Source of the DNA: Myxococcales bacterium
GTDB taxonomy: Bacteria; Myxococcota; UBA727; VGSZ01
DNA length: 62,675 nucleotides
NCBI GenBank assembly: GCA_023248635.1
Contig: JAHFED010000009.1
Coordinates: forward strand, 69,408 to 132,082
Direction: 5' to 3'
Every line of letters begins with the position of its first letter. Within the stretch, counting starts at the first letter, position 1. Made by a program: the position numbers and the translations under genes. The notes under the pieces are model-generated. The model had not been told where the DNA came from, did not search any database, and worked only from the letters and a program-made list of their open reading frames with translations. Positions 1 through 62,675 of this stretch are shown here, in pieces.

Positions 1-1479
1 GAGGTGCGCAGCGTCGTCGGCGAGCTCGAGCGCAGCGACGCCGACGTCGACGTCTTTGCTTGTGATGTGCGCGACGCCGACAGCGTTGGGCGCGCTCTCG
101 ATCTCGTGCGGCAACGCTTTGGACCCGTCGCCGCCCTCGTACACGGTGCCGGGGTGCTCGCCGACAAGCGCATCGAAGACAAGACGCGCGCGCAGATCGA
201 TGCTGTCGTCGACACCAAGGTGCTCGGGCTGCAGGCCTTGTTGACGTCGACGGCGCGGGATCCGCTGCGAGCCATCGTGGCCTTCTCATCGGTGGCCGGC
301 CGTTTCGGCAACATCGGCCAGAGCGATTACGCGATGGCCAACGAAGCCATGACCAAGCTCTTGCTGCGGGAAAAAGCCCGGCGCCCCGACGTCGTCGTCA
401 AAGCGCTGCACTGGGGTCCCTGGGAAGGGGGCATGGTCACGCCCGCGCTCAATGCCGCCTTTGCCGCCCGCGGCATCACCCTCATCGCCCCAGGCGAGGG
501 GGCCGCCGCCTTCGTCGACGAGCTGTCCTCGGGGGCTTCCAACGACATCGAGGTCGTGCTGGGCGCTGCTCTCTCCGTGCCCGTGTCGACGCGCGCCTCG
601 GAGACGACCCCACGCAGCGGACCGTTTCAGCGACACATCGACGACGCCGCCTTCCCTTTCCTCATCGACCACGCGGTCAAGGGCGAAGTGGTGCTCCCCG
701 TCGTCGTCGCGCTCGATTTGATTGCCGCCGCCGCCCTTGGTGCACGGCCGGGCCAAGTGGTGCGCCAGCTGCGGGATGTGAGAGTGATCAAAGGGGTGCG
801 GCTGCCGCGCTTTCGCGGCGCGGGGCACGACATCGTCGTCGAGATCCACGGCGAAGGGAGTTCGCTGGCAGCGTCGTTGTTGGCCGATGGCGTGCTCTCG
901 TATCGCGCGACCGTCGACGTCGCCGACGACACCATCGGGGTGTTGCCTCCGGTGCGGGCTGTGCCGGTGTTGGCACCGCCCTCGTTTTCCGGGCCCGTCT
1001 ACCCTGCGGGGCGCCGCACGGGGCTGCTCTTTCACGGCAAGGGCTTTCAGCTCATCGAGCGTGTCGAAGGTGCCAGTGCTTTGGCCATGTCTGCTCGCGT
1101 CTCGACGACGCGGGCGGCCCTTTGGGAGGGGCGCTTCACCATCGACGCCGCTGCGCTCGATGCTGGTCTGCAGCTGGTGCTGTTGTGGGCGCGCCAGCAA
1201 ACGGGCGGGGCCTTTCTGCCCACCGGGATCGGCGCCGTCGTCGTGCATCGGTCATCGCTGCTGCGGGGGGCTCTCACCTGCGTGCTTTCGGGCCACGGCG
1301 AGGTGGGGCTGCGGGCCAAGGCCGACGTCGCCTTCCTCGATGAGCAGGGCCGCGTGGCCTTCGAGATGAAGGACGTCGAGACCCACCGCCTGCCCGACGA
1401 CGACGCCTTCGCCGCTGACCCCGCTGTCTTTGAGGTGCCCGCATCTCAACGCAGCGCTCCGGCCGGTGCAGCCGAGTAG
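1..1479 (+). CDS. pfaA: PUFA synthase PfaA-type subunit, C-terminal part (KR and DH domains)
   Basis: This is the 3' end of a gene that begins before the window; the frame is open through base 1. Numbering from the codon at base 4, residues 1-190 are the second half of a short-chain-dehydrogenase ketoreductase domain, with Ser95/Ser96, Tyr109 and Asn113 in the order expected of polyketide-type KRs. Residues 205-470 are a hotdog-like dehydratase domain with an HxxxGxxxxP motif starting at His223. KR followed by DH at the C-terminus is the ending of PfaA (KS-AT-tandem ACPs-KR-DH), the subunit that carries the growing chain of anaerobic PUFA synthases. The next gene is the matching PfaC, which supports the call. 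The KS, AT and ACP domains are presumed to lie upstream. An ordinary modular polyketide synthase is the alternative, less likely given pfaC. Confidence 0.85.
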   Translation, partial: EVRSVVGELERSDADVDVFACDVRDADSVGRALDLVRQRFGPVAALVHGAGVLADKRIEDKTRAQIDAVVDTKVLGLQALLTSTARDPLRAIVAFSSVAGRFGNIGQSDYAMANEAMTKLLLREKARRPDVVVKALHWGPWEGGMVTPALNAAFAARGITLIAPGEGAAAFVDELSSGASNDIEVVLGAALSVPVSTRASETTPRSGPFQRHIDDAAFPFLIDHAVKGEVVLPVVVALDLIAAAALGARPGQVVRQLRDVRVIKGVRLPRFRGAGHDIVVEIHGEGSSLAASLLADGVLSYRATVDVADDTIGVLPPVRAVPVLAPPSFSGPVYPAGRRTGLLFHGKGFQLIERVEGASALAMSARVSTTRAALWEGRFTIDAAALDAGLQLVLLWARQQTGGAFLPTGIGAVVVHRSSLLRGALTCVLSGHGEVGLRAKADVAFLDEQGRVAFEMKDVETHRLPDDDAFAADPAVFEVPASQRSAPAGAAE

Positions 1480-1531
1480 GGGCCGCCGGTTGGCCTGCAA
1501 CAGTTGAGCGTATGTCGAAACGAGTGAATTG

Positions 1532-4500
1532 ATGATTCCCATCGCCGTCGTCGGCCGCGCCTGCCTCCTGCCGGGCGCCTCGAGCCCTGCTGCCTTGTGG
1601 GAGCTCGTGAAAAACGGTCGCTCGGCGGTGAGCGCGGTGCCGGAGGGTCGTTTCGGGCTGGACCCCGATCTCGTGCGCGGGACGCCGAGTCGTGCCGTCG
1701 ACAAGACCTGGTCCACCCGCGGCGGCTATGTCGTCGACGACGTCAGCGGCGATTTTCCGGGGCGCGCCGACGTCGCCCTGCTCGATCCCTTGTTCCGCTG
1801 GACGCTGGGGTGCGCCCACCGCGCCTTGAGCGACGCCGGCTTCGACGAGGGAGTCCCGAAGCATCTGCGCGGTGGCACCGTGCTTGGGAACCTCTCCTTC
1901 CCCACCCAAGCCATGAGCCGGCTGGGCGAGAGCCTGGCCCTCGGCGACGCCTGGCGCACCGCCATCGGGCGCTCCGTCGGCGACCGGCGCGATCGCTTCA
2001 TGAGCGGACTTCCGTCCTTGCTGGTGCAGAAGCATTTACATACGGACGCCTTCGCGTTCAGCCTCGACGCTGCATGCGCGAGCTCGCTCTACGCCATTCA
2101 TCTCGGCGTCAGAGCGCTGCAGGCCGGCCGCGTCGACGTCGTCGTCGCTGGCGCCGTCAACCGTGCGGACCCCTTGTTCCTGCACGTCGGCTTCAGCGCG
2201 CTGCAAGCCCTGTCGACAGCGGGAACGCCGCGCCCCTTCGACAAAGGCGCCGACGGCTTGGTGCCCGCGGAGGGCTGCGCGCTGGTGACGCTCATGCGCC
2301 TCGATGACGCGCGCGCCGCCGGCCGACCCATTCACGCCGTGATTGTCGGCAGCGGCCTCAGCAACGACGGCCGCAGCAAGAACCTGTTGGCGCCGTCGTC
2401 GGAGGGTCAGGTGCGAGCCCTGCGCGCAGCCTGGAGGGACGCCGGCCTCGATCCCTCGACGGCCTCGCTCTTTGAGTGCCACGCCACCGGCACCCAGACC
2501 GGGGATCGCTGCGAGGTGGAGAGTCTGCAGCAGCTGCTGTCGTCGTCGTCGTCGGAGCCCGTTCCTTTGGGTTCCCTCAAGTCCAACATCGGACACTTGA
2601 TCACCGCGGCAGGTGCCGCAGGGCTGTTGAAGGTGTGCGAGGCTTTTGCCCACGAGCAGCGGCCCCCCACCATCGGCGTCACCCACGCCATCGACGTCGT
2701 CGACGGCCGGCGCCTGTGCCTGCAGACCGAGCTCGGAGCGTGGCCCTCGGCAGGCGTGAGGCGCGCGGGGATCTCGGCCTTCGGCTTTGGCGGCAACGAC
2801 GCTCACCTCGTGGTCGAGGAGCCGCCGCGTTCCAAGTTCGTCACTTCCGCTTTTGTGAAAGTTTCAGAAGTGCCCTTGCCGTCGTTGGCGGTCACGGCCT
2901 TGGCGGTGAGAATCGGGCCACAGAGCGCAGTGCACGCCGCCTTCGCCCAAGGGCGGCGCGCGTTACAGGACGTCGTCGTCGACACTGAGGGGGTGCGCTT
3001 TCCGCCCAACGACCTCAAGGAATGTCTGGCCCAGCAGCTCTTGGTGTTCGAGGCCGCCCGGGAGGCCACCGCTGGTGCTGCCCCCGAGGTGCTCCCGCGC
3101 GGGCGCACCGGCATCTTCATCGGCATGGGTGCCGACATCGCGGTGACCACGCCGGGGCTGCGTTTTCGCGCCGAAGATCTCTTGCAGAGGCGCACCGGCG
3201 CACCCGTCGACGCCGCCTTCTTGTCCACGCTGCGCGATCTCGCGATGCCTCCGATGGGCGCTGCGGCCGTACTGGGGTGCATGCCCAACATTCCCGCCAA
3301 CCGCTTGAGCGTGCAGCTCGACGTGCGCGGACCGGCCTTCACCGTGTCGTCCGAGGAACGCTCGGGCTTGGACGCGCTGGACATCGCTCGCACGCTCATC
3401 GACGCCGGCGAGATCGACGTCGCCCTGGTCGGCGCGGTGGACGCTTGCGACGATGCCCGCCACCTCGCCTGCCAAGAAAAGAGCAAAGCCGTCGACGCCG
3501 CTGTCGTCCTCGTGGTGATGCAGCAAGAGCGGGCCAGCGCCTTGGGTTTGCCGGTGCTCGGAGTGCTCGGAGCCGCCGGCGACGACGACGTCACCCTCGG
3601 CACCGGCGACGTCGACGCCGGCCTTGGTTCGGCGCACGCCGCGTCTGGGCTGCTGGCCGTCGCCGCCGCCCTTGGATCCTTTGGTTTACAAGTTGTGGAA
3701 GTGAGCTCAGCCTTGGCAGGGGCGCCGATACGTCTGGCTGTGAGCGGCGGCGTCCGCCGCGTCCGCGACGACGTCGCTGTGCTCTTTGGCCCGGTGGGCA
3801 AGAGCGAGGCTCAACCCGCCTGGGCACGCTTTCCCGCCGTCGCCCGGGCGCTGCACAAGCTCTTTGGCGACGACGACGACGCCATGTTGGCTGGGCTCGC
3901 TGGCAGTGTCGGCTGCGAGCGCGATCTCTTTGCGGGATCGGCCACGATGCAGGCGCGCTTCGCCTTCTTGCGCGACATCTTGGGCGTGAGCGCGCGCCAC
4001 CACATTGGCATCTCCTTGGGCGAGTCCAATGCACTGGTGGCCGCTGGCGCCTGGCGCGATCCGCGAGCGCTCTTTCACGACACCGTGGCCTCCCGCCTGT
4101 TCGTCGATGACGTCGCTGGACCACGGGCGGCGGCGGCTGCTTTCTGGCGTTCGCGCGGGCGACCGGAGCTGGGCGCGGCTTGGGCGACGGTGGTGGTGCG
4201 CGCCCCAAGAGCCCGCATCGAAGCCGCGCTGCGGGAGCGCGACGACGTCTTCGCCACCCTTTGGCACACCGACGACGAAGGAGAGATCGCGGGTGCACCC
4301 GCCGCCGTCGACGCCGTCGTGAAGTTGCTGGGCGTGCCAGCCATCGCGCTGCCAGACGCACCCTGCGTGCACGGGCCCGCTATCGCCACCGTCGCTGCCC
4401 GCTATCGAGCTCTGCACCATCGAGAGACCCACGCATCGGGCATGACCGTGTGGTCCCACGGCGTCGGTGAGCAGGGCGGGCCCCTCGCGCTCGAGGGGCC

Positions 4501-7500
4501 TGCTTGTGCGGATGCGATTTTGACGCAGGCCTCGCGCTCCGTCGACGTCCCTGCCCTGCTGCGGCAGGTGTGGAAGGCTGGCGTGCGCACCTTCGTCGAC
4601 GTCACGCCCCGTGGGTTGGTGGCTGGCTGGTGTCGGCGCGTGCTGCCCGAAGCCGCCGTTGTCGCCGTCGATGGCGACCCCCGCGAGGTCGCTGCCCGCT
4701 GCGTGGAGCTCGGCCTGCTGGACGCTCGTCACTTTCAACAGTTTTGGAAGGAACGAAATGAGCCCGTCCACGCGCTGCGTGTGCGTGCTCACCGTCCACC
4801 GCAGCCCTGGCCCTCACCCCCGTCACGCACCGTCGCCGTCGAAAAGATGGGCCTGGCCCCCACCCTGCCGCGCCTCACCCGAGAGGCTCCGGCCCCGACG
4901 ATGACGATGGCCCAAGCGCGAGGAGCGCAGGCAAGGGTCGAGTCGGCTCCGCGCCCAGACTCGGCGTTTCCGGCGACGTCGGCGATCTCGTCCTCGGCCG
5001 GCGATGACGCTGTCTTGGCCGCGCTGCAAGCCCAACGCGAAGCGCTGCTGCAAGCTCACCAGGGCTTCCTCGACACGGCCTCGCGTGGACACACGGCCTT
5101 CTTGGAGGCGCAGCAAGCCTTTCTCGCGGGTGTGGTCGGGCTCGACGGAAACGCGCCAGACCACCTGCAGGAGACGAGGACGAGCGCAGCGCTCGCGCCC
5201 GCAACAACACCACCACCCGCATCAGCCCCAGCGACGACGACGACGACGACGACGCTGCCTGCGGTTCTCTTCGATCGTACCCAGCTGGTCTCCCTCGCCT
5301 CGGATAACTTGTCGAAGACCCTGGGGCCGCTCTTTCAACGACAGGACGGTTTCCGACGGCAGGTGCGCATGCCGCGACCGCCGCTGCTCCTCGCCGATCG
5401 GGTGCTGTCGACGACGGCGACGCCAGGGGTCCTGGAGAAGGGCAAGAGGATCGTCACCGCCACCGATGTGCGCGCGGACGCCTGGTATCTGCACGAGGCT
5501 CGGGTCCCCGCTGGTGTATTGATCGAGACTGGTCAGGCCGATTTATTGCTAATTTCTTTGATGGGTGTCGACTTCGAAAACAAGGGCGAACGCGTCTACC
5601 GCCTCTTGGGCTGCGATCTCACCTACACCGATCATCTCCCGTTGGTCGGACAGACGTTGCACCACGACATCGTCATCGACGGCTTCGCCAGCGCCGCCAT
5701 CTCAGCGACCTCCGAGGCCCGCATCTTCTTCTTCCACTCCGAGACCCGGGCAGGCGACGAAAGCGGCCCCCTTCTCTTGAGTGTGAAAAATGGACAAGCT
5801 GGTTTTTTCACCGACGAAGAATTGCTTAGCTCTGGCGGTGTGCTGTGGAAGGCCGAGGGCACCGACGTCGCCGCCGTGGACGCGCTGGCGACCGAGCCGC
5901 CGCCGCTGTTCACGACGAAGAAGACCTTGGAGCGGGCGGAGCTCGTGGCCTGGGCAGGGGGCGACGCCTTCGCCTGCTTCGGACCGGGCTTTGAGATGGC
6001 CCGAACCCATGTGCGCACACCGCGCATTGACGCGCCTCGTACTGGTATCGATGAAATCGGCAATCCCGATGGGCGTTTCATCGACCTGCTGCTCATCGAT
6101 CGCGTCACAAGTCTCGACGTTGCTGGTGGTCCATGGGGTCGCGGCTATCTGCGTGCGGAGCTTGATTTGAGCGCTGATAAATGGTTCTATGATGGGCACT
6201 TCCAAGACGATCCATGCATGCCCGGCACCATCATGTTCCAGGGCTGCCTGCAGGTGGCCTCGACTTTTCTTGCGGCCTGCGGCTTCACTTTGGGCCGCGA
6301 TGGCTTTCGTTTCGAGCCCCGGCGCGGAGCCGAGATGCCGCTGCGCTGCCGGGGCCAGGCGACGGCGACGTCGAAGCACATGGTCTACGAGCTCTTCGTG
6401 AAGTCCATCGTCGGCGGCAAAGAGCCCTGCTTGCGGGCCGACATCCTCGTCACCGTCGACGGGTTGAAGTCCTTGCATTGTCAGGACGTGATGCTGGCCT
6501 TGGTGGCGGACTTCCCGCTGACGTCGTCGTTGGCCTTGTCGGGCGCTCTGAAAAAACGCGACGGCGCCGACGCCATCGCTCCTCGATCCCTTGCTGCTGC
6601 AACTGTCGAAGTGCCGATCACGGGGTTTTCGTCCTTGCTCTCGACGGGCATCGGCCGGCCGGGTGCAGCCTTCCCGGGGCTCTACGACGTCTACGACGAC
6701 GGCAGCGCGGTGGCCCGCTTGCCGGGGCCGCCCTACCATTTCATGTCCAACGTCGACGACGTCAGCGGGCCGCCCATGGGCTCTTTGCTGCACGGGCTCG
6801 ACGCTGCCGGCACCCGGGCCACCGTGCGCTACGACCTGCCCGAGGACGCCTGGTATTTCCGCGAGGCGCAGCGATCACAGGGCGGGCGCATGCCCTTTGC
6901 GGTGCTGCTCGAGGTCGCTTTGCAGCCCTGCGGTTGGCTCTCGAGCTACGTGGGCAGCACCCGCACGTCGTCGGCGCCGCTGAAGTACCGCAACCTCGAC
7001 GGCAAAGCGGTGCAACACAAGGAAGTCACGCCCCACAGTGGCGCGCTGCTGACCGACGCGAAGCTGACCAAGTCGTCGGCGTCGTCGGGGATGATCATTC
7101 AGGAGTTTTCTTTCGATGTGAAAGACAGCGGCGGCGACGACGTCTTTTCTGGCTCCACCGTCTTTGGCTTTTTTCCCGAGGACGCCTTGGCCCGCCAGGT
7201 CGGTGCCGGCAGCAGCGAGCTCGAGCGTGCACGCCTCGTCGAGCCGAGCGGCCTCGACGGCTACCCGGTGGCCTTCGCCGACCCCGCGCCGTGGCAGCGC
7301 GTCGACGTCAGCGGGCTCTCTTTGCCCGCCCGCACCGGCGCACCGACCCTGTTGATGCTCGACCGCGTCGACGCCGCCTGGCGCACCGCCCGCGGCCACC
7401 TGCGGGTGCGCACCTCCAAAGACGTCGTCGTCGACGATTGGTTCTTCAAGGCCCACTTCTTCCAGGACCCCGTACAACCCGGCTCCTTGGGCCTCGAAGC

Positions 7501-7780
7501 GATGGTGCAGGCCCTGCAATGGATTGCCGTCGTCGACGACGTCGCCAAGGGCATGGACCGTCCCCGCTTCCAAGCCCTGGCCCTCGGTCAGCCCCTCGTC
7601 TGGAAATACCGTGGCCAAGTGGTGCCCAAGAACAAGCTGATCCAAGTCGAGGTCGAGGTCACCGACGTCATGAGCGACGGCGACGGCGTCACGCTCATCG
7701 CCGACGGTGCTTTGTGGGTCGACGGGCTGCGCATCTACCTCACCCAGGGGCTGGCCCTTCGCGTCGTCGACGACGGTTGA
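1532..7780 (+). CDS. pfaC: PUFA synthase PfaC-type subunit (KS-CLF-AT-DH-DH)
   Basis: Very long protein (about 2082 residues) of a polyunsaturated fatty acid synthase. Residues 1-430 are a ketosynthase with the catalytic triad Cys182 (DAACASS), His317 (HATGTQ) and His355 (NIGHL). Residues about 500-750 are a chain-length factor in which the active-site Cys is replaced (VSSEERSGL). Residues about 760-1060 are an acyltransferase with nucleophile motif GISLGES. A Pro/Ala/Thr-rich linker follows. Two FabA-type double-hotdog dehydratases come last, with HFxxDPxMPG-type motifs encoded near bases 6195-6230 and 7447-7480; these make the cis double bonds. There is no acylglycerol-phosphate acyltransferase domain, which many terrestrial myxobacterial Pfa3 proteins carry. 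The ATG at 1532 is preferred over the TTG just before it. It follows pfaA by 52 bp, surely the same operon. Confidence 0.9.
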   Translation: MIPIAVVGRACLLPGASSPAALWELVKNGRSAVSAVPEGRFGLDPDLVRGTPSRAVDKTWSTRGGYVVDDVSGDFPGRADVALLDPLFRWTLGCAHRALSDAGFDEGVPKHLRGGTVLGNLSFPTQAMSRLGESLALGDAWRTAIGRSVGDRRDRFMSGLPSLLVQKHLHTDAFAFSLDAACASSLYAIHLGVRALQAGRVDVVVAGAVNRADPLFLHVGFSALQALSTAGTPRPFDKGADGLVPAEGCALVTLMRLDDARAAGRPIHAVIVGSGLSNDGRSKNLLAPSSEGQVRALRAAWRDAGLDPSTASLFECHATGTQTGDRCEVESLQQLLSSSSSEPVPLGSLKSNIGHLITAAGAAGLLKVCEAFAHEQRPPTIGVTHAIDVVDGRRLCLQTELGAWPSAGVRRAGISAFGFGGNDAHLVVEEPPRSKFVTSAFVKVSEVPLPSLAVTALAVRIGPQSAVHAAFAQGRRALQDVVVDTEGVRFPPNDLKECLAQQLLVFEAAREATAGAAPEVLPRGRTGIFIGMGADIAVTTPGLRFRAEDLLQRRTGAPVDAAFLSTLRDLAMPPMGAAAVLGCMPNIPANRLSVQLDVRGPAFTVSSEERSGLDALDIARTLIDAGEIDVALVGAVDACDDARHLACQEKSKAVDAAVVLVVMQQERASALGLPVLGVLGAAGDDDVTLGTGDVDAGLGSAHAASGLLAVAAALGSFGLQVVEVSSALAGAPIRLAVSGGVRRVRDDVAVLFGPVGKSEAQPAWARFPAVARALHKLFGDDDDAMLAGLAGSVGCERDLFAGSATMQARFAFLRDILGVSARHHIGISLGESNALVAAGAWRDPRALFHDTVASRLFVDDVAGPRAAAAAFWRSRGRPELGAAWATVVVRAPRARIEAALRERDDVFATLWHTDDEGEIAGAPAAVDAVVKLLGVPAIALPDAPCVHGPAIATVAARYRALHHRETHASGMTVWSHGVGEQGGPLALEGPACADAILTQASRSVDVPALLRQVWKAGVRTFVDVTPRGLVAGWCRRVLPEAAVVAVDGDPREVAARCVELGLLDARHFQQFWKERNEPVHALRVRAHRPPQPWPSPPSRTVAVEKMGLAPTLPRLTREAPAPTMTMAQARGAQARVESAPRPDSAFPATSAISSSAGDDAVLAALQAQREALLQAHQGFLDTASRGHTAFLEAQQAFLAGVVGLDGNAPDHLQETRTSAALAPATTPPPASAPATTTTTTTLPAVLFDRTQLVSLASDNLSKTLGPLFQRQDGFRRQVRMPRPPLLLADRVLSTTATPGVLEKGKRIVTATDVRADAWYLHEARVPAGVLIETGQADLLLISLMGVDFENKGERVYRLLGCDLTYTDHLPLVGQTLHHDIVIDGFASAAISATSEARIFFFHSETRAGDESGPLLLSVKNGQAGFFTDEELLSSGGVLWKAEGTDVAAVDALATEPPPLFTTKKTLERAELVAWAGGDAFACFGPGFEMARTHVRTPRIDAPRTGIDEIGNPDGRFIDLLLIDRVTSLDVAGGPWGRGYLRAELDLSADKWFYDGHFQDDPCMPGTIMFQGCLQVASTFLAACGFTLGRDGFRFEPRRGAEMPLRCRGQATATSKHMVYELFVKSIVGGKEPCLRADILVTVDGLKSLHCQDVMLALVADFPLTSSLALSGALKKRDGADAIAPRSLAAATVEVPITGFSSLLSTGIGRPGAAFPGLYDVYDDGSAVARLPGPPYHFMSNVDDVSGPPMGSLLHGLDAAGTRATVRYDLPEDAWYFREAQRSQGGRMPFAVLLEVALQPCGWLSSYVGSTRTSSAPLKYRNLDGKAVQHKEVTPHSGALLTDAKLTKSSASSGMIIQEFSFDVKDSGGDDVFSGSTVFGFFPEDALARQVGAGSSELERARLVEPSGLDGYPVAFADPAPWQRVDVSGLSLPARTGAPTLLMLDRVDAAWRTARGHLRVRTSKDVVVDDWFFKAHFFQDPVQPGSLGLEAMVQALQWIAVVDDVAKGMDRPRFQALALGQPLVWKYRGQVVPKNKLIQVEVEVTDVMSDGDGVTLIADGALWVDGLRIYLTQGLALRVVDDG

Positions 7781-9634
7781 TCAGCCCTGTGTGCGTTGCA
7801 GCTCGACCAGCGCGGCGTAGCGACCTTGCTTCGCCACCAGCTCATCGTGGGTCCCCTCCTCGAGCACCCGCCCTTCGTGCATCAGCAAGATGCGATCGCA
7901 GCGCTCGATGGTGGAGAGGCGGTGGGCGACGACGACGGCGGTGCGCCCAGCGATGAGCTTCTCCTGGGCTTGTTGCAGACGCCGTTCGGTCTCCCGATCG
8001 ACCGACGCTGTGGCCTCGTCGAGGATCAGGATGGGCGGATCGCTCACCAAAGCGCGGGTCAGGGCCAGCAACTGTCGCTCCCCCAATGACAAGCTCTGGC
8101 CGCGCTCGCTCACCACACCGTCGAGACCGCCATGCCGGGTGACGACGTCGTCGGCGCAGCAGGCGCGGGCGGCCTCGAGCAGGCGTTCGTCGCTCGCGCT
8201 CGGAGCACCAAAGCGAAGATTCTCGCGAATGGTGCCCTGAAAGAGAAAGGTGTCTTGGGGCACGGCGGTGGTGAGTCGACGCAGCGCGCGGGGATCGAAG
8301 GAGCGCACATCGACGTCGTCCACCAGGATGCGTCCGGCGGTGACATCGTAGAGGCGGGGCACGAGCTTGACGACGGTGGACTTGCCCGTGCCGGTGTGAC
8401 CGACCAACGCGATGCGCTCGCCCTTTTTCACCGTGAAGGACAAGCCGCGCAGCACCGCGGGCCCGGCGTCGTAGGCGAAGTGGACGTCGTCGAAGCGCAG
8501 CTCCCTCGTGAACACGGCGTCGACGGGATGGGGGGGGGCGGTGATGGGCTCGGGTTCGTCTTCGAGCTCGACGATGCGATCGGCGGCGACCAGCGCCGAC
8601 TGGATAATGGTGGTCTTGTTCGACAGCTCCCGGATCGGCAGAAAGAAGCGCCCCAGCGCGTCGACGAAGGCGATCAATACGCCCAGCGAGAGCACGCCGT
8701 CGACGTCGACACCGCTCACCCCGATGGCGTGGGCCGCACCCAGCGTGATGGCCAACGCAATGACGGAGATGGCGTCGACGAAAGCGTAGATGCCGGCATC
8801 GAGGACGATCGCCTCCTTGTTCGCCAGCGTGTAGGCGGCATTTTCCTTCTCGAGGCGGGCCGCGCTCTGCTCGACGCGGGCGAAGAGCTGAACGATGGAC
8901 ATCCCCGACAAGAGCTCCTGCAGGGTGGCATTCATCTGCGAAAGGGCCGTGCGCACGCGACCAAAGGCGACCTTCGATCGACGACGCACCCACTGCACCC
9001 CGATGCCCAGGGCAGGCAGCACCACCAGCGAAGCCAAAGACAATTCGACATCGACGGCGAAGAGCATCACCACGGTGCCGATCAAGTAGAGGGCGTCGCC
9101 GACCAGGCTCACCGCCCCCGACGAAAAGAGCTCGGCCACGTTCTCGGTGTCGTTGGTCACGCGCGTCATCAGCTTGCCCAGCGGCTGCTTGTCGAAGAAG
9201 GACAGGGGCAAACGCTGGAGCTTCTGAAACAAGCGCACGCGCAGCCGCCGCACTGCTCCCTGACCGAGCGCTTGCATCAAGAGGCCCTGCACGGCCTCGA
9301 CGACGGCCCGTCCTGCGACGAGCAAGACGAAGACGCCGGCCCACTGGCTGACGGCGGCGACGTCGGCGCGGCGGAACCCGTCGTCCACGGCGCGTCCGAT
9401 CACGAGGGGCTGCAACACCGAGAGGGCCGTCAGCGGCAGGTAGAGCCCCACCGCGAGCACAAACGCGTCGCGCTGCGGCGCCAACTCTCGCACCAGTCGC
9501 AGCAACAGTGCGCCGTCGGAACGCGCGGAGAGCTTGGGGGCAACGACCGACGTCGTCATACTCGTTTCCTCGCCAAGCGTTGCCCCTGCCCCGGGTGGTC
9601 CCCCCAGAACGTTTGGATCGTCATGCCGCATCAC
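7781..9634 (-). CDS. ABC exporter half-transporter (ABCB type), catalytic partner
   Basis: Half-transporter of 617 residues: an N-terminal six-helix membrane domain (about 45-345) and an ATPase domain with Walker A GHTGTGKS (412-419), Walker B LILDE with the catalytic Glu540, and an H-loop VAHR. The signature motif is LSLGE (515-519) instead of LSGGQ. The GTG start overlaps the last 14 bases of the gene before it, so the two are translated as a pair. That partner has an Asp in place of its catalytic Glu. Together they fit a heterodimeric exporter with one consensus and one degenerate ATP site. Substrate unknown; lipid or drug export is typical of the family. ATG at 9631 or at 9559 (MTTSVV) could also be the start. 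The stop codon abuts the stop of pfaC within TGATCA, leaving no room for a terminator. Confidence 0.88.
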   Translation of the reverse strand: MMRHDDPNVLGGPPGAGATLGEETSMTTSVVAPKLSARSDGALLLRLVRELAPQRDAFVLAVGLYLPLTALSVLQPLVIGRAVDDGFRRADVAAVSQWAGVFVLLVAGRAVVEAVQGLLMQALGQGAVRRLRVRLFQKLQRLPLSFFDKQPLGKLMTRVTNDTENVAELFSSGAVSLVGDALYLIGTVVMLFAVDVELSLASLVVLPALGIGVQWVRRRSKVAFGRVRTALSQMNATLQELLSGMSIVQLFARVEQSAARLEKENAAYTLANKEAIVLDAGIYAFVDAISVIALAITLGAAHAIGVSGVDVDGVLSLGVLIAFVDALGRFFLPIRELSNKTTIIQSALVAADRIVELEDEPEPITAPPHPVDAVFTRELRFDDVHFAYDAGPAVLRGLSFTVKKGERIALVGHTGTGKSTVVKLVPRLYDVTAGRILVDDVDVRSFDPRALRRLTTAVPQDTFLFQGTIRENLRFGAPSASDERLLEAARACCADDVVTRHGGLDGVVSERGQSLSLGERQLLALTRALVSDPPILILDEATASVDRETERRLQQAQEKLIAGRTAVVVAHRLSTIERCDRILLMHEGRVLEEGTHDELVAKQGRYAALVELQRTQG

Positions 9635-11519
9635 CGCGCAGGCGTTTGGCCAGCTCTTCGCGACGTTGCTGCTCGCCCCAGAGCGTGGCGTAGAGCCCGC
9701 CAGATGCGAGCAGCTCCTCGTGGGTGCCGCGTTCGACGCCGCGCCCTTGATCGAGGCTGATGATGAGATCGGCGACCTTCAGGGCGCTCAAGCGGTGCGA
9801 CACCATGATGATCGTCGCGGCCGCCATGTGACCGCCGGCGTCGACGCCGAAGCCGCTCTGCAGCGCGCGGATGATGTTCTGCTCCGTTTCGACGTCGACG
9901 GCGGAGAGACAGTCGTCGAGGAGCAAGATGGCGGGTCGCGCGAGCAGGGCCCGCCCCAGCGCCACCCGTTGTCGTTGTCCCCCGGACAAGGTCACGCCGC
10001 GCTCGCCAACGATGGTCTGCAATCCCTGGGGAAAGCGCTCGACGTCGCGGCGCAGATCCACGAGGTCGACGACGGCTTCGACGTCGGCGTCGGTGGCGGC
10101 GGCCGCGCCAAAGACGAGGTTCTCTCTCAAAGTAGCGGAGAACAGGAAGCCATCTTCGGGCACCACGGCAACCCCACCAGGGGCCTGGCGCAGGGCACTC
10201 AGGTGCCAGTCGATGACGTCGACGTCGTCGATGCGGATCTGACCGCGCTCGACGGGGAGCTGGCGGGCGATGGCCTTGAGCAAGAGGGACTTGCCCGAAC
10301 CAATTTTGCCGACGACGCCGACGAAGGATCCCGCTGGAACAGAGATCGACAGGTCATCGACCCCGCGCCGGGGCGGCGCACCGACATTCACCACGAGCCC
10401 GCTCACCTTGATGGGGCCCTGCAGGGAGTTGGCGCTGCGCCGCTGCGCGCCGTCGACGACGTCGGGGCGCGCCACCAACACCTCGTTGATGCGGCTCAAG
10501 CTGGCCTTGCCCCGTTGCCAGACCGAGAGGGTGAAGCCGAGCGCGATCATCGGCCAGGCCAGCTGCACCAGTCGGGTGTTGATCTCGACGATGTCGCCGA
10601 TGGTCATGCGTCCGGCGGCAACGGCGTAGCCACCCGAGAACAAAGCCGCTGCAGTGGCAAAGGAGGCCATCAACCCCATCAGCGGCCCCATCAAGAGGCG
10701 GATGCGCGCGAGCCTCATGGAGGTGTGAAAAACACGATCATTTTTTTCGACGAAGCGGGCGACGACGAGATCCTCTTGCGAAAACGCGCGCACCACCATC
10801 TGCCCCGCGAGGCTCTCCTGCACCACCGTCGACAGCGCTCCGATGGCGTCCTGGTTTTCCCGGGTGCGGCGAAACATGCGCTTGGACACCAGCTGGGCCG
10901 CGATGATCACCAGGGGGAAGGGAAGCAAGGAAACCGCGGCCACCTTCACGTCGAGCAGGAAGAGCAAGGGCAGGGTGACGACGACGACGAGGATGCCGTT
11001 GAGGGCGTTCAAGAGCGCAAAGCCGGCCAGTAAGCGGATGTTGGTGAGATCGTTGGTGAGACGACTCATGAGATCGCCCGTCGACGAGCGCCCGAAATAC
11101 GTCGACGAAAGGGTCGCCAGGTGGGCGAACAAGTCCTCGCGCAGCGCCCGCTCGACATCGCGGCCGGCGTTGAAGAGCACGAGGCGAGATTGGGTGCGCA
11201 CCACGCCGCCGACCACCGCCAGCGTCACGATCAAGGCGACGACGGCGCTCAGCGAGAGGGGTGCCGTGGCGCCGCGGCCTTCGACGATGTCGATGCCGAT
11301 GTTCACCAAACGCGGGACGGCGAGTGCACACAGATTCGTGAGCATCAACCACAGAAATCCGCGGGCCATCATCGGCAGCTGAGGCGAAAAGAGCATGCCG
11401 AGGGTGCGCGCCCCCGGCGACGGAGCCGTGCCCAACACCGTTGTCCCGCTCGGGCCTTCAGCCATGACTGCCACTACCACAACGAAGTGCATTGCCAGCG
11501 TGGTGCGCGTCGCCGCCAT
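9621..11519 (-). CDS. ABC exporter half-transporter (ABCB type), degenerate partner
   Basis: Half-transporter of up to 632 residues with a six-helix membrane domain (about 50-340) and an ATPase domain: Walker A GKIGSGKS (404-411), canonical signature LSGGQ (511-515), and Walker B LLLDD, in which Asp536 replaces the catalytic Glu. The H-loop MVSHR is intact. In TM287/288-type heterodimers, such a subunit contributes the Walker motifs of the non-hydrolysing site. Its stop overlaps the start of the downstream half-transporter, as expected for a stoichiometric pair. The start shown is the longest; ATG at 11462 (MAEGPSG) is also plausible and would leave more room for a promoter between this gene and the divergent lipoprotein gene at 11537. 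Confidence 0.88.
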   Translation of the reverse strand: MAATRTTLAMHFVVVVAVMAEGPSGTTVLGTAPSPGARTLGMLFSPQLPMMARGFLWLMLTNLCALAVPRLVNIGIDIVEGRGATAPLSLSAVVALIVTLAVVGGVVRTQSRLVLFNAGRDVERALREDLFAHLATLSSTYFGRSSTGDLMSRLTNDLTNIRLLAGFALLNALNGILVVVVTLPLLFLLDVKVAAVSLLPFPLVIIAAQLVSKRMFRRTRENQDAIGALSTVVQESLAGQMVVRAFSQEDLVVARFVEKNDRVFHTSMRLARIRLLMGPLMGLMASFATAAALFSGGYAVAAGRMTIGDIVEINTRLVQLAWPMIALGFTLSVWQRGKASLSRINEVLVARPDVVDGAQRRSANSLQGPIKVSGLVVNVGAPPRRGVDDLSISVPAGSFVGVVGKIGSGKSLLLKAIARQLPVERGQIRIDDVDVIDWHLSALRQAPGGVAVVPEDGFLFSATLRENLVFGAAAATDADVEAVVDLVDLRRDVERFPQGLQTIVGERGVTLSGGQRQRVALGRALLARPAILLLDDCLSAVDVETEQNIIRALQSGFGVDAGGHMAAATIIMVSHRLSALKVADLIISLDQGRGVERGTHEELLASGGLYATLWGEQQRREELAKRLRGDAA

Positions 11520-11536
11520 CTGGCATCGTGCTGCCC

Positions 11537-11944
11537 ATGACCCGACGTCTCCGCAGCCTGCTGCTCACCGCCATCGGATTGGCGTCGACAAACGCCGCCC
11601 TGTCTGCCTGCGACGGCGCCAACGGCTTCGACTGTCAGTGCTTCGCCTGCGGGGACGCCATCACGCTGACCGTGTTCGACCAAGACCGCCAGCCGCTGGC
11701 GGCAGACTGGATCGCCGAGGCGTCCTTGGACGGGGAGGACGTCGACACCTCGGCCTGCGACCCGGCTCTGCGCAACGGCGTGAACAGCTGTGGCTTCGGC
11801 TTCGATCCTGGCGTGTACGAAGTGATTGTGCGCTCCCCGCAGCGAGAAAAAGAGCTCAAGGCCCGCTTTGCTGGCAACGCCGGCCAGAACTGCTGCAACT
11901 GCATCAGCGGCGAGACCGTCGACGTCGTTTTGGAGGCTCTGTGA
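11537..11944 (+). CDS. small Cys-rich lipoprotein
   Basis: Predicted lipoprotein of 135 residues. A short basic N-terminus (MTRRLRS), a hydrophobic stretch and a lipobox ALSAC give lipidation at Cys19. The mature part has about ten further cysteines, several as close pairs (CQCFAC, NCCNC), suggesting disulfide bonds in the periplasm or on the outer membrane. The middle resembles a small beta-sandwich (ITLTVFDQDRQPL... and YEVIVRSP), but no family was recognised. The ATG at 11537 was chosen because it begins the signal peptide. The stop TGA overlaps the GTG start of the next gene (GTGA), so the two are probably co-translated. It is divergent from the ABC transporter pair. Confidence 0.7.
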   Translation: MTRRLRSLLLTAIGLASTNAALSACDGANGFDCQCFACGDAITLTVFDQDRQPLAADWIAEASLDGEDVDTSACDPALRNGVNSCGFGFDPGVYEVIVRSPQREKELKARFAGNAGQNCCNCISGETVDVVLEAL

Positions 11945-12447
11945 CCCTGGGCCTGATTTGCCCGTCGTGCAGCTCGACTTTTCGCGCAGGATTCACCCGC
12001 TGCAATTCCTGCGGCGTCAACCTCGTCGACCAGTCGATCTTCGACGCGCGACAGGCCGGGCGCGGCGATCCCAAGAAACTGCTGGCGGACCGGGCGACCA
12101 TCGCGATCGTGCACGCGGGCTTGCCGGCCTGTCGCGAGATCGAGCGCGCCCTTCTCGACGGCGGCATCCCCTGCTTCATCGACGCCACCGCCGAAGAGGG
12201 CGAGGCGCTGGCGCCCGGAGCGTTGAAGGTCGGCGTGTTCATCGCCGAAGACGACCTCGCCCGCGCGGGCGCCCTCATGAAGTCACGCTTCGAGGAGCTG
12301 GTCGCCAAAGAAGGTGTGGGCTCATTCAAGACCGACGCCATCGACCTCAGCCTTGACGAAATTGAGTGCCCGGCGTGCGCGTTCAAGGGTGCATTGAAAG
12401 AGGGGGCCTGCGGCGACTGCGGGCTCTTCTTGGGTGCGCCGACGTAG
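11941..12447 (+). CDS. double zinc-ribbon protein
   Basis: Cytoplasmic protein of 168 residues with a zinc ribbon at each end: CPSC-x14-CNSC near residues 8-28 and CPAC...CGDC at the C-terminus. The middle (residues about 45-120) looks like a ferredoxin-like domain of the DUF2007/PII-like kind, with the pattern IAIVHAGLPACREIERALLDGGIPC typical of such domains. The family is known from bacterial proteins of unknown role. The start is a GTG that overlaps the stop codon of the lipoprotein gene. Its stop lies 8 bases from the stop of the convergent HEAT-repeat gene. DUF2007 membership is an inference from pattern, not a search. Confidence 0.65.
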   Translation: MTLGLICPSCSSTFRAGFTRCNSCGVNLVDQSIFDARQAGRGDPKKLLADRATIAIVHAGLPACREIERALLDGGIPCFIDATAEEGEALAPGALKVGVFIAEDDLARAGALMKSRFEELVAKEGVGSFKTDAIDLSLDEIECPACAFKGALKEGACGDCGLFLGAPT

Positions 12448-12454
12448 CTGTCGG

Positions 12455-13276
12455 TTACTTCTTCGCGCGGTGCTGTTGGGCGTACTCGATGAAGTCCTTT
12501 GCCAGTGAGGGTCCGCAGGCGTTGACGGCGTCCTGGGCGAGCTCTTTCTCCATCGACTTGGGGATCTCGCCTTCGACCCCCGCCCCCGCCGTCGCTGAAG
12601 ACGACAAGCGCAGGATGTTGCCCGGCAGCTCGACCAGGGTCATATCACATTTGACCTCGATAATTCCGTTGCCATCTTGTACGCTCTTTTTGATCGATCG
12701 GATCTTGAGCAACAATCCGAAGCCTTTGGTGACGCCACCGCGTCGAATCGAGTAGCCGACCAGCGCTTTTCTGAGCTCACCCTCGACCACGCTCTGCAGC
12801 AGCGGCACCAGCTCGGGAATGGAGCCACCAGACAGGTCTTCGACGTTGCCGACGTCGACGTTGACGATCAAGGCCTCGAGAGTGGCGATGGCCCGTCCCA
12901 CGATGGCGCGGACGTCTTGGTCGGGGTCGCTTTTCAGCGGCAGCAATACGGCCAGGGCACCAGGATCTTGCAGGGAGGCGAGGCCGTCGACGGCGGCGCC
13001 GCGAACCGTCGGCTCGGGATCACGCAGCAGGGGCTCCAGCAACCCGCGGGTTTCGGGCTCGCCGCTCTTGGCGACGCCGGCGATGGCGATGATGCGCACT
13101 TTGATCGAGCTCGAGCTGAGGGCCTCTTTGAGCTTGGGCGCCACGGCGGCCAAGGCCGGCGACGTCGACAGAGTCGTCAACCACAGCGCCACGGCGAGCG
13201 CGCGGGCGAAGGAGTGCGCGCCGGACGGTGCCGGCGCCGCCTTGGGCGCCTTGACTTCAGCTCCGTTGGTTGACAT
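12455..13276 (-). CDS. exported HEAT-repeat protein
   Basis: Protein of 273 residues starting at ATG 13276 (MSTNGAEV). Residues 20-45 form a signal-peptide-like hydrophobic stretch ending in ALAAVA. Residues 45-130 hold two to three HEAT-like repeats (KLKEALSSSSIKVRIIAIAGVAKSG, PLLRDPEPTVRGAAVDGLASLQD, PLKSDPDQDVRAIVGRAIATL), which usually serve protein-protein contact. The C-terminal half is a beta-rich domain that recurs in myxobacterial HEAT proteins of unknown role. The open frame continues upstream to 13609, but that part crosses a palindromic repeat and the divergent tetR gene, so the internal start is preferred. Confidence 0.7.
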   Translation of the reverse strand: MSTNGAEVKAPKAAPAPSGAHSFARALAVALWLTTLSTSPALAAVAPKLKEALSSSSIKVRIIAIAGVAKSGEPETRGLLEPLLRDPEPTVRGAAVDGLASLQDPGALAVLLPLKSDPDQDVRAIVGRAIATLEALIVNVDVGNVEDLSGGSIPELVPLLQSVVEGELRKALVGYSIRRGGVTKGFGLLLKIRSIKKSVQDGNGIIEVKCDMTLVELPGNILRLSSSATAGAGVEGEIPKSMEKELAQDAVNACGPSLAKDFIEYAQQHRAKK

Positions 13277-13330
13277 GGAAATCAAACGTGGTCTCCGGCG
13301 TCCGGCCCGGCGTCGGGCGCCCTCAGTTTT

Positions 13331-13413
13331 GCATTGGACGGTCAAGACGTGGCGCGCCTTGAAGTTCAAGACGTCTCGAATGCTGTCACCGCGCCACTTG
13401 GAGTGTCCAATGC
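13331..13413. repeat. palindromic repeat (TTCAAGACG family), possible TetR operator
   Basis: Nested inverted repeats fill the gap between the HEAT gene and tetR. The outer arms are GCATTGGAC (13331-13339) and GTCCAATGC (13405-13413). The next arms are GTGGCGCG (13349-13356) and CGCGCCAC (13390-13397). The centre holds the palindrome CTTGAAGTTCAAG (13358-13370). The same core TTCAAGACG...CTTGAA recurs near rpmB and ffs (33642-34177), so this is a dispersed element. Its place directly before tetR also makes it a candidate operator. The ATG at 13410 lies inside the outer arm. Confidence 0.65.
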
Positions 13414-14207
13414 CCCCCCGCCCTGCCCGGCCCCGAGAGGGCGCATCGCGCAGCCCAGCGAGCACCGACGCCAAGGAGGCCCGGGCTGCGGCCGCTCGGC
13501 GCCGGACCACAGCGCTGTCGACGATGGCGAGCCCCGCCGCAGCCGTTCCGCGCGCGGCGCGCACGCCGACGACGCCGCAGAAGGACGACAAGCGCAAACA
13601 GATCCTCAAGGCGGCGGTGAAGGTCTTCGCCGAGAAGGGCTACCACGGCTGCCGCATCTCCGACGTCGCCGAGGAAGCGCAGGTCGCCTACGGCCTCGTC
13701 TACCACTACTACGGCAACAAAGATGGACTGTTGGCCGCCGTCTTCGACACCAATTGGAGTGTATTCGCCAAGGCCATCAACGACGTCGCCGAGCAACCCG
13801 GCCTGACGATGTTCGACAAGCTGCAACAGATCGTCGAGCTGGGCTTCCAGGCCTTCGAGATGTTCCCCCTCGTCGTCAAGGTCCTCGTCCTCGAGTTCGG
13901 CCGCAACTCCCGCTTGGGCGAAGCGCTCGAGAACCCCGCCGTCGCCGGCGTCTTCGCCTCCATCGCCCGGATCTTCGAGCAGGGGAAAAAGACCGGTGAG
14001 CTGTACGAAGGCATCGATCCCTACGCCATCAGTGTGCTCTTCATGGGCATGCTCGAGACCGCGTTCGTCTCCTTCGTCCTGACGGCGAACAGCTCGCGCT
14101 CGAAGGTTCAATCGCACATTACTGTCGACAATATGAAGGCGACCGTGCTCTCCATGTGTCAGCGGGCACTGCTCGGTGCGGTCAGCAAGAAATCCGCCGC
14201 CATCTGA
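13410..14207 (+). CDS. TetR-family transcriptional regulator
   Basis: Repressor-type protein of 265 residues. After a long basic, low-complexity leader, a helix-turn-helix appears at about residues 70-115 (ILKAAVKVFAEKGYHGCRISDVAEEAQVAYGLVYHYYGNKDGLLAAVF), the classic TetR N-terminal fold. The rest is the ligand-binding domain, with a C-terminal pattern seen in FadR-like (PsrA/FadR-type TetR) regulators of fatty acid breakdown. The ATG at 13410 has a GGAG seven bases upstream but sits inside a repeat; ATG 13524 would give a more usual length (227) but lacks a clear ribosome site. It stands first in an acyl-CoA operon, so control by an acyl-CoA is likely. Confidence 0.85.
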   Translation: MPPRPARPREGASRSPASTDAKEARAAAARRRTTALSTMASPAAAVPRAARTPTTPQKDDKRKQILKAAVKVFAEKGYHGCRISDVAEEAQVAYGLVYHYYGNKDGLLAAVFDTNWSVFAKAINDVAEQPGLTMFDKLQQIVELGFQAFEMFPLVVKVLVLEFGRNSRLGEALENPAVAGVFASIARIFEQGKKTGELYEGIDPYAISVLFMGMLETAFVSFVLTANSSRSKVQSHITVDNMKATVLSMCQRALLGAVSKKSAAI

Positions 14208-14252
14208 GTCTTCACAGCCGCAAATTTACCCACATCTGCTCCGAGGAACACC

Positions 14253-15425
14253 ATGGATTTTTCCATCAGCGCCGAACAGCACAGCCTCTATGAGGCCGCC
14301 CGGGAGCTCGGCGCCCGCGAAGTGCAGCCCTCGGTGCTCGAGCGGGACAAGTCCGAGCGCTGGGACGACGGCATCTGGAAAAAAATGGCCGCGGGCGGGC
14401 TCATCGGCGCTCCCTTCCCCGAGGAGTACGGCGGCGCCGGCCTGAGCGCCTTCGAGACCTGCCTGGTCAAAGAAGGCTTCACCTACGGCGCCCACGACGG
14501 CGGCGTCTCTTTGGCCTGGGGCGCTTCCTCGATCCTGTGCGGCGTGCCCATCTGGAAGCTCGGCACGGAAGCACACAAGAAAAGATATCTCCCGAAGATG
14601 TGCTCGGGCGAATGGATTGGTGCCTTCTGTTTGAGCGAGCCCGGATCGGGATCGGACGCCGCTTCCATGAAGACCCGCGCCGTCAAGAAAGGCGATCGAT
14701 ACATCCTCAACGGCACCAAAATGTGGATCACCAATGGTCCCATCGCGAATCACTTCATCGTCACGGCCGTCACCGATCCCGAAGCCCGCGCTTTTGGCAT
14801 CTCGACCTTCATCGTCGACAAGAGCTTCCCGGGCTTCAAGGTGGGGCAGCACATCGAAAAGATGGGCATGAACACATCGACGACGTCGGAGATCATCTTT
14901 GAGGATTGTGAGGTTCCCGAGGAGAACCTCTTGGGCGAGCTCAACGCCGGCTTCGTCGTCACGGCCAAGCTCATCTTGGGCTGGGAGCGCAGTTGCTTGC
15001 TCGCCCCGGCGCTGGGCGGACAGCGGGCCAACTACGAGGCGGCAGCCAAGTACGCAAATGATCGCGTGCAGTTCAACCGTCCCATCTCAAAGTTTCAAGC
15101 CATTCGTCACATGATCGCCGACATGAAGATTCGCTACGAGATCGGTCGCAATCTCATTCACCGGGTGGCCTGGCATCTCGACGCCCACGGCGGCGCTGAC
15201 GACGCGCCGCCCTTGCTCGAGGCGGCCATCGCCAAGGTTCAGACGTCTGAGAGCTCGCAGAAGACGGCGCGCGATACCATTCAGGTCTTCGGCGGCGTCG
15301 GCTTCACCAAAGAGTATCATGTTGAGCGCAGCTTGCGGGATTCCTTGGTGGGCACCATCGGCGCCGGCACCAGCGAGATCCAGCGCTCGATCATCGCGCG
15401 CAGCGTACTCGAGCTCGGGTTTTGA
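14253..15425 (+). CDS. acyl-CoA dehydrogenase, helix-G base type (isovaleryl/long-chain-like)
   Basis: FAD-dependent acyl-CoA dehydrogenase of 390 residues, full length for the family. FAD and substrate motifs are present: CLSEPGSGSD (126-135), WITNG (158-162), and GVGFTKEYHVER near the C-terminus. The usual C-terminal catalytic Glu is absent: the motif reads GAGTSEIQ. Instead Glu245 in GWERSCLLA aligns with the helix-G base of isovaleryl-CoA and long-chain acyl-CoA dehydrogenases. This suggests a branched or long substrate. It lies 45 bp after tetR and its stop overlaps the start of the GDCCVxC gene. It oxidises an acyl-CoA to the 2-enoyl-CoA, passing electrons to electron transfer flavoprotein (not in the window). 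Confidence 0.88.
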   Translation: MDFSISAEQHSLYEAARELGAREVQPSVLERDKSERWDDGIWKKMAAGGLIGAPFPEEYGGAGLSAFETCLVKEGFTYGAHDGGVSLAWGASSILCGVPIWKLGTEAHKKRYLPKMCSGEWIGAFCLSEPGSGSDAASMKTRAVKKGDRYILNGTKMWITNGPIANHFIVTAVTDPEARAFGISTFIVDKSFPGFKVGQHIEKMGMNTSTTSEIIFEDCEVPEENLLGELNAGFVVTAKLILGWERSCLLAPALGGQRANYEAAAKYANDRVQFNRPISKFQAIRHMIADMKIRYEIGRNLIHRVAWHLDAHGGADDAPPLLEAAIAKVQTSESSQKTARDTIQVFGGVGFTKEYHVERSLRDSLVGTIGAGTSEIQRSIIARSVLELGF

Positions 15426-15652
15426 GCCTCGCCGTGAATGCCACGCAGACCACGACGTCGTCGACGATCACTTGTCCCGGCTGCCGGCACCAGGTGGTGG
15501 AGGCCATGCCCGTCGACGCCTGCGTGGTCCGCTGGACCTGTCCTTCGTGCGCGCTGACCACCAAGCCCAAGGCCGGTGACTGCTGCGTCTTCTGCTCTTA
15601 CGCCGACATTCCATGCCCGCCGGTTCAGCAGAACCGCGCGTGCTGCAGGTGA
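15422..15652 (+). CDS. GDCCVxC-domain protein
   Basis: Small protein of 76 residues with two CxxC pairs (CPGC and CPSC) and the hallmark GDCCVFCSYADIPCPPVQ. This matches the GDCCVxC-domain family, small (seleno)proteins of unknown role, some of which have selenocysteine in this motif; all positions here are ordinary Cys. The spacing suggests metal binding or thiol redox work. The TTG start overlaps the stop of the preceding acyl-CoA dehydrogenase (TTGA), so translation is coupled; a GTG at 15434 is the alternative. Its place inside a fatty-acid operon is unusual and may reflect delivery of sulfur, metal or reducing power to a neighbour such as the radical SAM enzyme; this is inference. Confidence 0.75.
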   Translation: MSLAVNATQTTTSSTITCPGCRHQVVEAMPVDACVVRWTCPSCALTTKPKAGDCCVFCSYADIPCPPVQQNRACCR

Positions 15653-15656
15653 CCCG

Positions 15657-16799
15657 ATGGATTTCAGCACCAGCCCCGACGACGTCGCCGCCGCCACCGC
15701 CTTCGATCGCTTCTGCCAGGAGCGCCTGGCTCCGCGGGCCAAGGCCACCGACGAGGGCCTGAGCATTCCCAAGCAGAACTGGGCCGATTTGCACGAGATG
15801 GGCTTTTTCAAAATGCACTATCCCGAGGAGGTTGGTGGTTTTGAAGTGTCATGGGAAGTGCGCGCCATGGCGCAGGAGTCCCTCGCGAAAGCGTGTGCCG
15901 CTACCTTCTTGTCGACGGGGGCGTCCATCGGACTGTTCGGCGCGCCCCTGTTCGTTTACGGCTCGAAGGAGCAGAAGGAGCGCTGGCTCACGCCACTCTT
16001 GAACAACGAGATCATCGGGTGTTTCGGCCTCACCGAGCCGGACGCGGGCACCGATGTTCAGGCGATCCGCACGAGCGCGAAGAAGACCGACAAGGGTTGG
16101 ATCCTCAACGGTGAAAAGGCCCTGATCACCAACGCCCCCTGCGCCGACGTCGGCGTCATCATGGCCTACACGGACAAAGCGGCCGGCGTCGGCGGCGTCA
16201 CCATGTTCGTCGTCGACCTCAAGACGCCCGGGGTGAGCCGCAGCAAGCCCTACAAAAAGATGGGCCTGCGCGGCAGCGAGACCGGCGGGCTGGTGTTTGA
16301 AGACGTCGAGCTCGGCAACGACGCCGTCGTCGGAGAGCTGGGCCAGGGCTTCATCCAGGCCATGCAGACTCTCGAGTTGGGCCGCATCGGCATGTGTCAT
16401 TTCGGCATCGGCATCGCCGAGGCGGCCTACGACGCGTCGCGGAAGTACGCGACGCAACGCAAGGCCTTTGGCAAGCCCATCGCGCGCTTGCAGGCCGTGC
16501 ACTTCAAGATCGCCGATATGAAGATCGAGATCGACGGCGCCCGCCTCATGGCCCGTCAGTGCGCATGGCGTAAACACCAGGGCGAGCACCTCGGCTCCAT
16601 CGCGTCGGTCGCCAAGATCTACGCCACCGAGATGGCCGTGCGTGTCACCGATGCCGCAGTGCAAGTGCACGGTGGTTGGGGCTACACCGACGACAGCGTC
16701 GTCGAGCGCCTCTACCGCGACGCCCGCTTGGGACCCATCGGCGAAGGCACCAGCGAAATCCAACGCGAGCTCATCGCCCGGGATCTCCTCGATGGTTGA
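15657..16799 (+). CDS. acyl-CoA dehydrogenase, C-terminal Glu type
   Basis: Second FAD-dependent acyl-CoA dehydrogenase, 380 residues. It carries GLTEPDAGTD for FAD binding, ALITNAP, the HGGWGYTDD stretch and the C-terminal GEGTSEIQ whose Glu is the catalytic base of short- and medium-chain enzymes. It is therefore mechanistically different from the dehydrogenase two genes upstream and probably acts on another substrate. The ATG at 15657 is used because it starts the typical MDFS N-terminus and lies 4 bases after the stop of the GDCCVxC gene. Its last codons overlap the ATG of the hydratase gene (ATGGTTGA). Confidence 0.88.
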   Translation: MDFSTSPDDVAAATAFDRFCQERLAPRAKATDEGLSIPKQNWADLHEMGFFKMHYPEEVGGFEVSWEVRAMAQESLAKACAATFLSTGASIGLFGAPLFVYGSKEQKERWLTPLLNNEIIGCFGLTEPDAGTDVQAIRTSAKKTDKGWILNGEKALITNAPCADVGVIMAYTDKAAGVGGVTMFVVDLKTPGVSRSKPYKKMGLRGSETGGLVFEDVELGNDAVVGELGQGFIQAMQTLELGRIGMCHFGIGIAEAAYDASRKYATQRKAFGKPIARLQAVHFKIADMKIEIDGARLMARQCAWRKHQGEHLGSIASVAKIYATEMAVRVTDAAVQVHGGWGYTDDSVVERLYRDARLGPIGEGTSEIQRELIARDLLDG

Positions 16800-17586
16800 C
16801 TCAACTTGTTTACTCGTCGCCGACGACGCCGGCACACGCACCCTCACCCTCAACCGGCCCGAAAGGAGAAACGCGCTCTCGCCCGAGCTGGTGGAGACGC
16901 TGACGTCGTCGTTGGCGGCTGCGGATCGCGATCCTGGGGTGCGCGTGGTGCTGCTGACCGGTGCCGGCGGCGGCGACAAACAGGCCTTCTGCGCGGGCGG
17001 CGACCTCGGTGGCGGCCTGCAGGGCGACGGCTTCTTCGAGCAGCACCTGGCCCGCGGATCTTTCGCCGAGCTCTTGCTGACCTTTCGCCGCATGAAGAAG
17101 CCCACCGTCGCCGCCGTAAACGGCCTGGCGCTGGGCGGTGGCTTCGGGTTGGTGCTCGCCTGCGACCTCGCCGTCGCTGCCGACGTCGCCCGCCTGGGGA
17201 CGCCCGAGGTCAAGCGCGGCTTGTTTCCCATGATGATCGCCGCTCTCATCGATGAGGTCTTGCCCAAGAAAGCCGCCATGGAGCTGATGCTCCTGGGTGG
17301 CGAGGTGCAGGGCGGCCGCGCCTTGGAGCTCGGCATCGTCAACCGCGTCGTTCCCCAGGCCAACGTCGTCGACGAAGCGCGGGCCTTGGCCCTCCGGTTG
17401 GCGGGCATGTCGCCCGCGGTGTTGGCGCTGGGCAAGAGGGCCGTGACCCTGCAGCGCGACATGCCCTTCGAGCAGAAGCTCTCCTTCTTGCGCGATCAAC
17501 TGACGCTCAACCTTCAGCTCGAAGACGCCGCCGAAGGCATCAGCGCCTTCCTCGAGAAACGTGACCCCGTCTGGAAAGGCCGTTGA
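16792..17586 (+). CDS. enoyl-CoA hydratase/isomerase family protein
   Basis: Crotonase-fold protein of 264 residues. The oxyanion-hole motif FCAGGDL, the GLALGGGFGLVLACD helix and LGTPEVKRGLFP are visible. Of the two glutamates that enoyl-CoA hydratases use, the first (GGGCE in the classical enzyme) is Gly here, while the second (TPEV) is kept. One-Glu members often act as isomerases, or as methylglutaconyl-CoA hydratase-like enzymes. It probably acts on the product of one of the two dehydrogenases. The ATG overlaps the preceding stop by 8 bases. Its stop precedes the ATG of the carboxyltransferase gene by 2 bases. Confidence 0.82.
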   Translation: MVDSTCLLVADDAGTRTLTLNRPERRNALSPELVETLTSSLAAADRDPGVRVVLLTGAGGGDKQAFCAGGDLGGGLQGDGFFEQHLARGSFAELLLTFRRMKKPTVAAVNGLALGGGFGLVLACDLAVAADVARLGTPEVKRGLFPMMIAALIDEVLPKKAAMELMLLGGEVQGGRALELGIVNRVVPQANVVDEARALALRLAGMSPAVLALGKRAVTLQRDMPFEQKLSFLRDQLTLNLQLEDAAEGISAFLEKRDPVWKGR

Positions 17587-17588
17587 CC

Positions 17589-19202
17589 ATGTCTGCAGAT
17601 CCTTCGCCTCCCCCTCCCCGTGCTCTTGGCGCTGCTCCGACCTTCCAGCACAAGATCGACGATCTCGAGCAGCGCATCGCCGTCGTGAAGCTCATGGGCG
17701 GCGACATCGCTGTGCAGAAACAGCACGACGCCAAGAAGATGACGTGCCGTGAGCGCGTTGATTTACTCTTTGATAAGAGCGACGGTCGCTCGACTTTTCA
17801 AGAGATCATGATTCACGCACACCACACGTCGGATTCCCCGATGATGGCCGGTCGCAGCACCCCCGCCGACGGCGTCGTCTGCGGCATCGGGCAGGTCGAT
17901 GGCCGTCCCGTCGCGGTCATCGCCTATGACTTTACGGTGATGGCTGGCACCATCGGACACAACACCGAAATGAAGTGTTATCGCATCCGCGAGATGGCAC
18001 TGGAACGGCGCATTCCGATGGTCTGGCTGCTCGACTCCGCCGGCGCCCGCGTGCAGGAAGCAGCGACCGCCATGTTTGCCGGCTCCGGCCAGATGTTCTT
18101 CGATCAAGTGATGATGTCGGGGGTCATCCCGCAGGTCGCGGCGATGATGGGTCCCTGCGCTGCCGGCACCGCCTACGTGCCCGGCCTCGCGGACTTCGTG
18201 CCGATGGTGAAGGGGACGTCGTCGATGGCCCTGGCTGGTCCTCCTCTCGTCAAAGCCGCCACCGGTGCTGACGTCACCTCTGAAGAGCTGGGCGGCAGCA
18301 AAGTGCACTGCCGCGAGTCCGGCGTCGGCGACCTCGAGGTCAAAGATGACGCGGAGATGATCGCCACCATCAAGACCTATCTGTCGTTCTTCCCCTCCTG
18401 CTTCGACGACCCGCTGCCACGCTACCCCACCACCGACAGCCCCAACCGCCGCCTCGACGACGTCGCCACCCTGGTGCCCGACAACACCCGCGCGCCCATG
18501 GACATGCACGGCCTCATCGATCGCTTGCGCGATCAAGATGGACCGATGCTCGAAATCAAACCCAAGTGGGGCCAGGCGATCTTGTGTACGCTCATTCGTC
18601 TCGACGGCCGGCCGGTTGGCGTCGTGGCCAGCAACAGCAAATATCTCGGCGGCGTGCTCACCAACGATCCGGCAGATAAGGCCGCCAAGTTCATCGAAAC
18701 CTGCGACGCCTTCGGAATCCCGCTGCTTTTCTTACAGGACGTTCCCGGGTTCATGGTCGGCGTCAAAACTGAAAAAGAAGGCATCATCCGCCACGGTGCG
18801 AAGATGCTGTTCGCCGTCTCGCGGGCCACAGTGCCCAAATTGACTGTCGTTGTCCGTAAGGGCTACGGCGCCGGATATTACGTCATGTGTGGGAAGGGAT
18901 ATCACCCCGATTTGATCGTCGCTTGGCCCAACGCAGAAATCTCAGTCATGGGCCCTGAAGGTGCGGTGAACATCGCCTTTCGAAAGCAGATCGAAGCCTC
19001 TGATAACCCCGACGAAGTCCGCGCCGGCCTGGTCGAGGCCTTCCGCGAGCAGATCACGCCCTACGTTCCGGCGGCCAAGGGCTACATCGACGACGTCATC
19101 GACCCCAGAGACACCCGCACCATCCTCTGCAACGCGCTGGCGACGGCGGTGCGCAAGAAGAACCCCCTGCCCCCCCGCAAGCACGCGATCATGCCGGTAT
19201 GA
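17589..19202 (+). CDS. acyl-CoA carboxylase, carboxyltransferase (beta) subunit
   Basis: Carboxyltransferase of 537 residues of the PccB/MccB family, which moves CO2 from biotin to an acyl-CoA. Two crotonase-like halves are visible: GTIGHNTEMK...DSAGARVQE in the first, and FLQDVPGFMVG...EGIIRHGAKMLFA...GYGAGYYVM...MGPEGAVNI in the second. The GIIRHGAK and MGPEGAVNI motifs resemble propionyl-CoA carboxylases; the order of the operon (dehydrogenase, carboxylase, hydratase) also fits methylcrotonyl-CoA carboxylase. No biotin carboxylase or biotin carrier gene lies in the window, so the alpha subunit must be encoded elsewhere. The ATG at 17589 follows the hydratase stop; a TTG at 17583 is less likely. 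ATGA overlap with the radical SAM gene. Confidence 0.9.
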   Translation: MSADPSPPPPRALGAAPTFQHKIDDLEQRIAVVKLMGGDIAVQKQHDAKKMTCRERVDLLFDKSDGRSTFQEIMIHAHHTSDSPMMAGRSTPADGVVCGIGQVDGRPVAVIAYDFTVMAGTIGHNTEMKCYRIREMALERRIPMVWLLDSAGARVQEAATAMFAGSGQMFFDQVMMSGVIPQVAAMMGPCAAGTAYVPGLADFVPMVKGTSSMALAGPPLVKAATGADVTSEELGGSKVHCRESGVGDLEVKDDAEMIATIKTYLSFFPSCFDDPLPRYPTTDSPNRRLDDVATLVPDNTRAPMDMHGLIDRLRDQDGPMLEIKPKWGQAILCTLIRLDGRPVGVVASNSKYLGGVLTNDPADKAAKFIETCDAFGIPLLFLQDVPGFMVGVKTEKEGIIRHGAKMLFAVSRATVPKLTVVVRKGYGAGYYVMCGKGYHPDLIVAWPNAEISVMGPEGAVNIAFRKQIEASDNPDEVRAGLVEAFREQITPYVPAAKGYIDDVIDPRDTRTILCNALATAVRKKNPLPPRKHAIMPV

Positions 19203-20875
19203 GCAGCGGGCCCGGCACAGAGGCGTCGCCGACGTTGACGACGGCACTGCAGGCGCGCATGCAGCGGCCGCAGCGTCATCGCCTCCTGCAGGGCTATCCC
19301 GCCGTGCCGCTGATGGGTCCTGCGGTACCCCCTTGGACGCCTAACGACGACGCGGGGCGCAGTGAGCGGGGCGAGCTGCGTCGACTCTTCGACGGGACGG
19401 TGGTCGACACGCGCGCGTCGCTCGCGGCCCTCGCTCTCACGCGACCTCCATCGCCCGAGGCGCCTCACCCTGAGATCCAGGCCAGGTGGGCCGCGCTGGA
19501 TAGAAAGCGCCTGGCTCGACTGGAGGACCAGGCCGCCCTGCCTTCGTTGGCCCAACCTCCGGTCGTCGCCGTCGACCCAACACGCTCTCTTATCGTCGGT
19601 GTCCTGCCGCACACCCAGTGCACGCCCCGCGTCGAGGGCTGCGGCTTTTGCACCTTCCCCCACGACGCCCCCACCGACAAACAAACCCGCGGTTTCATCG
19701 TCAACACCGTCCGAGGGGACATAGCGCACGTGCTGCAGGCCGAGAGTCTGAAGGGCCGGGCCGTCGACGCCGTCTACTTCGGCGGCGGCACCGCCAACCT
19801 CACCGCGGTCTCGGAGCTGCGCAGCCTCTTCGGCACCCTGGCTGCGTCCCTCGATCTGCGCGGGGCCGAGGTCTCGCTCGAAGGCATCCCGGCACTGTTC
19901 ACAAGCTGGTTTCACGCGCCTTTAAAGATGCTGGCAGAGCTGCCTGTGCGGCGAAAACGCATCAGCATGGGCGTGCAGACCTTTGATCGCCACTTCATCG
20001 AGATGATGGGCCGACAGTCCTTCGGTGATCAGTCGTTGATCCAGCGGCTGGTCAGGAAATGCCGATCCATGGACATCGGCACTTCGGGCGATTTCTTGTT
20101 TAACCTACCCGGGCAGACACTTGAGGGCATGAGCGACGACGTCGACCGGGCTGTGGCCTGCGGCTTCGATCAGATCTGTCTCTACAATCTCGTGCTCTAC
20201 AAAGGGCTCGGCACCCTCTGGTCCGAGATGCCCCTGCTCGTCGATGCGATGCCGAGCAACGACGCGGCCTGCGCGCACTGGCTCTCGCTGCGGACCCGGC
20301 TCCTGTCCGCCGGCTACGTGCAAACGACCCTCACCAATTTCGAGCGCAGCGACGTTGCCAGCGGTGAGCGCGCCTTCGTCTACGAGCGCGCGAGCTTTAG
20401 CCCCGAGCGCACCGACGGCCTGGGTTTTGGCCCCCTCTCCATCTCCACCTTCATCGACAGCCGGGCGCAGAAGGGTCTGAAACTGCTGCGTCGAAAGAAC
20501 ATGAGCTACAGGCCCTGGAGCGGCGACGACCTGTTCTACGTCTATGGGCCTGCCGAGCTGCGCGTTCTCTTCGTCACGCGCAGCCTGGCCAAGGCCTCCT
20601 TCTCCCGCGCCGCCTACACTTCGATGTTCCAGTCTGAGGTCCTCGACGATTTCTCTGCGTCATTTAGTGCCCTGCAAATGGCCGACCTCATCAATGGCGC
20701 TCGCAACGACGACGTCGTGTCACTCACCCCACGCGGAATGTTTTATTCAGACTCGGTGGTCGCAACCTTCGCCACCGAACAAAAGATCGCATCGGAGCGC
20801 GCTTTGGGAATGCACACCACAGCGCTGCTGGCCGAGCCGCTGCAGACCGCCGTCGACTACTACGGCATGGGTTGA
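19199..20875 (+). CDS. radical SAM enzyme of HemN/HemW-like type with CX6CX2C cluster motif
   Basis: Protein of 558 residues. The N-terminal 130 residues are poorly defined. The radical SAM core follows: Cys141, Cys148 and Cys151 (CTPRVEGCGFC) would bind the 4Fe-4S cluster. The spacing CX6CX2C is longer than the usual CX3CX2C. YFGGGTANL (GGG motif for SAM) and RISMGVQTFD match the HemN/HemW and class C methyltransferase group. The C-terminal part includes VYGPAELRVLFV and a winged-helix-like end, as in HemN relatives. It overlaps the carboxyltransferase gene by 4 bases (ATGA). The reaction is unknown: coproporphyrinogen dehydrogenase, heme chaperone or class C methylase are options; the operon context suggests a CoA-ester or related substrate. 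Confidence 0.75.
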   Translation: MSSGPGTEASPTLTTALQARMQRPQRHRLLQGYPAVPLMGPAVPPWTPNDDAGRSERGELRRLFDGTVVDTRASLAALALTRPPSPEAPHPEIQARWAALDRKRLARLEDQAALPSLAQPPVVAVDPTRSLIVGVLPHTQCTPRVEGCGFCTFPHDAPTDKQTRGFIVNTVRGDIAHVLQAESLKGRAVDAVYFGGGTANLTAVSELRSLFGTLAASLDLRGAEVSLEGIPALFTSWFHAPLKMLAELPVRRKRISMGVQTFDRHFIEMMGRQSFGDQSLIQRLVRKCRSMDIGTSGDFLFNLPGQTLEGMSDDVDRAVACGFDQICLYNLVLYKGLGTLWSEMPLLVDAMPSNDAACAHWLSLRTRLLSAGYVQTTLTNFERSDVASGERAFVYERASFSPERTDGLGFGPLSISTFIDSRAQKGLKLLRRKNMSYRPWSGDDLFYVYGPAELRVLFVTRSLAKASFSRAAYTSMFQSEVLDDFSASFSALQMADLINGARNDDVVSLTPRGMFYSDSVVATFATEQKIASERALGMHTTALLAEPLQTAVDYYGMG

Positions 20876-20910
20876 CCCCTTCCTTTCACGATCCCCTCAC
20901 CGGAGACCCC

Positions 20911-21768
20911 ATGAGCCTCAACGACAAAGTCATCATCACCGCGGCCCTCAGCGGCGTGCTGGCCAACCGCGACCAGTGCCCGCACATCCCCTACACCCCG
21001 GCGGAGATCGCCGACGAAGCCAAGCGCGCCTACGACGCGGGTGCTGCCGCTGTGCACATCCACGCCCGCACCGATGACGGCGCGCCCTCTTGGGAGCTCG
21101 AGACCTTTCGCAAGATCAAAGACGAGGTGCGCAAGCGCTGCCCCATCATCCTGAACTTTTCGACGGGCACCCTCGACGACGACATCAGCGCCCAAGAGGC
21201 CATCATCCGCGAGATCAAGCCCGAGATCGCAGCGCTCAACATGGGCACGATGAACTACGCGAAGTACTCGGCGAAGAGGAAGGAGTTCGTCTTCGACATG
21301 GTGTTCCCGAACACATTCGGAAAGATCGTGCGCTATCTCGACATCATGAATTCCGCCGGCGTGAAGCCCGAGCTCGAGTGCTTCGACGCCGGCCACACCA
21401 ACTCCGTCTGGCCTCTTTATGATATGGGTAAACTGCTGAAGCCGACGCAGTTCTCCTTTATCATGGGAGTGCTGGGCGGACTGCCCACCAGCATCGAAGC
21501 CCTGCAACTGCAGAAGCAGACCATTCCGTCGGGGTCGACGTGGGAAGTGATCGGCATCGGCAAGGAGCAGTGGCGCTTGATCGCGTCGGCCTTGGTTCTG
21601 GGTGGCAACATTCGCGTCGGTCTCGAGGATAATTTTTATCTCCCGAGTGGCGCGATGGCGCAGTCCAATGGTGAGCTGGTCGAGTCCGCTGCTGCCCTCA
21701 CCCGCCTCACGGGCCGAGAGATTGCCACCGTCGACGAAGCGCGTCGCATGCTCTCGTTGCCGATGTAG
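20911..21768 (+). CDS. beta-keto acid cleavage enzyme (BKACE, DUF849)
   Basis: TIM-barrel protein of 285 residues of the BKACE/Kce family. These zinc enzymes split a beta-keto acid with acetyl-CoA, giving acetoacetate and a new acyl-CoA. Visible family features are the N-terminal strand VIITAALSG, the metal-binding HIHAR with His49 and His51, NFSTG, and the RVGLEDN motif near residue 240. The substrate of the founding member is 3-keto-5-aminohexanoate, but the family is broad and the substrate here is unknown. ATG 20911 was chosen because the family starts close to the first strand. It lies 35 bases after the radical SAM gene and is probably the last enzyme of the operon. Confidence 0.85.
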   Translation: MSLNDKVIITAALSGVLANRDQCPHIPYTPAEIADEAKRAYDAGAAAVHIHARTDDGAPSWELETFRKIKDEVRKRCPIILNFSTGTLDDDISAQEAIIREIKPEIAALNMGTMNYAKYSAKRKEFVFDMVFPNTFGKIVRYLDIMNSAGVKPELECFDAGHTNSVWPLYDMGKLLKPTQFSFIMGVLGGLPTSIEALQLQKQTIPSGSTWEVIGIGKEQWRLIASALVLGGNIRVGLEDNFYLPSGAMAQSNGELVESAAALTRLTGREIATVDEARRMLSLPM

Positions 21769-21789
21769 CTGCACGCGCTAGGCTCGCTC

Positions 21790-22317
21790 ATGCGCTGGTG
21801 GGTCGTCGCCGTCGTCGTTGTCGTCGCTGGGTGCTGCAAGGGCGTGCCCCTCGAGGGTGCGTGCGAGCCCCCAGACGGCGCCGTCGTCGTCCAAAACGAA
21901 GGCTGGGAACACAAAAACGACCCCGTCGACCACGTCTATGCATCGAACCCACCCGCCTCAGGACCGCACTACCCGGTGTGGGCCGGTTGGGGCGTCCACG
22001 AAGACGTCGTCGAGCGCGGGCAGTGGGTGCACAACCTCGAGCACGGCGGCATCGTCCTGCTCATCGGTGAGAGCGCATCCACAGAGGCCGAAGCTGAGCT
22101 GCGGGCGGGTTTCGACGCCATCCCCGGCGACGACGAGTGCGGGCACAACCGCTCGCTCCTGACCGCCGATCCCCTGCTCGACGACCCGGTCGCCGTCATC
22201 GCCGCCGACACCCTCTTGGTGCCGGGGCCCTTCGACAACGGCGTGCTCGAGCGCGGGCGCGTCGTCGACTTCGCCCTCGCTTGCCGCAACCATTCGCACG
22301 AGAGCATTTGTTATTGA
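21790..22317 (+). CDS. DUF3105 lipoprotein
   Basis: Lipoprotein of 175 residues. The signal sequence is very hydrophobic (VVAVVVVVAGC), with lipidation likely at Cys15. The body carries the DUF3105 pattern: SNPPASGPHYPVWAGWGVH followed by WVHNLEHGGIVLL, where the conserved histidines suggest metal binding. Family members occur in actinobacteria and myxobacteria and have no established function. Cysteines near 115, 166 and 174 may form disulfides. It starts 21 bases after the BKACE gene and could be the last gene of that transcript, although its role in acyl-CoA metabolism is not obvious. Confidence 0.75.
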   Translation: MRWWVVAVVVVVAGCCKGVPLEGACEPPDGAVVVQNEGWEHKNDPVDHVYASNPPASGPHYPVWAGWGVHEDVVERGQWVHNLEHGGIVLLIGESASTEAEAELRAGFDAIPGDDECGHNRSLLTADPLLDDPVAVIAADTLLVPGPFDNGVLERGRVVDFALACRNHSHESICY

Positions 22318-22340
22318 GCGACGAGTCGCCGTCGCAGCCG

Positions 22341-23141
22341 TCAGCGACCGTGGAAGGTCGGCCGGCGTTTTTCGCCGAAGGCGGCCAGCGCTTCTTTGCG
22401 GTCCTCGGTGGCCAAGGTGAGCTCGTAACAGCGCGCTTCGAGCAGCAAGCCTTCGGAGATCCCCGTCGACAAACCTCCGTCGATGGCCGCCTTGGCTGCC
22501 TCCACCGCCAGGGGTGCACAGCGCGCGATCTCGGTGGCCAAGGCGAGCGCCTGGTCGAGGGCAGCGCCGGCGTCGACGACGTGGTTGGCCAGGCCCACCT
22601 GCAGGGCGTCGTCGGCGCTCAATCGACGCGCGGTGAAAATGAGCTCCTTGGCCTTGGCGGGTCCAATGAGCCGCGGCAGGCGCTGGGTGCCGCCGGCGCC
22701 GGGGATGATGCCCAGCGCGCACTCGGTGAGGCCGACGACCGCACCTCGAGCCAGGACGCGCAGATCGCAGGCCAACGCGAGCTCGCAGCCCCCCCCGAAG
22801 GCGACGCCGTCGACGGCGGCGATGGTGGGCTGGGGCAGGCGTTCCACGAGGTCCATGATCCCGCGGATGCGCCTCAAGAAGGCCCGGACCTCGGTGGGGT
22901 TCATGGTTGCGCGCTCCTTGAGGTCGGCGCCGGCACAAAAAGCTTTGGCGTTGCCGGCGAGGATCACCGCGCGCACATCGCGGCGCACAGCGACCCTCTC
23001 GATCTCCACCCACAGCGCCTCGAGGAGCCCGCGCGAGAGCGCGTTGTGGGCCTCGGGCCGGTTCAGGCGAAGCACCAAGGCAAGCCCCTGGTCGTCGAGG
23101 TTCTTTTCTTCAATTTGCACGAGTGCGGCGGGAGCAGACAT
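22341..23141 (-). CDS. enoyl-CoA hydratase
   Basis: Crotonase-family protein of 266 residues with the complete catalytic set: FCAGADLKE for the oxyanion hole, GGGCELALACD with the first Glu, and LTECALGIIPGAGGTQ with the second Glu. It is therefore expected to hydrate 2-enoyl-CoA to 3-hydroxyacyl-CoA, unlike the one-Glu paralogue at 16792. The ATG at 23141 lies 14 bases beyond the stop codon of a displaced reading frame (23156-23215), showing that it was once directly preceded by the small gene at 23322-23666. Today two copies of a 62-bp palindromic repeat separate them. It converges on the DUF3105 gene with a 23-bp gap. Confidence 0.88.
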   Translation of the reverse strand: MSAPAALVQIEEKNLDDQGLALVLRLNRPEAHNALSRGLLEALWVEIERVAVRRDVRAVILAGNAKAFCAGADLKERATMNPTEVRAFLRRIRGIMDLVERLPQPTIAAVDGVAFGGGCELALACDLRVLARGAVVGLTECALGIIPGAGGTQRLPRLIGPAKAKELIFTARRLSADDALQVGLANHVVDAGAALDQALALATEIARCAPLAVEAAKAAIDGGLSTGISEGLLLEARCYELTLATEDRKEALAAFGEKRRPTFHGR

Positions 23142-23155
23142 GGGCCCCAGTAGCG

Positions 23156-23215
23156 CTACTTCTTCAGCCGCGCCAGCCGCGCCTGGCTCCCATCGCCCGG
23201 CGATCCCTCGCCGAC
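23156..23215 (-). pseudogene. displaced 3' end of the small gene at 23322-23666
   Basis: Reading leftwards from the repeat, one frame gives V-G-E-G-S-P-G-D-G-S-Q-A-R-L-A-R-L-K-K and a TAG at 23156-23158. If the 124 bases from 23216 to 23339 are removed, this frame joins without shift to ...EELFAQF of the upstream gene, giving a protein of 128 residues whose stop would lie 14 bases before the hydratase start. It is most simply explained as the original C-terminus cut off by the repeat insertion. Confidence 0.7.
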
Positions 23216-23339
23216 GAATTCACCGACAGCGCTGCGCGTGTCGGTGAATTGTTACAGGTTCATCGCCTGGCGGCGATGAATTCACCGACAGCGCTGCGCG
23301 TGTCGGTGAATTGTTACAGGTTCATCGCCTGGCGGCGAT
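23216..23339. repeat. perfect tandem duplication of a 62-bp palindromic unit
   Basis: Two identical 62-bp units (23216-23277 and 23278-23339), each beginning with GAATTC. Each unit contains two hairpins: arms AATTCACCGACA and TGTCGGTGAATT (23217-23228 and 23239-23250, loop of 10), and arms TTCATCGCC and GGCGATGAA around TGGC. A related single copy in the opposite orientation lies at 48519-48587. The pair interrupts the 3' end of the gene at 23322 and supplies its present stop codon. The two-hairpin layout resembles REP/BIME elements. Confidence 0.85.
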
Positions 23340-23666
23340 GAACTGCGCAAAGAGCTCCTCATCGGTCGGCGGCGGGGAAGCCGCCGACGTCCTGCTCGGC
23401 CCGGGCGCCGGCGAGAACTTCTCGAGCACGACGTCAGCGTCGACGGCGGCGACGGCGGCGGCGAAGAGCTCGGCGTCGCTCTTGACCACGCGGGCGGGGG
23501 GCACGGGAAGTCGAGACGACGACGACGCCGACGGCTCCTTGCGCAGCACCTGCTTGGGAAAAGGCTCCTTCTTGGTCGGCGCCTTGCGGGATGGCGACGA
23601 CGACGACGACGCTGCGGGCTTCGCTTCCTGCTTCCATTTCTTCAGCTGGTCTTCGAGCGTGCCCAC
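23322..23666 (-). CDS. small unknown protein with C-terminus altered by repeat insertion
   Basis: Hydrophilic protein of 114 residues from a GTG start. It begins MGTLEDQLKKWKQ, then has a Ser/Pro/Lys-rich disordered stretch and two related motifs, SDAELFAAAVAAV and TDEELFAQFIAAR. Such (D/E)ELF motifs also occur in the region before the Smr domain of bacterial Smr proteins, but no Smr domain is present. The last residues IAARR and the TGA stop come from the 62-bp repeat; without the insertion the protein would end in VGEGSPG...RLKK (see 23156-23215). Probably once co-transcribed with the downstream hydratase and with the small gene at 23706. Function unknown. Confidence 0.6.
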   Translation of the reverse strand: MGTLEDQLKKWKQEAKPAASSSSSPSRKAPTKKEPFPKQVLRKEPSASSSSRLPVPPARVVKSDAELFAAAVAAVDADVVLEKFSPAPGPSRTSAASPPPTDEELFAQFIAARR

Positions 23667-23705
23667 GACATCCCCCAGCTCAAGCGACCCGAAGCGGCCC
23701 GTGGA

Positions 23706-23903
23706 TCAGAGATCGATGACGTCGCGATCGACGGGCGAGATGTCGACGATCTGCAGCCCACTGGGTGGCCTGCGCGACGGCGCTCCCTCCTCCGAGACGC
23801 TGGCTTGGGGGAGCTCGACCCGGGAGGACCGGATGCGCTCCTCTTCTTCTCGACGGTGGTGCTCGTCTTCGAGCTCCGAAATGATCCAAGGCGGCAACGG
23901 CAC
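23706..23903 (-). CDS. small conserved-type protein, acidic and charged
   Basis: Protein of 65 residues beginning at a GTG (23903): VPLPPWIISELEDEHHRREEEERIRSSRVELP, then a Pro/Ser-rich middle and the end GLQIVDISPVDRDVIDL. Short proteins with this plan (a PLPPWIIxEL opening, a charged helix, and a VxDL end) are, as far as I recall, common in myxobacteria, with no known function. The longer open frame to 24017 would overlap the signal peptide gene on the other strand and looks non-coding. It lies 39 bases upstream of the gene at 23666, on the same strand, and may belong to its operon. Confidence 0.5.
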   Translation of the reverse strand: MPLPPWIISELEDEHHRREEEERIRSSRVELPQASVSEEGAPSRRPPSGLQIVDISPVDRDVIDL

Positions 23904-23968
23904 AAGCTGATTCTGCCAACCGCCCCGCCACCATCGCAAGTCCCCCGCTCGCCGCGCTAGGGTGCGCC

Positions 23969-25654
23969 ATGCGCCTCCTTGCCGCCCTCGCCGTGGCCAC
24001 GTTCGCCTTTTTCTCAAACGCCGCCGGCGCCGCCGGAGGAGGCAAGTCGCGCTCGATCCTGGTCCTGGAGCTCAAGGGCGATGCCTCGGTGGTCGATCAA
24101 CCGACCCTGAACACGATCACGTCGACGGTCTCGGTGGCCGTCTCCAAACGCAAGGGCCTCAACGTGCTCACCGCGCAGGACGTCAAGAACCTCGTCGACA
24201 TCGAGGCCCAAAAACAGATGTTGGGCTGCACGACCGGCTCCGAGAGCTGCCTGGCCGAGGTCGCCAATGCGATGGGCGCCGAGCTCGTGCTCTCGGGCGA
24301 CGTCGGCAAACTGGGCTCGGCTTTTGTGATCAACCTGCATCTCTTCGACGCCGGCAAGGCGCGCTCCGTCGGCCGCGACACCCTCACGGTGCACGATCTC
24401 TCCGAGCTCCCACAGCTGCTCGACGCATCCATCGCCGGCCTGCTCTCACCCATCACAGGTGAGCAGGGCCTGACGTCGAAAACCGGCGGCGTGTCCATCC
24501 CCGTCGTCGACACCAGCGCTTTGAAGTCCGGCGGCCTCAAGGCCATCAACATGCAGGCCGAAAACGCGCTCGAGCTCGCCCTCGATCTCCAAGACGATCC
24601 CAACGCCGCTCCCGAGATGAAGCGCGATGCCTGGTGCAGCCTGGCCGCCGTGCCGGGCAGCAATGCTTACCTCGGACCCGCTCAAAAGGCCTGCGACGAG
24701 TGGGGCGGCTACGTCGTCGCCAACAACGAGCTGCAGACCAGCATCGCCGCCGACTACGACACCCTCGCTGGCTTCCTCAAGCTCAAGCGCAAGACCAAGG
24801 CCCAAAAGCTCGAGGCCATCGACTCCTTCCTCAAGGCCTACGCCCGGCTCGAGAGCCGTGACGAGGTCAAGAACGTGCAAGAAGCCCGACGCAAGGTGGC
24901 TGACGGCGACGACAGCGTCAATTTGCCGGCTCGCGCCAGTGCCGTGGTCGCCGATCCCAACACCTCGTCAACCACGGCGACGACGAAGGCGGACGAAGGC
25001 AGCTGCCTCGACGGCGTCGGCTGCCTGGCGCTGAACTTCGACGACAAGCCTCATCTCGGCATCGTCTTCGGCCTGCAGGTGCCGCTGGTGCTCGACTACA
25101 AAAAGGCCTTCGACTTCAAGCCGCGGGCCCCCGGCTTCGTCTTCGGCGGCCGCTTTGCCTGGGCGTTCTTCGAAGGTGGGATCAACTTCTACTTCGATCC
25201 CTTCAACGGCGTATCGAAGCTCGGCCCCGAAGACTCCGACCGCAACGGCATCGCTGACGACGTCAACTTCAACGGCATCATCGACGACGACGGCGACGGC
25301 GACAACGACGACGTCGACGACACCCCGTGCGGCGACACCAACGAGTTCTGCTTTCCCACGGAGCCACCCGATCCCAGCATCGATCCCATCACCCTCACTC
25401 ATGCCTACGCCGGCCTGCAGACCTTCAACATCAGCGTCGAAGACTTCGACGTGCTGCGGCCCAGCTTCGGCGTCGACGCCTACACCACCTTCGAAGACAA
25501 CGACTTCGGGGCCTATGTCGCCAACACCTTCGACGTCGGCGGTCTGGTGCAGATCCGTTTCTACCTGCGCTCCCACATCGCCGGCGCGGCTCTGGTGCCC
25601 GCGTTGAGCCTCGGCATCGACGGCAGCCTCGATTACCTCTCCCTCCTCGAGTAG
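23969..25654 (+). CDS. exported protein with curli/TolB-like N-terminal domain and calcium-type repeat
   Basis: Secreted or outer-membrane-associated protein of 561 residues with a clear signal peptide (MRLLAALAVATFAFFSNAAGA). Residues 28-165 resemble the nucleotide-free CsgG/TolB-like domain common in myxobacterial proteins: SILVLELKG... TITSTVSVAVSKRKGLNVLTAQDVKNL... and ELVLSGDVGKLGSAFVINLHLFD. A helical, repeat-poor region follows (190-320). Residues about 425-450 are a thrombospondin type 3-like Asp-rich stretch (DSDRNGIADDVNFNG, DDDGDGDNDDVDD) likely to bind calcium. The last 110 residues alternate in a way that suggests a membrane beta-barrel. A smaller relative of its N-terminal domain is encoded at 39099. 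Role unknown. Confidence 0.65.
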   Translation: MRLLAALAVATFAFFSNAAGAAGGGKSRSILVLELKGDASVVDQPTLNTITSTVSVAVSKRKGLNVLTAQDVKNLVDIEAQKQMLGCTTGSESCLAEVANAMGAELVLSGDVGKLGSAFVINLHLFDAGKARSVGRDTLTVHDLSELPQLLDASIAGLLSPITGEQGLTSKTGGVSIPVVDTSALKSGGLKAINMQAENALELALDLQDDPNAAPEMKRDAWCSLAAVPGSNAYLGPAQKACDEWGGYVVANNELQTSIAADYDTLAGFLKLKRKTKAQKLEAIDSFLKAYARLESRDEVKNVQEARRKVADGDDSVNLPARASAVVADPNTSSTTATTKADEGSCLDGVGCLALNFDDKPHLGIVFGLQVPLVLDYKKAFDFKPRAPGFVFGGRFAWAFFEGGINFYFDPFNGVSKLGPEDSDRNGIADDVNFNGIIDDDGDGDNDDVDDTPCGDTNEFCFPTEPPDPSIDPITLTHAYAGLQTFNISVEDFDVLRPSFGVDAYTTFEDNDFGAYVANTFDVGGLVQIRFYLRSHIAGAALVPALSLGIDGSLDYLSLLE

Positions 25655-25675
25655 GCCCGGCAAGGGTGTCGGGAG

Positions 25676-26911
25676 TCAGAGGCCTGCCACCAGCGGCGTC
25701 GACGGCGCGCTGCCCTCCTTGAAGGGTCCGTGCAGCGCGAGCTCGTCGCGCTCGCGCAACACCGCGACCTCCTCGTCGACGAAGAAGCGGGCGACGGCAC
25801 TGCTGAAGCGCGGGTCGACGAAGCGATGGACGCTGTGGGTGATGACCGGCAGATAGCCCCGCTTGAGCTTGTGCTCACCCTGGGCCCCCGCCTCGACCAG
25901 GGTCTGTCCCTTGGCGATGGCCCGCTCGATCAGCGCGTAATAGCAAAGCTCGAAATGCAGGCCGGGGACGTCGACATCGCTGCCCCAATAACGGCCGTAG
26001 CAATGGGATCCCCGCTCGAAGCTCAGGGTCATGGCGACGATTCCGTCGACGTCGTTCTGCTTGGGATCGCGGGCGACGACGACGACGGCGCGCTCGGCCA
26101 GGGTGTCGTTCATCTCGTCGAAGAAGCGTCGGGTCAGGTAGGGACGGCCCCACTTGCGCGCGTAGATGCCGGAATAGAGCGCGTACAGCCGCGGCCACCA
26201 CTCTGGCGGTACCTCGCAACCCGAGCGCAGCTCGACGACGAGGCCGCTCTCTTTCACGCGTCGACGTTCGCGGCGGATTTGTTTGCGCTCATCGTGGGAG
26301 AGGGCCTGCAAGAAGTCGTCGAAGCTGCCGTAGCCATCGTTGCGCCAGTGAAACTGCAGGCTCGCGCGGCGCAAGAACTCGGGGCGCAGGCCGGAGCTTG
26401 CAGCTTTGGGGCCGGAGGGGGGAGCGCCCCTCAACTCTGCGGCGTCGGCGAGGGCGCAGGCTTCGGCGTGGTTGCAAAAGAGCACGTGCGTCGACGAAGC
26501 ACCCTCGCTTTTCTCGACGTCCAGCAGGCCCGCGACCAAGGCGCTCCGCACGTCGGGCTGGGTGTGCAGCAAGCGAGGTCCCGTCGCTGGTGTGAAAGGC
26601 ACCGCGACGGTGAGCTTGGGATAATAGCGCAGCCCAAATCGTTGAGCGGCGTCGGCGATCTGCCAATCGAAGATGAACTCGCCGAAGCTGTCGCTGCGCA
26701 AAAACGCCGGGGCGGCCCCGACCAGAACCCCATCGTCCTCGACAACGACGATGCGGGGCAGCCAGCTCCTGCCCAGTGATCCCGAGCGCTCCAGGGCCCA
26801 CAAGAAGGCATGCTCGACGAAGGGGTTGTGGGCACTGGCACCCGTGAGCAACGCGTCCCAAGCCTTGGCGTCGACGTCGGCGAAAGAAGGCAGGACGCGA
26901 AGGCGGCGCAT
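25676..26911 (-). CDS. GNAT-fold protein of the COG3146 (DUF482) family
   Basis: Protein of 411 residues starting at ATG 26911. Its pattern fits the COG3146/DUF482 family of putative acyltransferases: the start region WDALLTGASAHNPFVEHAFLWALERSGS, ...GEFIFDWQIADAA...YYPKLTVAVPFTPATGPRLL, LQFHWRNDGYGSFDDFLQALSHDERKQIRRERRRV, and GRYWGSDVDVPGLHFELCYYALIERAIAKG...EAGAQGEHKLKRGYLP. It resembles FemX-like double-GNAT proteins, which transfer aminoacyl groups from tRNA. Its start lies 2 bases after the stop of aat, an enzyme that also takes an amino acid from tRNA and has the same fold class; the pairing may be meaningful. Confidence 0.8.
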   Translation of the reverse strand: MRRLRVLPSFADVDAKAWDALLTGASAHNPFVEHAFLWALERSGSLGRSWLPRIVVVEDDGVLVGAAPAFLRSDSFGEFIFDWQIADAAQRFGLRYYPKLTVAVPFTPATGPRLLHTQPDVRSALVAGLLDVEKSEGASSTHVLFCNHAEACALADAAELRGAPPSGPKAASSGLRPEFLRRASLQFHWRNDGYGSFDDFLQALSHDERKQIRRERRRVKESGLVVELRSGCEVPPEWWPRLYALYSGIYARKWGRPYLTRRFFDEMNDTLAERAVVVVARDPKQNDVDGIVAMTLSFERGSHCYGRYWGSDVDVPGLHFELCYYALIERAIAKGQTLVEAGAQGEHKLKRGYLPVITHSVHRFVDPRFSSAVARFFVDEEVAVLRERDELALHGPFKEGSAPSTPLVAGL

Positions 26912-26913
26912 CC

Positions 26914-27642
26914 TCAGCCCCGACCCGTGGAGGCTGGCGCTGCGCCCACGATCGACGAAGCCGCGGCCGGCTGCAGCTCCATCTCCCAGGGGCCGAGGCG
27001 GGTGGGCGCCTTCATGCAGAGGGCGAGGACGTCGAGGAAGCGACGCCGCGGCCAGTGCACGGCGCCAAAGCGCTCGAGGTGACCGGTGTGGGCCTGGCAA
27101 TCCACGAGGTCGAAACGCCAGCGCATCAGGTTCGCCAACAGGGTGGCGAAGGTGATCTTCGAGGCGTCCTCGATCTTGGTGAACATGCTCTCACCGAAAA
27201 ACACCGAGCCGAAGGACACGCCGTACAAGCCGCCGACGAGCTGATCGCCGTCCCAGGCTTCGATGGAGTGGGCCAAGCCCTCGTGGTGCAAGGCTGTGTA
27301 CCCAGCGATCATCGCCGGCGTGATCCAGGTGCCCCGTTGCCCGGGCCTCTTGCTCTTGCCGCATTGGGCGATGACATCGACGAAGGCCGTGTCCGCCTTG
27401 ATCGTCAAGGTCGTCTTGCGCATCGCCTTTCGCAACGAGCGGTGCAGATGGGCCTCGCGCGGTGTCAAGACAAAACGCGGATCAGGCGAGAACCACAAGA
27501 GAGGATATCCTCGGTGTGGCCAGGGAAAAATACCGTTCTGATACGCCTCTTTGAGGAGCGCTGGTTCAGGCGCAGCCCCAGCGCAGACGACGCCGTTGTC
27601 GTTGGCTTCGTCTGGGTCTGGAAAGAAATGCCGCTCCACCAC
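26914..27642 (-). CDS. aat: leucyl/phenylalanyl-tRNA-protein transferase
   Basis: Aat of 242 residues, the usual length. It moves Leu or Phe from tRNA to the N-terminus of proteins that begin with Lys or Arg, marking them for ClpAP. Diagnostic stretches are FPDPDEANDNGVVCAG, YQNGIFPWP, LLWFSPDPRFVL, TWITPAMIAGYTALHHEGLAHSIEAWDG, LVGGLYGVSFGSVFFGESMF and DCQAHTGHLERFGA. The start is a GTG (27642, or the next GTG at 27639). It lies 41 bases after manA and 2 bases before the acetyltransferase-like gene, so the three probably form one operon. Confidence 0.93.
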   Translation of the reverse strand: MVERHFFPDPDEANDNGVVCAGAAPEPALLKEAYQNGIFPWPHRGYPLLWFSPDPRFVLTPREAHLHRSLRKAMRKTTLTIKADTAFVDVIAQCGKSKRPGQRGTWITPAMIAGYTALHHEGLAHSIEAWDGDQLVGGLYGVSFGSVFFGESMFTKIEDASKITFATLLANLMRWRFDLVDCQAHTGHLERFGAVHWPRRRFLDVLALCMKAPTRLGPWEMELQPAAASSIVGAAPASTGRG

Positions 27643-27683
27643 CAGGAGTCCACCTACACTCTAAATCTACATGATCTGTATGA

Positions 27684-28706
27684 CTACTGCATGACAATCA
27701 GACGAGCGGGTTGACCCCGCGCTGGAAAACGCACGCCGCCGCACGACGCTGGCAGCACGCAAGACCCGCCCCGGGGCACCGTGACTTCGACGTCGTTCCA
27801 GACCAGCACCACATCGCCGCTTTCGGCACCCAGGGCGGCCGCATGCAACACCAGGGGCGCCGTGAGCGACACCGGCAGGTCCACCGCGCGGCTCCCATTC
27901 ACCAGGCGCGACACCATCGAAAAGCTGCGCGTCCGACAGAGGACCTCGCCGTCGCCATCTCCCTCGGGCTCAGGACGGGGCGCGCAAAGCTCGGGCGGCT
28001 GCGTCCCAAAGTGTGCGACGTCGAGGGCCTGCTCCACGTGCAGCGCGCGCTTTCTGCCCGAGCTGTCGACGCGATCGAAATCCCAAACGCGAAAGGTGGT
28101 GTCGGAAGGCTCCTGCACCTCGAGGACGACGACGCCGGCGCCGATGGCGTGCACGACTCCCGGGCTCACGTGCAGCACGTCGCCTGCGCGCACATCGACC
28201 CGGCGCATGAGCTCGTGGGGTCGACCCTGCTGCACGGCCTCCACAAAACTCTGCCGCGTGACGCCGTCGACGAAGCCGTGCAAGACCCGCCCGCCATCGG
28301 CGACGTCGACGATGAGCCAGGCCTCCTCTTTGGAGAAGGCACCGGGATGAGCGGCGGCGTATTCGTGCCCGGGGTGCACCTGCACGCTGAGATCTTCGGC
28401 GGCGTCGATGAGCTTCACCAAGATCGGGAATCGATCGGACCGGTGCGCGGTTCCGACGAGCGCGGGACCAAAACGTTGCACCAGCGCGCCCAAGGTCTGT
28501 CCCACGTGGGCCGAGCAGACAGCGTCGTCGTCGACGCTGGACTGTCCTTCGGGCAAATCGGCGACTTCCCAGGACTCACCGATGCCGATGGCCTGCGAGG
28601 GGCGGTGACCCGGCCGCGCCTTCGCCGGCAACGACGACAAGCGCGATCCACCCCACAGCTTCTCGACGAAGAAGGGCCGCATGGGCAGGGGCGGCAACGG
28701 GGTCAT
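27684..28706 (-). CDS. manA: mannose-6-phosphate isomerase, class I
   Basis: Type I phosphomannose isomerase of 340 residues, which interconverts mannose 6-phosphate and fructose 6-phosphate. Zinc ligands are visible in SVQVHPGHEYA (Gln and His) and KEEAW (Glu), and the later HAIGAG gives the fourth ligand. The opening PFFVEKLWGGSRL is typical. ATG 28706 (MTPLPPLPMRP) was chosen; the open frame extends to 28892, but that part runs through a repeat-rich region. It is the first gene of manA-aat-acyltransferase and divides from the ABC operon at 28998 by a 291-bp gap filled with palindromes. Product likely feeds GDP-mannose and polysaccharide synthesis. Confidence 0.9.
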   Translation of the reverse strand: MTPLPPLPMRPFFVEKLWGGSRLSSLPAKARPGHRPSQAIGIGESWEVADLPEGQSSVDDDAVCSAHVGQTLGALVQRFGPALVGTAHRSDRFPILVKLIDAAEDLSVQVHPGHEYAAAHPGAFSKEEAWLIVDVADGGRVLHGFVDGVTRQSFVEAVQQGRPHELMRRVDVRAGDVLHVSPGVVHAIGAGVVVLEVQEPSDTTFRVWDFDRVDSSGRKRALHVEQALDVAHFGTQPPELCAPRPEPEGDGDGEVLCRTRSFSMVSRLVNGSRAVDLPVSLTAPLVLHAAALGAESGDVVLVWNDVEVTVPRGGSCVLPASCGGVRFPARGQPARLIVMQ

Positions 28707-28770
28707 GGTGGGGTCGAATCCTGCGTCAGGCCTCTTGCGAGAAGCAACCAGGCGGTGTTGTGTGCGTCCG

Positions 28771-28944
28771 AGCAGGCTGATGAAAAAGGCCCGAGGGCGC
28801 CTTTTCAGCACCTGACAGAACGTCTTGGGTGGGGGGCCCCGATCGGGCTCCGCCCCGTCGGGGGGAGGGTCTGGCGACAGACCCTCCGGCAATACTGAAG
28901 CGGGGTGTTGGAAAAGCGCGAAGCGACTTTTTCAGCACCCTGCT
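28771..28944. repeat. inverted pair of REP-like palindromes around a GC hairpin
   Basis: Left unit 28771-28812 and right unit 28904-28944 are inverted copies of one theme, AGCAGGNTGNTGAAAAAG...CTTTTCA/CAACACC, each a stem-loop by itself. Between them are a run of G/C hairpins and a perfect one with arms GGAGGGTCTG (28864-28873) and CAGACCCTCC (28878-28887), loop GCGA. The block fills the divergent gap between manA and the ABC operon. The first 60 bases after the manA start (28707-28770) show nothing clear. Confidence 0.65.
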
Positions 28945-28997
28945 GGGGGTTGCGCTCAGTGCCAGCGTTGTCGACGTCACCACGAGGCTGAAAAAAC

Positions 28998-29966
28998 ATG
29001 ATCGAGGCCGCAGACATCTACAAACACTATGGAGCGCGCGCTGCTCTCGACGGCGTCAGCTTTCGCATCGCTGCTGGCGAGGTCGTGGGCTTCCTCGGGC
29101 TCAATGGAGCCGGCAAGACCACCATGCTCAAGGTGCTGTGCGGGCTGCTGCTGCCCTCCGCCGGACAAGTGCGGGTCTTCGACGTCGACGGCGTCAAGGA
29201 TCCCCTGGCGCTGCGCAAGAACATCGGTTTTCTGCCCGACCGCGCCCCGCTGTACGGCGACATGACCGTGCGCGCGATGTTGAGCTACGCGGGCCGGCTC
29301 AACGGCGTCGACGGCAAACGCATCCACGGCCGCGTCGCCGAAGTCCTGGCCCTGGCGTCCTTGGAAAATGTCGCCGACGACCTCATCGAAACGCTGTCCC
29401 ACGGCTACCGCCAGCGCGTCGGCATCGCCCAGGCCATCGTGCACGAGCCACGTTTGGTGGTGCTCGACGAGCCCATCTCGGGGCTCGATCCTGCCCAGAT
29501 CGTGGCCATGCGCGGCCTCATCCGCGGCTTGAAGGAGAAGCACACGGTGCTCTTGTCGAGCCACATCCTCGGCGAGATCAGCCAGACCTGCGATCGCATC
29601 TTGGTGCTGCACGCGGGTCGCATCGTCGCCCAAGGCAGTGAGAACGAGCTCACGGTGGGCGGTCAGAAACGCGCGGAGATCATGGCCCGTGGCTCCCTCG
29701 CCGACGTCGAAAAAGGCGAGCTCTTGCGTGTCCCTGGTGTCACCGACGTCGAAGCCCTGCCCCTGGAAGACGGCTTGATCCGACTGCGGGCCCGTTTTGC
29801 CTCCAACGAAGTGCGCGAAGGCTTGGTGCGCTCTCTCGTCCAGGCGGGCTTCGGCATCCGCACCGTCAACGACCTTGAGAGTGACCTCGAAGCGGTGTTC
29901 TTGAAGCTCACGCGCACCGTCAACCCGGCCGAGCCCGGCCTGACCCAGAAAGGAGGCGAAGCATGA
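28998..29966 (+). CDS. ABC-2 type ATPase, GldA-like
   Basis: ATP-binding protein of 322 residues. Walker A GLNGAGKT (34-41), signature LSHGYRQR, Walker B LVVLDEPISGLD and the switch histidine in LLSSHILGE are all intact. LS-GYRQR is the variant seen in GldA and related ABC-2 ATPases. A C-terminal domain of 100 residues follows, as in gliding and lantibiotic-immunity relatives. The next three genes follow with overlapping starts and encode the membrane parts of the same machine. The start ATG 28998 stands 24 bases beyond the palindrome block. In Bacteroidetes GldAFG is needed for gliding; in myxobacteria the role of this cassette is not settled. Confidence 0.9.
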   Translation: MIEAADIYKHYGARAALDGVSFRIAAGEVVGFLGLNGAGKTTMLKVLCGLLLPSAGQVRVFDVDGVKDPLALRKNIGFLPDRAPLYGDMTVRAMLSYAGRLNGVDGKRIHGRVAEVLALASLENVADDLIETLSHGYRQRVGIAQAIVHEPRLVVLDEPISGLDPAQIVAMRGLIRGLKEKHTVLLSSHILGEISQTCDRILVLHAGRIVAQGSENELTVGGQKRAEIMARGSLADVEKGELLRVPGVTDVEALPLEDGLIRLRARFASNEVREGLVRSLVQAGFGIRTVNDLESDLEAVFLKLTRTVNPAEPGLTQKGGEA

Positions 29967-30697
29967 ACAACGTCGCCAAGGCGCTGCTCATCGCGCGTCG
30001 TGAGCTCTCGGCCTATTTGTCGTCGATCACCGGCTGGCTCATCCTCGCCGTGGTGCTCCTTGCCGACGGACTGCTCTTCAACACCGTGGCCATGGCCGGC
30101 GAAAAGAAGTCCTTCGACGTCTTACAGGGCTTCTTCTACTTCTCCTCGGGGACCACCATGGTCGCCTCCATCTTCATCGCCATGCGCCTCTTCGCCGAAG
30201 AGCGCCAACAGGGAACCCTGGTGCTGCTGGAGACCGCGCCCATCCCCGAATACGTCGTCGTCGCCGGCAAATTTTTCGGCGCTTGGACCTTCCTGCTCTT
30301 GCTCTTGGCCCTCTCGGCCTACTTGCCGCTGCTGGTGTTGGTGAACGGCAAAGTCACCCTCGGCCACGTCGTCGCGGGCTACGCTGGCCTGATGCTGTTG
30401 GGAGCGGCGTGCATCGCCATCGGCGCCTTGGCGTCGGCAGTGTCCCCCAACCAGATCCTGGCTGCCGTGGTCTCGGGCGCCATCATCGTCGCCCTGCTCC
30501 TGGCCTGGATGTTGGCCAAGAAGATCGACGGACCCATCGGCGACGTCGTCGGCTTCCTCGATCTCTTCGATCAACACTACCGCAGCTTCTCGCGAGGGAC
30601 GATCAAGCTCACCAGCGTCGTCTACTACTTGTCCCTCGCTTATGGCGCCCTGCTCGCCACCACTGCGGTGTTGACCGCGCGCCGCTGGAGGGCCTGA
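29963..30697 (+). CDS. ABC-2 type permease, GldF-like
   Basis: Integral membrane protein of 244 residues with six hydrophobic segments (about 17-40, 58-78, 105-130, 140-165, 168-190, 218-238). RRELSAYLSSITGWLI at the start and FAEERQQGTLVLLETAPI in the first loop are typical of ABC-2 permeases. Overlaps the ATPase gene by 4 bases (ATGA) and shares TGATG with the GldG-like gene. It is expected to form the channel or anchor on which the GldA-like ATPase acts. Confidence 0.88.
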   Translation: MNNVAKALLIARRELSAYLSSITGWLILAVVLLADGLLFNTVAMAGEKKSFDVLQGFFYFSSGTTMVASIFIAMRLFAEERQQGTLVLLETAPIPEYVVVAGKFFGAWTFLLLLLALSAYLPLLVLVNGKVTLGHVVAGYAGLMLLGAACIAIGALASAVSPNQILAAVVSGAIIVALLLAWMLAKKIDGPIGDVVGFLDLFDQHYRSFSRGTIKLTSVVYYLSLAYGALLATTAVLTARRWRA

Positions 30698-32610
30698 TGA
30701 CGACGTCGAAGCTCCAGCCAGGCCGTGCGAACGGCTCAAACATCAGTACCTTGCCGGTCGGCCCCAGCGCGTTGGCTGGGCTCTCGCTCTTGGGCTTGTT
30801 CGCCGGGGCGCGCCTGCTCGACGACGAAGCCCAACTTGTCTTCCTGGTGGTGGGCACGCTGCTCTCTCTGGCTGCGGCCTTGTGGCGGGGACTGCGTCTG
30901 CCGGCCCAGGGCGGCGTGCGCTCCTTGCGCGTGCGTGCTGCGGCCGCCCACGCTGCGATTTTCGGCGGTGGTCTCTTGGCCACCCTGGCCGTGCGCGCGA
31001 CCCTTGACGACGACCTCGCTGCCATCACTGCTTCGCTGGCCCTCTTGGGGTGCGTGGGCGGCGGCTTCGTGCTCGGCGCGTTGGAGCTCTTGATGGCCCA
31101 GAGTCGCTCAACCGGCATCGTCGACGCCGCGCGCGTCCAACGAGCGACGTCGACGGCGGTGACCTTGGTGGCTGGGGTCGCGATGTTGGCAGGCCTCGTT
31201 TACGGCGTGAACAAACAGGACGTGCGCTTCGACCTGGCCTACGCCGCACCCACGTCGCCGTCGGGGGCCACGCTGGCGTTGCTCGACACCGCGGTCTGTG
31301 GCCCTTCGAAAGAGAAGCCCGAGCTCTTCTTGTTCTTCGAACGCGGCAGCACGGCTCTTGCCGAACTGCAGGACTACTTCGCCATCCTGCAACAAAAAGG
31401 CGCTCGCATCGAGACGCTGGATCAAGCAATGGATCCCGCGCTCTCCAAGGCCATCAAGGTCAGCAAGAACGGCTACGTCGGCTTCCGCTGCGGCGAAAAA
31501 ACCGAGAGCTGGTCCGTCGGCGCCGAACGTGAAGATGCCCAAAAGAAGCTGCAAAAGCTCGACGAAGAAGTCCGCACCCGTCTGGGCAAGATTTCCCGCG
31601 ATCCCGTCAACGTCTACATGACGGTGGGTCACGGCGAACGCCCCGTCGACGAGAGCGACAAGAGCGGACGCCCGGCGGCCAAGGGTCTCAAGAAATTACT
31701 CGAAGCCCAAAACGTCAAACCCAAGAAGCTCGGCGTCGGCGACGGCTTGACCTCCGCAGTGCCCGCCGACGCCGGCCTGGTGGTCGTGCTCGGACCACAG
31801 CAACCTTTCTTGCCCGAAGAAGCCCGCACCCTGGCCCTGTACGTCGACGGCGGCGGCGCCCTCGCTCTCTTCGTCGATCCCCCAACCCCCGGCGCTGTCG
31901 ACGTCGGCGTCGCGGCCTCCCTGCAGCCGGTGCTCGATGCCCTCTCCCTCCGACTCGGCGGCTTCGAGGTCGTCAACGAGAAGGAATACGTGAAGCAGTC
32001 CGGCACCAAAGCCGACTTCGCCTTCGTGTTCTCCACGAGCTTTGGCTCCCACAAGTCGGTCAAGACGCTGAACGCCGCCCGCGGCAAAGCGGCGCTGCTC
32101 TTTCTGCAGGCGCAATCCATCGCTCGCTCCGACAGCGCGACGCCGGCAGGCGAGAAGAACAAAGACCTCAAGATCTCGATGATTGCGCGATCCCGGCCCG
32201 CCAGCTGGAGCGACGTCGACGGCAACCGCGCCTTCGACGAGGCCACCGAGAAGAAAGACATCCTCGACTTCGCGGCCGTGGTCGAAAAAAAGCTGGGCGA
32301 AAAGGAGGCCCGCGCCCTGGTCGCCGGCGACTCCGACGTCGTCGCCGACGCCTTGCTCAGCAACGAGGCCAACGCGATCTTCACCTACGAAGCCTTTCAG
32401 TGGCTGCTGCGCGACGACCAGGCGGCGAGTGGCGCGGTCACGGTCAGCGACGACGTCCCGATCCGTCACACCCGCGACGAAGACACGGCCTGGTTCTACG
32501 GCACCATCTTAGCGGGCCCGACGGTCGTGCTCGCGGTGGGCATTGGCTCGGTGCGGCTGCGCCGGCGGAAAAAGCCCGCAACCGCGACGACGACGAAGGA
32601 GACGCCATGA
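30697..32610 (+). CDS. GldG-like ABC-associated membrane protein
   Basis: Protein of 637 residues. The N-terminus has four hydrophobic segments (about 25-45, 50-65, 85-110, 115-140, with another near 160-180). A large extracytoplasmic domain follows, fitting the GldG/ABC_transp_aux family: VNVYMTVGHGERP... and ADAGLVVVLGPQQPFLPEEARTLALYVDGGGALALFVDPP, the latter a ThuA/GATase-like region that in this family serves as a non-enzymatic module. One helix near residue 605-625 (TILAGPTVVLAVGIGSV) and a basic tail end the protein. The ATG at 30697 overlaps the stop of the permease gene. Together with the ATPase, permease and DUF4340 protein it makes a four-part envelope complex of unknown substrate. 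Confidence 0.82.
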   Translation: MTTSKLQPGRANGSNISTLPVGPSALAGLSLLGLFAGARLLDDEAQLVFLVVGTLLSLAAALWRGLRLPAQGGVRSLRVRAAAAHAAIFGGGLLATLAVRATLDDDLAAITASLALLGCVGGGFVLGALELLMAQSRSTGIVDAARVQRATSTAVTLVAGVAMLAGLVYGVNKQDVRFDLAYAAPTSPSGATLALLDTAVCGPSKEKPELFLFFERGSTALAELQDYFAILQQKGARIETLDQAMDPALSKAIKVSKNGYVGFRCGEKTESWSVGAEREDAQKKLQKLDEEVRTRLGKISRDPVNVYMTVGHGERPVDESDKSGRPAAKGLKKLLEAQNVKPKKLGVGDGLTSAVPADAGLVVVLGPQQPFLPEEARTLALYVDGGGALALFVDPPTPGAVDVGVAASLQPVLDALSLRLGGFEVVNEKEYVKQSGTKADFAFVFSTSFGSHKSVKTLNAARGKAALLFLQAQSIARSDSATPAGEKNKDLKISMIARSRPASWSDVDGNRAFDEATEKKDILDFAAVVEKKLGEKEARALVAGDSDVVADALLSNEANAIFTYEAFQWLLRDDQAASGAVTVSDDVPIRHTRDEDTAWFYGTILAGPTVVLAVGIGSVRLRRRKKPATATTTKETP

Positions 32611-33638
32611 CCCGCGCTGCCCTCTGGTTGCACGTGTTGCTCGGCGTCGCTGCCCTGGGCTTTGCCTGGCAGAGCGCGCACCAGGTCAAGGCGAAAAACG
32701 GCGGGCCGTCGTCGGTGGTGCTGCTGGACGCAGACAAAGGCGAAGTCGTCGATGTGCTCTACACCTGGGACAAGGGCTCGACCCACACGACCCTCGAAGG
32801 AAAAGCCAAAGCCCGCAGCGCCGTCGTCGACGTCGATCGCGAGGTCCCGGCGAAGAAAGAGACGCCGAAAAAGAAAGACCCCCACGAGCCCGACGAGGCG
32901 CCGACGGCACCCGAGCCCACGGCAACGCCCGCGGATCGTGACAAGGCCACCCTGCCCGGCGGCAAGAGCGTGTTGACTGCCATCGAAGCCCTCGAACCCT
33001 TCAAGACCAAGCGCACCCTCGGCGTCGTCGACGAAGCCAAGCTCGAAGCCATGGGGTTGAAGACGCCCCTGCGTTCCCTCGTGGTGAAGACCGCCAGGGG
33101 CAAGACCTTGACCCTCGACGTCGGCGAACAGAGCTACGGCGCCCAAGGTCGCTACGCCCGTGTGCGGGGCGACAACGTGGTCCACCTCATCGACGCTGCC
33201 ATCGCCACCGGGCTCGAGGGCGGCAGCGACGCCCTGCTCGAAAAGCGCTTGCTCACGGCAGAGCTCGAGTCCATCCGCGGCTTCAGCCTCAAGGCCGGCG
33301 CTGCGACCGGCGGCTGGGTCCACGTCGACAAAGACCAGGCCACCAAGCGCTTCTTCGCCAAGAGCGATGACCTCAGCGCCAAAGACGACCCCGCCGGCAA
33401 GCTGATGACGACCTTGCGCAACCTGCGCGCCACCAAGCTCGCCAGCGCCGACACCAAGAGCACAGCCCTGGCCGCCGCCTTCGTCGTCGACGTCGACGGC
33501 CAGCCAGTGACCATCGAGATCTTCGAGCGCGGCACCGGCGACGGCCAGCTGGCGCGGGTCGGCCGCTGGGTTTTTGAGCTCAGCGCCACGCAGTCCAAAG
33601 AGCTGCTCGGCGACATCGACGCCGCCTTGGGTTCTTGA
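32607..33638 (+). CDS. DUF4340 protein
   Basis: Membrane-anchored protein of 343 residues. One N-terminal helix (ALWLHVLLGVAALGFAWQ) is followed by an extracytoplasmic domain. A Lys/Pro/Glu-rich insert (residues 90-115) interrupts it. The pattern LKTPLRSLVVKTARGKTLTLDVGEQSYGAQGRYARV resembles the core of DUF4340, a family found beside GldG-like genes in many bacteria. Overlap of 4 bases (ATGA) with the GldG-like gene shows it is the fourth part of the same complex. The palindromic repeat at 33642 begins just after its stop. Confidence 0.8.
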   Translation: MTRAALWLHVLLGVAALGFAWQSAHQVKAKNGGPSSVVLLDADKGEVVDVLYTWDKGSTHTTLEGKAKARSAVVDVDREVPAKKETPKKKDPHEPDEAPTAPEPTATPADRDKATLPGGKSVLTAIEALEPFKTKRTLGVVDEAKLEAMGLKTPLRSLVVKTARGKTLTLDVGEQSYGAQGRYARVRGDNVVHLIDAAIATGLEGGSDALLEKRLLTAELESIRGFSLKAGAATGGWVHVDKDQATKRFFAKSDDLSAKDDPAGKLMTTLRNLRATKLASADTKSTALAAAFVVDVDGQPVTIEIFERGTGDGQLARVGRWVFELSATQSKELLGDIDAALGS

Positions 33639-33641
33639 GGT

Positions 33642-33674
33642 CTGATGTTCAAGACGCTGGCGCGGCCTGAAGTC
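33642..33674. repeat. TTCAAGACGC-family palindrome, copy upstream of rpmB
   Basis: Contains CTGATGTTCAAGACGC, the loop TGGC, and GCGGCCTGAAGTCC. It matches the copies at 34028 and 34116 and the core of the repeat at 13331-13413. The remaining 77 bases before rpmB show no clear structure. Confidence 0.6.
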
Positions 33675-33751
33675 CTGCTTCCCAACCTCGAGAGCGTCTG
33701 GTAGCCAGCGGGCGATCATTGAACTCGACGAGATGTCGACAGGAGCGGGCC

Positions 33752-33961
33752 ATGGCGGTGTGTGAAATTTCGGGCAAGCGGTGGATGAACGGCAGCAAGA
33801 TCTCCCACTCGAACATCAAGTCGCCGAAGCGCTTCCAGGCCAACATCCAGGCCAAGCGCATCTTCGACATCGAGAGCGGCCGCTGGGTGCGCGTGAAGAT
33901 CTCGACCCGCGCGCTGAAGTCGCTCAACAAGAAGAGCCTGCGCGAAGTCCTCGGCGGCTGA
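33752..33961 (+). CDS. rpmB: 50S ribosomal protein bL28
   Basis: Basic protein of 69 residues: MAVCEISGKRWMNGSKISHS, then NIKSPKRFQANIQAKRIF...GRWVRVKISTRALKSLNKKSL, the standard bL28 plan. Of the two possible zinc-type Cys pairs, only Cys4 is present, so this is the zinc-free form. A strong ribosome site AGGAG lies 7 bases before ATG 33752, which decides the start over the longer frame from 33719. It stands alone, not with rpmG, between the DUF4340 gene and ffs, and is followed by an intrinsic terminator. Confidence 0.93.
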   Translation: MAVCEISGKRWMNGSKISHSNIKSPKRFQANIQAKRIFDIESGRWVRVKISTRALKSLNKKSLREVLGG

Positions 33962-33983
33962 TCAGCCTCGACGACGTCGCCAA

Positions 33984-34013
33984 CGCCCGGCCCCGCGCCG
34001 GGCGTTTTCGTTT
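33984..34013 (+). terminator. intrinsic terminator of rpmB
   Basis: Stem CGCCCGGC (33984-33991) with GCCGGGCG (33997-34004), loop of 5, followed by TTTTCGTTT. It lies 22 bases after the rpmB stop. Confidence 0.85.
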
Positions 34014-34027
34014 CTGCGCGTGAAGTT

Positions 34028-34058
34028 CTGATGGTTCAAGACGCTGTCGCGGCATGAA
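34028..34058. repeat. TTCAAGACGC-family palindrome, middle copy
   Basis: CTGATGGTTCAAGACGC, loop TGTC and GCGGCATGAA; a degraded right arm compared with the copy at 34148-34174. Confidence 0.55.
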
Positions 34059-34065
34059 TGGTCTG

Positions 34066-34096
34066 GACGTAGGGTGGGCTTGTCCCGCCCTACGTC
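34066..34096. repeat. hairpin with 13-bp arms in the rpmB-ffs gap
   Basis: Arms GACGTAGGGTGGG (34066-34078) and CCCGCCCTACGTC (34084-34096), one mismatch, loop CTTGT. Not followed by T residues, so not an obvious terminator. GTAGGGTGGGC-type palindromes are common dispersed repeats in bacteria. Confidence 0.6.
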
Positions 34097-34115
34097 GCGG
34101 CCGGGGACACGCTGG

Positions 34116-34177
34116 TTCTTCAAGACGCTGGCTTGAAGTTTTGATGGTCCGAGACGCTGGCGCGTCTTGAAGTCGAA
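34116..34177. repeat. TTCAAGACGC-family palindromes, double copy before ffs
   Basis: Two adjacent copies: TTCTTCAAGACGCTGGCTTGAAG (shortened) and GAGACGC-TGGC-GCGTCTTG (complete stem). The right arm of the second copy contains TTGAAG, which fits as the -35 box of the ffs promoter. Confidence 0.6.
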
Positions 34178-34195
34178 CCCCGAGCGCACTAGACC
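34167..34195 (+). promoter_or_regulatory. candidate sigma-70-type promoter of ffs
   Basis: TTGAAG (34167-34172), a spacer of exactly 17 bases, then TAGACC (34190-34195), which would start transcription near 34202, the first base of the SRP RNA stem. The -10 box is weak, but spacing and position agree. Confidence 0.5.
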
Positions 34196-34200
34196 GACCT

Positions 34201-34290
34201 TGCTGCTGCGCAATCGCAAAGCCTGAACCCCGCCAGGCCCGGAAGGGAGCAACGGTAGGGTCCCCTGCGATGTGCGCAGCAGTTTTTTTT
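34201..34290 (+). ncRNA. ffs: signal recognition particle RNA, small bacterial (4.5S) type
   Basis: The conserved domain IV of SRP RNA is present: GCCAGGCCC, the GGAA tetraloop, and GGGAGCAACGG. These bases bind Ffh. The ends pair as CTGCTGCGCA (34203-34212) with TGCGCAGCAG (34273-34282), and eight T residues (34283-34290) follow the closing stem as terminator. The whole is about 80-90 bases, the short form found in most Gram-negative bacteria. The RNA directs inner-membrane proteins to the SecYEG channel together with Ffh and FtsY. No gene lies between it and the lipoprotein start at 34336. Confidence 0.93.
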
Positions 34291-34335
34291 GCTCACTGTC
34301 GCCAGTTGCCGCCCAGGCAGAGATTGGGAGCCGCC

Positions 34336-34998
34336 GTGTCGCGCGTCGTCGTCGTCGTCGCCCTCGGGCTGGCCGCGTGTTCGGGAAACCAGCGCAAGCC
34401 CGACGGAGCCGTCGACGCCGCTCCCGCCCTTGTGGGTCGCTGGGAGTCCCCGTGTTTTGGCGTGGCCAACGAAGACGGCACCGATGGCTACGCGCGCCTC
34501 AGCTACGCTCTGACGTCGGCGACGTGGTCGAGGGAGAGTTCCGCCTTCGCCGACGACGCCTGCGCCGCGGAACTGGGCTTCGTGCACGAAGATGGCGTGT
34601 GGACCGTCGAGAAAGCACCGTCGACGCTGCCGGGTGTCTTTGAGCTGCGCTTCGACCTTCGTGGTCGCTGGGTCACCCCGCACGTCGACGGTTATGTCGC
34701 TTTTCTGCAATCCATGGACTGCGGGAAGGCGCCCTACGTCGTCGACACCCCCCAGGACATCTTCGCCGCTGGCTGTCCGAACCTCGGCCTGGAGCCCATC
34801 ACCGCCTGCTCATCGGAGTACGACCTCGTCTTCGTCAACGGCGGAATCCTGCAGGTGGGGCTGAGAAGCAAAGACAAGAACCTGTGCGCGCCGGATCGCC
34901 GCCCCACCTCGCTGGGTGCGCCGGTCCTCCAGAAGAGCACGACGCCGCCGTCAAAGCCCTGGGGCAAGCAAGCGCATGCGTCTGCTGATCGCCCCTGA
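34336..34998 (+). CDS. lipoprotein of unknown function
   Basis: Lipoprotein of 220 residues from GTG 34336: VSRVVVVVALGLAAC, with lipidation at Cys15. The longer open frame would start inside the SRP RNA gene and is rejected. The mature part begins LVGRWESPCFG, a lipocalin-like or heat-stable-enterotoxin-like opening often seen in 'value of treatment' beta-barrel proteins, and has six further cysteines. The family was not recognised. Its 3' end overlaps the start of the glycerate kinase gene by 23 bases. Confidence 0.65.
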   Translation: MSRVVVVVALGLAACSGNQRKPDGAVDAAPALVGRWESPCFGVANEDGTDGYARLSYALTSATWSRESSAFADDACAAELGFVHEDGVWTVEKAPSTLPGVFELRFDLRGRWVTPHVDGYVAFLQSMDCGKAPYVVDTPQDIFAAGCPNLGLEPITACSSEYDLVFVNGGILQVGLRSKDKNLCAPDRRPTSLGAPVLQKSTTPPSKPWGKQAHASADRP

Positions 34999-36139
34999 CA
35001 AGTTCAAGGGCTCCCTCGACGCCGTCGACGTCGCTGCTGCCTTGGCGGCGGGCTGGCGGGCTGGATGGTCAGACGTGCTCGAGGTGCGCACCCTGGCTGT
35101 GGCCGACGGGGGCGAGGGAACGGCGGCGGCCATCGCTGACGCCGTCGGCGCCCTCTGGGTCTCTTGCGCGGGCCACGATGCCCTCGGGCGGCCCATCACC
35201 GCGCGCTATGCGCTGCTGCCCCAAGGTTCGTCGCCACGCAGCGCGATCATCGACGCCAGCGACAGCTGTGGCTTGATGCGCATCGAGCCGGCACTGCGCG
35301 ACCCATTGCGCGCCTCGACCTTTGGCACCGGAGAGGTCCTGCGCCACGCCCTCGTCGACAGCGGCGCCGACCGCATCGTTCTCGGCATCGGTGGCAGCGC
35401 GACCAACGACGGCGGCAGCGGCCTCGCTCGAGCCCTGGGCTACGCCTTCGTCGACGCAAACGGCGCTGAGGTGCCACCCGGACCTGCGGGCCTGCGCTCC
35501 CTCGCGCGCATCGAGGAGCCCGAGCCGCCGTGCTGGCCGGAATCCTGTCGCGTCGTCGTCGCCTGCGACGTGCGCATCCCCCTGCTGGGATCGCGCGGCG
35601 CCACGGTCCTCTTTGGTCCGCAAAAGGGCCTGACCCAAGCAGCCGATCGCAGCGAAGCCGAAGCAGGCCTGCAGCGCTTCGCCGACGTCGTCGCCGCCAC
35701 CTTCGGGATCGATGTGCGCGCGGTGCCCGGTGCGGGCGCCGGCGGCGGCCTCGCGTTTGGCCTGCTGTCTTTGCTCGGGGCACGCGCCGAGATCCGATCC
35801 GGCTTCGACGTCGTCGCCGAGGCCCTCGACCTCGAAGCCGCCGTTGCCTGGTCCGATCTCGTGCTCACCGGCGAGGGTCGCCTCGACGCCCAGAGCCTCG
35901 AGGGCAAAGCGCCCTGCAGCGTCGCAGCCCTGGCCCGACGGCGTGGCAAACGAGTCGTCGCCTTCGCCGGCTCCATCGACGTCGACGCTGCCCCCGCTCT
36001 GGCTGCGGTGTTCGATGAGCTCAACGAGCTGCGCGCCGTGGATCCCACCCTCTCGCAGACGGAGTGCATGGCACGGGCAGCGGAGTTGCTGTGCCTGTGC
36101 GCGACGCAAGCCGCACAACGCTGGAGCGCACGCTGTTGA
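34976..36139 (+). CDS. glycerate 2-kinase
   Basis: Class I glycerate kinase (GarK/GlxK family) of 387 residues, which phosphorylates D-glycerate at position 2. Typical stretches are LIAPDKFKGSLDA at the start, AVADGGEGT, GIGGSATNDGGSGLARALG, PGAGAGGGLAFGL and LTGEGRLDAQSLEGKAP. ATG 34976 begins the conserved N-terminus directly. It overlaps the lipoprotein gene by 23 bases. The neighbours give no hint of a glyoxylate or serine pathway. It converges on the Nudix gene with a 44-bp gap. Confidence 0.92.
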   Translation: MRLLIAPDKFKGSLDAVDVAAALAAGWRAGWSDVLEVRTLAVADGGEGTAAAIADAVGALWVSCAGHDALGRPITARYALLPQGSSPRSAIIDASDSCGLMRIEPALRDPLRASTFGTGEVLRHALVDSGADRIVLGIGGSATNDGGSGLARALGYAFVDANGAEVPPGPAGLRSLARIEEPEPPCWPESCRVVVACDVRIPLLGSRGATVLFGPQKGLTQAADRSEAEAGLQRFADVVAATFGIDVRAVPGAGAGGGLAFGLLSLLGARAEIRSGFDVVAEALDLEAAVAWSDLVLTGEGRLDAQSLEGKAPCSVAALARRRGKRVVAFAGSIDVDAAPALAAVFDELNELRAVDPTLSQTECMARAAELLCLCATQAAQRWSARC

Positions 36140-36183
36140 GGCCCGGGGCGCTTGGGTTCGCTTCTCGCTGATGCAGGAAGGGA

Positions 36184-36678
36184 TCAGCCGGCGCGCCGTG
36201 CTTGCTGCCAGAAACGCGCGAGCGCCGCAGTGTGCAGCGCGAACGCCAGCTCGGCGGGCGCGCGCAAAAGCACGCGGTCGCTGGTCTCTGACGTCGTGAC
36301 AAAGGGGGGAAGCGCCTGACTCTCCAGTCGGGGGCCCACGCCAAAAATCAGCAGGGTGTCGCCGCCGCCGACGACGCAGAAGAGCTCGATTTCTTGGGAG
36401 GGCACCACGATGCCCGTCTCTTCGCGCAGCTCCCGTGCGGCTGCCTGCTCCCAGCTCTCGCCGAAGTCCACGTAACCGCCGGGCAAGGCGAGCTTGCCGC
36501 TGCCGGGGCCGCTGGGCCCACGCCGCACCACGATGACGCCGTCGTCGACGGGCAGGATGAGTACTGCAACGGGAACGGGGTTCCGGTAGCTGGTGGCGCC
36601 ACAGGCGCAGCGGCGGGGCCACGAAGCACCAGCGACAAAGGCCGCTCCGCAATGGGAGCAATGCGCGTTCTTCACCAT
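36184..36678 (-). CDS. Nudix hydrolase with N-terminal zinc ribbon
   Basis: Protein of 164 residues. A zinc ribbon CSHCG...CACG (7-27) precedes the Nudix domain. The Nudix box is complete: GGYVDFGESWEQAAARELREETG, with the REEXG core for Mg. Members with this ribbon resemble NudC-type and ADP-ribose/NADH pyrophosphatases, but the residues that fix the substrate are not clear. The ATG at 36678 is chosen as the start of the ribbon. The open frame upstream runs into a MITE-like element. Confidence 0.88.
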   Translation of the reverse strand: MVKNAHCSHCGAAFVAGASWPRRCACGATSYRNPVPVAVLILPVDDGVIVVRRGPSGPGSGKLALPGGYVDFGESWEQAAARELREETGIVVPSQEIELFCVVGGGDTLLIFGVGPRLESQALPPFVTTSETSDRVLLRAPAELAFALHTAALARFWQQARRAG

Positions 36679-36731
36679 CCCGCAAAGGTACACTCCCGAC
36701 GACGACGGCTGCGCCTGCGGTGGCCGCGCGT

Positions 36732-36902
36732 TAGTGCCCCGGAACCGAGGTGCCTTGATGAAATCGCGCCGCGGATTTTCGTCGAGGGCAAGGCGCGGCG
36801 GAGGGCTGGCCCTCGTGGCCAGACCAAGATGCAAGCACGCAACGATGCCATCGGCGAAAAGACCAAGCGAGTTCGCATAGAAACCTCGGTTCCAGGGCAC
36901 TA
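36732..36902. mobile_element. 171-bp fold-back element (MITE), IS630/Tc1-type ends
   Basis: Left end (TA)GTGCCCCGGAACCGAGGT (36732-36751) and right end ACCTCGGTTCCAGGGCAC(TA) (36883-36902) are inverted repeats with one mismatch over 18 bases, each flanked by TA. Inner parts also fold back imperfectly (TTTTCGTCGAGGGCA against the reverse of TGCCATCGGCGAAAA). No coding capacity. TA flanks are the target duplication of IS630/Tc1-mariner elements. Confidence 0.65.
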
Positions 36903-36907
36903 GAGCT

Positions 36908-36924
36908 CGGGGGCTGCGCCCCCG
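36908..36924. repeat. GC hairpin beside the MITE
   Basis: CGGGGGC-TGC-GCCCCCG, perfect 7-bp arms; followed by CGCCGGCAAGCCGGACGC, which resembles part of the 217-bp repeat (37842, 54379). The rest of this 368-bp gap (36679-37046) holds only the MITE and nothing else clear. Confidence 0.5.
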
Positions 36925-37046
36925 CCCTACGCCGGCAAGCCGGACGCAGGGTCCCACCCCATCCTTGCTCCCTCCGGTCGCGAGCGCTTTCTGGCAATCA
37001 GATCAAAAGGAAAGCGTTCTAGGCTTGGTCCTTCGCAGGAGCCTCC

Positions 37047-37604
37047 ATGATTCGAGTTGCGCTCTGGTTGTCGTGTGTGCTCGTCGCCCTGCCCTCCCTC
37101 GCGGTCGACGTCGCTGGGGTCAAGATCAAAGAGACCACCAACCTCGGAGGCCAGACGCTGGTGCTCAACGGCGCCGGCCTGCGCACCAAGGTAATCTTCA
37201 ACGTCTACGTCGCCAGTCTCTATGTACCCAAGAAGGCCGCTAACCTCTCCGCCGTCCTGGCCACGGGGCCGCGGCGGGTGCAGCTGAACCTGCTGCGCAC
37301 CCTCGAAGGCGACAAGCTCGTCGAGGCTTTCAACGACGGTCTCAAGGACAACAACAGCGCGGCAGAAATGACAGCGACGCAGGCCGGCCGCGCGCAAATG
37401 ACCACCATCATGAAGGCCTTCGGCGAGGTCAAAGAAGGCGACGTCGTCGGGATCGATTACGTCGACGGCGCCACGACCATCAGCCTCAACGGCGTCGCCA
37501 AAGGCACCATCGCCGGCGAAGCTTTCAACCAGGCGCTGATGAGGATCTGGCTCGGCGCCCAGCCCGTACAGGCGGACCTCAAGAAAGCGCTGCTGGGGGG
37601 ATAG
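37047..37604 (+). CDS. exported chalcone isomerase-like protein
   Basis: Protein of 185 residues with a signal peptide (MIRVALWLSCVLVALPSLA). The mature part follows the bacterial chalcone isomerase-like fold: LVLNGAGLRTKVIFNVYVASLYVPKKAAN...GPRRVQLNLLRTLEGDKLVEAFNDGLKDN...GDVVGIDYVDGATTISLNGVAKGTIAGEAFNQALMRIWLG. Bacterial members lack chalcone isomerase activity as far as known and probably bind fatty acids in the periplasm. The ATG has a weak GGAG site (CAGGAGCCTCC). It is followed after 9 bases by a small membrane protein gene. Confidence 0.82.
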   Translation: MIRVALWLSCVLVALPSLAVDVAGVKIKETTNLGGQTLVLNGAGLRTKVIFNVYVASLYVPKKAANLSAVLATGPRRVQLNLLRTLEGDKLVEAFNDGLKDNNSAAEMTATQAGRAQMTTIMKAFGEVKEGDVVGIDYVDGATTISLNGVAKGTIAGEAFNQALMRIWLGAQPVQADLKKALLGG

Positions 37605-37613
37605 AATCGGCCC

Positions 37614-37844
37614 ATGGGCATCCTGATCGGTTTGGGCATCGTCTGCGCCGTCGTCGTCGTCTGGGCCTTCGTGCGCGGTTTTCGCGACGGTCCGGGCTCG
37701 ATCACCTCTCCACCCCGGCGCGAGTACAACTGCAGCTGCTGCGGTTGCAGCGTGTCGACGGAGTACAACCTCGACGGCCAATGCGAGGGCTGCTGGGATC
37801 GCCACTTCAGCAACGCTTCAGAAATGTTGGACCGCGAGGACTGA
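37614..37844 (+). CDS. small membrane protein with Cys-rich tail
   Basis: Protein of 76 residues: one N-terminal transmembrane helix (GILIGLGIVCAVVVVWAFV), a short linker and a cytoplasmic-type Cys cluster, CSCCGC...GQCEGCW, that could form a zinc finger. No family was recognised. It follows the chalcone isomerase-like gene closely. Its stop codon is the first base triplet of the 218-bp structured repeat. Confidence 0.6.
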   Translation: MGILIGLGIVCAVVVVWAFVRGFRDGPGSITSPPRREYNCSCCGCSVSTEYNLDGQCEGCWDRHFSNASEMLDRED

Positions 37845-38059
37845 TCCCCGATCTCGCTGAACTTCGACCGCGGAGCGGTCTCGTTCATCTCCTTCGGGGA
37901 TGCTCCTCTGGGAGGTCTGGTGCAGACCTCCCAGAGCGCCGGCGGAGCCGGACGCGGGGCCCCCACCAACTCCGCGTTCCGCGGGCGCGCTTCACGCGCA
38001 TCATCCCGCGTCTTTCCCATCTCGGAACGCGGTCGAACATCAAGCGGACGCGGGATGAG
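37842..38059. repeat. 218-bp structured repeat, copy 1
   Basis: Nearly identical to 54379-54595, same orientation. It starts at the TGA stop of the preceding gene (TGATCCCCGA) and ends GCGGGATGAG. Stems: ATCCCCGA (37844-37851) with TCGGGGAT (37894-37901); 14-bp arms 37906-37919 with 37923-37936; CCGCGTTCCG (37972-37981) with CGGAACGCGG (38023-38032); CATCCCGCGTC (38002-38012) with GACGCGGGATG (38047-38057). The last two stems interleave, as in a pseudoknot. Confidence 0.85.
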
Positions 38060-38070
38060 GGGGCTTGGGA

Positions 38071-39102
38071 TCATTCCTCGAAGAGGGAGGTCTGCGTCTT
38101 CTTTGGGGCTGTTTTCCCGAGGTGCTCGTAGGCCCGCGGCGTGGCCACGCGTCCGCGGGGGGTGCGCATGAGCAGGCCTTCCTGCAAGAGATAGGGCTCG
38201 TAGACATCTTCGATGGTGTTGGCTTCTTCGCCGAGGGAGGCCGCCAGCGTGTCGAGCCCCACCGGGCGGCCGTCGAACTTGTCGATGAGGGTCTCGAGCA
38301 GGCGCTTGTCCATGTCGTCGAGACCTTTGCGATCGACGCCGAGACGATCAAGAGCGTGTTGGGCGACGGTGAGTGTGATGCGGCCCTGGTGCAGCACCTC
38401 GGCGAAGTCGCGGATGCGCCGCAGCAACCGGTTGGCGATGCGCGGAGTGCCCCGGCAACGGGTCGCGATCTCGATGGCGCCGGCGTCGTCGAGATCGATC
38501 TTCAGCAGGTCCGCTGACCGAACGAGGATGGTCTGCAGATCCTCGTGGCTGTAGAAATCCAGGCGGGCCGTGAAGCCAAAGCGATCCCGCAACGGCGACG
38601 TCAACAGCCCCGTTCTGGTGGTGGCCCCGACGAGGGTGAAGGGCTTGAGATCGAGAGCGATGGATCGAGCGTGGGCGCCTTCGCCGATGAGCACATCGAA
38701 GCGAAAATCCTCCATGGCCGGGTAGAGATTCTCCTCGACGGCGGGCGTGAGGCGGTGGATCTCGTCGATAAAGAGCACGTCACCGGCACCGAGGTGGGTC
38801 ACGAGGCCAGCGAGATCGCCCTTCTTTTCGATGGCCGGACCGCTGGTCTGGTGCAACACGGCCCCCATCTCGTGGGCGATGATGTGGGCCAGCGTGGTCT
38901 TTCCCAGGCCCGGTGGCCCGCAGAGCAGCACATGATCGAGGGGTTCGCCCCGACGTCGCGCCGCCTGGGCGAACACCTGCAGGTTCTCCTTCAGTGCCTT
39001 CTGGCCCACGTAGTCGGCGAAGGTCTGAGGGCGCAGCGCGTGATCGAGCTTCTGCTCCTCTGCCCCTGCTTGGCGCTGCAGCAGCCCTCGCTGGGCTGTC
39101 AT
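38071..39102 (-). CDS. ruvB: Holliday junction branch migration ATPase RuvB
   Basis: AAA+ motor of 343 residues that drives branch migration with RuvA. Walker [10 protein letters not shown], Walker B FIDEIHRL, the sensor stretch [20 protein letters not shown] with the arginine finger, and the C-terminal winged helix ([19 protein letters not shown]) are complete. ATG 39102 overlaps the stop of the upstream gene (ATGA). ruvA and ruvC are not in the window. Stop lies 12 bases beyond the end of repeat copy 1 on the other side. Confidence 0.95.
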
Positions 39103-39677
39103 TTCAAGGGAGCGGGCGGCGGCAGGGGTGCCGTGGGGGGATGGCCGGCCGGGTCGGCCAGCAAGGCCTTGGTGAGGCGCTGTGCGACGAGGGGGAGCTT
39201 GTCGAGCAGCTTCATCTGCTTGGCCGGCGTCGTCTCTTCGAGCTTCACCAGCGGCTTGTCGGAGTAGAGCGCGGCGGGATCGGCTCCTTCGGCGGTGGGA
39301 CCCGCTTGCAGGGTGAGGACGGCGTCGCCACCGCGCACCACCAGCGATGCCGAGACGACGAATTTCACCAACTCCAAGCGGGCCTGCACGTTTTCGACGG
39401 CAGGGCTGGCGGTACCAATCATCGACGACGCCGCCGCGAATCCGAGGATCTGCCGCACGTCGGGGGCGCAGAGCACGTCGAAGCGCTTCTCTTTGGCCAC
39501 GGCCCCACACAGCGCCGACGTCAAGGCCCCCACCTCGGCCTTGAGCTTGGGATCGCTGGCGGCGACGTCGTCGACGAAGACGAGCACGCGTTCATCGGCG
39601 GCCCGGGCGATTTGCGGGATCAGCACCAAGGCCACGAGGGCAAACACTTGGCCCGGACGGAGGGCAGCACAGTTCAT
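39099..39677 (-). CDS. exported curli/TolB-like domain protein
   Basis: Protein of 192 residues with an N-terminal signal segment ([19 protein letters not shown]). The rest resembles the N-terminal domain of the protein at 23969: [10 protein letters not shown]..., [28 protein letters not shown], and a strand pair [20 protein letters not shown]. The CsgG/TolB-like fold is inferred from this pattern. A Pro-rich tail ends it. ATG 39677 lies 7 bases after the TlpA-like gene; its end overlaps the ruvB start. Function unknown. Confidence 0.6.
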
Positions 39678-39684
39678 CGGCCGC

Positions 39685-40398
39685 TCAACCCTTGCCCTTG
39701 GCCGGCGTCGTCGGCTTGGGATCTTCTTTGGCGATGTCTTTGGTTGCGGGCGCCAGGGGCGCAAGGCCGAGCTGAGCGCGGACTTCGTTTTCGAGGTTGG
39801 CCTTGAGGTCGGTGGTGTAGCCGACGTGGACGACCTTCACGTTGCCCGCGGGGTCGAGCATCAACATGTAGGGCAGGCGCTCGGCGGCGTAGCGACGAGC
39901 GACCACCTGAAAGCGATCGTGGACGACGGGAAAATGGACGCCGCTCGCCTTGGCGAGGTTGATGATCTCGTTCTTTTGTTCGTCGCCTTTGTCGATGCTC
40001 ACGAGCATCACCCCCAAGCCCTGGTCCTTGTAGGCGTCGTAGAGGCGCGCGAGTTCGGGCATCTCTTTTTTGCAGGGGTCGCAGTAGGTGGCGAAGAAGC
40101 TCATGATGACGAGCTTCTTGGCCTCGTCGGGTCGGTCGCCCGTCCACTTGCCCGGACCCCACTTCACGCCCTTGGGCTGCAAGGGACCCGCCGCCACCTT
40201 GGGAGGAACGAAGTCGTTGACGACGGGGAGCACGAACTGCGGCACGTTCGTCCCCACCGCCAGGCCCTCCGATCCCGCGGCGTCGCTGGCACGGGCCGCG
40301 AAGCTACCCACCAGCGTGAGGGTGCAGACCGAGAGGACACGAACGACACCGACAACGCGCACAATGGACTCCTTCAAGACAACGGCATCTTGAAACAA
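39685..40398 (-). CDS. TlpA-like exported thioredoxin
   Basis: Protein of 237 residues with an N-terminal signal anchor (VVGVVRVLSVCTLTLVGSFAARA). Thioredoxin fold with KLVIMSFFATYCDPCKKEMPELARL; the redox pair is Cys106-Cys109 (CDPC), and the cis-Pro lies in ERLPYMLML. It resembles TlpA/ResA-like proteins that reduce disulfides outside the inner membrane, for instance in cytochrome c maturation. Starts 5 bases after the hisS stop, so it is co-transcribed with hisS and the next gene. Confidence 0.85.
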   Translation of the reverse strand: MFQDAVVLKESIVRVVGVVRVLSVCTLTLVGSFAARASDAAGSEGLAVGTNVPQFVLPVVNDFVPPKVAAGPLQPKGVKWGPGKWTGDRPDEAKKLVIMSFFATYCDPCKKEMPELARLYDAYKDQGLGVMLVSIDKGDEQKNEIINLAKASGVHFPVVHDRFQVVARRYAAERLPYMLMLDPAGNVKVVHVGYTTDLKANLENEVRAQLGLAPLAPATKDIAKEDPKPTTPAKGKG

Positions 40399-40403
40399 AG
40401 AAC

Positions 40404-41693
40404 TCAGGGGCGGCCGGCGACGACGTTTGCTCTGAGCGCTGACACATCGAGTGCCACCTCGCAGACGTCGCCCGTCGCCATCGTCTTCACCTTCACCGTT
40501 CGAGCAGCAATGTCGCTTGAACCGATGAGCGCCGACAAGCGCGCGCCCGACTTGTCCGCACTCTTGCGCTGGGCCCGCTCCGGGCGACCGCGGACGTCGA
40601 CGACGACGCGGATCCCGCTGCCTCGGAGCTGGTAGGCCAAACGCTCACATTCCAGCCGGCCGGCGTCGTCGGCGGAAACCAGCGCGAGCTCGGGTGCATC
40701 GGCGACGGGTGCGGAGCCGACCGCCTTCATCATCAGCACCAGACGCTCGATGCCGCCGGCGAAGCCCACAGCCGGGGTGGATCGTCCGCCCAGGGCCTGC
40801 ACCAGCCCGTCGTAGCGGCCGCCCGCGCACACGGTGGACTGGGCGCCGAGCCCGGCTTCGCCGACGAACTCGAAGACCGTGCGGGTGTAGTAGTCGAGCC
40901 CGCGCACGAGCATGGGGTCGATGGTGAAGGGAATGCCCAAGCGCGAAAGCCCGGCCGTGACGTCGTCGAAGTGGCCCCGGGCCGCGTCTGAGAGGAAATC
41001 GATGGGCTTGGGCGCGGCGAAGGCGATGAGCTGATCGTCCTTTGCCTTGCTGTCAAAGATGCGCAGCGGATTTTGTTGCAGACGCCGCTTGCTGTCGTCG
41101 GAGAGGCGGTCTTGCTGTTGTCCGAAATACTCGATCAATGCAGCAGTATATGCTGCGCGCTCGGCCGGGTCGCCAAGGGAATTGATCAGCAGCTTCGTCG
41201 TCGGCGCCAGGCCAAGACGGGCCAGGAGCGTGTGCACCAAGGCGATGACGGTGATGTCCATCGAGGGCTCGGCGAAGCCGAAAGCCTCGCAGCCGATCTG
41301 GTGGAATTGACGACGACGACCGGCCTGCGGCTGCTCTCGTCGGAACATGGGCCCGGTGTAGAAGACCTGTTGGAAACTGTCGGCGGCGAGCTTGCCGGCC
41401 TCGAGCAGGGCCCGCACGACGCCGGCGGTGTTCTCGGGGCGCAGGCAGACCGACTTGCCCGCGCTGTCGCGCCCGCCTTTGTCCTCGAAGGCGAACATCT
41501 CTTTGCCGACGATGTCGGTGCCTTCGCCGACGCTGCGGACAAAGAGCGCAGTCTCTTCGAGGATGGGAGTGCGGATCTCGCCGAAGCCGTAGGCCTGGAA
41601 GGTCTCTTGGGCCAGGTCCTCGATGTGCCGCCACCAGACCAGCTCCGTCTCGAAGAGGTCATCCATCCCTTTGACGGCGCGCAGCGGTTCCAT
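40404..41693 (-). CDS. hisS: histidyl-tRNA synthetase
   Basis: Class II synthetase of 429 residues, which charges tRNA-His. Motif 2 (FYTGPMFRREQPQAGRRRQFHQIGCEAFG), the histidine-binding LVRGLDYYTRTVFE and motif 3 (AVGFAGGIERLVLMM) are present, followed by the anticodon-binding domain (LALVSADDAGRLECERLAYQLRGSGIRVVVD). ATG 41693 begins the standard MEPLRAVKGMDDLF N-terminus. It heads hisS-tlpA-like-curli-like-ruvB. The 111 bases upstream contain a GACGAC tract and no clear promoter. Confidence 0.96.
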   Translation of the reverse strand: MEPLRAVKGMDDLFETELVWWRHIEDLAQETFQAYGFGEIRTPILEETALFVRSVGEGTDIVGKEMFAFEDKGGRDSAGKSVCLRPENTAGVVRALLEAGKLAADSFQQVFYTGPMFRREQPQAGRRRQFHQIGCEAFGFAEPSMDITVIALVHTLLARLGLAPTTKLLINSLGDPAERAAYTAALIEYFGQQQDRLSDDSKRRLQQNPLRIFDSKAKDDQLIAFAAPKPIDFLSDAARGHFDDVTAGLSRLGIPFTIDPMLVRGLDYYTRTVFEFVGEAGLGAQSTVCAGGRYDGLVQALGGRSTPAVGFAGGIERLVLMMKAVGSAPVADAPELALVSADDAGRLECERLAYQLRGSGIRVVVDVRGRPERAQRKSADKSGARLSALIGSSDIAARTVKVKTMATGDVCEVALDVSALRANVVAGRP

Positions 41694-41804
41694 GCCCCGC
41701 AGCTAGCCGACGACGACGACGACGACAAGGCGCGGCTTCATCGCGAGCGAAGCGCAGCGGAAGAACTGCCGCCCGCGAGGGCACAGGGTATTCCGGAGCC
41801 GGGA

Positions 41805-43565
41805 TCAGGCCTTGCGGAAGCGCAGCTTGATCTCGACGTTGCCCATCTTGACGACGTCATGGTTCTTCAAGACGGCGACGTCGACCTCTTTGCCAGCGAC
41901 CTCGATCGACGCGCTGCGGTTCGTTCGCTGCACGAGGACGGCGCCGCCGCTGTGCAGCAGGGTGCAATGCCACGGGCGCAGGCCGGCGGACTTGGGCAGG
42001 GCGACCTCGCAGCGGGCATCGGCGCCCACGCGCGTAATGGCCTGGTTCAGCGGAATCTGCGCGTAGGCCTTGCCCTTGAGGGTGACGTCGAGCGTCAGGG
42101 CGACGACGGCGTGGCTCAGGGCCAGCACCTTCTCGAGCTCTTCGTCACCGGGCCAAGATCCCCCTGGGCCCTGGGCCTCGGCCTTGCGGTCTGGCTTCCT
42201 GCCCGGCTCAGCGGCGGCGGCGGCGGAGGCGGCGAAGGCCATTTCGGCCTCGAGGTCTTCGTCGCCGGGGCCCACGTCGACGCCTTCGATGAGCTCGGTG
42301 CCCATGGCGTCGGACGGCGCGGCAGGACGCGGCCGGTGCTCTTTGCTGGCTCCGTCGTCGAATTCGTCGCCGAGGAAGCTGCCCTCGCCGAGGTCATCGA
42401 GATCGAGGCGGGAGGGGTCGTCGTCGACGGCCCCCTTCTTTTTCGCTTTGGGGGGGCGGCCGCGACCGCGTTCGGTCTCTTCTCCCTGGGGCTCATCTCG
42501 GTGATCGGTGAGGGGCGAACGCACCGTGGCCTGCCGGGGCCGCGCGGCAGCGACGGAGGGCACCGACCCCTGGTCGGTCTTTCGCGACGAAAGGTCGTCG
42601 GGCACCCCGCGCGCGCGCTCGTCCGTCGTCGGTGCCTGCTTGAAGTCCGCGCCGGGAAAACCCACTTCGACGTCGCCGTCTTCGAGGAAGAGCACGCCGT
42701 AGTCGTAGAAGTTCAGCAGGTCCCCGTGCCGCAGCACCCGCGATCCTTCGATGCGCTGGTTGTTGACCCAGGTGCCGTTCTGGCTGCCGAGGTCTTCGAC
42801 GACGACGCCATCGTCGGACGCGTTGATCTTCGCGTGTTTGCGCGAGAGCCCGAGCAGGCTGATGACCACCTCGCACTGCTTGCTGCGTCCGACGGTGATG
42901 CCGCTGCTGGTCAGGGGATGTCGGCTGACCTCCATGCCGTTGAAGAGCAACACGAACGTGGGCTTCGGCGGCACGTACTCGACCGAGGAGGCGGCGGCGT
43001 CGAAGTCGTTGCTGCCCGTGTTGTCGTTGTCGTCGTCGTCCTTGCGCTTGGCCTCGGGTGGCTTGGTGCGGGAAGTCTCGGCGTTGGGGAAGTCCAGGTC
43101 GTCGTCGTCGTCGAGGTTGACGTCGACGTCGAGGTCCGCCTCGGGCTGGGCGGGGGTGGGCTTGCCGGACTTGGCCTTGACCGGTGTCGCCGCCGGCGGG
43201 CCCTTGTGGCCGTTGCCCGCCGCGCCATTGGCCGCGCCGTTTTGACCTGGCGGCCGCTCCACCTTGGTCGCCTTGGAGAGCACTTCAAAAACCGCAACGT
43301 AGCGCCCGAGCTCGATGCGATCGCCGGACTCGAGGGCCGACTCCTTCTCAATGCGCAGCCCGTTTTTGTGCACGCCATTTTGCGCGCCGAGGTCGACGAC
43401 GACGTAGCTGTTCGCCCGCTTCTCGATGCGCGCGTGGAAGCGCGAGAGGGTGCGGTCATCGAGGACGATGTCGTTTTCGGGGTGGCGCCCCAGGCCGATC
43501 ACGGCACGGGCGATTTCATGTTCGGCGAGCAGTTCGTCGCCCTTGTAGATGACCAGGCGGTTCAC
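41805..43565 (-). CDS. protein with three FHA domains
   Basis: Protein of 586 residues. FHA 1 covers residues 5-90 (GLGRHPENDIVLDD, LSRFHARIEK, DLGAQNGVHKNG). FHA 2 covers about 200-300 (TVGRSKQCEVVIS, LSRKHAKI, DLGSQNGTWVNN). FHA 3 covers about 485-586 and is more divergent (RVGADARCEVALP). Acidic, low-complexity linkers connect them. FHA domains bind phosphothreonine, so the protein is probably a reader of Ser/Thr kinase signals, abundant in myxobacteria. No kinase is encoded nearby. It lies 10 bases after the protease gene on the same strand. Confidence 0.85.
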   Translation of the reverse strand: MNRLVIYKGDELLAEHEIARAVIGLGRHPENDIVLDDRTLSRFHARIEKRANSYVVVDLGAQNGVHKNGLRIEKESALESGDRIELGRYVAVFEVLSKATKVERPPGQNGAANGAAGNGHKGPPAATPVKAKSGKPTPAQPEADLDVDVNLDDDDDLDFPNAETSRTKPPEAKRKDDDDNDNTGSNDFDAAASSVEYVPPKPTFVLLFNGMEVSRHPLTSSGITVGRSKQCEVVISLLGLSRKHAKINASDDGVVVEDLGSQNGTWVNNQRIEGSRVLRHGDLLNFYDYGVLFLEDGDVEVGFPGADFKQAPTTDERARGVPDDLSSRKTDQGSVPSVAAARPRQATVRSPLTDHRDEPQGEETERGRGRPPKAKKKGAVDDDPSRLDLDDLGEGSFLGDEFDDGASKEHRPRPAAPSDAMGTELIEGVDVGPGDEDLEAEMAFAASAAAAAEPGRKPDRKAEAQGPGGSWPGDEELEKVLALSHAVVALTLDVTLKGKAYAQIPLNQAITRVGADARCEVALPKSAGLRPWHCTLLHSGGAVLVQRTNRSASIEVAGKEVDVAVLKNHDVVKMGNVEIKLRFRKA

Positions 43566-43574
43566 CCTCTCAGG

Positions 43575-44453
43575 TTAGGTGATCCAGCTTGCCCTCGTCG
43601 CGTTTCCGGCCCGCCGCCGGTGAGACGGCACAAGGCGGCACCCCACCAACAGCAGGCCCAGCAGAGCCCCACAGCTCCCCGGCGACGTCGACGCGCGGCT
43701 GTTTGCGCACAATGTCTGCTCAAAGCGTACAGAGGACGGATCTGGGCGATCGACGCCGAAGCACTCTCCGGCGGGCTGTCCCGCTGGGTAGATGGTGCAC
43801 ACAGCCGCCTCGTCGTCGGCGGCGATGTCCCGCTTGCTCAGCTCTCCCAGGGAGCTGGCCGAAAACATCGTGGCCTCTGCGGCACCGGGCTCGGAGGGCT
43901 TGGGGTGGTCGAGACCGATCACGTGCCCCAGCTCGTGGGTGAGCGTGTTTTGCAGATCGAACTGGACCACACAGCCCGCGGTGGCGGGATCGCAGGCGCT
44001 GAAGGCGAAGGAGACGTCGTTCATCTCGATGTCGGCGTCCAAGAGGCGCCCGGTCGTGGAATCGAAGGTCACGGTGGTGATGGCCAAGGCGCCGAAGTCG
44101 TGCAGCCAGCGGTCGAGGGGGTCGTCGTCGGTGTCGCCGCGAAACACGATGATGTTCTCGTTCACGTCGTCGTCGCTGCCCGCCTGCCAATCGAAACCGA
44201 CGATGCGCGATGTCGTCGGAGCTCCGAGGGTGAGCTCGAGGTCGGAACAGCCCACGCCGCTCCATTGGTCGAGCCCCCGCTGCACCGCGAGGTCGATCTG
44301 GGTCTCGTCGTTTTCCGCGCCCCGGCCGCTGCGGTGCACCACGAGACTGCGCTCGCTCCAGGCCAGCGAAGGGCCCAGCGCCGGCGTGCGCGTGCACAAA
44401 AATGCCGACGCCGCCGACGACGCCACCAGGGCCACCAGGGCCAGGCGCTTCAT
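43575..44453 (-). CDS. matrixin-type zinc metalloprotease with possible MYXO-CTERM-like tail
   Basis: Secreted protein of 292 residues. A signal peptide (MKRLALVALVASSAASAF) precedes the metzincin core: HELGHVIGLDH at 173-183 (zinc ligands His173, His177 and His183, catalytic Glu174) and a Met-turn candidate ATMFS near 195. The C-terminus has SCGALLGLLLVGCRL followed by SHRRRAG, a Cys-hydrophobic-Arg arrangement like MYXO-CTERM sorting signals, so it may be attached to the surface. The start overlaps the stop of the upstream small gene (ATGA). Confidence 0.82.
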   Translation of the reverse strand: MKRLALVALVASSAASAFLCTRTPALGPSLAWSERSLVVHRSGRGAENDETQIDLAVQRGLDQWSGVGCSDLELTLGAPTTSRIVGFDWQAGSDDDVNENIIVFRGDTDDDPLDRWLHDFGALAITTVTFDSTTGRLLDADIEMNDVSFAFSACDPATAGCVVQFDLQNTLTHELGHVIGLDHPKPSEPGAAEATMFSASSLGELSKRDIAADDEAAVCTIYPAGQPAGECFGVDRPDPSSVRFEQTLCANSRASTSPGSCGALLGLLLVGCRLVPSHRRRAGNATRASWIT

Positions 44454-44884
44454 CGCGCCACCCCCAGCGGCAATCCGTCGTCGCCGAAGGGGACGGGGTT
44501 CGATCCCTGGCTTTCGTCGAGGAGAAACACGCCGCGGTAGAAGCCGACGACGCCGCGGCTCTTGTTCGGGCTGCTCCCATCGGAGGGACCGGCAGCGGGT
44601 CCCAGGTAGAGGCGGTAGCGGACGCCGACGCTGAGCACCGGCGATCCCGCCACGCGCTGTGAGAGGCCGCCGACGTCGCCGCCCGGCAGGGCCACCAGAT
44701 AAGAGCGCAGCCCGGGCCCCGCGCCGGCAACGACGACGGAGAAGGTGAAGATGCGGCGCGAAACCCAGGCGCTGTGCTGGGACACCACCTTGCCGTCGAC
44801 GACGACGTCGGCCTGGTGGCGGAGCTCGGCCTCCGTCATGGGCGGCACAACCATCGCAGCCAGGATCGCAAGGATCGGGAGCAT
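44450..44884 (-). CDS. small exported protein paired with the matrixin protease
   Basis: Protein of 144 residues with an N-terminal hydrophobic stretch (MLPILAILAAMVVPPM). The middle reads LRHQADVVVDGKVVSQHSAWVSRRIFTFSVVVAGAG...VALPGGDVGGLSQRVAGSPVLSVGVRYRLYLGP, a beta-rich OB-like plan seen in proteins that accompany myxobacterial matrixins. ATG 44884 was chosen at the hydrophobic segment. The overlapping stop and start make it likely that it is made together with the protease, as a chaperone, inhibitor or anchor; this is inference. Confidence 0.6.
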   Translation of the reverse strand: MLPILAILAAMVVPPMTEAELRHQADVVVDGKVVSQHSAWVSRRIFTFSVVVAGAGPGLRSYLVALPGGDVGGLSQRVAGSPVLSVGVRYRLYLGPAAGPSDGSSPNKSRGVVGFYRGVFLLDESQGSNPVPFGDDGLPLGVAR

Positions 44885-44953
44885 GCCGCTATGGTAGGGG
44901 CGCCCTTCGGCCGACGCCAATCCGCTCGATCGTGCGCAAAGGCGCCGGCAGAA

Positions 44954-45874
44954 TCAGAAGAGCTCGTCGACCTTGGCGAGGAGCTTCTTGGCCTTTTTTT
45001 GCTCCAAGCGGTTCTCGGGCTCGATGGCAGGATCCACGGTCGGATCGGCTTCGATCACGCTCTTGAGCAGCTTCTCGAAGAGCTGCTTGCCATCAGCGGT
45101 GCCGTCGCCGTCTTCGTCTTTCTGCAGCTTTGGACACAAGAAATCAGCATAGAGCACCTTGTTCCCAAAGTAGTTTGGAGCCATCTGAATGGCCTTTTCA
45201 AAGTTATCCTTCGACTTGTCGAGGGAACCGCCGGCGATGCCGGCGGTCGCTGCTTCGTAGCCGCCGAAGTAACGCCAGGGCGCGGCGTAGAAGAAATTCT
45301 CGTCGAGGCTCTTGACGTGGTCCATGGTGCCCTTGAGGTCGTCTTTGTATTTGAGGCGGGTTGCAAAGCCTTTGCTGGCGGCCCATTTCCCGAGATTTGC
45401 AGCGTACCAATACATGGGCGCCACGGCGTCTTTACCCGCCAATTTAATCGCATCGACATGTTTGCTGCCGGAGGCCTTGGCGGCGGCGTATTCGGGGGCG
45501 GCGACCTTGAGGGCCTCGTTGGCCCAGTCGAGGCCCAGCTGGTACTCGGCGTCGCGAGCCTCGACGTTGTCGACCAGGGCGTAGTGGCCGTCGCCGAGGA
45601 GGAAATGGCCGCGGGCCAGCTTGGTCAGCAGCTCGGTCGACGGCGCGAGCTTCACGGCCTCTTCCCACTTGGCGAGGGCCGACTTGAGCTTGGCCTCGTC
45701 GCCCCGCTCGGCCCACAGCGCGTCCGCGGCGGCGACGAGGGCGGTCGCCTTGTCTTGTTCTTCGGCGCTGGCGCTCTTTTCGAGCTTGGTGCCGAGCTTC
45801 TCGTCATAGGTCGTGGCGCAGCCTCCGAGGGCGGCGACGACGACGACAAGGACAGCGTTCACGAACGGGCGCAT
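44954..45874 (-). CDS. TRAP-T component (TatT)-like lipoprotein
   Basis: Lipoprotein of 306 residues: MRPFVNAVLVVVVAALGGC with lipidation at Cys19. The mature protein is all-helical and fits the TatT family (TPR-like trimeric periplasmic protein found with TRAP transporters): KWEEAVKLAPSTELLTKLARGHFLLGD, MYWYAANLGKWAASKGFA, DENFFYAAPWRYFGGYEAAT. No TRAP transporter genes are nearby. The ATG at 45874 begins the signal; the longer frame is unlikely. Role in substrate delivery is known only from a few relatives. Confidence 0.8.
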   Translation of the reverse strand: MRPFVNAVLVVVVAALGGCATTYDEKLGTKLEKSASAEEQDKATALVAAADALWAERGDEAKLKSALAKWEEAVKLAPSTELLTKLARGHFLLGDGHYALVDNVEARDAEYQLGLDWANEALKVAAPEYAAAKASGSKHVDAIKLAGKDAVAPMYWYAANLGKWAASKGFATRLKYKDDLKGTMDHVKSLDENFFYAAPWRYFGGYEAATAGIAGGSLDKSKDNFEKAIQMAPNYFGNKVLYADFLCPKLQKDEDGDGTADGKQLFEKLLKSVIEADPTVDPAIEPENRLEQKKAKKLLAKVDELF

Positions 45875-45943
45875 GGGACCTCCAAAGAGATGTAGGTGCG
45901 CCAATACCCTGGAAGGTCGCGCCCACCAACGCTCATCTGCGGC

Positions 45944-46417
45944 TCAGGCGAGCGCTTTTTCGAGGGCCTCTTTCAACACCGCGCTGTCGGGGGCGGTGGC
46001 CGAGTCGAAACGCGCGAGGTACTTGCCGTCGCGGCCGACGACGAACTTGGCGAAGTTCCACTGGATCGGACCCTGTCCCTGGGTCGTGAGCCAGCGAAAG
46101 AGGGGAGCAGCGCCGTCGCCGTTGACGTCGACCTTGCTGAAGAGCTCAAAGGTGACGTCGTACTTCGTGACGCAGAAGGCCTGAATTTCGGCGTCGGTGC
46201 CAGGCTCTTGGGCACCGAACTGGTTGCAGGGGACGCCGACGACGACGAGGCCCTGCTCCTTGAACTTCTGGTGCAGCTCCTCGAGTCCTCGGTATTGGGG
46301 GGTGTAGCCGCAGCGCGAGGCGACGTTGACGACGAGAAGCACCTTGCCGCGGTGCTCGGCGAGGGACTTTTTGGACCCTGAGATGGTGGTCAGCGAGAAA
46401 TCATGGGCGGTCGTCAT
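45944..46417 (-). CDS. glutathione peroxidase family, thioredoxin-dependent type
   Basis: Peroxidase of 157 residues. Catalytic Cys36 in NVASRCGYTPQY, then GVPCNQFGAQEPG with Gln70 and IQWNFAKF with the catalytic Trp and Asn. Cys82 (AFCVTKYDVTF) is placed as the resolving Cys of non-selenium glutathione peroxidases, which take electrons from thioredoxin rather than glutathione. Lacks the tetramer loop, so it is the short, monomeric form. Reduces hydrogen and lipid peroxides, which may matter in a cell that makes PUFAs. The 74 bases upstream (46418-46491) show nothing clear. Confidence 0.92.
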   Translation of the reverse strand: MTTAHDFSLTTISGSKKSLAEHRGKVLLVVNVASRCGYTPQYRGLEELHQKFKEQGLVVVGVPCNQFGAQEPGTDAEIQAFCVTKYDVTFELFSKVDVNGDGAAPLFRWLTTQGQGPIQWNFAKFVVGRDGKYLARFDSATAPDSAVLKEALEKALA

Positions 46418-46491
46418 GAGGCTTGATGCTGCTGCGCTGCTCCCTTGGCAACCGTCTTGGGGTCCCGCCGAAGGCGCCGGGATGATCGCAG

Positions 46492-48357
46492 CTACCTGCC
46501 CTTCGAGCCAGCGAGGATTTCTCGCACCTTGTCGGCGTCTGGCGCCGTCGGATTCAGCTCGAGGTATTTCCGGTAGTGCTTGGCGGCGTTCGCGTTTTCA
46601 CGAAGACGGGCGTAGCTGATGCCGAGATTGCGGTGGATGCGGGGGTCCTTGGGGTTGACCTTCTCCAGCTCCTTCAGAATCTCGACGGCCTTCTTGTGCT
46701 CGCCTGCGAGCACCGCAGTCTGGGCCGCCTTCAGGTCGCCTTCGAAGTCGACCTCGCGTTTCTTCGGAACCGGCACCTTGGGCGGATCGATCTTGGCCAG
46801 GGGCTCGACGGCGGGCTCCTCGGGTTCAGCCACCACGGCCGCCGCCACCACAGGGGTCGGCGGAGCCGGCGTCACCGCAGGCGGCGGCGGCGGCGCAGTG
46901 GCATCGGCAGGCACCACGCCCACCACCGACTGCGGCGCCGGCTCGATGGGATCCGTCTTGGTGTCGCTGAGAGCCACGGCGATGATCAGGGCGACGACGG
47001 CGATGCCCAGCCCTGCACACACGGCGTACAGAACCACCGGACGACGGCCTGCGACGCGTGGGGCCTCGGCTTCGGGCGCGCGGTGGCGCAGCGGGCTGGT
47101 GACATTGGCGGTCTGGATGCCGTCGTCGAAGGTTTCGTCGCCGGCGGCGTCTTGCAGGCGCGCCCGCTCGATCTCGTCGGGGGACACGACGAAGCGTTCA
47201 CCGATGGGCACGAAGCGCAGCTTCAGTCTTCCCAGCTCGATCACGTCGCCGTTCTTGAGCACGTGCTGCTCGACGTCGTCACCGTTGACGAGCACACCAT
47301 TGGCGCTCTTGAGATCGAGGATGCGAACGCGCTCCCCTTCACGCACCAACTTGGCGTGGTTGCGCGACACGGAGCGGTGCTCGAGCACAATGTCGTTGTC
47401 GTCGGTGCGGCCGAGGACGTTCTCCATCGCTTTGAGCGCGAAGGTGCTGCCGGCAAAGATCGTGTTCAACACCACCAGCCGTGGGAAGCCGACGTCGTCA
47501 GCGGCGTTGACGGCCCGCATTTGTTCGGTTTCTTCCGCGGGCCGCTTGCGCTGGGCTGCCGCCGGCGGCGGCCCGCGCACCGGCGGCAACTCCTGCGTCT
47601 CGTCTGACAGGGGCGGCGCGGCGGCGCCCGGGCCCGGGGGAGCCAGGCCGCCGCCCAAAGGAACGTTGGCGATGGGCTGCCGGGAGGTGGGCTCGAGGTC
47701 ACCCGCTGGCACGCTCGGGGGGTTCGGCGGCGCGGCGCGGGGTGGGGGGGGCGGAGGCCAGGCGTGGGCCTGCCCGAGCACGCCCACGGAGGGCGGTGGC
47801 ACATGTCCCCCAGGGACCGTTTGCACCTGCAGGACGTCCAGGCGTTCGGTGTCGGCGCCGCCGAAGCCGCCGCCGTGAGCGGGCGCGTGCGGCACAGTCG
47901 CCTCTTGGGTTGCACCGACGGTGAGCGGTGCGGCGGGCGGGGGGGGATCCCACCTCTGGGTATCGCCCCCGAAGTCGTCGCCGTCGTCTTCGGCTGGCTT
48001 GACTGCTGCTGCCCTGCTGCCCACCGGACCCGACGGCGACGGCGACGCTCTGGCTGTCTGGCCGGTCCGGAGCTCGAGGTGGTAGTCGCCGATCTCGATG
48101 ACGTCGCCAGCGCTGACCTGCACCTTGCCCGCGATGCGATCGCCATTGAGCTTGACCCCGTTGAAGCTCTTGAGGTCCTCGACGAGGACGCCGCCGGTGT
48201 TCTTCTCGAGCTTGGCGTGAAAGCGCGAGACGTTCCGCTCGGTGAGCCGGATGGTGTTCCCCTCTTTGCGCCCGATCGTGATGACGTCTTTGGCGAAGGG
48301 AACGACGATCTGCTTGCCAGCGTCGTCTTCGATGATGAGGCTGAAGCTCGCGGCCAT
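46492..48357 (-). CDS. membrane protein with two FHA domains and C-terminal TPR
   Basis: Protein of 621 residues. FHA 1 is at 20-95 (TIGRKEGNTIRLTE, VSRFHAKLEK, DLKSFNGVKLNG). A long Pro-rich linker follows. FHA 2 is at about 305-385 (VLGRTDDNDIVLEH, VSRNHAKL, DLKSANGVLVNG). A transmembrane helix lies near 450 (VVLYAVCAGLGIAVVALIIAVAL), then a Pro/Ala-rich stretch, and TPR-like repeats end the protein (KAVEILKELEKVNPKDPRIHRNLGISYARLRENANAAKHYRKYLELNP). It should read phosphothreonine in the cytoplasm and pass the signal to a periplasmic TPR. Confidence 0.85.
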   Translation of the reverse strand: MAASFSLIIEDDAGKQIVVPFAKDVITIGRKEGNTIRLTERNVSRFHAKLEKNTGGVLVEDLKSFNGVKLNGDRIAGKVQVSAGDVIEIGDYHLELRTGQTARASPSPSGPVGSRAAAVKPAEDDGDDFGGDTQRWDPPPPAAPLTVGATQEATVPHAPAHGGGFGGADTERLDVLQVQTVPGGHVPPPSVGVLGQAHAWPPPPPPRAAPPNPPSVPAGDLEPTSRQPIANVPLGGGLAPPGPGAAAPPLSDETQELPPVRGPPPAAAQRKRPAEETEQMRAVNAADDVGFPRLVVLNTIFAGSTFALKAMENVLGRTDDNDIVLEHRSVSRNHAKLVREGERVRILDLKSANGVLVNGDDVEQHVLKNGDVIELGRLKLRFVPIGERFVVSPDEIERARLQDAAGDETFDDGIQTANVTSPLRHRAPEAEAPRVAGRRPVVLYAVCAGLGIAVVALIIAVALSDTKTDPIEPAPQSVVGVVPADATAPPPPPAVTPAPPTPVVAAAVVAEPEEPAVEPLAKIDPPKVPVPKKREVDFEGDLKAAQTAVLAGEHKKAVEILKELEKVNPKDPRIHRNLGISYARLRENANAAKHYRKYLELNPTAPDADKVREILAGSKGR

Positions 48358-48518
48358 TGTCGGTTCGTTTCCTCTTCGTTTCCGATTGGCCTGAGACGTG
48401 CCGATGCTGAGCCGTTGGCACGGCTCAAAACCGTGGGTCCGGCGGCATCATAGAGCGGTGGCTTTCCCGAAAGCCAAGAGGTGACTTCTGTGTCCGCTCG
48501 TCGGCGTCGCAAGGGCCC

Positions 48519-48587
48519 GAATTCATCGCCGCCAGGCCATGAACCCGTAGACAACGCAGCGAGAGCGCTTCGCGAGTCGGTGAATTC
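48519..48587. repeat. single, diverged copy of the 62-bp palindromic unit
   Basis: GAATTCATCGCCGCCAGGC...GTCGGTGAATTC, the same family as 23216-23339 in reverse orientation. It lies in the gap between the S41 protease gene and the FHA-TPR gene and touches neither. Confidence 0.75.
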
Positions 48588-48629
48588 TCTGCCCTCAGGC
48601 CGGGCGGCCAATTGGCCGCATCCAGAAGA

Positions 48630-49868
48630 TCACCTTTGCTGGGCAGCGAGGGGGCGCAGGACGGCCTTGCGCACCTGGTCGACGGCGGCTGCCAGCTGGG
48701 GGTCCACCGCCACCCGCTCGGATCCGCGCGCCGACGGGGGCAGATCACGGACGCCGCGGACGACGACGTCGGGAACCACGCCCTTGTCTTGGATCGATCG
48801 ACCGCTGGGCGTGAAATAGCGCGCGATGGTGAGCTTGAGGCCGGCGCCGTCGTCGAGCCCGAACAGGGTCTGCACCGATCCCTTGCCGAAGGAGCGTTCG
48901 CCGACGATGACGGCGCGCTTGTGGTCTTGCAGGGCACCGGCGACGATCTCACTGGCCGAGGCCGTGTCGCCGTTGACGAGAACGGCGACGGGGTAGTTGG
49001 GCTCGGTGCCTTCTTCGTGGGCCAGATCGCGGCCCGCGCTTTTTTCGCTGCGTCCCTCGGTCGTCACGATGGTGCCCGAGACCAAAAAGCGATCCGCCAC
49101 CTTGACCCCTTCGTCGAGGAGGCCACCGGGGTTGTCGCGCAAATCGAGCACCAGACCAGACAGCCCAGGAAGAGAGCGCGCCTGGGCCTGCTTGCGCAGG
49201 TCGACGATGGCGGCGGCCAGCTCCTGATCCGTGCGTTCTTGGAAGCTCGAGATGGAGACGTAGCCGATGAAGGGCGCCCCAGGGGCCTCGAAGACGTCGT
49301 GGTCGACGGCCGGCACCCGCACCTGGCGGCGCACCAGGGGCACATCGCGGGACTTGCCCCACGCAGCCCGAGAGAGGGTCAGCACCACGCGGGTTCCCGG
49401 GACCCCGCGCATCAGGCGCACCGCGTAGGGCAGCGGGGTCCCGCGGGTGTTTTCGCCGTCGACGGCCAGGATCAGGTCGCCGACCTTGAGGCCGGCGTGA
49501 GCACCGGGACCGTCCTTGTGCACATCTTCGACGACGACGACGGCGTCTTTGGCCTCACCGAGGATGCCGACTTCGATGCCCAGGCCGCCGAATTCGCCGG
49601 CGGTGTCCTCGCGCAGCTTTTCGTATTCGGCGGGGCGCAAGAAGGTGGTGTGGGGATCAAGATGGGCCAGCATGCCGTTGATGGCGTCGTAGAGCAGCTC
49701 TTGGGGATCGACGTCGTCGACGTAGCTTTGCTGCACGTAGGTGAGCACCTGGGAGAACACCCTGAGCTTCTGGTAAGCGACGTCGACGTCGGCGGCCTGG
49801 GCGCTGCTGCCAAGGGCGCTGAGGGTGACGCCGGTGATGAGACCGCAGACGAACCAACGCGCGCGCAT
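48630..49868 (-). CDS. S41 carboxy-terminal processing protease (CtpA-like)
   Basis: Exported serine protease of 412 residues. A signal peptide (MRARWFVCGLITGVTLSALGSSAQAA) precedes a PDZ domain (GLGIEVGIL...KDGPGAHAGLKVGDLILAVDG). The S41 core follows, with LDLRDNPGG, the nucleophile Ser304 in DTASASE and the general base Lys329 in SFGKG, 25 residues apart as in Prc. It trims proteins at the C-terminus in the periplasm. The gene starts 115 bases from the divergent GGDEF gene. Confidence 0.93.
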   Translation of the reverse strand: MRARWFVCGLITGVTLSALGSSAQAADVDVAYQKLRVFSQVLTYVQQSYVDDVDPQELLYDAINGMLAHLDPHTTFLRPAEYEKLREDTAGEFGGLGIEVGILGEAKDAVVVVEDVHKDGPGAHAGLKVGDLILAVDGENTRGTPLPYAVRLMRGVPGTRVVLTLSRAAWGKSRDVPLVRRQVRVPAVDHDVFEAPGAPFIGYVSISSFQERTDQELAAAIVDLRKQAQARSLPGLSGLVLDLRDNPGGLLDEGVKVADRFLVSGTIVTTEGRSEKSAGRDLAHEEGTEPNYPVAVLVNGDTASASEIVAGALQDHKRAVIVGERSFGKGSVQTLFGLDDGAGLKLTIARYFTPSGRSIQDKGVVPDVVVRGVRDLPPSARGSERVAVDPQLAAAVDQVRKAVLRPLAAQQR

Positions 49869-49983
49869 CCCCTGTTGTACGTCGTCCAGGCGCTGCGGTG
49901 TGGTGGGGCAAGACGAGCCCGGGTTGCCCTTCGATGTCGAGCGCTGCGTGCAATGAGCCGCGAAACCGCCCTAGGCTCCGGCG

Positions 49984-51357
49984 GTGCTGCGTCGTCCCGG
50001 CCCCGAAGCGACCCCGAGAAATGCTGGTACCCAGCGTGAGCGCTCCGAGCGCAACCGCGTTCCCATCGGTGTCACGGGTCGGGTCTTGCTGATCGACCCC
50101 GACAGCGAAGCCGCTTCTCGAGCCGCGGATCTGCTGGCCGCCGATGGCCACGAAGTCGAGCTCGCCGTCGAGCGCCGGCCGGGCCGAGAACGGGGCTTCG
50201 ACGTCGTCGTCGTCGACCCCGGCAGCACCGAGCCCGCCGCCGTCGTTTCCGAGCTGCGCCCCCCGGGGGCCCTGGGCCTGCCCGAGGTGATCGTGACCTC
50301 GGCGCTCCACGACGTCGACGCCGCCGTCGCCGCCCTGCACCGCGGCGCCTCGGATTGGTTGGTCAAGCCCGTCGCTGATGCCCGCTTGCGTCTCGCCATC
50401 GGCCGCGCCCTCGAACGCCGACGACTGCTGTCGGACAACGAGAGGCTTCGCCGCGACCTCGCCCTCTTCGCCGCGGCCCAACGGGTGCTCGAGACCCTGG
50501 ATCGAGACCAGCTCGCCTCGACCGGCGCCGATGCCTTGTGCTCAGTCTCTGGAGCTGTCGCCGTCGCGCTCTGGGCCGACGACGTCAGGGCCAGCCGCGG
50601 CCTCAGCGAGAGCGAGGCTGCCGAGGTGCGACGGCTGCCTCCGCCCCTGGGCTTCGTCGAGCAAAAGACCGGCAGCGCCCTGGGGATGCCCCGCTTCGAG
50701 CACGCCTTGATCCTCGACCTGGGCGACGGCGTCAGCGCCGCGGCTCTGTTCGAGCGCTTGCCAGGACGCTCGGACGAGGAGGGGCTGCTCTTTTTGGCCC
50801 GCCAGCTGAGCACCGCGTTCAAAAACGGCCAGCGCTACAAAGACGCCGCCGACCAGGCCCTGCGCGATCCCCTCACCGGCCTGTGGAACGCCGCCGCCTT
50901 CTCCCAGGCGACGGCCCGCCTGATCGATGCCCGTCAGGCTCCCTTCTCGCTGCTTTTTCTCGACATCGATCATTTCAAGCAGGTCAACGACAAGCACGGG
51001 CATCTGGTGGGCTCGCGCGTGCTCGTCGAGATTGCCCGCGTCGTCGAAGACACCCTGCGCGAAGGCGACGTCGTCTCGCGCTATGGCGGGGACGAGCTGA
51101 CGGCCCTGTTGCCAGGCGTCGACGTCGACGGCGCCTTGGTGGTGGCCGAGCGCGTGCGCGCCGCAGTCGCCGCCGCCCAATTCGCCGTCGCCCCCAAGCT
51201 CAGCGTCAGCGTCTGCGTCGGCGTCGCTGCCTACCCTTTTCACGCCGTCGACGTGCGCGGCATGCTCGATGCCGCCGATCGGGCCATGTACCGCGGCAAA
51301 GAGAGCTCCCGCAACGTCGTCATCGTAGCCACTCCCCCTCCCCCCCGGACCCCGTGA
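49984..51357 (+). CDS. response regulator with GGDEF domain
   Basis: Protein of 457 residues from a GTG start. Residues 30-145 are a receiver domain with the phosphoacceptor Asp78 and Lys128. A coiled linker and a GAF-like region (150-285) follow. The GGDEF domain (290-445) makes cyclic di-GMP. Its signature is GGDEL (368-372) and the inhibitory I-site RxxD (Arg359-Asp362) lies five residues upstream, both positioned as in active enzymes; the change of F to L at the last position may keep activity. No partner kinase is nearby. The stop overlaps the next ATG (TGATG). Confidence 0.88.
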   Translation: MLRRPGPEATPRNAGTQRERSERNRVPIGVTGRVLLIDPDSEAASRAADLLAADGHEVELAVERRPGRERGFDVVVVDPGSTEPAAVVSELRPPGALGLPEVIVTSALHDVDAAVAALHRGASDWLVKPVADARLRLAIGRALERRRLLSDNERLRRDLALFAAAQRVLETLDRDQLASTGADALCSVSGAVAVALWADDVRASRGLSESEAAEVRRLPPPLGFVEQKTGSALGMPRFEHALILDLGDGVSAAALFERLPGRSDEEGLLFLARQLSTAFKNGQRYKDAADQALRDPLTGLWNAAAFSQATARLIDARQAPFSLLFLDIDHFKQVNDKHGHLVGSRVLVEIARVVEDTLREGDVVSRYGGDELTALLPGVDVDGALVVAERVRAAVAAAQFAVAPKLSVSVCVGVAAYPFHAVDVRGMLDAADRAMYRGKESSRNVVIVATPPPPRTP

Positions 51358-52139
51358 TGGCTGGCCGCTTCTCGCTCCTCGGGGCTCTGCTGTGCGGACC
51401 CGTCTTTGCCCAGGCCCCATCCGCCGAGAGCGCCCCCGCACCGAGCGCCGCACCAGCGCCGGCGACGACGCCCGCGCTCGAGGACCACGAGGGGCCCTTC
51501 GTGATGGACCTGTCCATTGCCGCCGACAATCCCGACGCCGCCCCCGTCGTCACCGCCATGCTGAAGGACAACGTCGGCGTCGCCGCGGCCCTGGTGCACT
51601 GGCAGGTTGCCGGACAGCCCTGGCAAGAGACAGTCCTCGTGGGGGGCAAGGGACCGCTGCGCATTGCTCGTTTGCCCGATGGTCCCCAACGCACCGGGTT
51701 TTCCTTGTGGATCGAGGCCAAGGACGCCGCCGGCAACATCACCCGGGTGGCGTCGGAGCACTCCCCCCTCGAGGTGAAAGCCGCCGTCGAGGGCAACAGC
51801 GAGCGGATCGCGCACCAAGATGTCATCGAGCCCGTGAAGGGCGGCAGCGATCCGGTGTGGATCATGGTGGCTTTGGGGGCCGGCGTCGTCTCGACCGCGA
51901 CGGCGTCGGTGGCCGCGTACGACCTCGGCCTCAACTTCAAGAAATCCGACGAAGTCTTGGTGCTTCTCGACGACGACACCATCAGCGCCAAGCGCCGCCG
52001 CGAGCTCGAGCGCACCCAGACCGAGCTGGGCCAGGTGGAGCTGCAAGACGGGGCCGTTGCCATCACCCTGGGCGCCGTCGGCGCCGCCGCCGTCGTCACG
52101 GGCGTCACCCTGCTGATCCTCGCCGCTGCCGAGCAGTAA
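51357..52139 (+). CDS. exported protein with two hydrophobic C-terminal segments
   Basis: Protein of 260 residues with a signal peptide (MAGRFSLLGALLCGPVFAQA) and an Ala/Pro-rich stretch. Residues 40-150 form an immunoglobulin-like domain (VMDLSIAADNPDAAPVVTAMLKDNVGVAAALVHWQ...GFSLWIEAKDAAGNITRVASE). Two membrane segments (about 165-185 and 235-255) flank a charged helical part. Such proteins occur beside signalling genes in myxobacteria, without known role. It begins at the ATG that overlaps the GGDEF stop. Confidence 0.65.
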   Translation: MAGRFSLLGALLCGPVFAQAPSAESAPAPSAAPAPATTPALEDHEGPFVMDLSIAADNPDAAPVVTAMLKDNVGVAAALVHWQVAGQPWQETVLVGGKGPLRIARLPDGPQRTGFSLWIEAKDAAGNITRVASEHSPLEVKAAVEGNSERIAHQDVIEPVKGGSDPVWIMVALGAGVVSTATASVAAYDLGLNFKKSDEVLVLLDDDTISAKRRRELERTQTELGQVELQDGAVAITLGAVGAAAVVTGVTLLILAAAEQ

Positions 52140-52185
52140 GGACCGGCGGCGCGCCAAAGCAAGCCGGTCGGGACTATTCTCCGGC

Positions 52186-54381
52186 ATGCCCATCACCTCC
52201 TCCGTTCGCGATCTCACCAAGGCCCTGCTGGCACAGCCCAAGCTGACCCGCGTCGACGTCGAGCCACTGCTCGCCCGCACGATGAGCGATGGCAAGCTCA
52301 GCAGCGCCGAGCGCAAGCAGATCCAGACGGTCATCGACAAGTTCTCCAGCCAGGGCGACTCCGCCGACGCCGTGAACCACCTCAAGGGATTCATGGGCAT
52401 CAAGGGCGACTCGCTGCGCGCCCTGGTGCACACCTCCGAAGCCAACGACGGCGTCATCGACGCAGCCGAAGCGCGCAAGATTCTCGACGGCCTGGGCACC
52501 CAGAGCGCGAGCAATGGCAAGGCCTCGCTGCAGGCCATCCTCATCGGCAGCAAGCTCACGCCCGAAGCCAAGGCCGTCCTCAGCGGCGACGTGGGCGGCG
52601 GCGGCGGCGCGGGCGCGCTCGTCTCCCTCGGCTTGCCCAAGCTCGATGGCATCGACTACCAGCTGGCGGCCGGTGGCTATTTGACCTCGGGGAAAGCGGT
52701 CTCCTTCGACGCCGCTGGCGCCCTCGATCTCTACCGGGGCGCCGAAGCGCTCATCGCAGCCCCGGGCACGCCCTTGGCCGGACTGTCGACGGCCCAAAAG
52801 ACCGGGATGCTCTCCTTCCTCGACAAGCAGTTCGCCGCCGGCAAAGACACCCACACCCTGCCTGAGGTGTCGACGCAGCGCATCCGTTCGGCCGCAGCGA
52901 CGACGCTGCTCTGTCTGATCGAGGGCGCCAAGCCCGCCGACGGGGCGCTCAAGGGCGACGCCATCAAGCTCTATCTGGCCCAGGCGAAGTCCGAGCCCCT
53001 GCACGGGTTGCGCGCCTCGATGTACTTCAACCTCGACCGCCTCAAGAACGTGCTCGACCCGGCGCAAACGAAGCTGCTGGCAGATCTGAAGCCCCTCGTG
53101 GTCCCCGAGAAGCCGGCCTACGACACCTGGTTCAAGGACAATGGCAAGCGCGCGATCAACATCGAGCACTACGCTCACGATGATTGTTGGACCAACGGCG
53201 TCGACCCCGTCGCACAATACAAAGCGATGGGCTTCACCTTGGTGGACTCCAAGCCCAACGCGAAGCCACCAAGCTGGATCCTCGAGAAGACCAACAACGG
53301 CGCCCCCGGTGGCCCGGTCAGCGCCCGCGTCGAGGTCAAGCGCACTCACGACGGTATTTTCCAGAAAATGGATGATCCCAAGACGAACGTCGTATTGTAC
53401 ACTGGTCACTCCAACCTTGGCGGCAACGTCTCTGAAGAGCTGCGCCTGGGGCCGGAAGAGAAGTCGTCGAAGCTCATCCTGCTGGCGATGTGCCGCGGCA
53501 AGCAAAACATGGCCGAGGTCGCCAACAAGTACCCCAGCTCGCACTTCATCACGACGGACCAGCCCAGCTACTTCAGCTCCGTCATGCCCATCGCGATGAA
53601 CGTCGTCGACAGCGCCCTCAACCTGCGCGACTTCGACGGCATGGCGAAGAGCGCACCTCCCATCAGCGACGCCGGCGGCGGGAAGAACTATTTCTACCCC
53701 AACGAAGAGCGGCGCTACGCCTACTACGACGTCGACAAGGACGGCCTCGTCGATGGCAAGGGTGCCAACGTCGATCGCCTCTTCAACATCTCCCTGCGTC
53801 CACCCGAGACCCGCCGCACCGACGGCGTCGTGCGCCCCAACGCGCTCAACGCCCGTGATATTGATGCCACCTGGGTCGACCATGCGACGTCGTTTTTGAA
53901 CACCATTACGAGCTACCACGTCGATCATGGCGGCAATACGTCGAAGTTCGCCGCCAAGGACATGGACAACTGGAAACCCGCTGGATTCTTCGATGGCCCA
54001 GTGACCGAGAAGGTGCGCTTGTCCAAGAACGCTGACGGCACTGTCGGCGTCGCTGTCAACAAGGGTCTGAGCGATCAGTCGTGGGCCGTCGTCGGCACCA
54101 TTGTCCAATATGAGGCCTGCAAGCAGGAACTCATGCAGCGCAATGGAGGCAAGCTGACCAAGGAGGACGAAGGACGCGCGATGTTGTTCGCCGGCGAATA
54201 TTTGTCATACATGTATTGTTCGCTCGACGAAGCCGAAAAAGGCATCGCTGCCATCACCAAGGACTCGACCTTCTTCAAGGGTACGAGCTACCCGGACCTC
54301 GAGAAGGCCGTTGGCGCCGACGACCATGGCTACGCCACTGATGTCCAGATGAAGGCCCTGCTCAAGCTGCGGAACATCTGA
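52186..54381 (+). CDS. large protein with possible clan CD (caspase/gingipain-like) peptidase domain and calcium-type motifs
   Basis: Protein of 731 residues with no signal peptide. The N-terminal 140 residues are helical and acidic, with an EF-hand-like half (EANDGVIDAAEARKIL). A central region (about 370-475) has two hydrophobic strands ending in His408 (NVVLYTGHSN) and Cys436 (KLILLAMCRGK), 28 residues apart, the arrangement of clan CD cysteine peptidases (caspase, gingipain, separase). An Asp-rich motif DVDKDGLVD (515-523) fits a calcium loop. The rest is unrecognised. Function is inferred from pattern only. The stop codon starts the second copy of the 217-bp repeat. It converges on the serpin gene. 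Confidence 0.5.
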   Translation: MPITSSVRDLTKALLAQPKLTRVDVEPLLARTMSDGKLSSAERKQIQTVIDKFSSQGDSADAVNHLKGFMGIKGDSLRALVHTSEANDGVIDAAEARKILDGLGTQSASNGKASLQAILIGSKLTPEAKAVLSGDVGGGGGAGALVSLGLPKLDGIDYQLAAGGYLTSGKAVSFDAAGALDLYRGAEALIAAPGTPLAGLSTAQKTGMLSFLDKQFAAGKDTHTLPEVSTQRIRSAAATTLLCLIEGAKPADGALKGDAIKLYLAQAKSEPLHGLRASMYFNLDRLKNVLDPAQTKLLADLKPLVVPEKPAYDTWFKDNGKRAINIEHYAHDDCWTNGVDPVAQYKAMGFTLVDSKPNAKPPSWILEKTNNGAPGGPVSARVEVKRTHDGIFQKMDDPKTNVVLYTGHSNLGGNVSEELRLGPEEKSSKLILLAMCRGKQNMAEVANKYPSSHFITTDQPSYFSSVMPIAMNVVDSALNLRDFDGMAKSAPPISDAGGGKNYFYPNEERRYAYYDVDKDGLVDGKGANVDRLFNISLRPPETRRTDGVVRPNALNARDIDATWVDHATSFLNTITSYHVDHGGNTSKFAAKDMDNWKPAGFFDGPVTEKVRLSKNADGTVGVAVNKGLSDQSWAVVGTIVQYEACKQELMQRNGGKLTKEDEGRAMLFAGEYLSYMYCSLDEAEKGIAAITKDSTFFKGTSYPDLEKAVGADDHGYATDVQMKALLKLRNI

Positions 54382-54595
54382 TCCCCGATCTCGCTGAACT
54401 TCGACCGCGGAGCGGTCTCGTTCATCGCCGTCGGGGATGCTCTTCTGGGAGGTCTGGTGCAGACCTCCCCCCACGCCGGCGGGGCCGGACGCGGGCCCCC
54501 ACCAACTCCGCGTTCCGCGGGCGCGCTTCACGCGCATCATCCCGCGTCCTTCCCAACTCGGAACGCGGTCGAACATCAAGCGGACGCGGGATGAG
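54379..54595. repeat. 217-bp structured repeat, copy 2
   Basis: Same orientation and nearly the same sequence as 37842-38059, again beginning at a gene's TGA. The interleaved stems are kept: CCGCGTTCCG (54508-54517) with CGGAACGCGG (54559-54568), and CATCCCGCGTC (54538-54548) with GACGCGGGATG (54583-54593). The second stem is shorter than in copy 1 because the sequence after CAGACCTCC has changed. Confidence 0.85.
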
Positions 54596-54598
54596 TCT

Positions 54599-54701
54599 GG
54601 AGCCGGCTGATTTTGTCGGCCGCGCCGACGACATCATCCGGCTCCCGAATATTCTGTGCCCTTGCGGGCGCGCTTCTTGCGCTCGCGAGCAGCGCAAGAA
54701 G
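54599..54701. terminator. hairpins between the peptidase-like gene and the serpin gene
   Basis: GGAGCCGG...CCGGCTCC (54599-54648) and a perfect 11-bp stem CTTCTTGCGCT (54673-54683) with AGCGCAAGAAG (54691-54701). They sit in the convergent gap; the T-tracts are short, so termination is only a suggestion. Confidence 0.45.
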
Positions 54702-54750
54702 TTGTTCCGCAGCATGGGCGCCTGGCTGCGCTGCCGATAACGCCGTGAAA

Positions 54751-55839
54751 TCAAGATCCTTTGGCCGGATCGCCCACGCGCCCGGCGAAGAGCACGTCGT
54801 TGTCCTCGTCGACGATGAAGAAAAAGAAGGGGTGGTCGGCGCGGATCTCGAGCGGCTTGTGCTCGCGCTCGCCCTCGGCCATCGCCATCAAAGCCGCGGT
54901 GCCGGCGACGGCGGTGGTGCCGGCTTCGTCGACGTCGACGACGACGCTCTGCCGCACTTCGGCGAGGCACAGCGGCATTCCGGCGGCGTGACCCATCGCC
55001 GAGAAGTCCGCTGCAGCTTTGCCGGCGCAGGCGAAGGCGCTCTTCACGCCGAGCTCTTGCAGGGACGCGCGCAGATCGAAGCTGCTGTCGACGTGGAAGC
55101 GGGGCAGCGCGAGCTTGACCTCTTGGAAACGCGTTTGCTCGATGAGGCCAGCGACGGGGCCGACGTCGACGACGCCTTGGCGCTTCTTTGGCACCACGAG
55201 CACCATGCGGTTCTTGCTGTCGTTGTAGGGGAGCACCACGACGTCGGCGTTTTTCGTGCGCGCCGCGCGGATGGTGACGTCGTCGAGGTGCATGGTGGGG
55301 ACGTCGCTGGCTGCCCCTCCGTCGACGAAGAAGGGGGCGGGGCGGGCATCGGCGAAGGGGATCTGCCACTTGCCGGCAAATCGGAGCGCGTTGACGATGA
55401 CGATGGCTCCCGCTGGTCCTGCTGCCAGCAGCTGGGGGATGGCGCCGCTGGTGCTGCTGCTGACGAAGGCATTCACCTGCGCGCGTGCCTGCTCGGGATC
55501 GACGCCGTCGACGATGTGGGCACCCGCTGCTTCGACGCCGGCGCGCCAGATCGGATCCAGGGTGATGCCGCGGGCGACGACGACGACGGTGGCGCCGCTG
55601 GGGGCGGCGCTGGGGACCACCGCGTCAAGCTCTTTGCGGGTGGCTCCGGCCGCGCCGTCGGCGACCAGGCGCAGGGCTCCGCCGGCGGAGAGGGGCGAGA
55701 GGGCGAGGTTGCCGCGGGGTTGTTCCTTCCCCAACGCCGAAAAAAGCGCCTGGCCAAAGCCCGCTGGTGACGGGGCCGCTGACGTCGACAGCGACAGCAA
55801 CGCTGCCGTGAGAATGGGGAGGAGCCATCGATGTTGCAT
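54751..55839 (-). CDS. secreted serpin
   Basis: Serine protease inhibitor-fold protein of 362 residues with a signal peptide (MQHRWLLPILTAALLSLSTSAA). Serpin landmarks are NLALSPLSAGGALRLVADGAAG, IVNALRFAGKWQIPF, the hinge VDVDEAGTTAVAGTA and the end DHPFFFFIVDEDNDVLFAGRV. The hinge has small residues at P15-P9, as in inhibitory serpins. The scissile bond is probably within AALMAMAEG, which points to elastase-like or cysteine proteases rather than trypsin. Bacterial serpins are rare. It faces the putative clan CD peptidase gene; the matrixin and S41 proteases are other possible targets. Confidence 0.88.
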   Translation of the reverse strand: MQHRWLLPILTAALLSLSTSAAPSPAGFGQALFSALGKEQPRGNLALSPLSAGGALRLVADGAAGATRKELDAVVPSAAPSGATVVVVARGITLDPIWRAGVEAAGAHIVDGVDPEQARAQVNAFVSSSTSGAIPQLLAAGPAGAIVIVNALRFAGKWQIPFADARPAPFFVDGGAASDVPTMHLDDVTIRAARTKNADVVVLPYNDSKNRMVLVVPKKRQGVVDVGPVAGLIEQTRFQEVKLALPRFHVDSSFDLRASLQELGVKSAFACAGKAAADFSAMGHAAGMPLCLAEVRQSVVVDVDEAGTTAVAGTAALMAMAEGEREHKPLEIRADHPFFFFIVDEDNDVLFAGRVGDPAKGS

Positions 55840-55931
55840 TCCCGAGCCTACCCGGGCTTGGGGGGGCGACGGCGACGCAGATTTCTCGCTTCCTGCCTCG
55901 CGAATGGGCGCAGCGCGACTATCCTTCGCCC

Positions 55932-56354
55932 ATGGCCGAAGACCACAGACGCGTTGAGTCGCGACAGATCGTGGGGACGGGCATGGCCACCGATCCCCAG
56001 CGGCTGCAGGAAATCAGCGACGAACAGAGCCGGCGTGAACGCGCTTGGCGGGATGCCCCTGAGCGCGCTTTTGGTGAGGTGTTGAAGACCGCACCCGCCA
56101 AAGGAGCTCTCGTGGACGCCGTCGACGTCGACAGACCCGACGCTGACAGCGGCGAGCCAGCACCACCGGCCGAGGGGGCTCCACCGACTTCGGCCAAAGC
56201 ACCGGGCGCTGCGCGGGGGATTCCCGATCCCCGCGAGCGCCAGCTGCGCGCTCTGCTGGCCGCCCGGCAGGCCGCTCCCTCGTCGTCGAAGCGTTCCCCC
56301 TCCGCCACCAGTCCGGCGCCGCTTCCCCTGGCCCCCGGCCGGCCGATCAAATGA
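55932..56354 (+). CDS. small charged, disordered protein
   Basis: Protein of 140 residues, rich in Ala, Pro, Arg, Asp and Glu, with no signal peptide and no hydrophobic core. A short helical opening (RRVESRQIVGTGMATDPQRLQEISDEQSRRERAWRDAPERAFGEVL) precedes a long disordered part. No family recognised. The stop overlaps the ATG of the TIG/FG-GAP lipoprotein (ATGA), so they are made together. Confidence 0.5.
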   Translation: MAEDHRRVESRQIVGTGMATDPQRLQEISDEQSRRERAWRDAPERAFGEVLKTAPAKGALVDAVDVDRPDADSGEPAPPAEGAPPTSAKAPGAARGIPDPRERQLRALLAARQAAPSSSKRSPSATSPAPLPLAPGRPIK

Positions 56355-59300
56355 CTGCGCGCAGCAGACCCCAGCCTCTGGCCAGCGTCGTCGTCGTCCT
56401 TGGATTCTTGCTCGGGGCCTGCAACGGACCGCCCGTGATCCGTGAGGTCATCGTCGCCAACGACACCTCGAGCCCCACCGGTCCTTATGAAGTGCGGGCC
56501 ACCGCCTTCTCCGACGACGGCGTGGGCTCCGCTGCCCTGCTGGTCGACGACGGCGCGGTCTTTGTCATGAACGTGAACGCCGAGGCGGCGGGCGCTCTCG
56601 ATGTGCGCCTGGCGGGTGCGATCTCCGGACGCGACCTGGGGACCCGGGTGCGCTTCGCCGTCGAAGTTTGTGACCCCGCGGCGATCTGCGCCCTCGATCC
56701 CCCCGGCTTCCCCACCGAGGCCTACGAATTCGTCGTCGGCAGCGTGCCTGGCGAGCCGCGCATCGATTCACTGGCGCCGTCGTCGGGCCCGGCCAGCGGC
56801 GCTCAAGTCGTCGAGCTGCTGGGCCTCGACTTTCGCGCCGCGGTCGCTGTCGCCTTCGACGGCGTCCCTGTCCTCCACGTGGAGCGCCTGCGCGAGAACC
56901 TGCTGCGCGTGGTCACCCCGCCCCACATCGTCGGCGTCGTCGACGTCGTCGTCACCAACGAAGACGGATCCCTGGCCCGACTGACCGGGGCCTACACCTA
57001 CCTGCCGGCGCCAGAGATCTTCTCGGTGACGCCAGGCATCGGCCCTGAGGAGGGCGGCACCCGCATCACCGTCGAGGGCGCGAACTTCCCCGCCGACGCC
57101 CGCGTCCTCGTCGACGGCGTTCCCTGCCGGCATCCCTTGTTCGTTTCGTCGGCGGCCCTGAGCTGCGACACGCCCCCCGGCCGCGGGGTCGTCGACGTCG
57201 CCGTGCGCGATGACGCGGGCGGCCTCGGCGTCTTTCCCGACGCGTTCACCTATGTGCCGGCACCTCAGATCGACGCCGTCACGCCCGACAGCGGCAACAG
57301 CGAAGGCGGACAGCTCATCACCATCATCGGCGCGGATTTCCAGGCAGGCGCCACCGTCGTCGTCGGCGGCCTCGTGTGCGAGGGCCTGCTGGTGTTGCCC
57401 AGCTCGATCCAGTGCACGGTGCCCGCGGGCGACCCCGGCATCGTCGACGTCGTCGTCGTCAATCCTGATGGCCAAAGCGGCATCTTGGTCGGCGGTTATG
57501 CGCAGCTCGGACCACCCGTCATTGTCGCCGTCGTGCCCGGTGAAGGGCCGGTGACCGGGGGCGACGCCTTGCATGTGCGCGTGCAGGGCGCGGGCTTGAC
57601 CATCGACGACGCCGTCTTCTTCGGCGACGCCCGATCGCCACTGGTGCTCGACGCCGTCGACGACATCGAGCTGGTGGTGCAGCTGCCGCCCTCGGCCCTG
57701 CCCCTGCTCCCCGCGCCCGACAGTGGTTTCGTCGACGTCGACGTCGCCGTGCAACGCACCCGCGCCGACGACGACCGCCGCGGGGTGCTCGTCGACGGCT
57801 TTCGCTACCTGTGGCCCCCCGAGGTCACCGGCGTCAGCCCTCCCGCGGGACCCACCGTCGGCGGCACCCGCGTGATCGTCAGCGGACGCTTCTTTGCCGC
57901 GTCGACGACATTGAGCTTCGACGGCGCTCCTTGTGTCGACGTCGAATTCCTCAGCAGCACCGAGCTCGCCTGCACCACTCCACCGGGAGAAGCCGGCCTC
58001 GCCGACGTCGCCGCGGCCACCGATGTGCTGGTCGGCGTCGGTGTGGGGCTGTTCACCTATGTGCCCCCGCCCGAGGTTTCCTCCATCGAGCCCGCCGAGG
58101 GGCCGACCTTTGGTGGCGATGAGGTGACCGTGCACGGTGCCTTCTTCTCCGTGGGCGCGCTGGTGTTCATCGATGGCGCTCCCTGCAGCAACGCCGTCGT
58201 CGTCGACGACGCCACCATCAGCTGCACCACACCTCCGGGGGCGCGCGGCCCGGCCGACGTGCAGGTGCTCAACATCGACGGGCAAGAAGACACGGCGGAG
58301 GGCATCTACAGCTACGTCGGCGTCCTCGTGACGCCCGACCATGGTCTGCCGGTGGGCTTCACGCGGGTGCAGGTGCGCGCGGCAGGCATGCAAGCCGGTC
58401 TGACCGTGCGCTTCGACGACGTCGTCGCGGATTGCACCTTCCTCTCCGCACGCGAGCTCAGCTGCGAGTCACCACCGCATCTCGCCAGCGGTGGCAGCCC
58501 AGCGACCGGCCTGGTCGAGGTGCGCTTCGTCAATCCCGACGGCACCACCGACGGCGACGACGCTTTTCGGTACACGTCCTTCCGCGAGGTACCCCTCGCC
58601 ATCGACAACTTCGATCGCAACGCCAACCACGTGGTGATCGTCGACGTCGACGACGACGGCGACCACGACGTGCTGGTGGCCAATGGACGCGTCGGCGGTC
58701 CCGAGCGTTCGCAGGTGTTCTTGAACCGGGGCGACTTCGACTTCGAGGCCCGCGATCTGCCCGGCACCGACTTGACCGGCACCAAGATCGACCTCGGCCG
58801 GGTCAACAACGACGACCTTCCCGACCTCGTCATCAGCGCGAGCAACGGCATCGGTGCGGTGTTGCTGCGCTCGACCGGACCCGCACAGTGGGCCGTCGTC
58901 GACCTGCCTTTGTCGGCGGAGAACAGCTCCTTCGATGCCCAGCTGGCCGACGTCGTCGGAGACCCGCGCGACGATCTCTTGGTGCTCGGCATCGGCTGCG
59001 ATCCGGTGCTCGACTTCGAGCAAACGCCGGGCTGCGATCCCCTCACCTTCGGTGTCGATGCGCTCTTCGAGCAGACCGGGGTCAACGGTGGCTCGACGCT
59101 GAGCCGCCGCAACAACGTAATCCCCCACGATCAAGGCCAAGTGCACGACCACAAGATGGTGATCACCGACCTCGACGAAGACGGCGACAACGACGTCGTC
59201 GTGATCGTCAACAACGATCCCTACCAAAGCGCCCAGAACCGCGTGCTGCGCAACCGCGTCGACGAAGGCCGGGGCTTCGTCAAAGAGACCAACGCGCTGT

Positions 59301-59782
59301 CGACCTTGGTCGGCGACCTCTACGACATCGACGCCGGCGACATCGACAGCGACGGCGACAACGACGTCGTCACCTCCCTGTGCTTTGGGGACGGCGCCGT
59401 CTCGTCCGAGGTGGTGCTGCGCAACAACGCGGGCCAGCTCAGCCAAGACGCCAGCGCGCTGCCGACGTCGCGCCAAGACTGCTCGATTGGCGTCAAGCTG
59501 CTCGACCTCGACGATGACGGCGACCTCGATCTCAGCTGGAGCGGGTCCACCGATCCCCGCGATGATCCGCGCTTGCTCACGCACCTGTACGTCAACCGCG
59601 GCGACGGCACCTTCGTCGACGCCAGCGCCTTCGCCCCTCAGCGATCGGTGTCGATGCAAGGCAACCACCTCGACGGCGCCGACCTCGACGACGATGGCGA
59701 CCTCGATCTGGTGCTGGCCGCCGGGGCTCCCTACTTCGCGAGCGATCTGCCCGGCGCGGTGCTGGTCTTCGAGCAGCGGTGA
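56351..59782 (+). CDS. lipoprotein with seven IPT/TIG domains and FG-GAP/VCBS-like repeats
   Basis: Surface-type lipoprotein of 1143 residues; signal LASVVVVLGFLLGAC with lipidation at Cys24. Seven IPT/TIG immunoglobulin-like domains follow one another between about residues 135 and 740, recognised by repeated openings such as PEIFSVTPGIGPEEGGTRI. The last 400 residues hold about six Asp-rich FG-GAP/VCBS-type repeats (VDVDDDGDHDVLVAN, TDLDEDGDNDVVVIV, LDLDDDGDLDLSWS) that form a calcium-binding propeller. The plan suggests cell-surface binding to carbohydrate or protein. Starts 4 bases inside the previous gene and overlaps the start of the formyltransferase gene. Confidence 0.85.
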   Translation: MTARSRPQPLASVVVVLGFLLGACNGPPVIREVIVANDTSSPTGPYEVRATAFSDDGVGSAALLVDDGAVFVMNVNAEAAGALDVRLAGAISGRDLGTRVRFAVEVCDPAAICALDPPGFPTEAYEFVVGSVPGEPRIDSLAPSSGPASGAQVVELLGLDFRAAVAVAFDGVPVLHVERLRENLLRVVTPPHIVGVVDVVVTNEDGSLARLTGAYTYLPAPEIFSVTPGIGPEEGGTRITVEGANFPADARVLVDGVPCRHPLFVSSAALSCDTPPGRGVVDVAVRDDAGGLGVFPDAFTYVPAPQIDAVTPDSGNSEGGQLITIIGADFQAGATVVVGGLVCEGLLVLPSSIQCTVPAGDPGIVDVVVVNPDGQSGILVGGYAQLGPPVIVAVVPGEGPVTGGDALHVRVQGAGLTIDDAVFFGDARSPLVLDAVDDIELVVQLPPSALPLLPAPDSGFVDVDVAVQRTRADDDRRGVLVDGFRYLWPPEVTGVSPPAGPTVGGTRVIVSGRFFAASTTLSFDGAPCVDVEFLSSTELACTTPPGEAGLADVAAATDVLVGVGVGLFTYVPPPEVSSIEPAEGPTFGGDEVTVHGAFFSVGALVFIDGAPCSNAVVVDDATISCTTPPGARGPADVQVLNIDGQEDTAEGIYSYVGVLVTPDHGLPVGFTRVQVRAAGMQAGLTVRFDDVVADCTFLSARELSCESPPHLASGGSPATGLVEVRFVNPDGTTDGDDAFRYTSFREVPLAIDNFDRNANHVVIVDVDDDGDHDVLVANGRVGGPERSQVFLNRGDFDFEARDLPGTDLTGTKIDLGRVNNDDLPDLVISASNGIGAVLLRSTGPAQWAVVDLPLSAENSSFDAQLADVVGDPRDDLLVLGIGCDPVLDFEQTPGCDPLTFGVDALFEQTGVNGGSTLSRRNNVIPHDQGQVHDHKMVITDLDEDGDNDVVVIVNNDPYQSAQNRVLRNRVDEGRGFVKETNALSTLVGDLYDIDAGDIDSDGDNDVVTSLCFGDGAVSSEVVLRNNAGQLSQDASALPTSRQDCSIGVKLLDLDDDGDLDLSWSGSTDPRDDPRLLTHLYVNRGDGTFVDASAFAPQRSVSMQGNHLDGADLDDDGDLDLVLAAGAPYFASDLPGAVLVFEQR

Positions 59783-60702
59783 GCCTGCGCGTTGCCTACC
59801 TGTGCATGGAGAGCGTGTTCTCCGTGCGCCCCCTCGAGGCGCTGCTCGCCGCCGGGCACGACGTGCGCTTCGTCATGCGCCCCATCGGTCCCCTGGCGTC
59901 GCGCAACGAAGCCGTGCTCAAGCGCCACCGCGGCTTCGATCTGGCCATGCGCCGCTTGCTCGGCCTCAAAGACGACACCATCCACACCAACCCCCTCGCC
60001 GTCGCCGCCGACCGCGACATCCCCGCCTGGCTCTGCGGCAACGCCAACACGCCCCAGGTGCAGCAACTCTTGCGACGGGAGAAGGTGGATCTGATCGTCG
60101 TCGCCTTTTTCAATCAGCTCTTAAAACCAGCGGTGCTGGCGATCCCTGAATTGGGGGCCGTGAACTTCCACCCGTCGCTGCTGCCGGCCTACAGGGGTCC
60201 GTCGCCGCTCTTTTGGACCTACAAAGACGGCTGCGAGACCACCGGACTCACCATTCATCGAATTGCGGCCGGCGAAGACGACGGCGCGGTGCTGCGTCGC
60301 CTGCCTGCACCCCTGCCCCTGGGCAAAGCGGGCGAAGACCTCGTCGACGAACTCGCCGATCTCGCCGCCGCCCACATCGTCGCCGCCGTCGAAGACGTGG
60401 CCAAAGGAATGCCGGGCGACGCGCAAGATCCGATCGCGGCCACGCGCGCACCTCGACCCGCCGAACAAGACCTGATCATCGACGGCGCCGTCCCCGCTCG
60501 ACGCCTCTTTCATTTTGCGCGTGGGGTGGGCCGCTGGAACCCCTTGTGGTGCAGCGCCGTCGGCGATCGCCTGCGCGTCCTCGACGCCGACTCCTGGGAC
60601 GACAGCGCCGCCTTGCCCGGCGAGCACGCCCTCGTCGGTGACATCCTGCACCTCGGCACTGTCGATGGCATCGTCCGGCTCAAGGTCCGCCCCCTGGCCT
60701 GA
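59779..60702 (+). CDS. formyltransferase family protein (Fmt-like)
   Basis: Protein of 307 residues in the formyltransferase fold used by methionyl-tRNA formyltransferase, ArnA and similar enzymes. The conserved Asn-x-His in AVNFHPSLLPAYRGPSP and the Asp of TIHRIAAGEDDGAVL are present; these three residues transfer formyl from 10-formyltetrahydrofolate. The C-terminal part (FARGVGRWNPLWCSAVGDRLRVLDAD) resembles the OB-like domain of Fmt. It is not next to def, so true Fmt is doubtful; a sugar or amino formyltransferase is possible. GTG start overlaps the stop of the surface lipoprotein gene (GTGA). Confidence 0.8.
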   Translation: MSLRVAYLCMESVFSVRPLEALLAAGHDVRFVMRPIGPLASRNEAVLKRHRGFDLAMRRLLGLKDDTIHTNPLAVAADRDIPAWLCGNANTPQVQQLLRREKVDLIVVAFFNQLLKPAVLAIPELGAVNFHPSLLPAYRGPSPLFWTYKDGCETTGLTIHRIAAGEDDGAVLRRLPAPLPLGKAGEDLVDELADLAAAHIVAAVEDVAKGMPGDAQDPIAATRAPRPAEQDLIIDGAVPARRLFHFARGVGRWNPLWCSAVGDRLRVLDADSWDDSAALPGEHALVGDILHLGTVDGIVRLKVRPLA

Positions 60703-60723
60703 AGTGCTTCGGGTCCCCTGCGA

Positions 60724-61938
60724 TCAGGTCACCGAATGCACGGCGGCGGCGTTGATGATGATCTTCTCGAACTGTCCGCGCCCCGCCGGCGGCACCAGGG
60801 TGAAGAGGGCGGCCCCAGGAGCGTAGTCGTCGGAGTCGCCCTGGACGGCGCGTTGATCGCGGAACATCACGGTGACCGCGCGCCCCGATCCAGCTTTGGC
60901 AGGCGCGTTGTTGGCCAGATGCACAAAGACCGCCTTCACTTGCGAGATGGCGATCTCCTCGACGATGCCGGCGCCTTCGAGCTTGAATCCCAGCTCGCCA
61001 CGACGAAGGGCCTTGATGCTGCCTTGCTTCTTCTCGCCGTTGAGCAGGTGCACGGTGACGCGGCGCTTGCCGATCAGCACACCGGGATCGTCCACCTCGA
61101 AGGCGACGTCCTCACCCGGCGGCGGCAACACGCGCTTGGCGTAGAGCGCAGCGAAATCATCGAGGAAGGCAAGCCCTGGCGGCACCGTCATGGAGGTGCC
61201 GCCCCCCGCCGGACCCGCAGCGACGTCGATAGCCCGGCGCACCTCGATCTCGCGGGGATCGATGGGCTTGAGCGCGCCGGCTTCGCCGACGGCAGCGATG
61301 GAGAGGCCTTCGCCGAAGTAGTCGCCGTAATACTGCTCCTGGCAGTAGTCGTTGGCCGGCGGCGTGTAGCCACCCTGGGTCTCTTTGATTTGCGCTTGCA
61401 CCTCTTCGGGCGTCGTCGCTCGATCGCGCTTCCTGGTCGCCTTGAGCGCGGCCTCGGCGCGCGCCTCGGCCTCGTCGATCTCCACCTGGTTGGCGTGCGC
61501 TTTGCGGTGCCCCCAGGGATCGACCTTGGCGACGGCTTCTGACCCCATGGCCGCGTTGATCAGGCTCTCAGCATTGCCGCCGATGGCGAACTGGTCCTTC
61601 TTCGGCGTGTAGGCAGGCTTGGGCGGCGGCACCGGAGCCGCCGGCGTCGCAGGCACGGGGGCAGGAGCGGCCTGGGCCTGCGGCAGGGGCGGCGGACCCA
61701 TGGTCGCGGGACGAGGCGGGGGGCGGGGCTCCGGCGGCGGCGGCGTGGGCGGTGCGGACTGCGGTGGGGCACGGGTGGGGCCCGTGGCATCGGGCTCACT
61801 GTTTTCGAGCTGGGTCTTCAGGAAAGTCTTCAGCTCCTTGCGCCGCCCCTCCTCCTCCGGCGACAGCGTTTCCCCGCCTTTCTTGCGGGCGTTCAGGGCC
61901 TTCAGCTCGCGCACAAGCGCCATCAACTGCGCAGACAT
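60724..61938 (-). CDS. DUF6982-like protein
   Basis: Protein of 404 residues. It begins with a helix (MSAQLMALVRELKALNARKKGGETLSPEEEGRRKELKTFL). A Pro/Ala-rich linker (50-110) follows. A short motif EQYYGDYFGEGLS and a C-terminal domain (295-404) are seen: KRRVTVHLLNGEKKQGSIKALRRGELGFKLE... and AVFVHLANNAPAK...VTVMFRDQRAVQGDSDDYAPGAALFTLVPPAG, which match the plan of myxobacterial DUF6982 proteins. ATG 61938 is preceded by GGGGG; the open frame reaches 62163 but that part is unlikely to be coding. PilZ-like fold possible. Confidence 0.65.
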   Translation of the reverse strand: MSAQLMALVRELKALNARKKGGETLSPEEEGRRKELKTFLKTQLENSEPDATGPTRAPPQSAPPTPPPPEPRPPPRPATMGPPPLPQAQAAPAPVPATPAAPVPPPKPAYTPKKDQFAIGGNAESLINAAMGSEAVAKVDPWGHRKAHANQVEIDEAEARAEAALKATRKRDRATTPEEVQAQIKETQGGYTPPANDYCQEQYYGDYFGEGLSIAAVGEAGALKPIDPREIEVRRAIDVAAGPAGGGTSMTVPPGLAFLDDFAALYAKRVLPPPGEDVAFEVDDPGVLIGKRRVTVHLLNGEKKQGSIKALRRGELGFKLEGAGIVEEIAISQVKAVFVHLANNAPAKAGSGRAVTVMFRDQRAVQGDSDDYAPGAALFTLVPPAGRGQFEKIIINAAAVHSVT

Positions 61939-62128
61939 GAGACCCCCGTCCATCGTCGCCGCTGGCGTTGCGATGCAGGAAGGCAATAGCGCACCGAGCA
62001 GACGACCGCTCCACCGCCCGATTGCGGGACGGCCCAGCGTCGCCCACGCTTCGACCGGTTTCTCGCTGCGGCGGAAGCGCGCAGTCACAGCGAAGCCACC
62101 CCACGCGCCGGGTGGCAGGAGGTCGATG

Positions 62129-62479
62129 ATGACCCTGGGTTTTGGGGATTGGCATGCGCTCACAGCCGAAGGCCTAGACGCCGCCGACGACGCCCCTGGG
62201 GCGGTGCAGCTCTCCCGCGCCGATCGCTCGCTGATCGATTACCCCAAAGGCAAAAGCACGATGGTCTTTGCCTTCTATGCCGCCCGCTCCATGCGCGAAG
62301 CCTTGCGTCGCCTCTTTCACGACGAGCTCGAAGAGCCCGGCGCCCGCGGGGAGGGTCCGCTGGTGTTCCGCGCCGCCGCAGGCGGACCCGAGGTGCAAAG
62401 CTGGGCCGAGCAGCGGTACGACGATTTCGTCGAGCGCTTCGGGGCTCCGCCCATCCTCCACGCCGTCGACGACGACTGA
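62129..62479 (+). CDS. small protein of unknown function
   Basis: Protein of 116 residues: MTLGFGDWHALTAEGLDAADDAPGAVQLSRADRSLIDYPKGKSTMVFAFYAARSMREALRRLFHDEL..., then LVFRAAAGGPEVQSWAEQRYDDFVERFGAPP. An AGGAGG site lies 6 bases before this ATG and decides it over the ATG three bases earlier. The family is not recognised; the length and the Tyr/Arg/Glu pattern are those of a small globular cytoplasmic protein. It is divergent from the DUF6982-like gene and ends 77 bases before a strong terminator. Confidence 0.6.
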   Translation: MTLGFGDWHALTAEGLDAADDAPGAVQLSRADRSLIDYPKGKSTMVFAFYAARSMREALRRLFHDELEEPGARGEGPLVFRAAAGGPEVQSWAEQRYDDFVERFGAPPILHAVDDD

Positions 62480-62557
62480 TCTTCGGCCCGCTTCCGCGTC
62501 ACGAAGGAGGATCCGCCGTCGGAGGTCCTGACCTCGGTCTGGACGGCAAACGCCGCA

Positions 62558-62586
62558 TCGAAAAAAGGGCCTTTCGGCCCTTTTTT
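62558..62586. terminator. strong bidirectional intrinsic terminator
   Basis: Perfect stem AAAAAAGGGCC-TTTC-GGCCCTTTTTT with A and T runs on both sides, so it can stop transcription from the small gene on its left (+) and from the glycine-rich protein gene on its right (-). Confidence 0.9.
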
Positions 62587-62611
62587 CAGCAGCAGAACAA
62601 AGAGTCCCTGC

Positions 62612-62675
62612 TCACCAGCGGTCGCCACCACCGCCGCCGCCGCCGCGACCACCACGGTCGCCGCCGCCGCCGCCG
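62612..62675 (-). CDS. glycine-rich protein, C-terminal end (likely RNA-binding protein)
   Basis: The last 20 codons of a gene that continues past the window. Reading leftwards, GGGGGDRGGRGGGGGGGDRW and a TGA (62612-62614). Gly/Arg/Asp-rich tails ending in DRW-type residues are typical of bacterial RRM cold-shock RNA-binding proteins; the RRM itself is not seen, so the function is an inference. It is convergent with the small gene on the other side of the terminator. Confidence 0.5.
   Translation of the reverse strand, partial: GGGGGDRGGRGGGGGGGDRW

Follow-up and report, generated by a model that had tools for sequence, protein, structure and literature searches.

In a bacterium of the order Myxococcales, a small gene carries two tandem copies of a palindromic element that its orthologues lack. 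The gene lies in the window, the whole 62,675-nucleotide stretch of DNA that was analysed. We favor, at a probability of roughly 0.8, the explanation that a small palindromic element, non-autonomous and built as a double hairpin of 63 bp from modules A and B, inserted in this gene after recent genome-wide multiplication. On our best reading of the comparisons described below, it would be a REP-like element that behaves like the Rickettsia palindromic elements (RPEs).

An insertion at the 3′ end of a small gene

As now read, the host gene (23322–23666, minus strand) encodes 114 amino acids. Its codon-usage score is positive, a Pfam search gave no match, and the reading frame terminates with IAARR-stop within the repeat. 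A sequence-only reading of this DNA had proposed that the element landed in the gene and replaced its C-terminus, and that removal of exactly 124 bases would restore the frame to a stop at 23156. Joining the flanks confirmed this arithmetic, as excision of 124 bp fuses ...EELFAQF to VGEGSPGDGSQARLARLKK-stop, with the stop codon at 23156–23158; the hydratase start at 23141 lies 14 bases away. This severed ancestral 3′ end (23156–23215, minus strand) is now out of frame with the gene, and the downstream enoyl-CoA hydratase/isomerase gene (22341–23141, minus strand) is intact.

The host gene was compared with its orthologues in two congeneric genomes, the nearest sister G001 (DEQLFAEF-VGGVVHKS-stop) and G002 (DEELFRSF-VGDARPT...). 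F-V-G is uninterrupted in both, and neither protein ends in IAARR-stop. Across the junction, the joined window DNA matched G001 at 12/12 bases (AGTTCGTCGGCG) and G002 over 11 consecutive bases. The uninterrupted F-V-G supports both an insertion here and the loss of the former C-terminus, and places the insertion site between the F and V codons. Similarity after EELFAQF, on which the earlier proposal also leaned, consists of V-G and a few bases at the junction; beyond V-G all three species differ, so that the exact ancestral ending is less certain. The same divergence suggests that loss of the tail cost little. Among all element sites, the window site alone has an empty counterpart at the DNA level.

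Anatomy of the window pair

The two 62-nt units (23219–23280 and 23281–23342, plus strand) are 97% identical in the register found automatically and identical over TTCACC...GATGAA. They correspond to the 124-bp repeat placed earlier at 23216–23339; the coordinates have slid by 3, and the two placements are equivalent because GAA flanks both ends (23216–23218 at the left junction, paired with 23340–23342). Each unit begins with hairpin A (23219–23248 and 23281–23310), laid out as TTCACCGACA-N10-TGTCGGTGAA with a one-base bulge in the stem, followed by a connector (23249–23257 and 23311–23319) and hairpin B (23258–23280 and 23320–23342; GTTCATCGCCTGGCGGCGATGAA). Read on the minus strand, the second copy of hairpin B supplies IAARR-stop to the host gene. 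The hairpin A pattern occurred in 0/100 dinucleotide shuffles of the window, and the window copy folds as single-stranded DNA with z = −7.9 relative to shuffles; for both strands of the family unit and of the window copy, z ranged from −7.5 to −7.9.

The connector is TTGTTACAG in both window copies, one C short of the family consensus TTGTCTACAG, and this deletion breaks the complementary GTAG. Within the sample of arrays described below, the string GTTACAG is unique to these two copies, GTCTACAG being found elsewhere, and both copies also have a GCG loop variant. Since the private 1-bp deletion is common to both units, the pair arose in place by local duplication after the deletion. A decayed solo B module (48519–48549, minus strand) is the second copy of the family in the window. 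The window also contains long direct repeats of about 220 bp (37841–38059 and 54378–54595), 93–98% identical and 16.5 kb apart.

A modular family that multiplied recently

The genome from which the window derives (G000) is a 6.53-Mb draft in 135 contigs with 97% completeness. The sequence-only reading had called for a search of the genome for further copies and for empty sites, and both were found: a pattern search of one strand matched A 180 times and B 149 times, at about a hundred places, and the window junction is empty in G001 and G002. A sample of about 70 arrays contained 109 A+B units, of which 89 were 63 bp in length, 17 were 62 bp, two were 64 bp and one was 61 bp. The family unit is a 30-bp module A with a bulged stem and a 33-bp hairpin module B that meet at AATT, and the 62-bp length in the window reflects its private deletion. 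Thus, the earlier description of tandem palindromic units in a gene, with the capacity to duplicate in tandem, stands, whereas the proposed 62-bp mobile unit gives way to a modular one of 63 bp.

A third module, C (AATTCTCTGCCCTCAGGCCGGGCGGCC, 27 bp), is also joined at AATT, and both orientations of A relative to B were found. Single units made up 44 of the 70 sampled arrays, and the exact consensus unit was present at 29 sampled loci. Units differed by 2.2 edits within arrays versus 3.3 between arrays, a value as low in 0/2000 permutations, and private variants common to the units of one array were seen in other arrays as well as in the window. In the consensus connector, CTAC (GTAG on the complementary strand) lies two bases from hairpin A; positions 36–38 vary in up to 7/58 loci. 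Most arrays are intergenic. Four contigs (C4, C21, C101 and C132) end within arrays, making tandem copy numbers near contig ends unreliable. Other palindromic families were noticed in the same genome at loci L091–L150: GTTCAAGACGCTGGCGCGTCTTGAAC and AAGTGCTTCCTGCTTTG..GCCGTTGGCACGGC..

Copies in G001 were few and diverged (one by pattern, four by BLAST), and none were found in G002, in the other relatives searched, or in the viruses, plasmids and named GTDB genomes searched. The difference between approximately 180 A and 149 B matches in G000, one to four copies in G001 and none in G002 indicates that the burst was recent and lineage-specific. In the B stem of G001, a C-to-G change is compensated by a G-to-C change, in support of selection on the hairpin.

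Inspection of the flanks revealed AA/TT (the slash marks the insertion point) at 50/79 loci, while the frequency of AATT is just 0.62 per kb. The short target previously suggested from a join at TTC is to be corrected to an AA/TT-like site. In the window the flank is GAA/CT, and G001 has GAACT at the same place. The GAA on both sides is predicted equally by a 3-bp duplication and by a GAA/CT target without duplication, in which case the target and the end of the element would overlap by chance.

Copies in other genes

The 63-bp unit lacks stop codons in three of its six frames. The earlier claim that the element brings its own stop is correct for the frame used in the window (FIAARR-stop), where it truncates rather than extends the protein, but this property depends on frame. 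In-frame inserts were compared with orthologues in G001–G003 for three genes. An EPSP-synthase-like gene (L104) contains an in-frame insert of 21 residues that is missing from three relatives, a Ser/Thr kinase (L016) has an in-frame copy directly past its membrane helix, and in a MerR-like regulator (L137) modules A-A-B-C-B are all in frame. Outside this three-gene comparison, modules are in an open frame in a second Ser/Thr kinase (L125), as is a solo B in a transglycosylase (L147), and modules also close the C-terminal tails of a transporter (L113) and of a VTT-domain protein (L148). Reading frames that span nine other arrays (L003, L014, L098, L127, L135, L136, L138, L139 and L142) were excluded, since their real start is probably downstream of the array. 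Predicted insert peptides include VGELSTGSSPGGDEF. The EPSP-synthase-like gene (L104:1155-2522) also has an altered GNSGT-type motif (GGSAT) and an extra unexplained stretch of 16 residues missing from relatives.

The lengths of all three modules (30, 33 and 27 bp) are multiples of three, which would occur by accident with a chance of 1 in 27; we consider this suggestive only. A more tentative proposal, which we hold at well under even odds, is that these lineage-specific hairpin modules, each with open frames, are AATT-joined building blocks moved by an enzyme other than a RAYT, and that they add peptides such as EFTDSASRVGELSTGSSPGGD to the proteins of a free-living bacterium.

Proposed mechanism and alternative explanations

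In our model, one copy would have entered the small gene at an AA/YT site, between its F and V codons, and one C would then have been lost from the connector of the inserted copy. The resulting 62-bp unit would next have duplicated in tandem. In the given orientation and frame the insert reads IAARR-stop, such that the protein would have lost its old 19-residue tail; the downstream hydratase gene is untouched. By analogy with REPs, the element probably moves as a folded single strand with an enzyme acting in trans. Because its length is divisible by three and three of its frames are open, the unit may be tolerated by the host where it inserts.

The candidate enzymes bear on a related explanation, that the element is a true GTAG-type member of the REP/REPIN-RAYT system, a REP doublet whose dedicated HUH transposase either decayed later or is absent from the draft assembly. 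High copy number, the bulged hairpin and the GTAG that, in most copies, adjoins hairpin A on the opposite strand all fit this explanation. So does a RAYT-derived gene (L103; G000:C9:359456-360406, minus strand) whose stop codon is followed, after about 17 bp, by a solo B module, a striking position that may be due to chance. However, this protein, which shares 80% identity with its G001 orthologue and has at its C-terminus a DnaA-like helix-turn-helix that scores below the Pfam cut-off, reads KSEVRLV in place of the HUH motif, and HUH is also lost from the orthologues in G001 and G003. A search of G000 for PF01797 (Y1_Tnp), at 97% completeness, gave no match, nor was an intact single-strand transposase found in that genome. 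Moreover, the GTAG varies among copies, and in those of the window it is disrupted. We therefore regard membership as rather unlikely, and an active RAYT was rejected as the mover. A DDE_Tnp_1 insertion sequence was likewise rejected as autonomous parent, since module ends flank neither of its two matches; examination of these matches revealed no terminal repeats common to the element and a resident insertion sequence, as a classical MITE would have. Between neighbouring arrays, a search for a transposase turned up ordinary genes only.

Two further explanations were weighed. Retention of the hairpins for a function between genes, as transcription terminators, mRNA stabilisers or protein-binding sites, would account for their strength and for the mostly intergenic arrays. 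We consider it improbable, as several copies are within reading frames, the sister species almost lack the element, no T-run follows the hairpins, and an Rfam search yielded sub-threshold chance hits and no family. Convergent, divergent and tandem gene pairs flank the intergenic arrays in the ratio 14:13:23, 3′ ends are not enriched, and a terminator role was rejected for want of this gene-end bias. Alternatively, slippage and gene conversion from older repeats, or assembly artefacts, could mimic transposition; local tandem growth is real and several contigs end in arrays. Yet the insertions in conserved genes are clean and missing from orthologues, exact consensus copies are present at 29 loci with unrelated flanks, and the window array is only 124 bp with unique flanks, making this explanation very hard to credit. 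Insertion of a non-autonomous palindromic element accordingly remains our preferred reading.

Comparison with known systems

Palindromic insertions that preserve the reading frame have been known chiefly in Rickettsia and Wolbachia, in which they are linked with reduced genomes. The present burst is recent, took place in a 6.5-Mb myxococcal genome, and comes with comparable sister genomes and about a hundred mapped insertions. The system thus lends itself to asking which proteins can accommodate an extra 21 residues, in what ways modules are combined, and what mobilises hairpins where no RAYT works. Palindromic elements themselves are already known; the interesting part is what moves this one and how proteins take up its modules.

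RPEs are short palindromic repeats of about 105–146 bp in rickettsial genomes (PMC2229807, PMC10969869). In common with RPEs, the element is present in protein-coding genes as an in-frame extra peptide and also between genes, and like them has no known transposase (PMC2229807, PMC10969869); comparison of L104, L016 and L137 with G001–G003 places such palindromes in conserved protein genes here. In contrast, the unit is 63 bp in length, modular (A 30, B 33 and C 27 bp), often tandem and mostly intergenic, and its length and its large-genomed myxococcal host set it apart from the rickettsial family.

REPs are mobilised by TnpA-REP (PMC8266576), and REPs inside reading frames and stop codons derived from REPs have been described (PMC3733652). 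The element resembles REP, BIME and REPIN-RAYT systems in its more than 100 hairpins (180 A matches to a short, dispersed, imperfect palindrome), bulged stem, GTAG beside the hairpin in most copies and mosaic or tandem arrays (PMC8266576, PMC3733652, PMC3116915), and in that some copies are within reading frames or provide stop codons. It differs in that no catalytically intact RAYT, with HUH and the Y1 tyrosine, was found in G000, in its AATT joins, in its two different hairpins in fixed order and in the loss of GTAG from the window copies. With PARCELs it has in common tandem palindromic DNA that is translated as repeats (PMC2996958). However, a PARCEL is an amphipathic domain of 25 residues in a membrane-targeted reading frame (PMC2996958), whereas the elements described here are dispersed, mostly intergenic hairpins.
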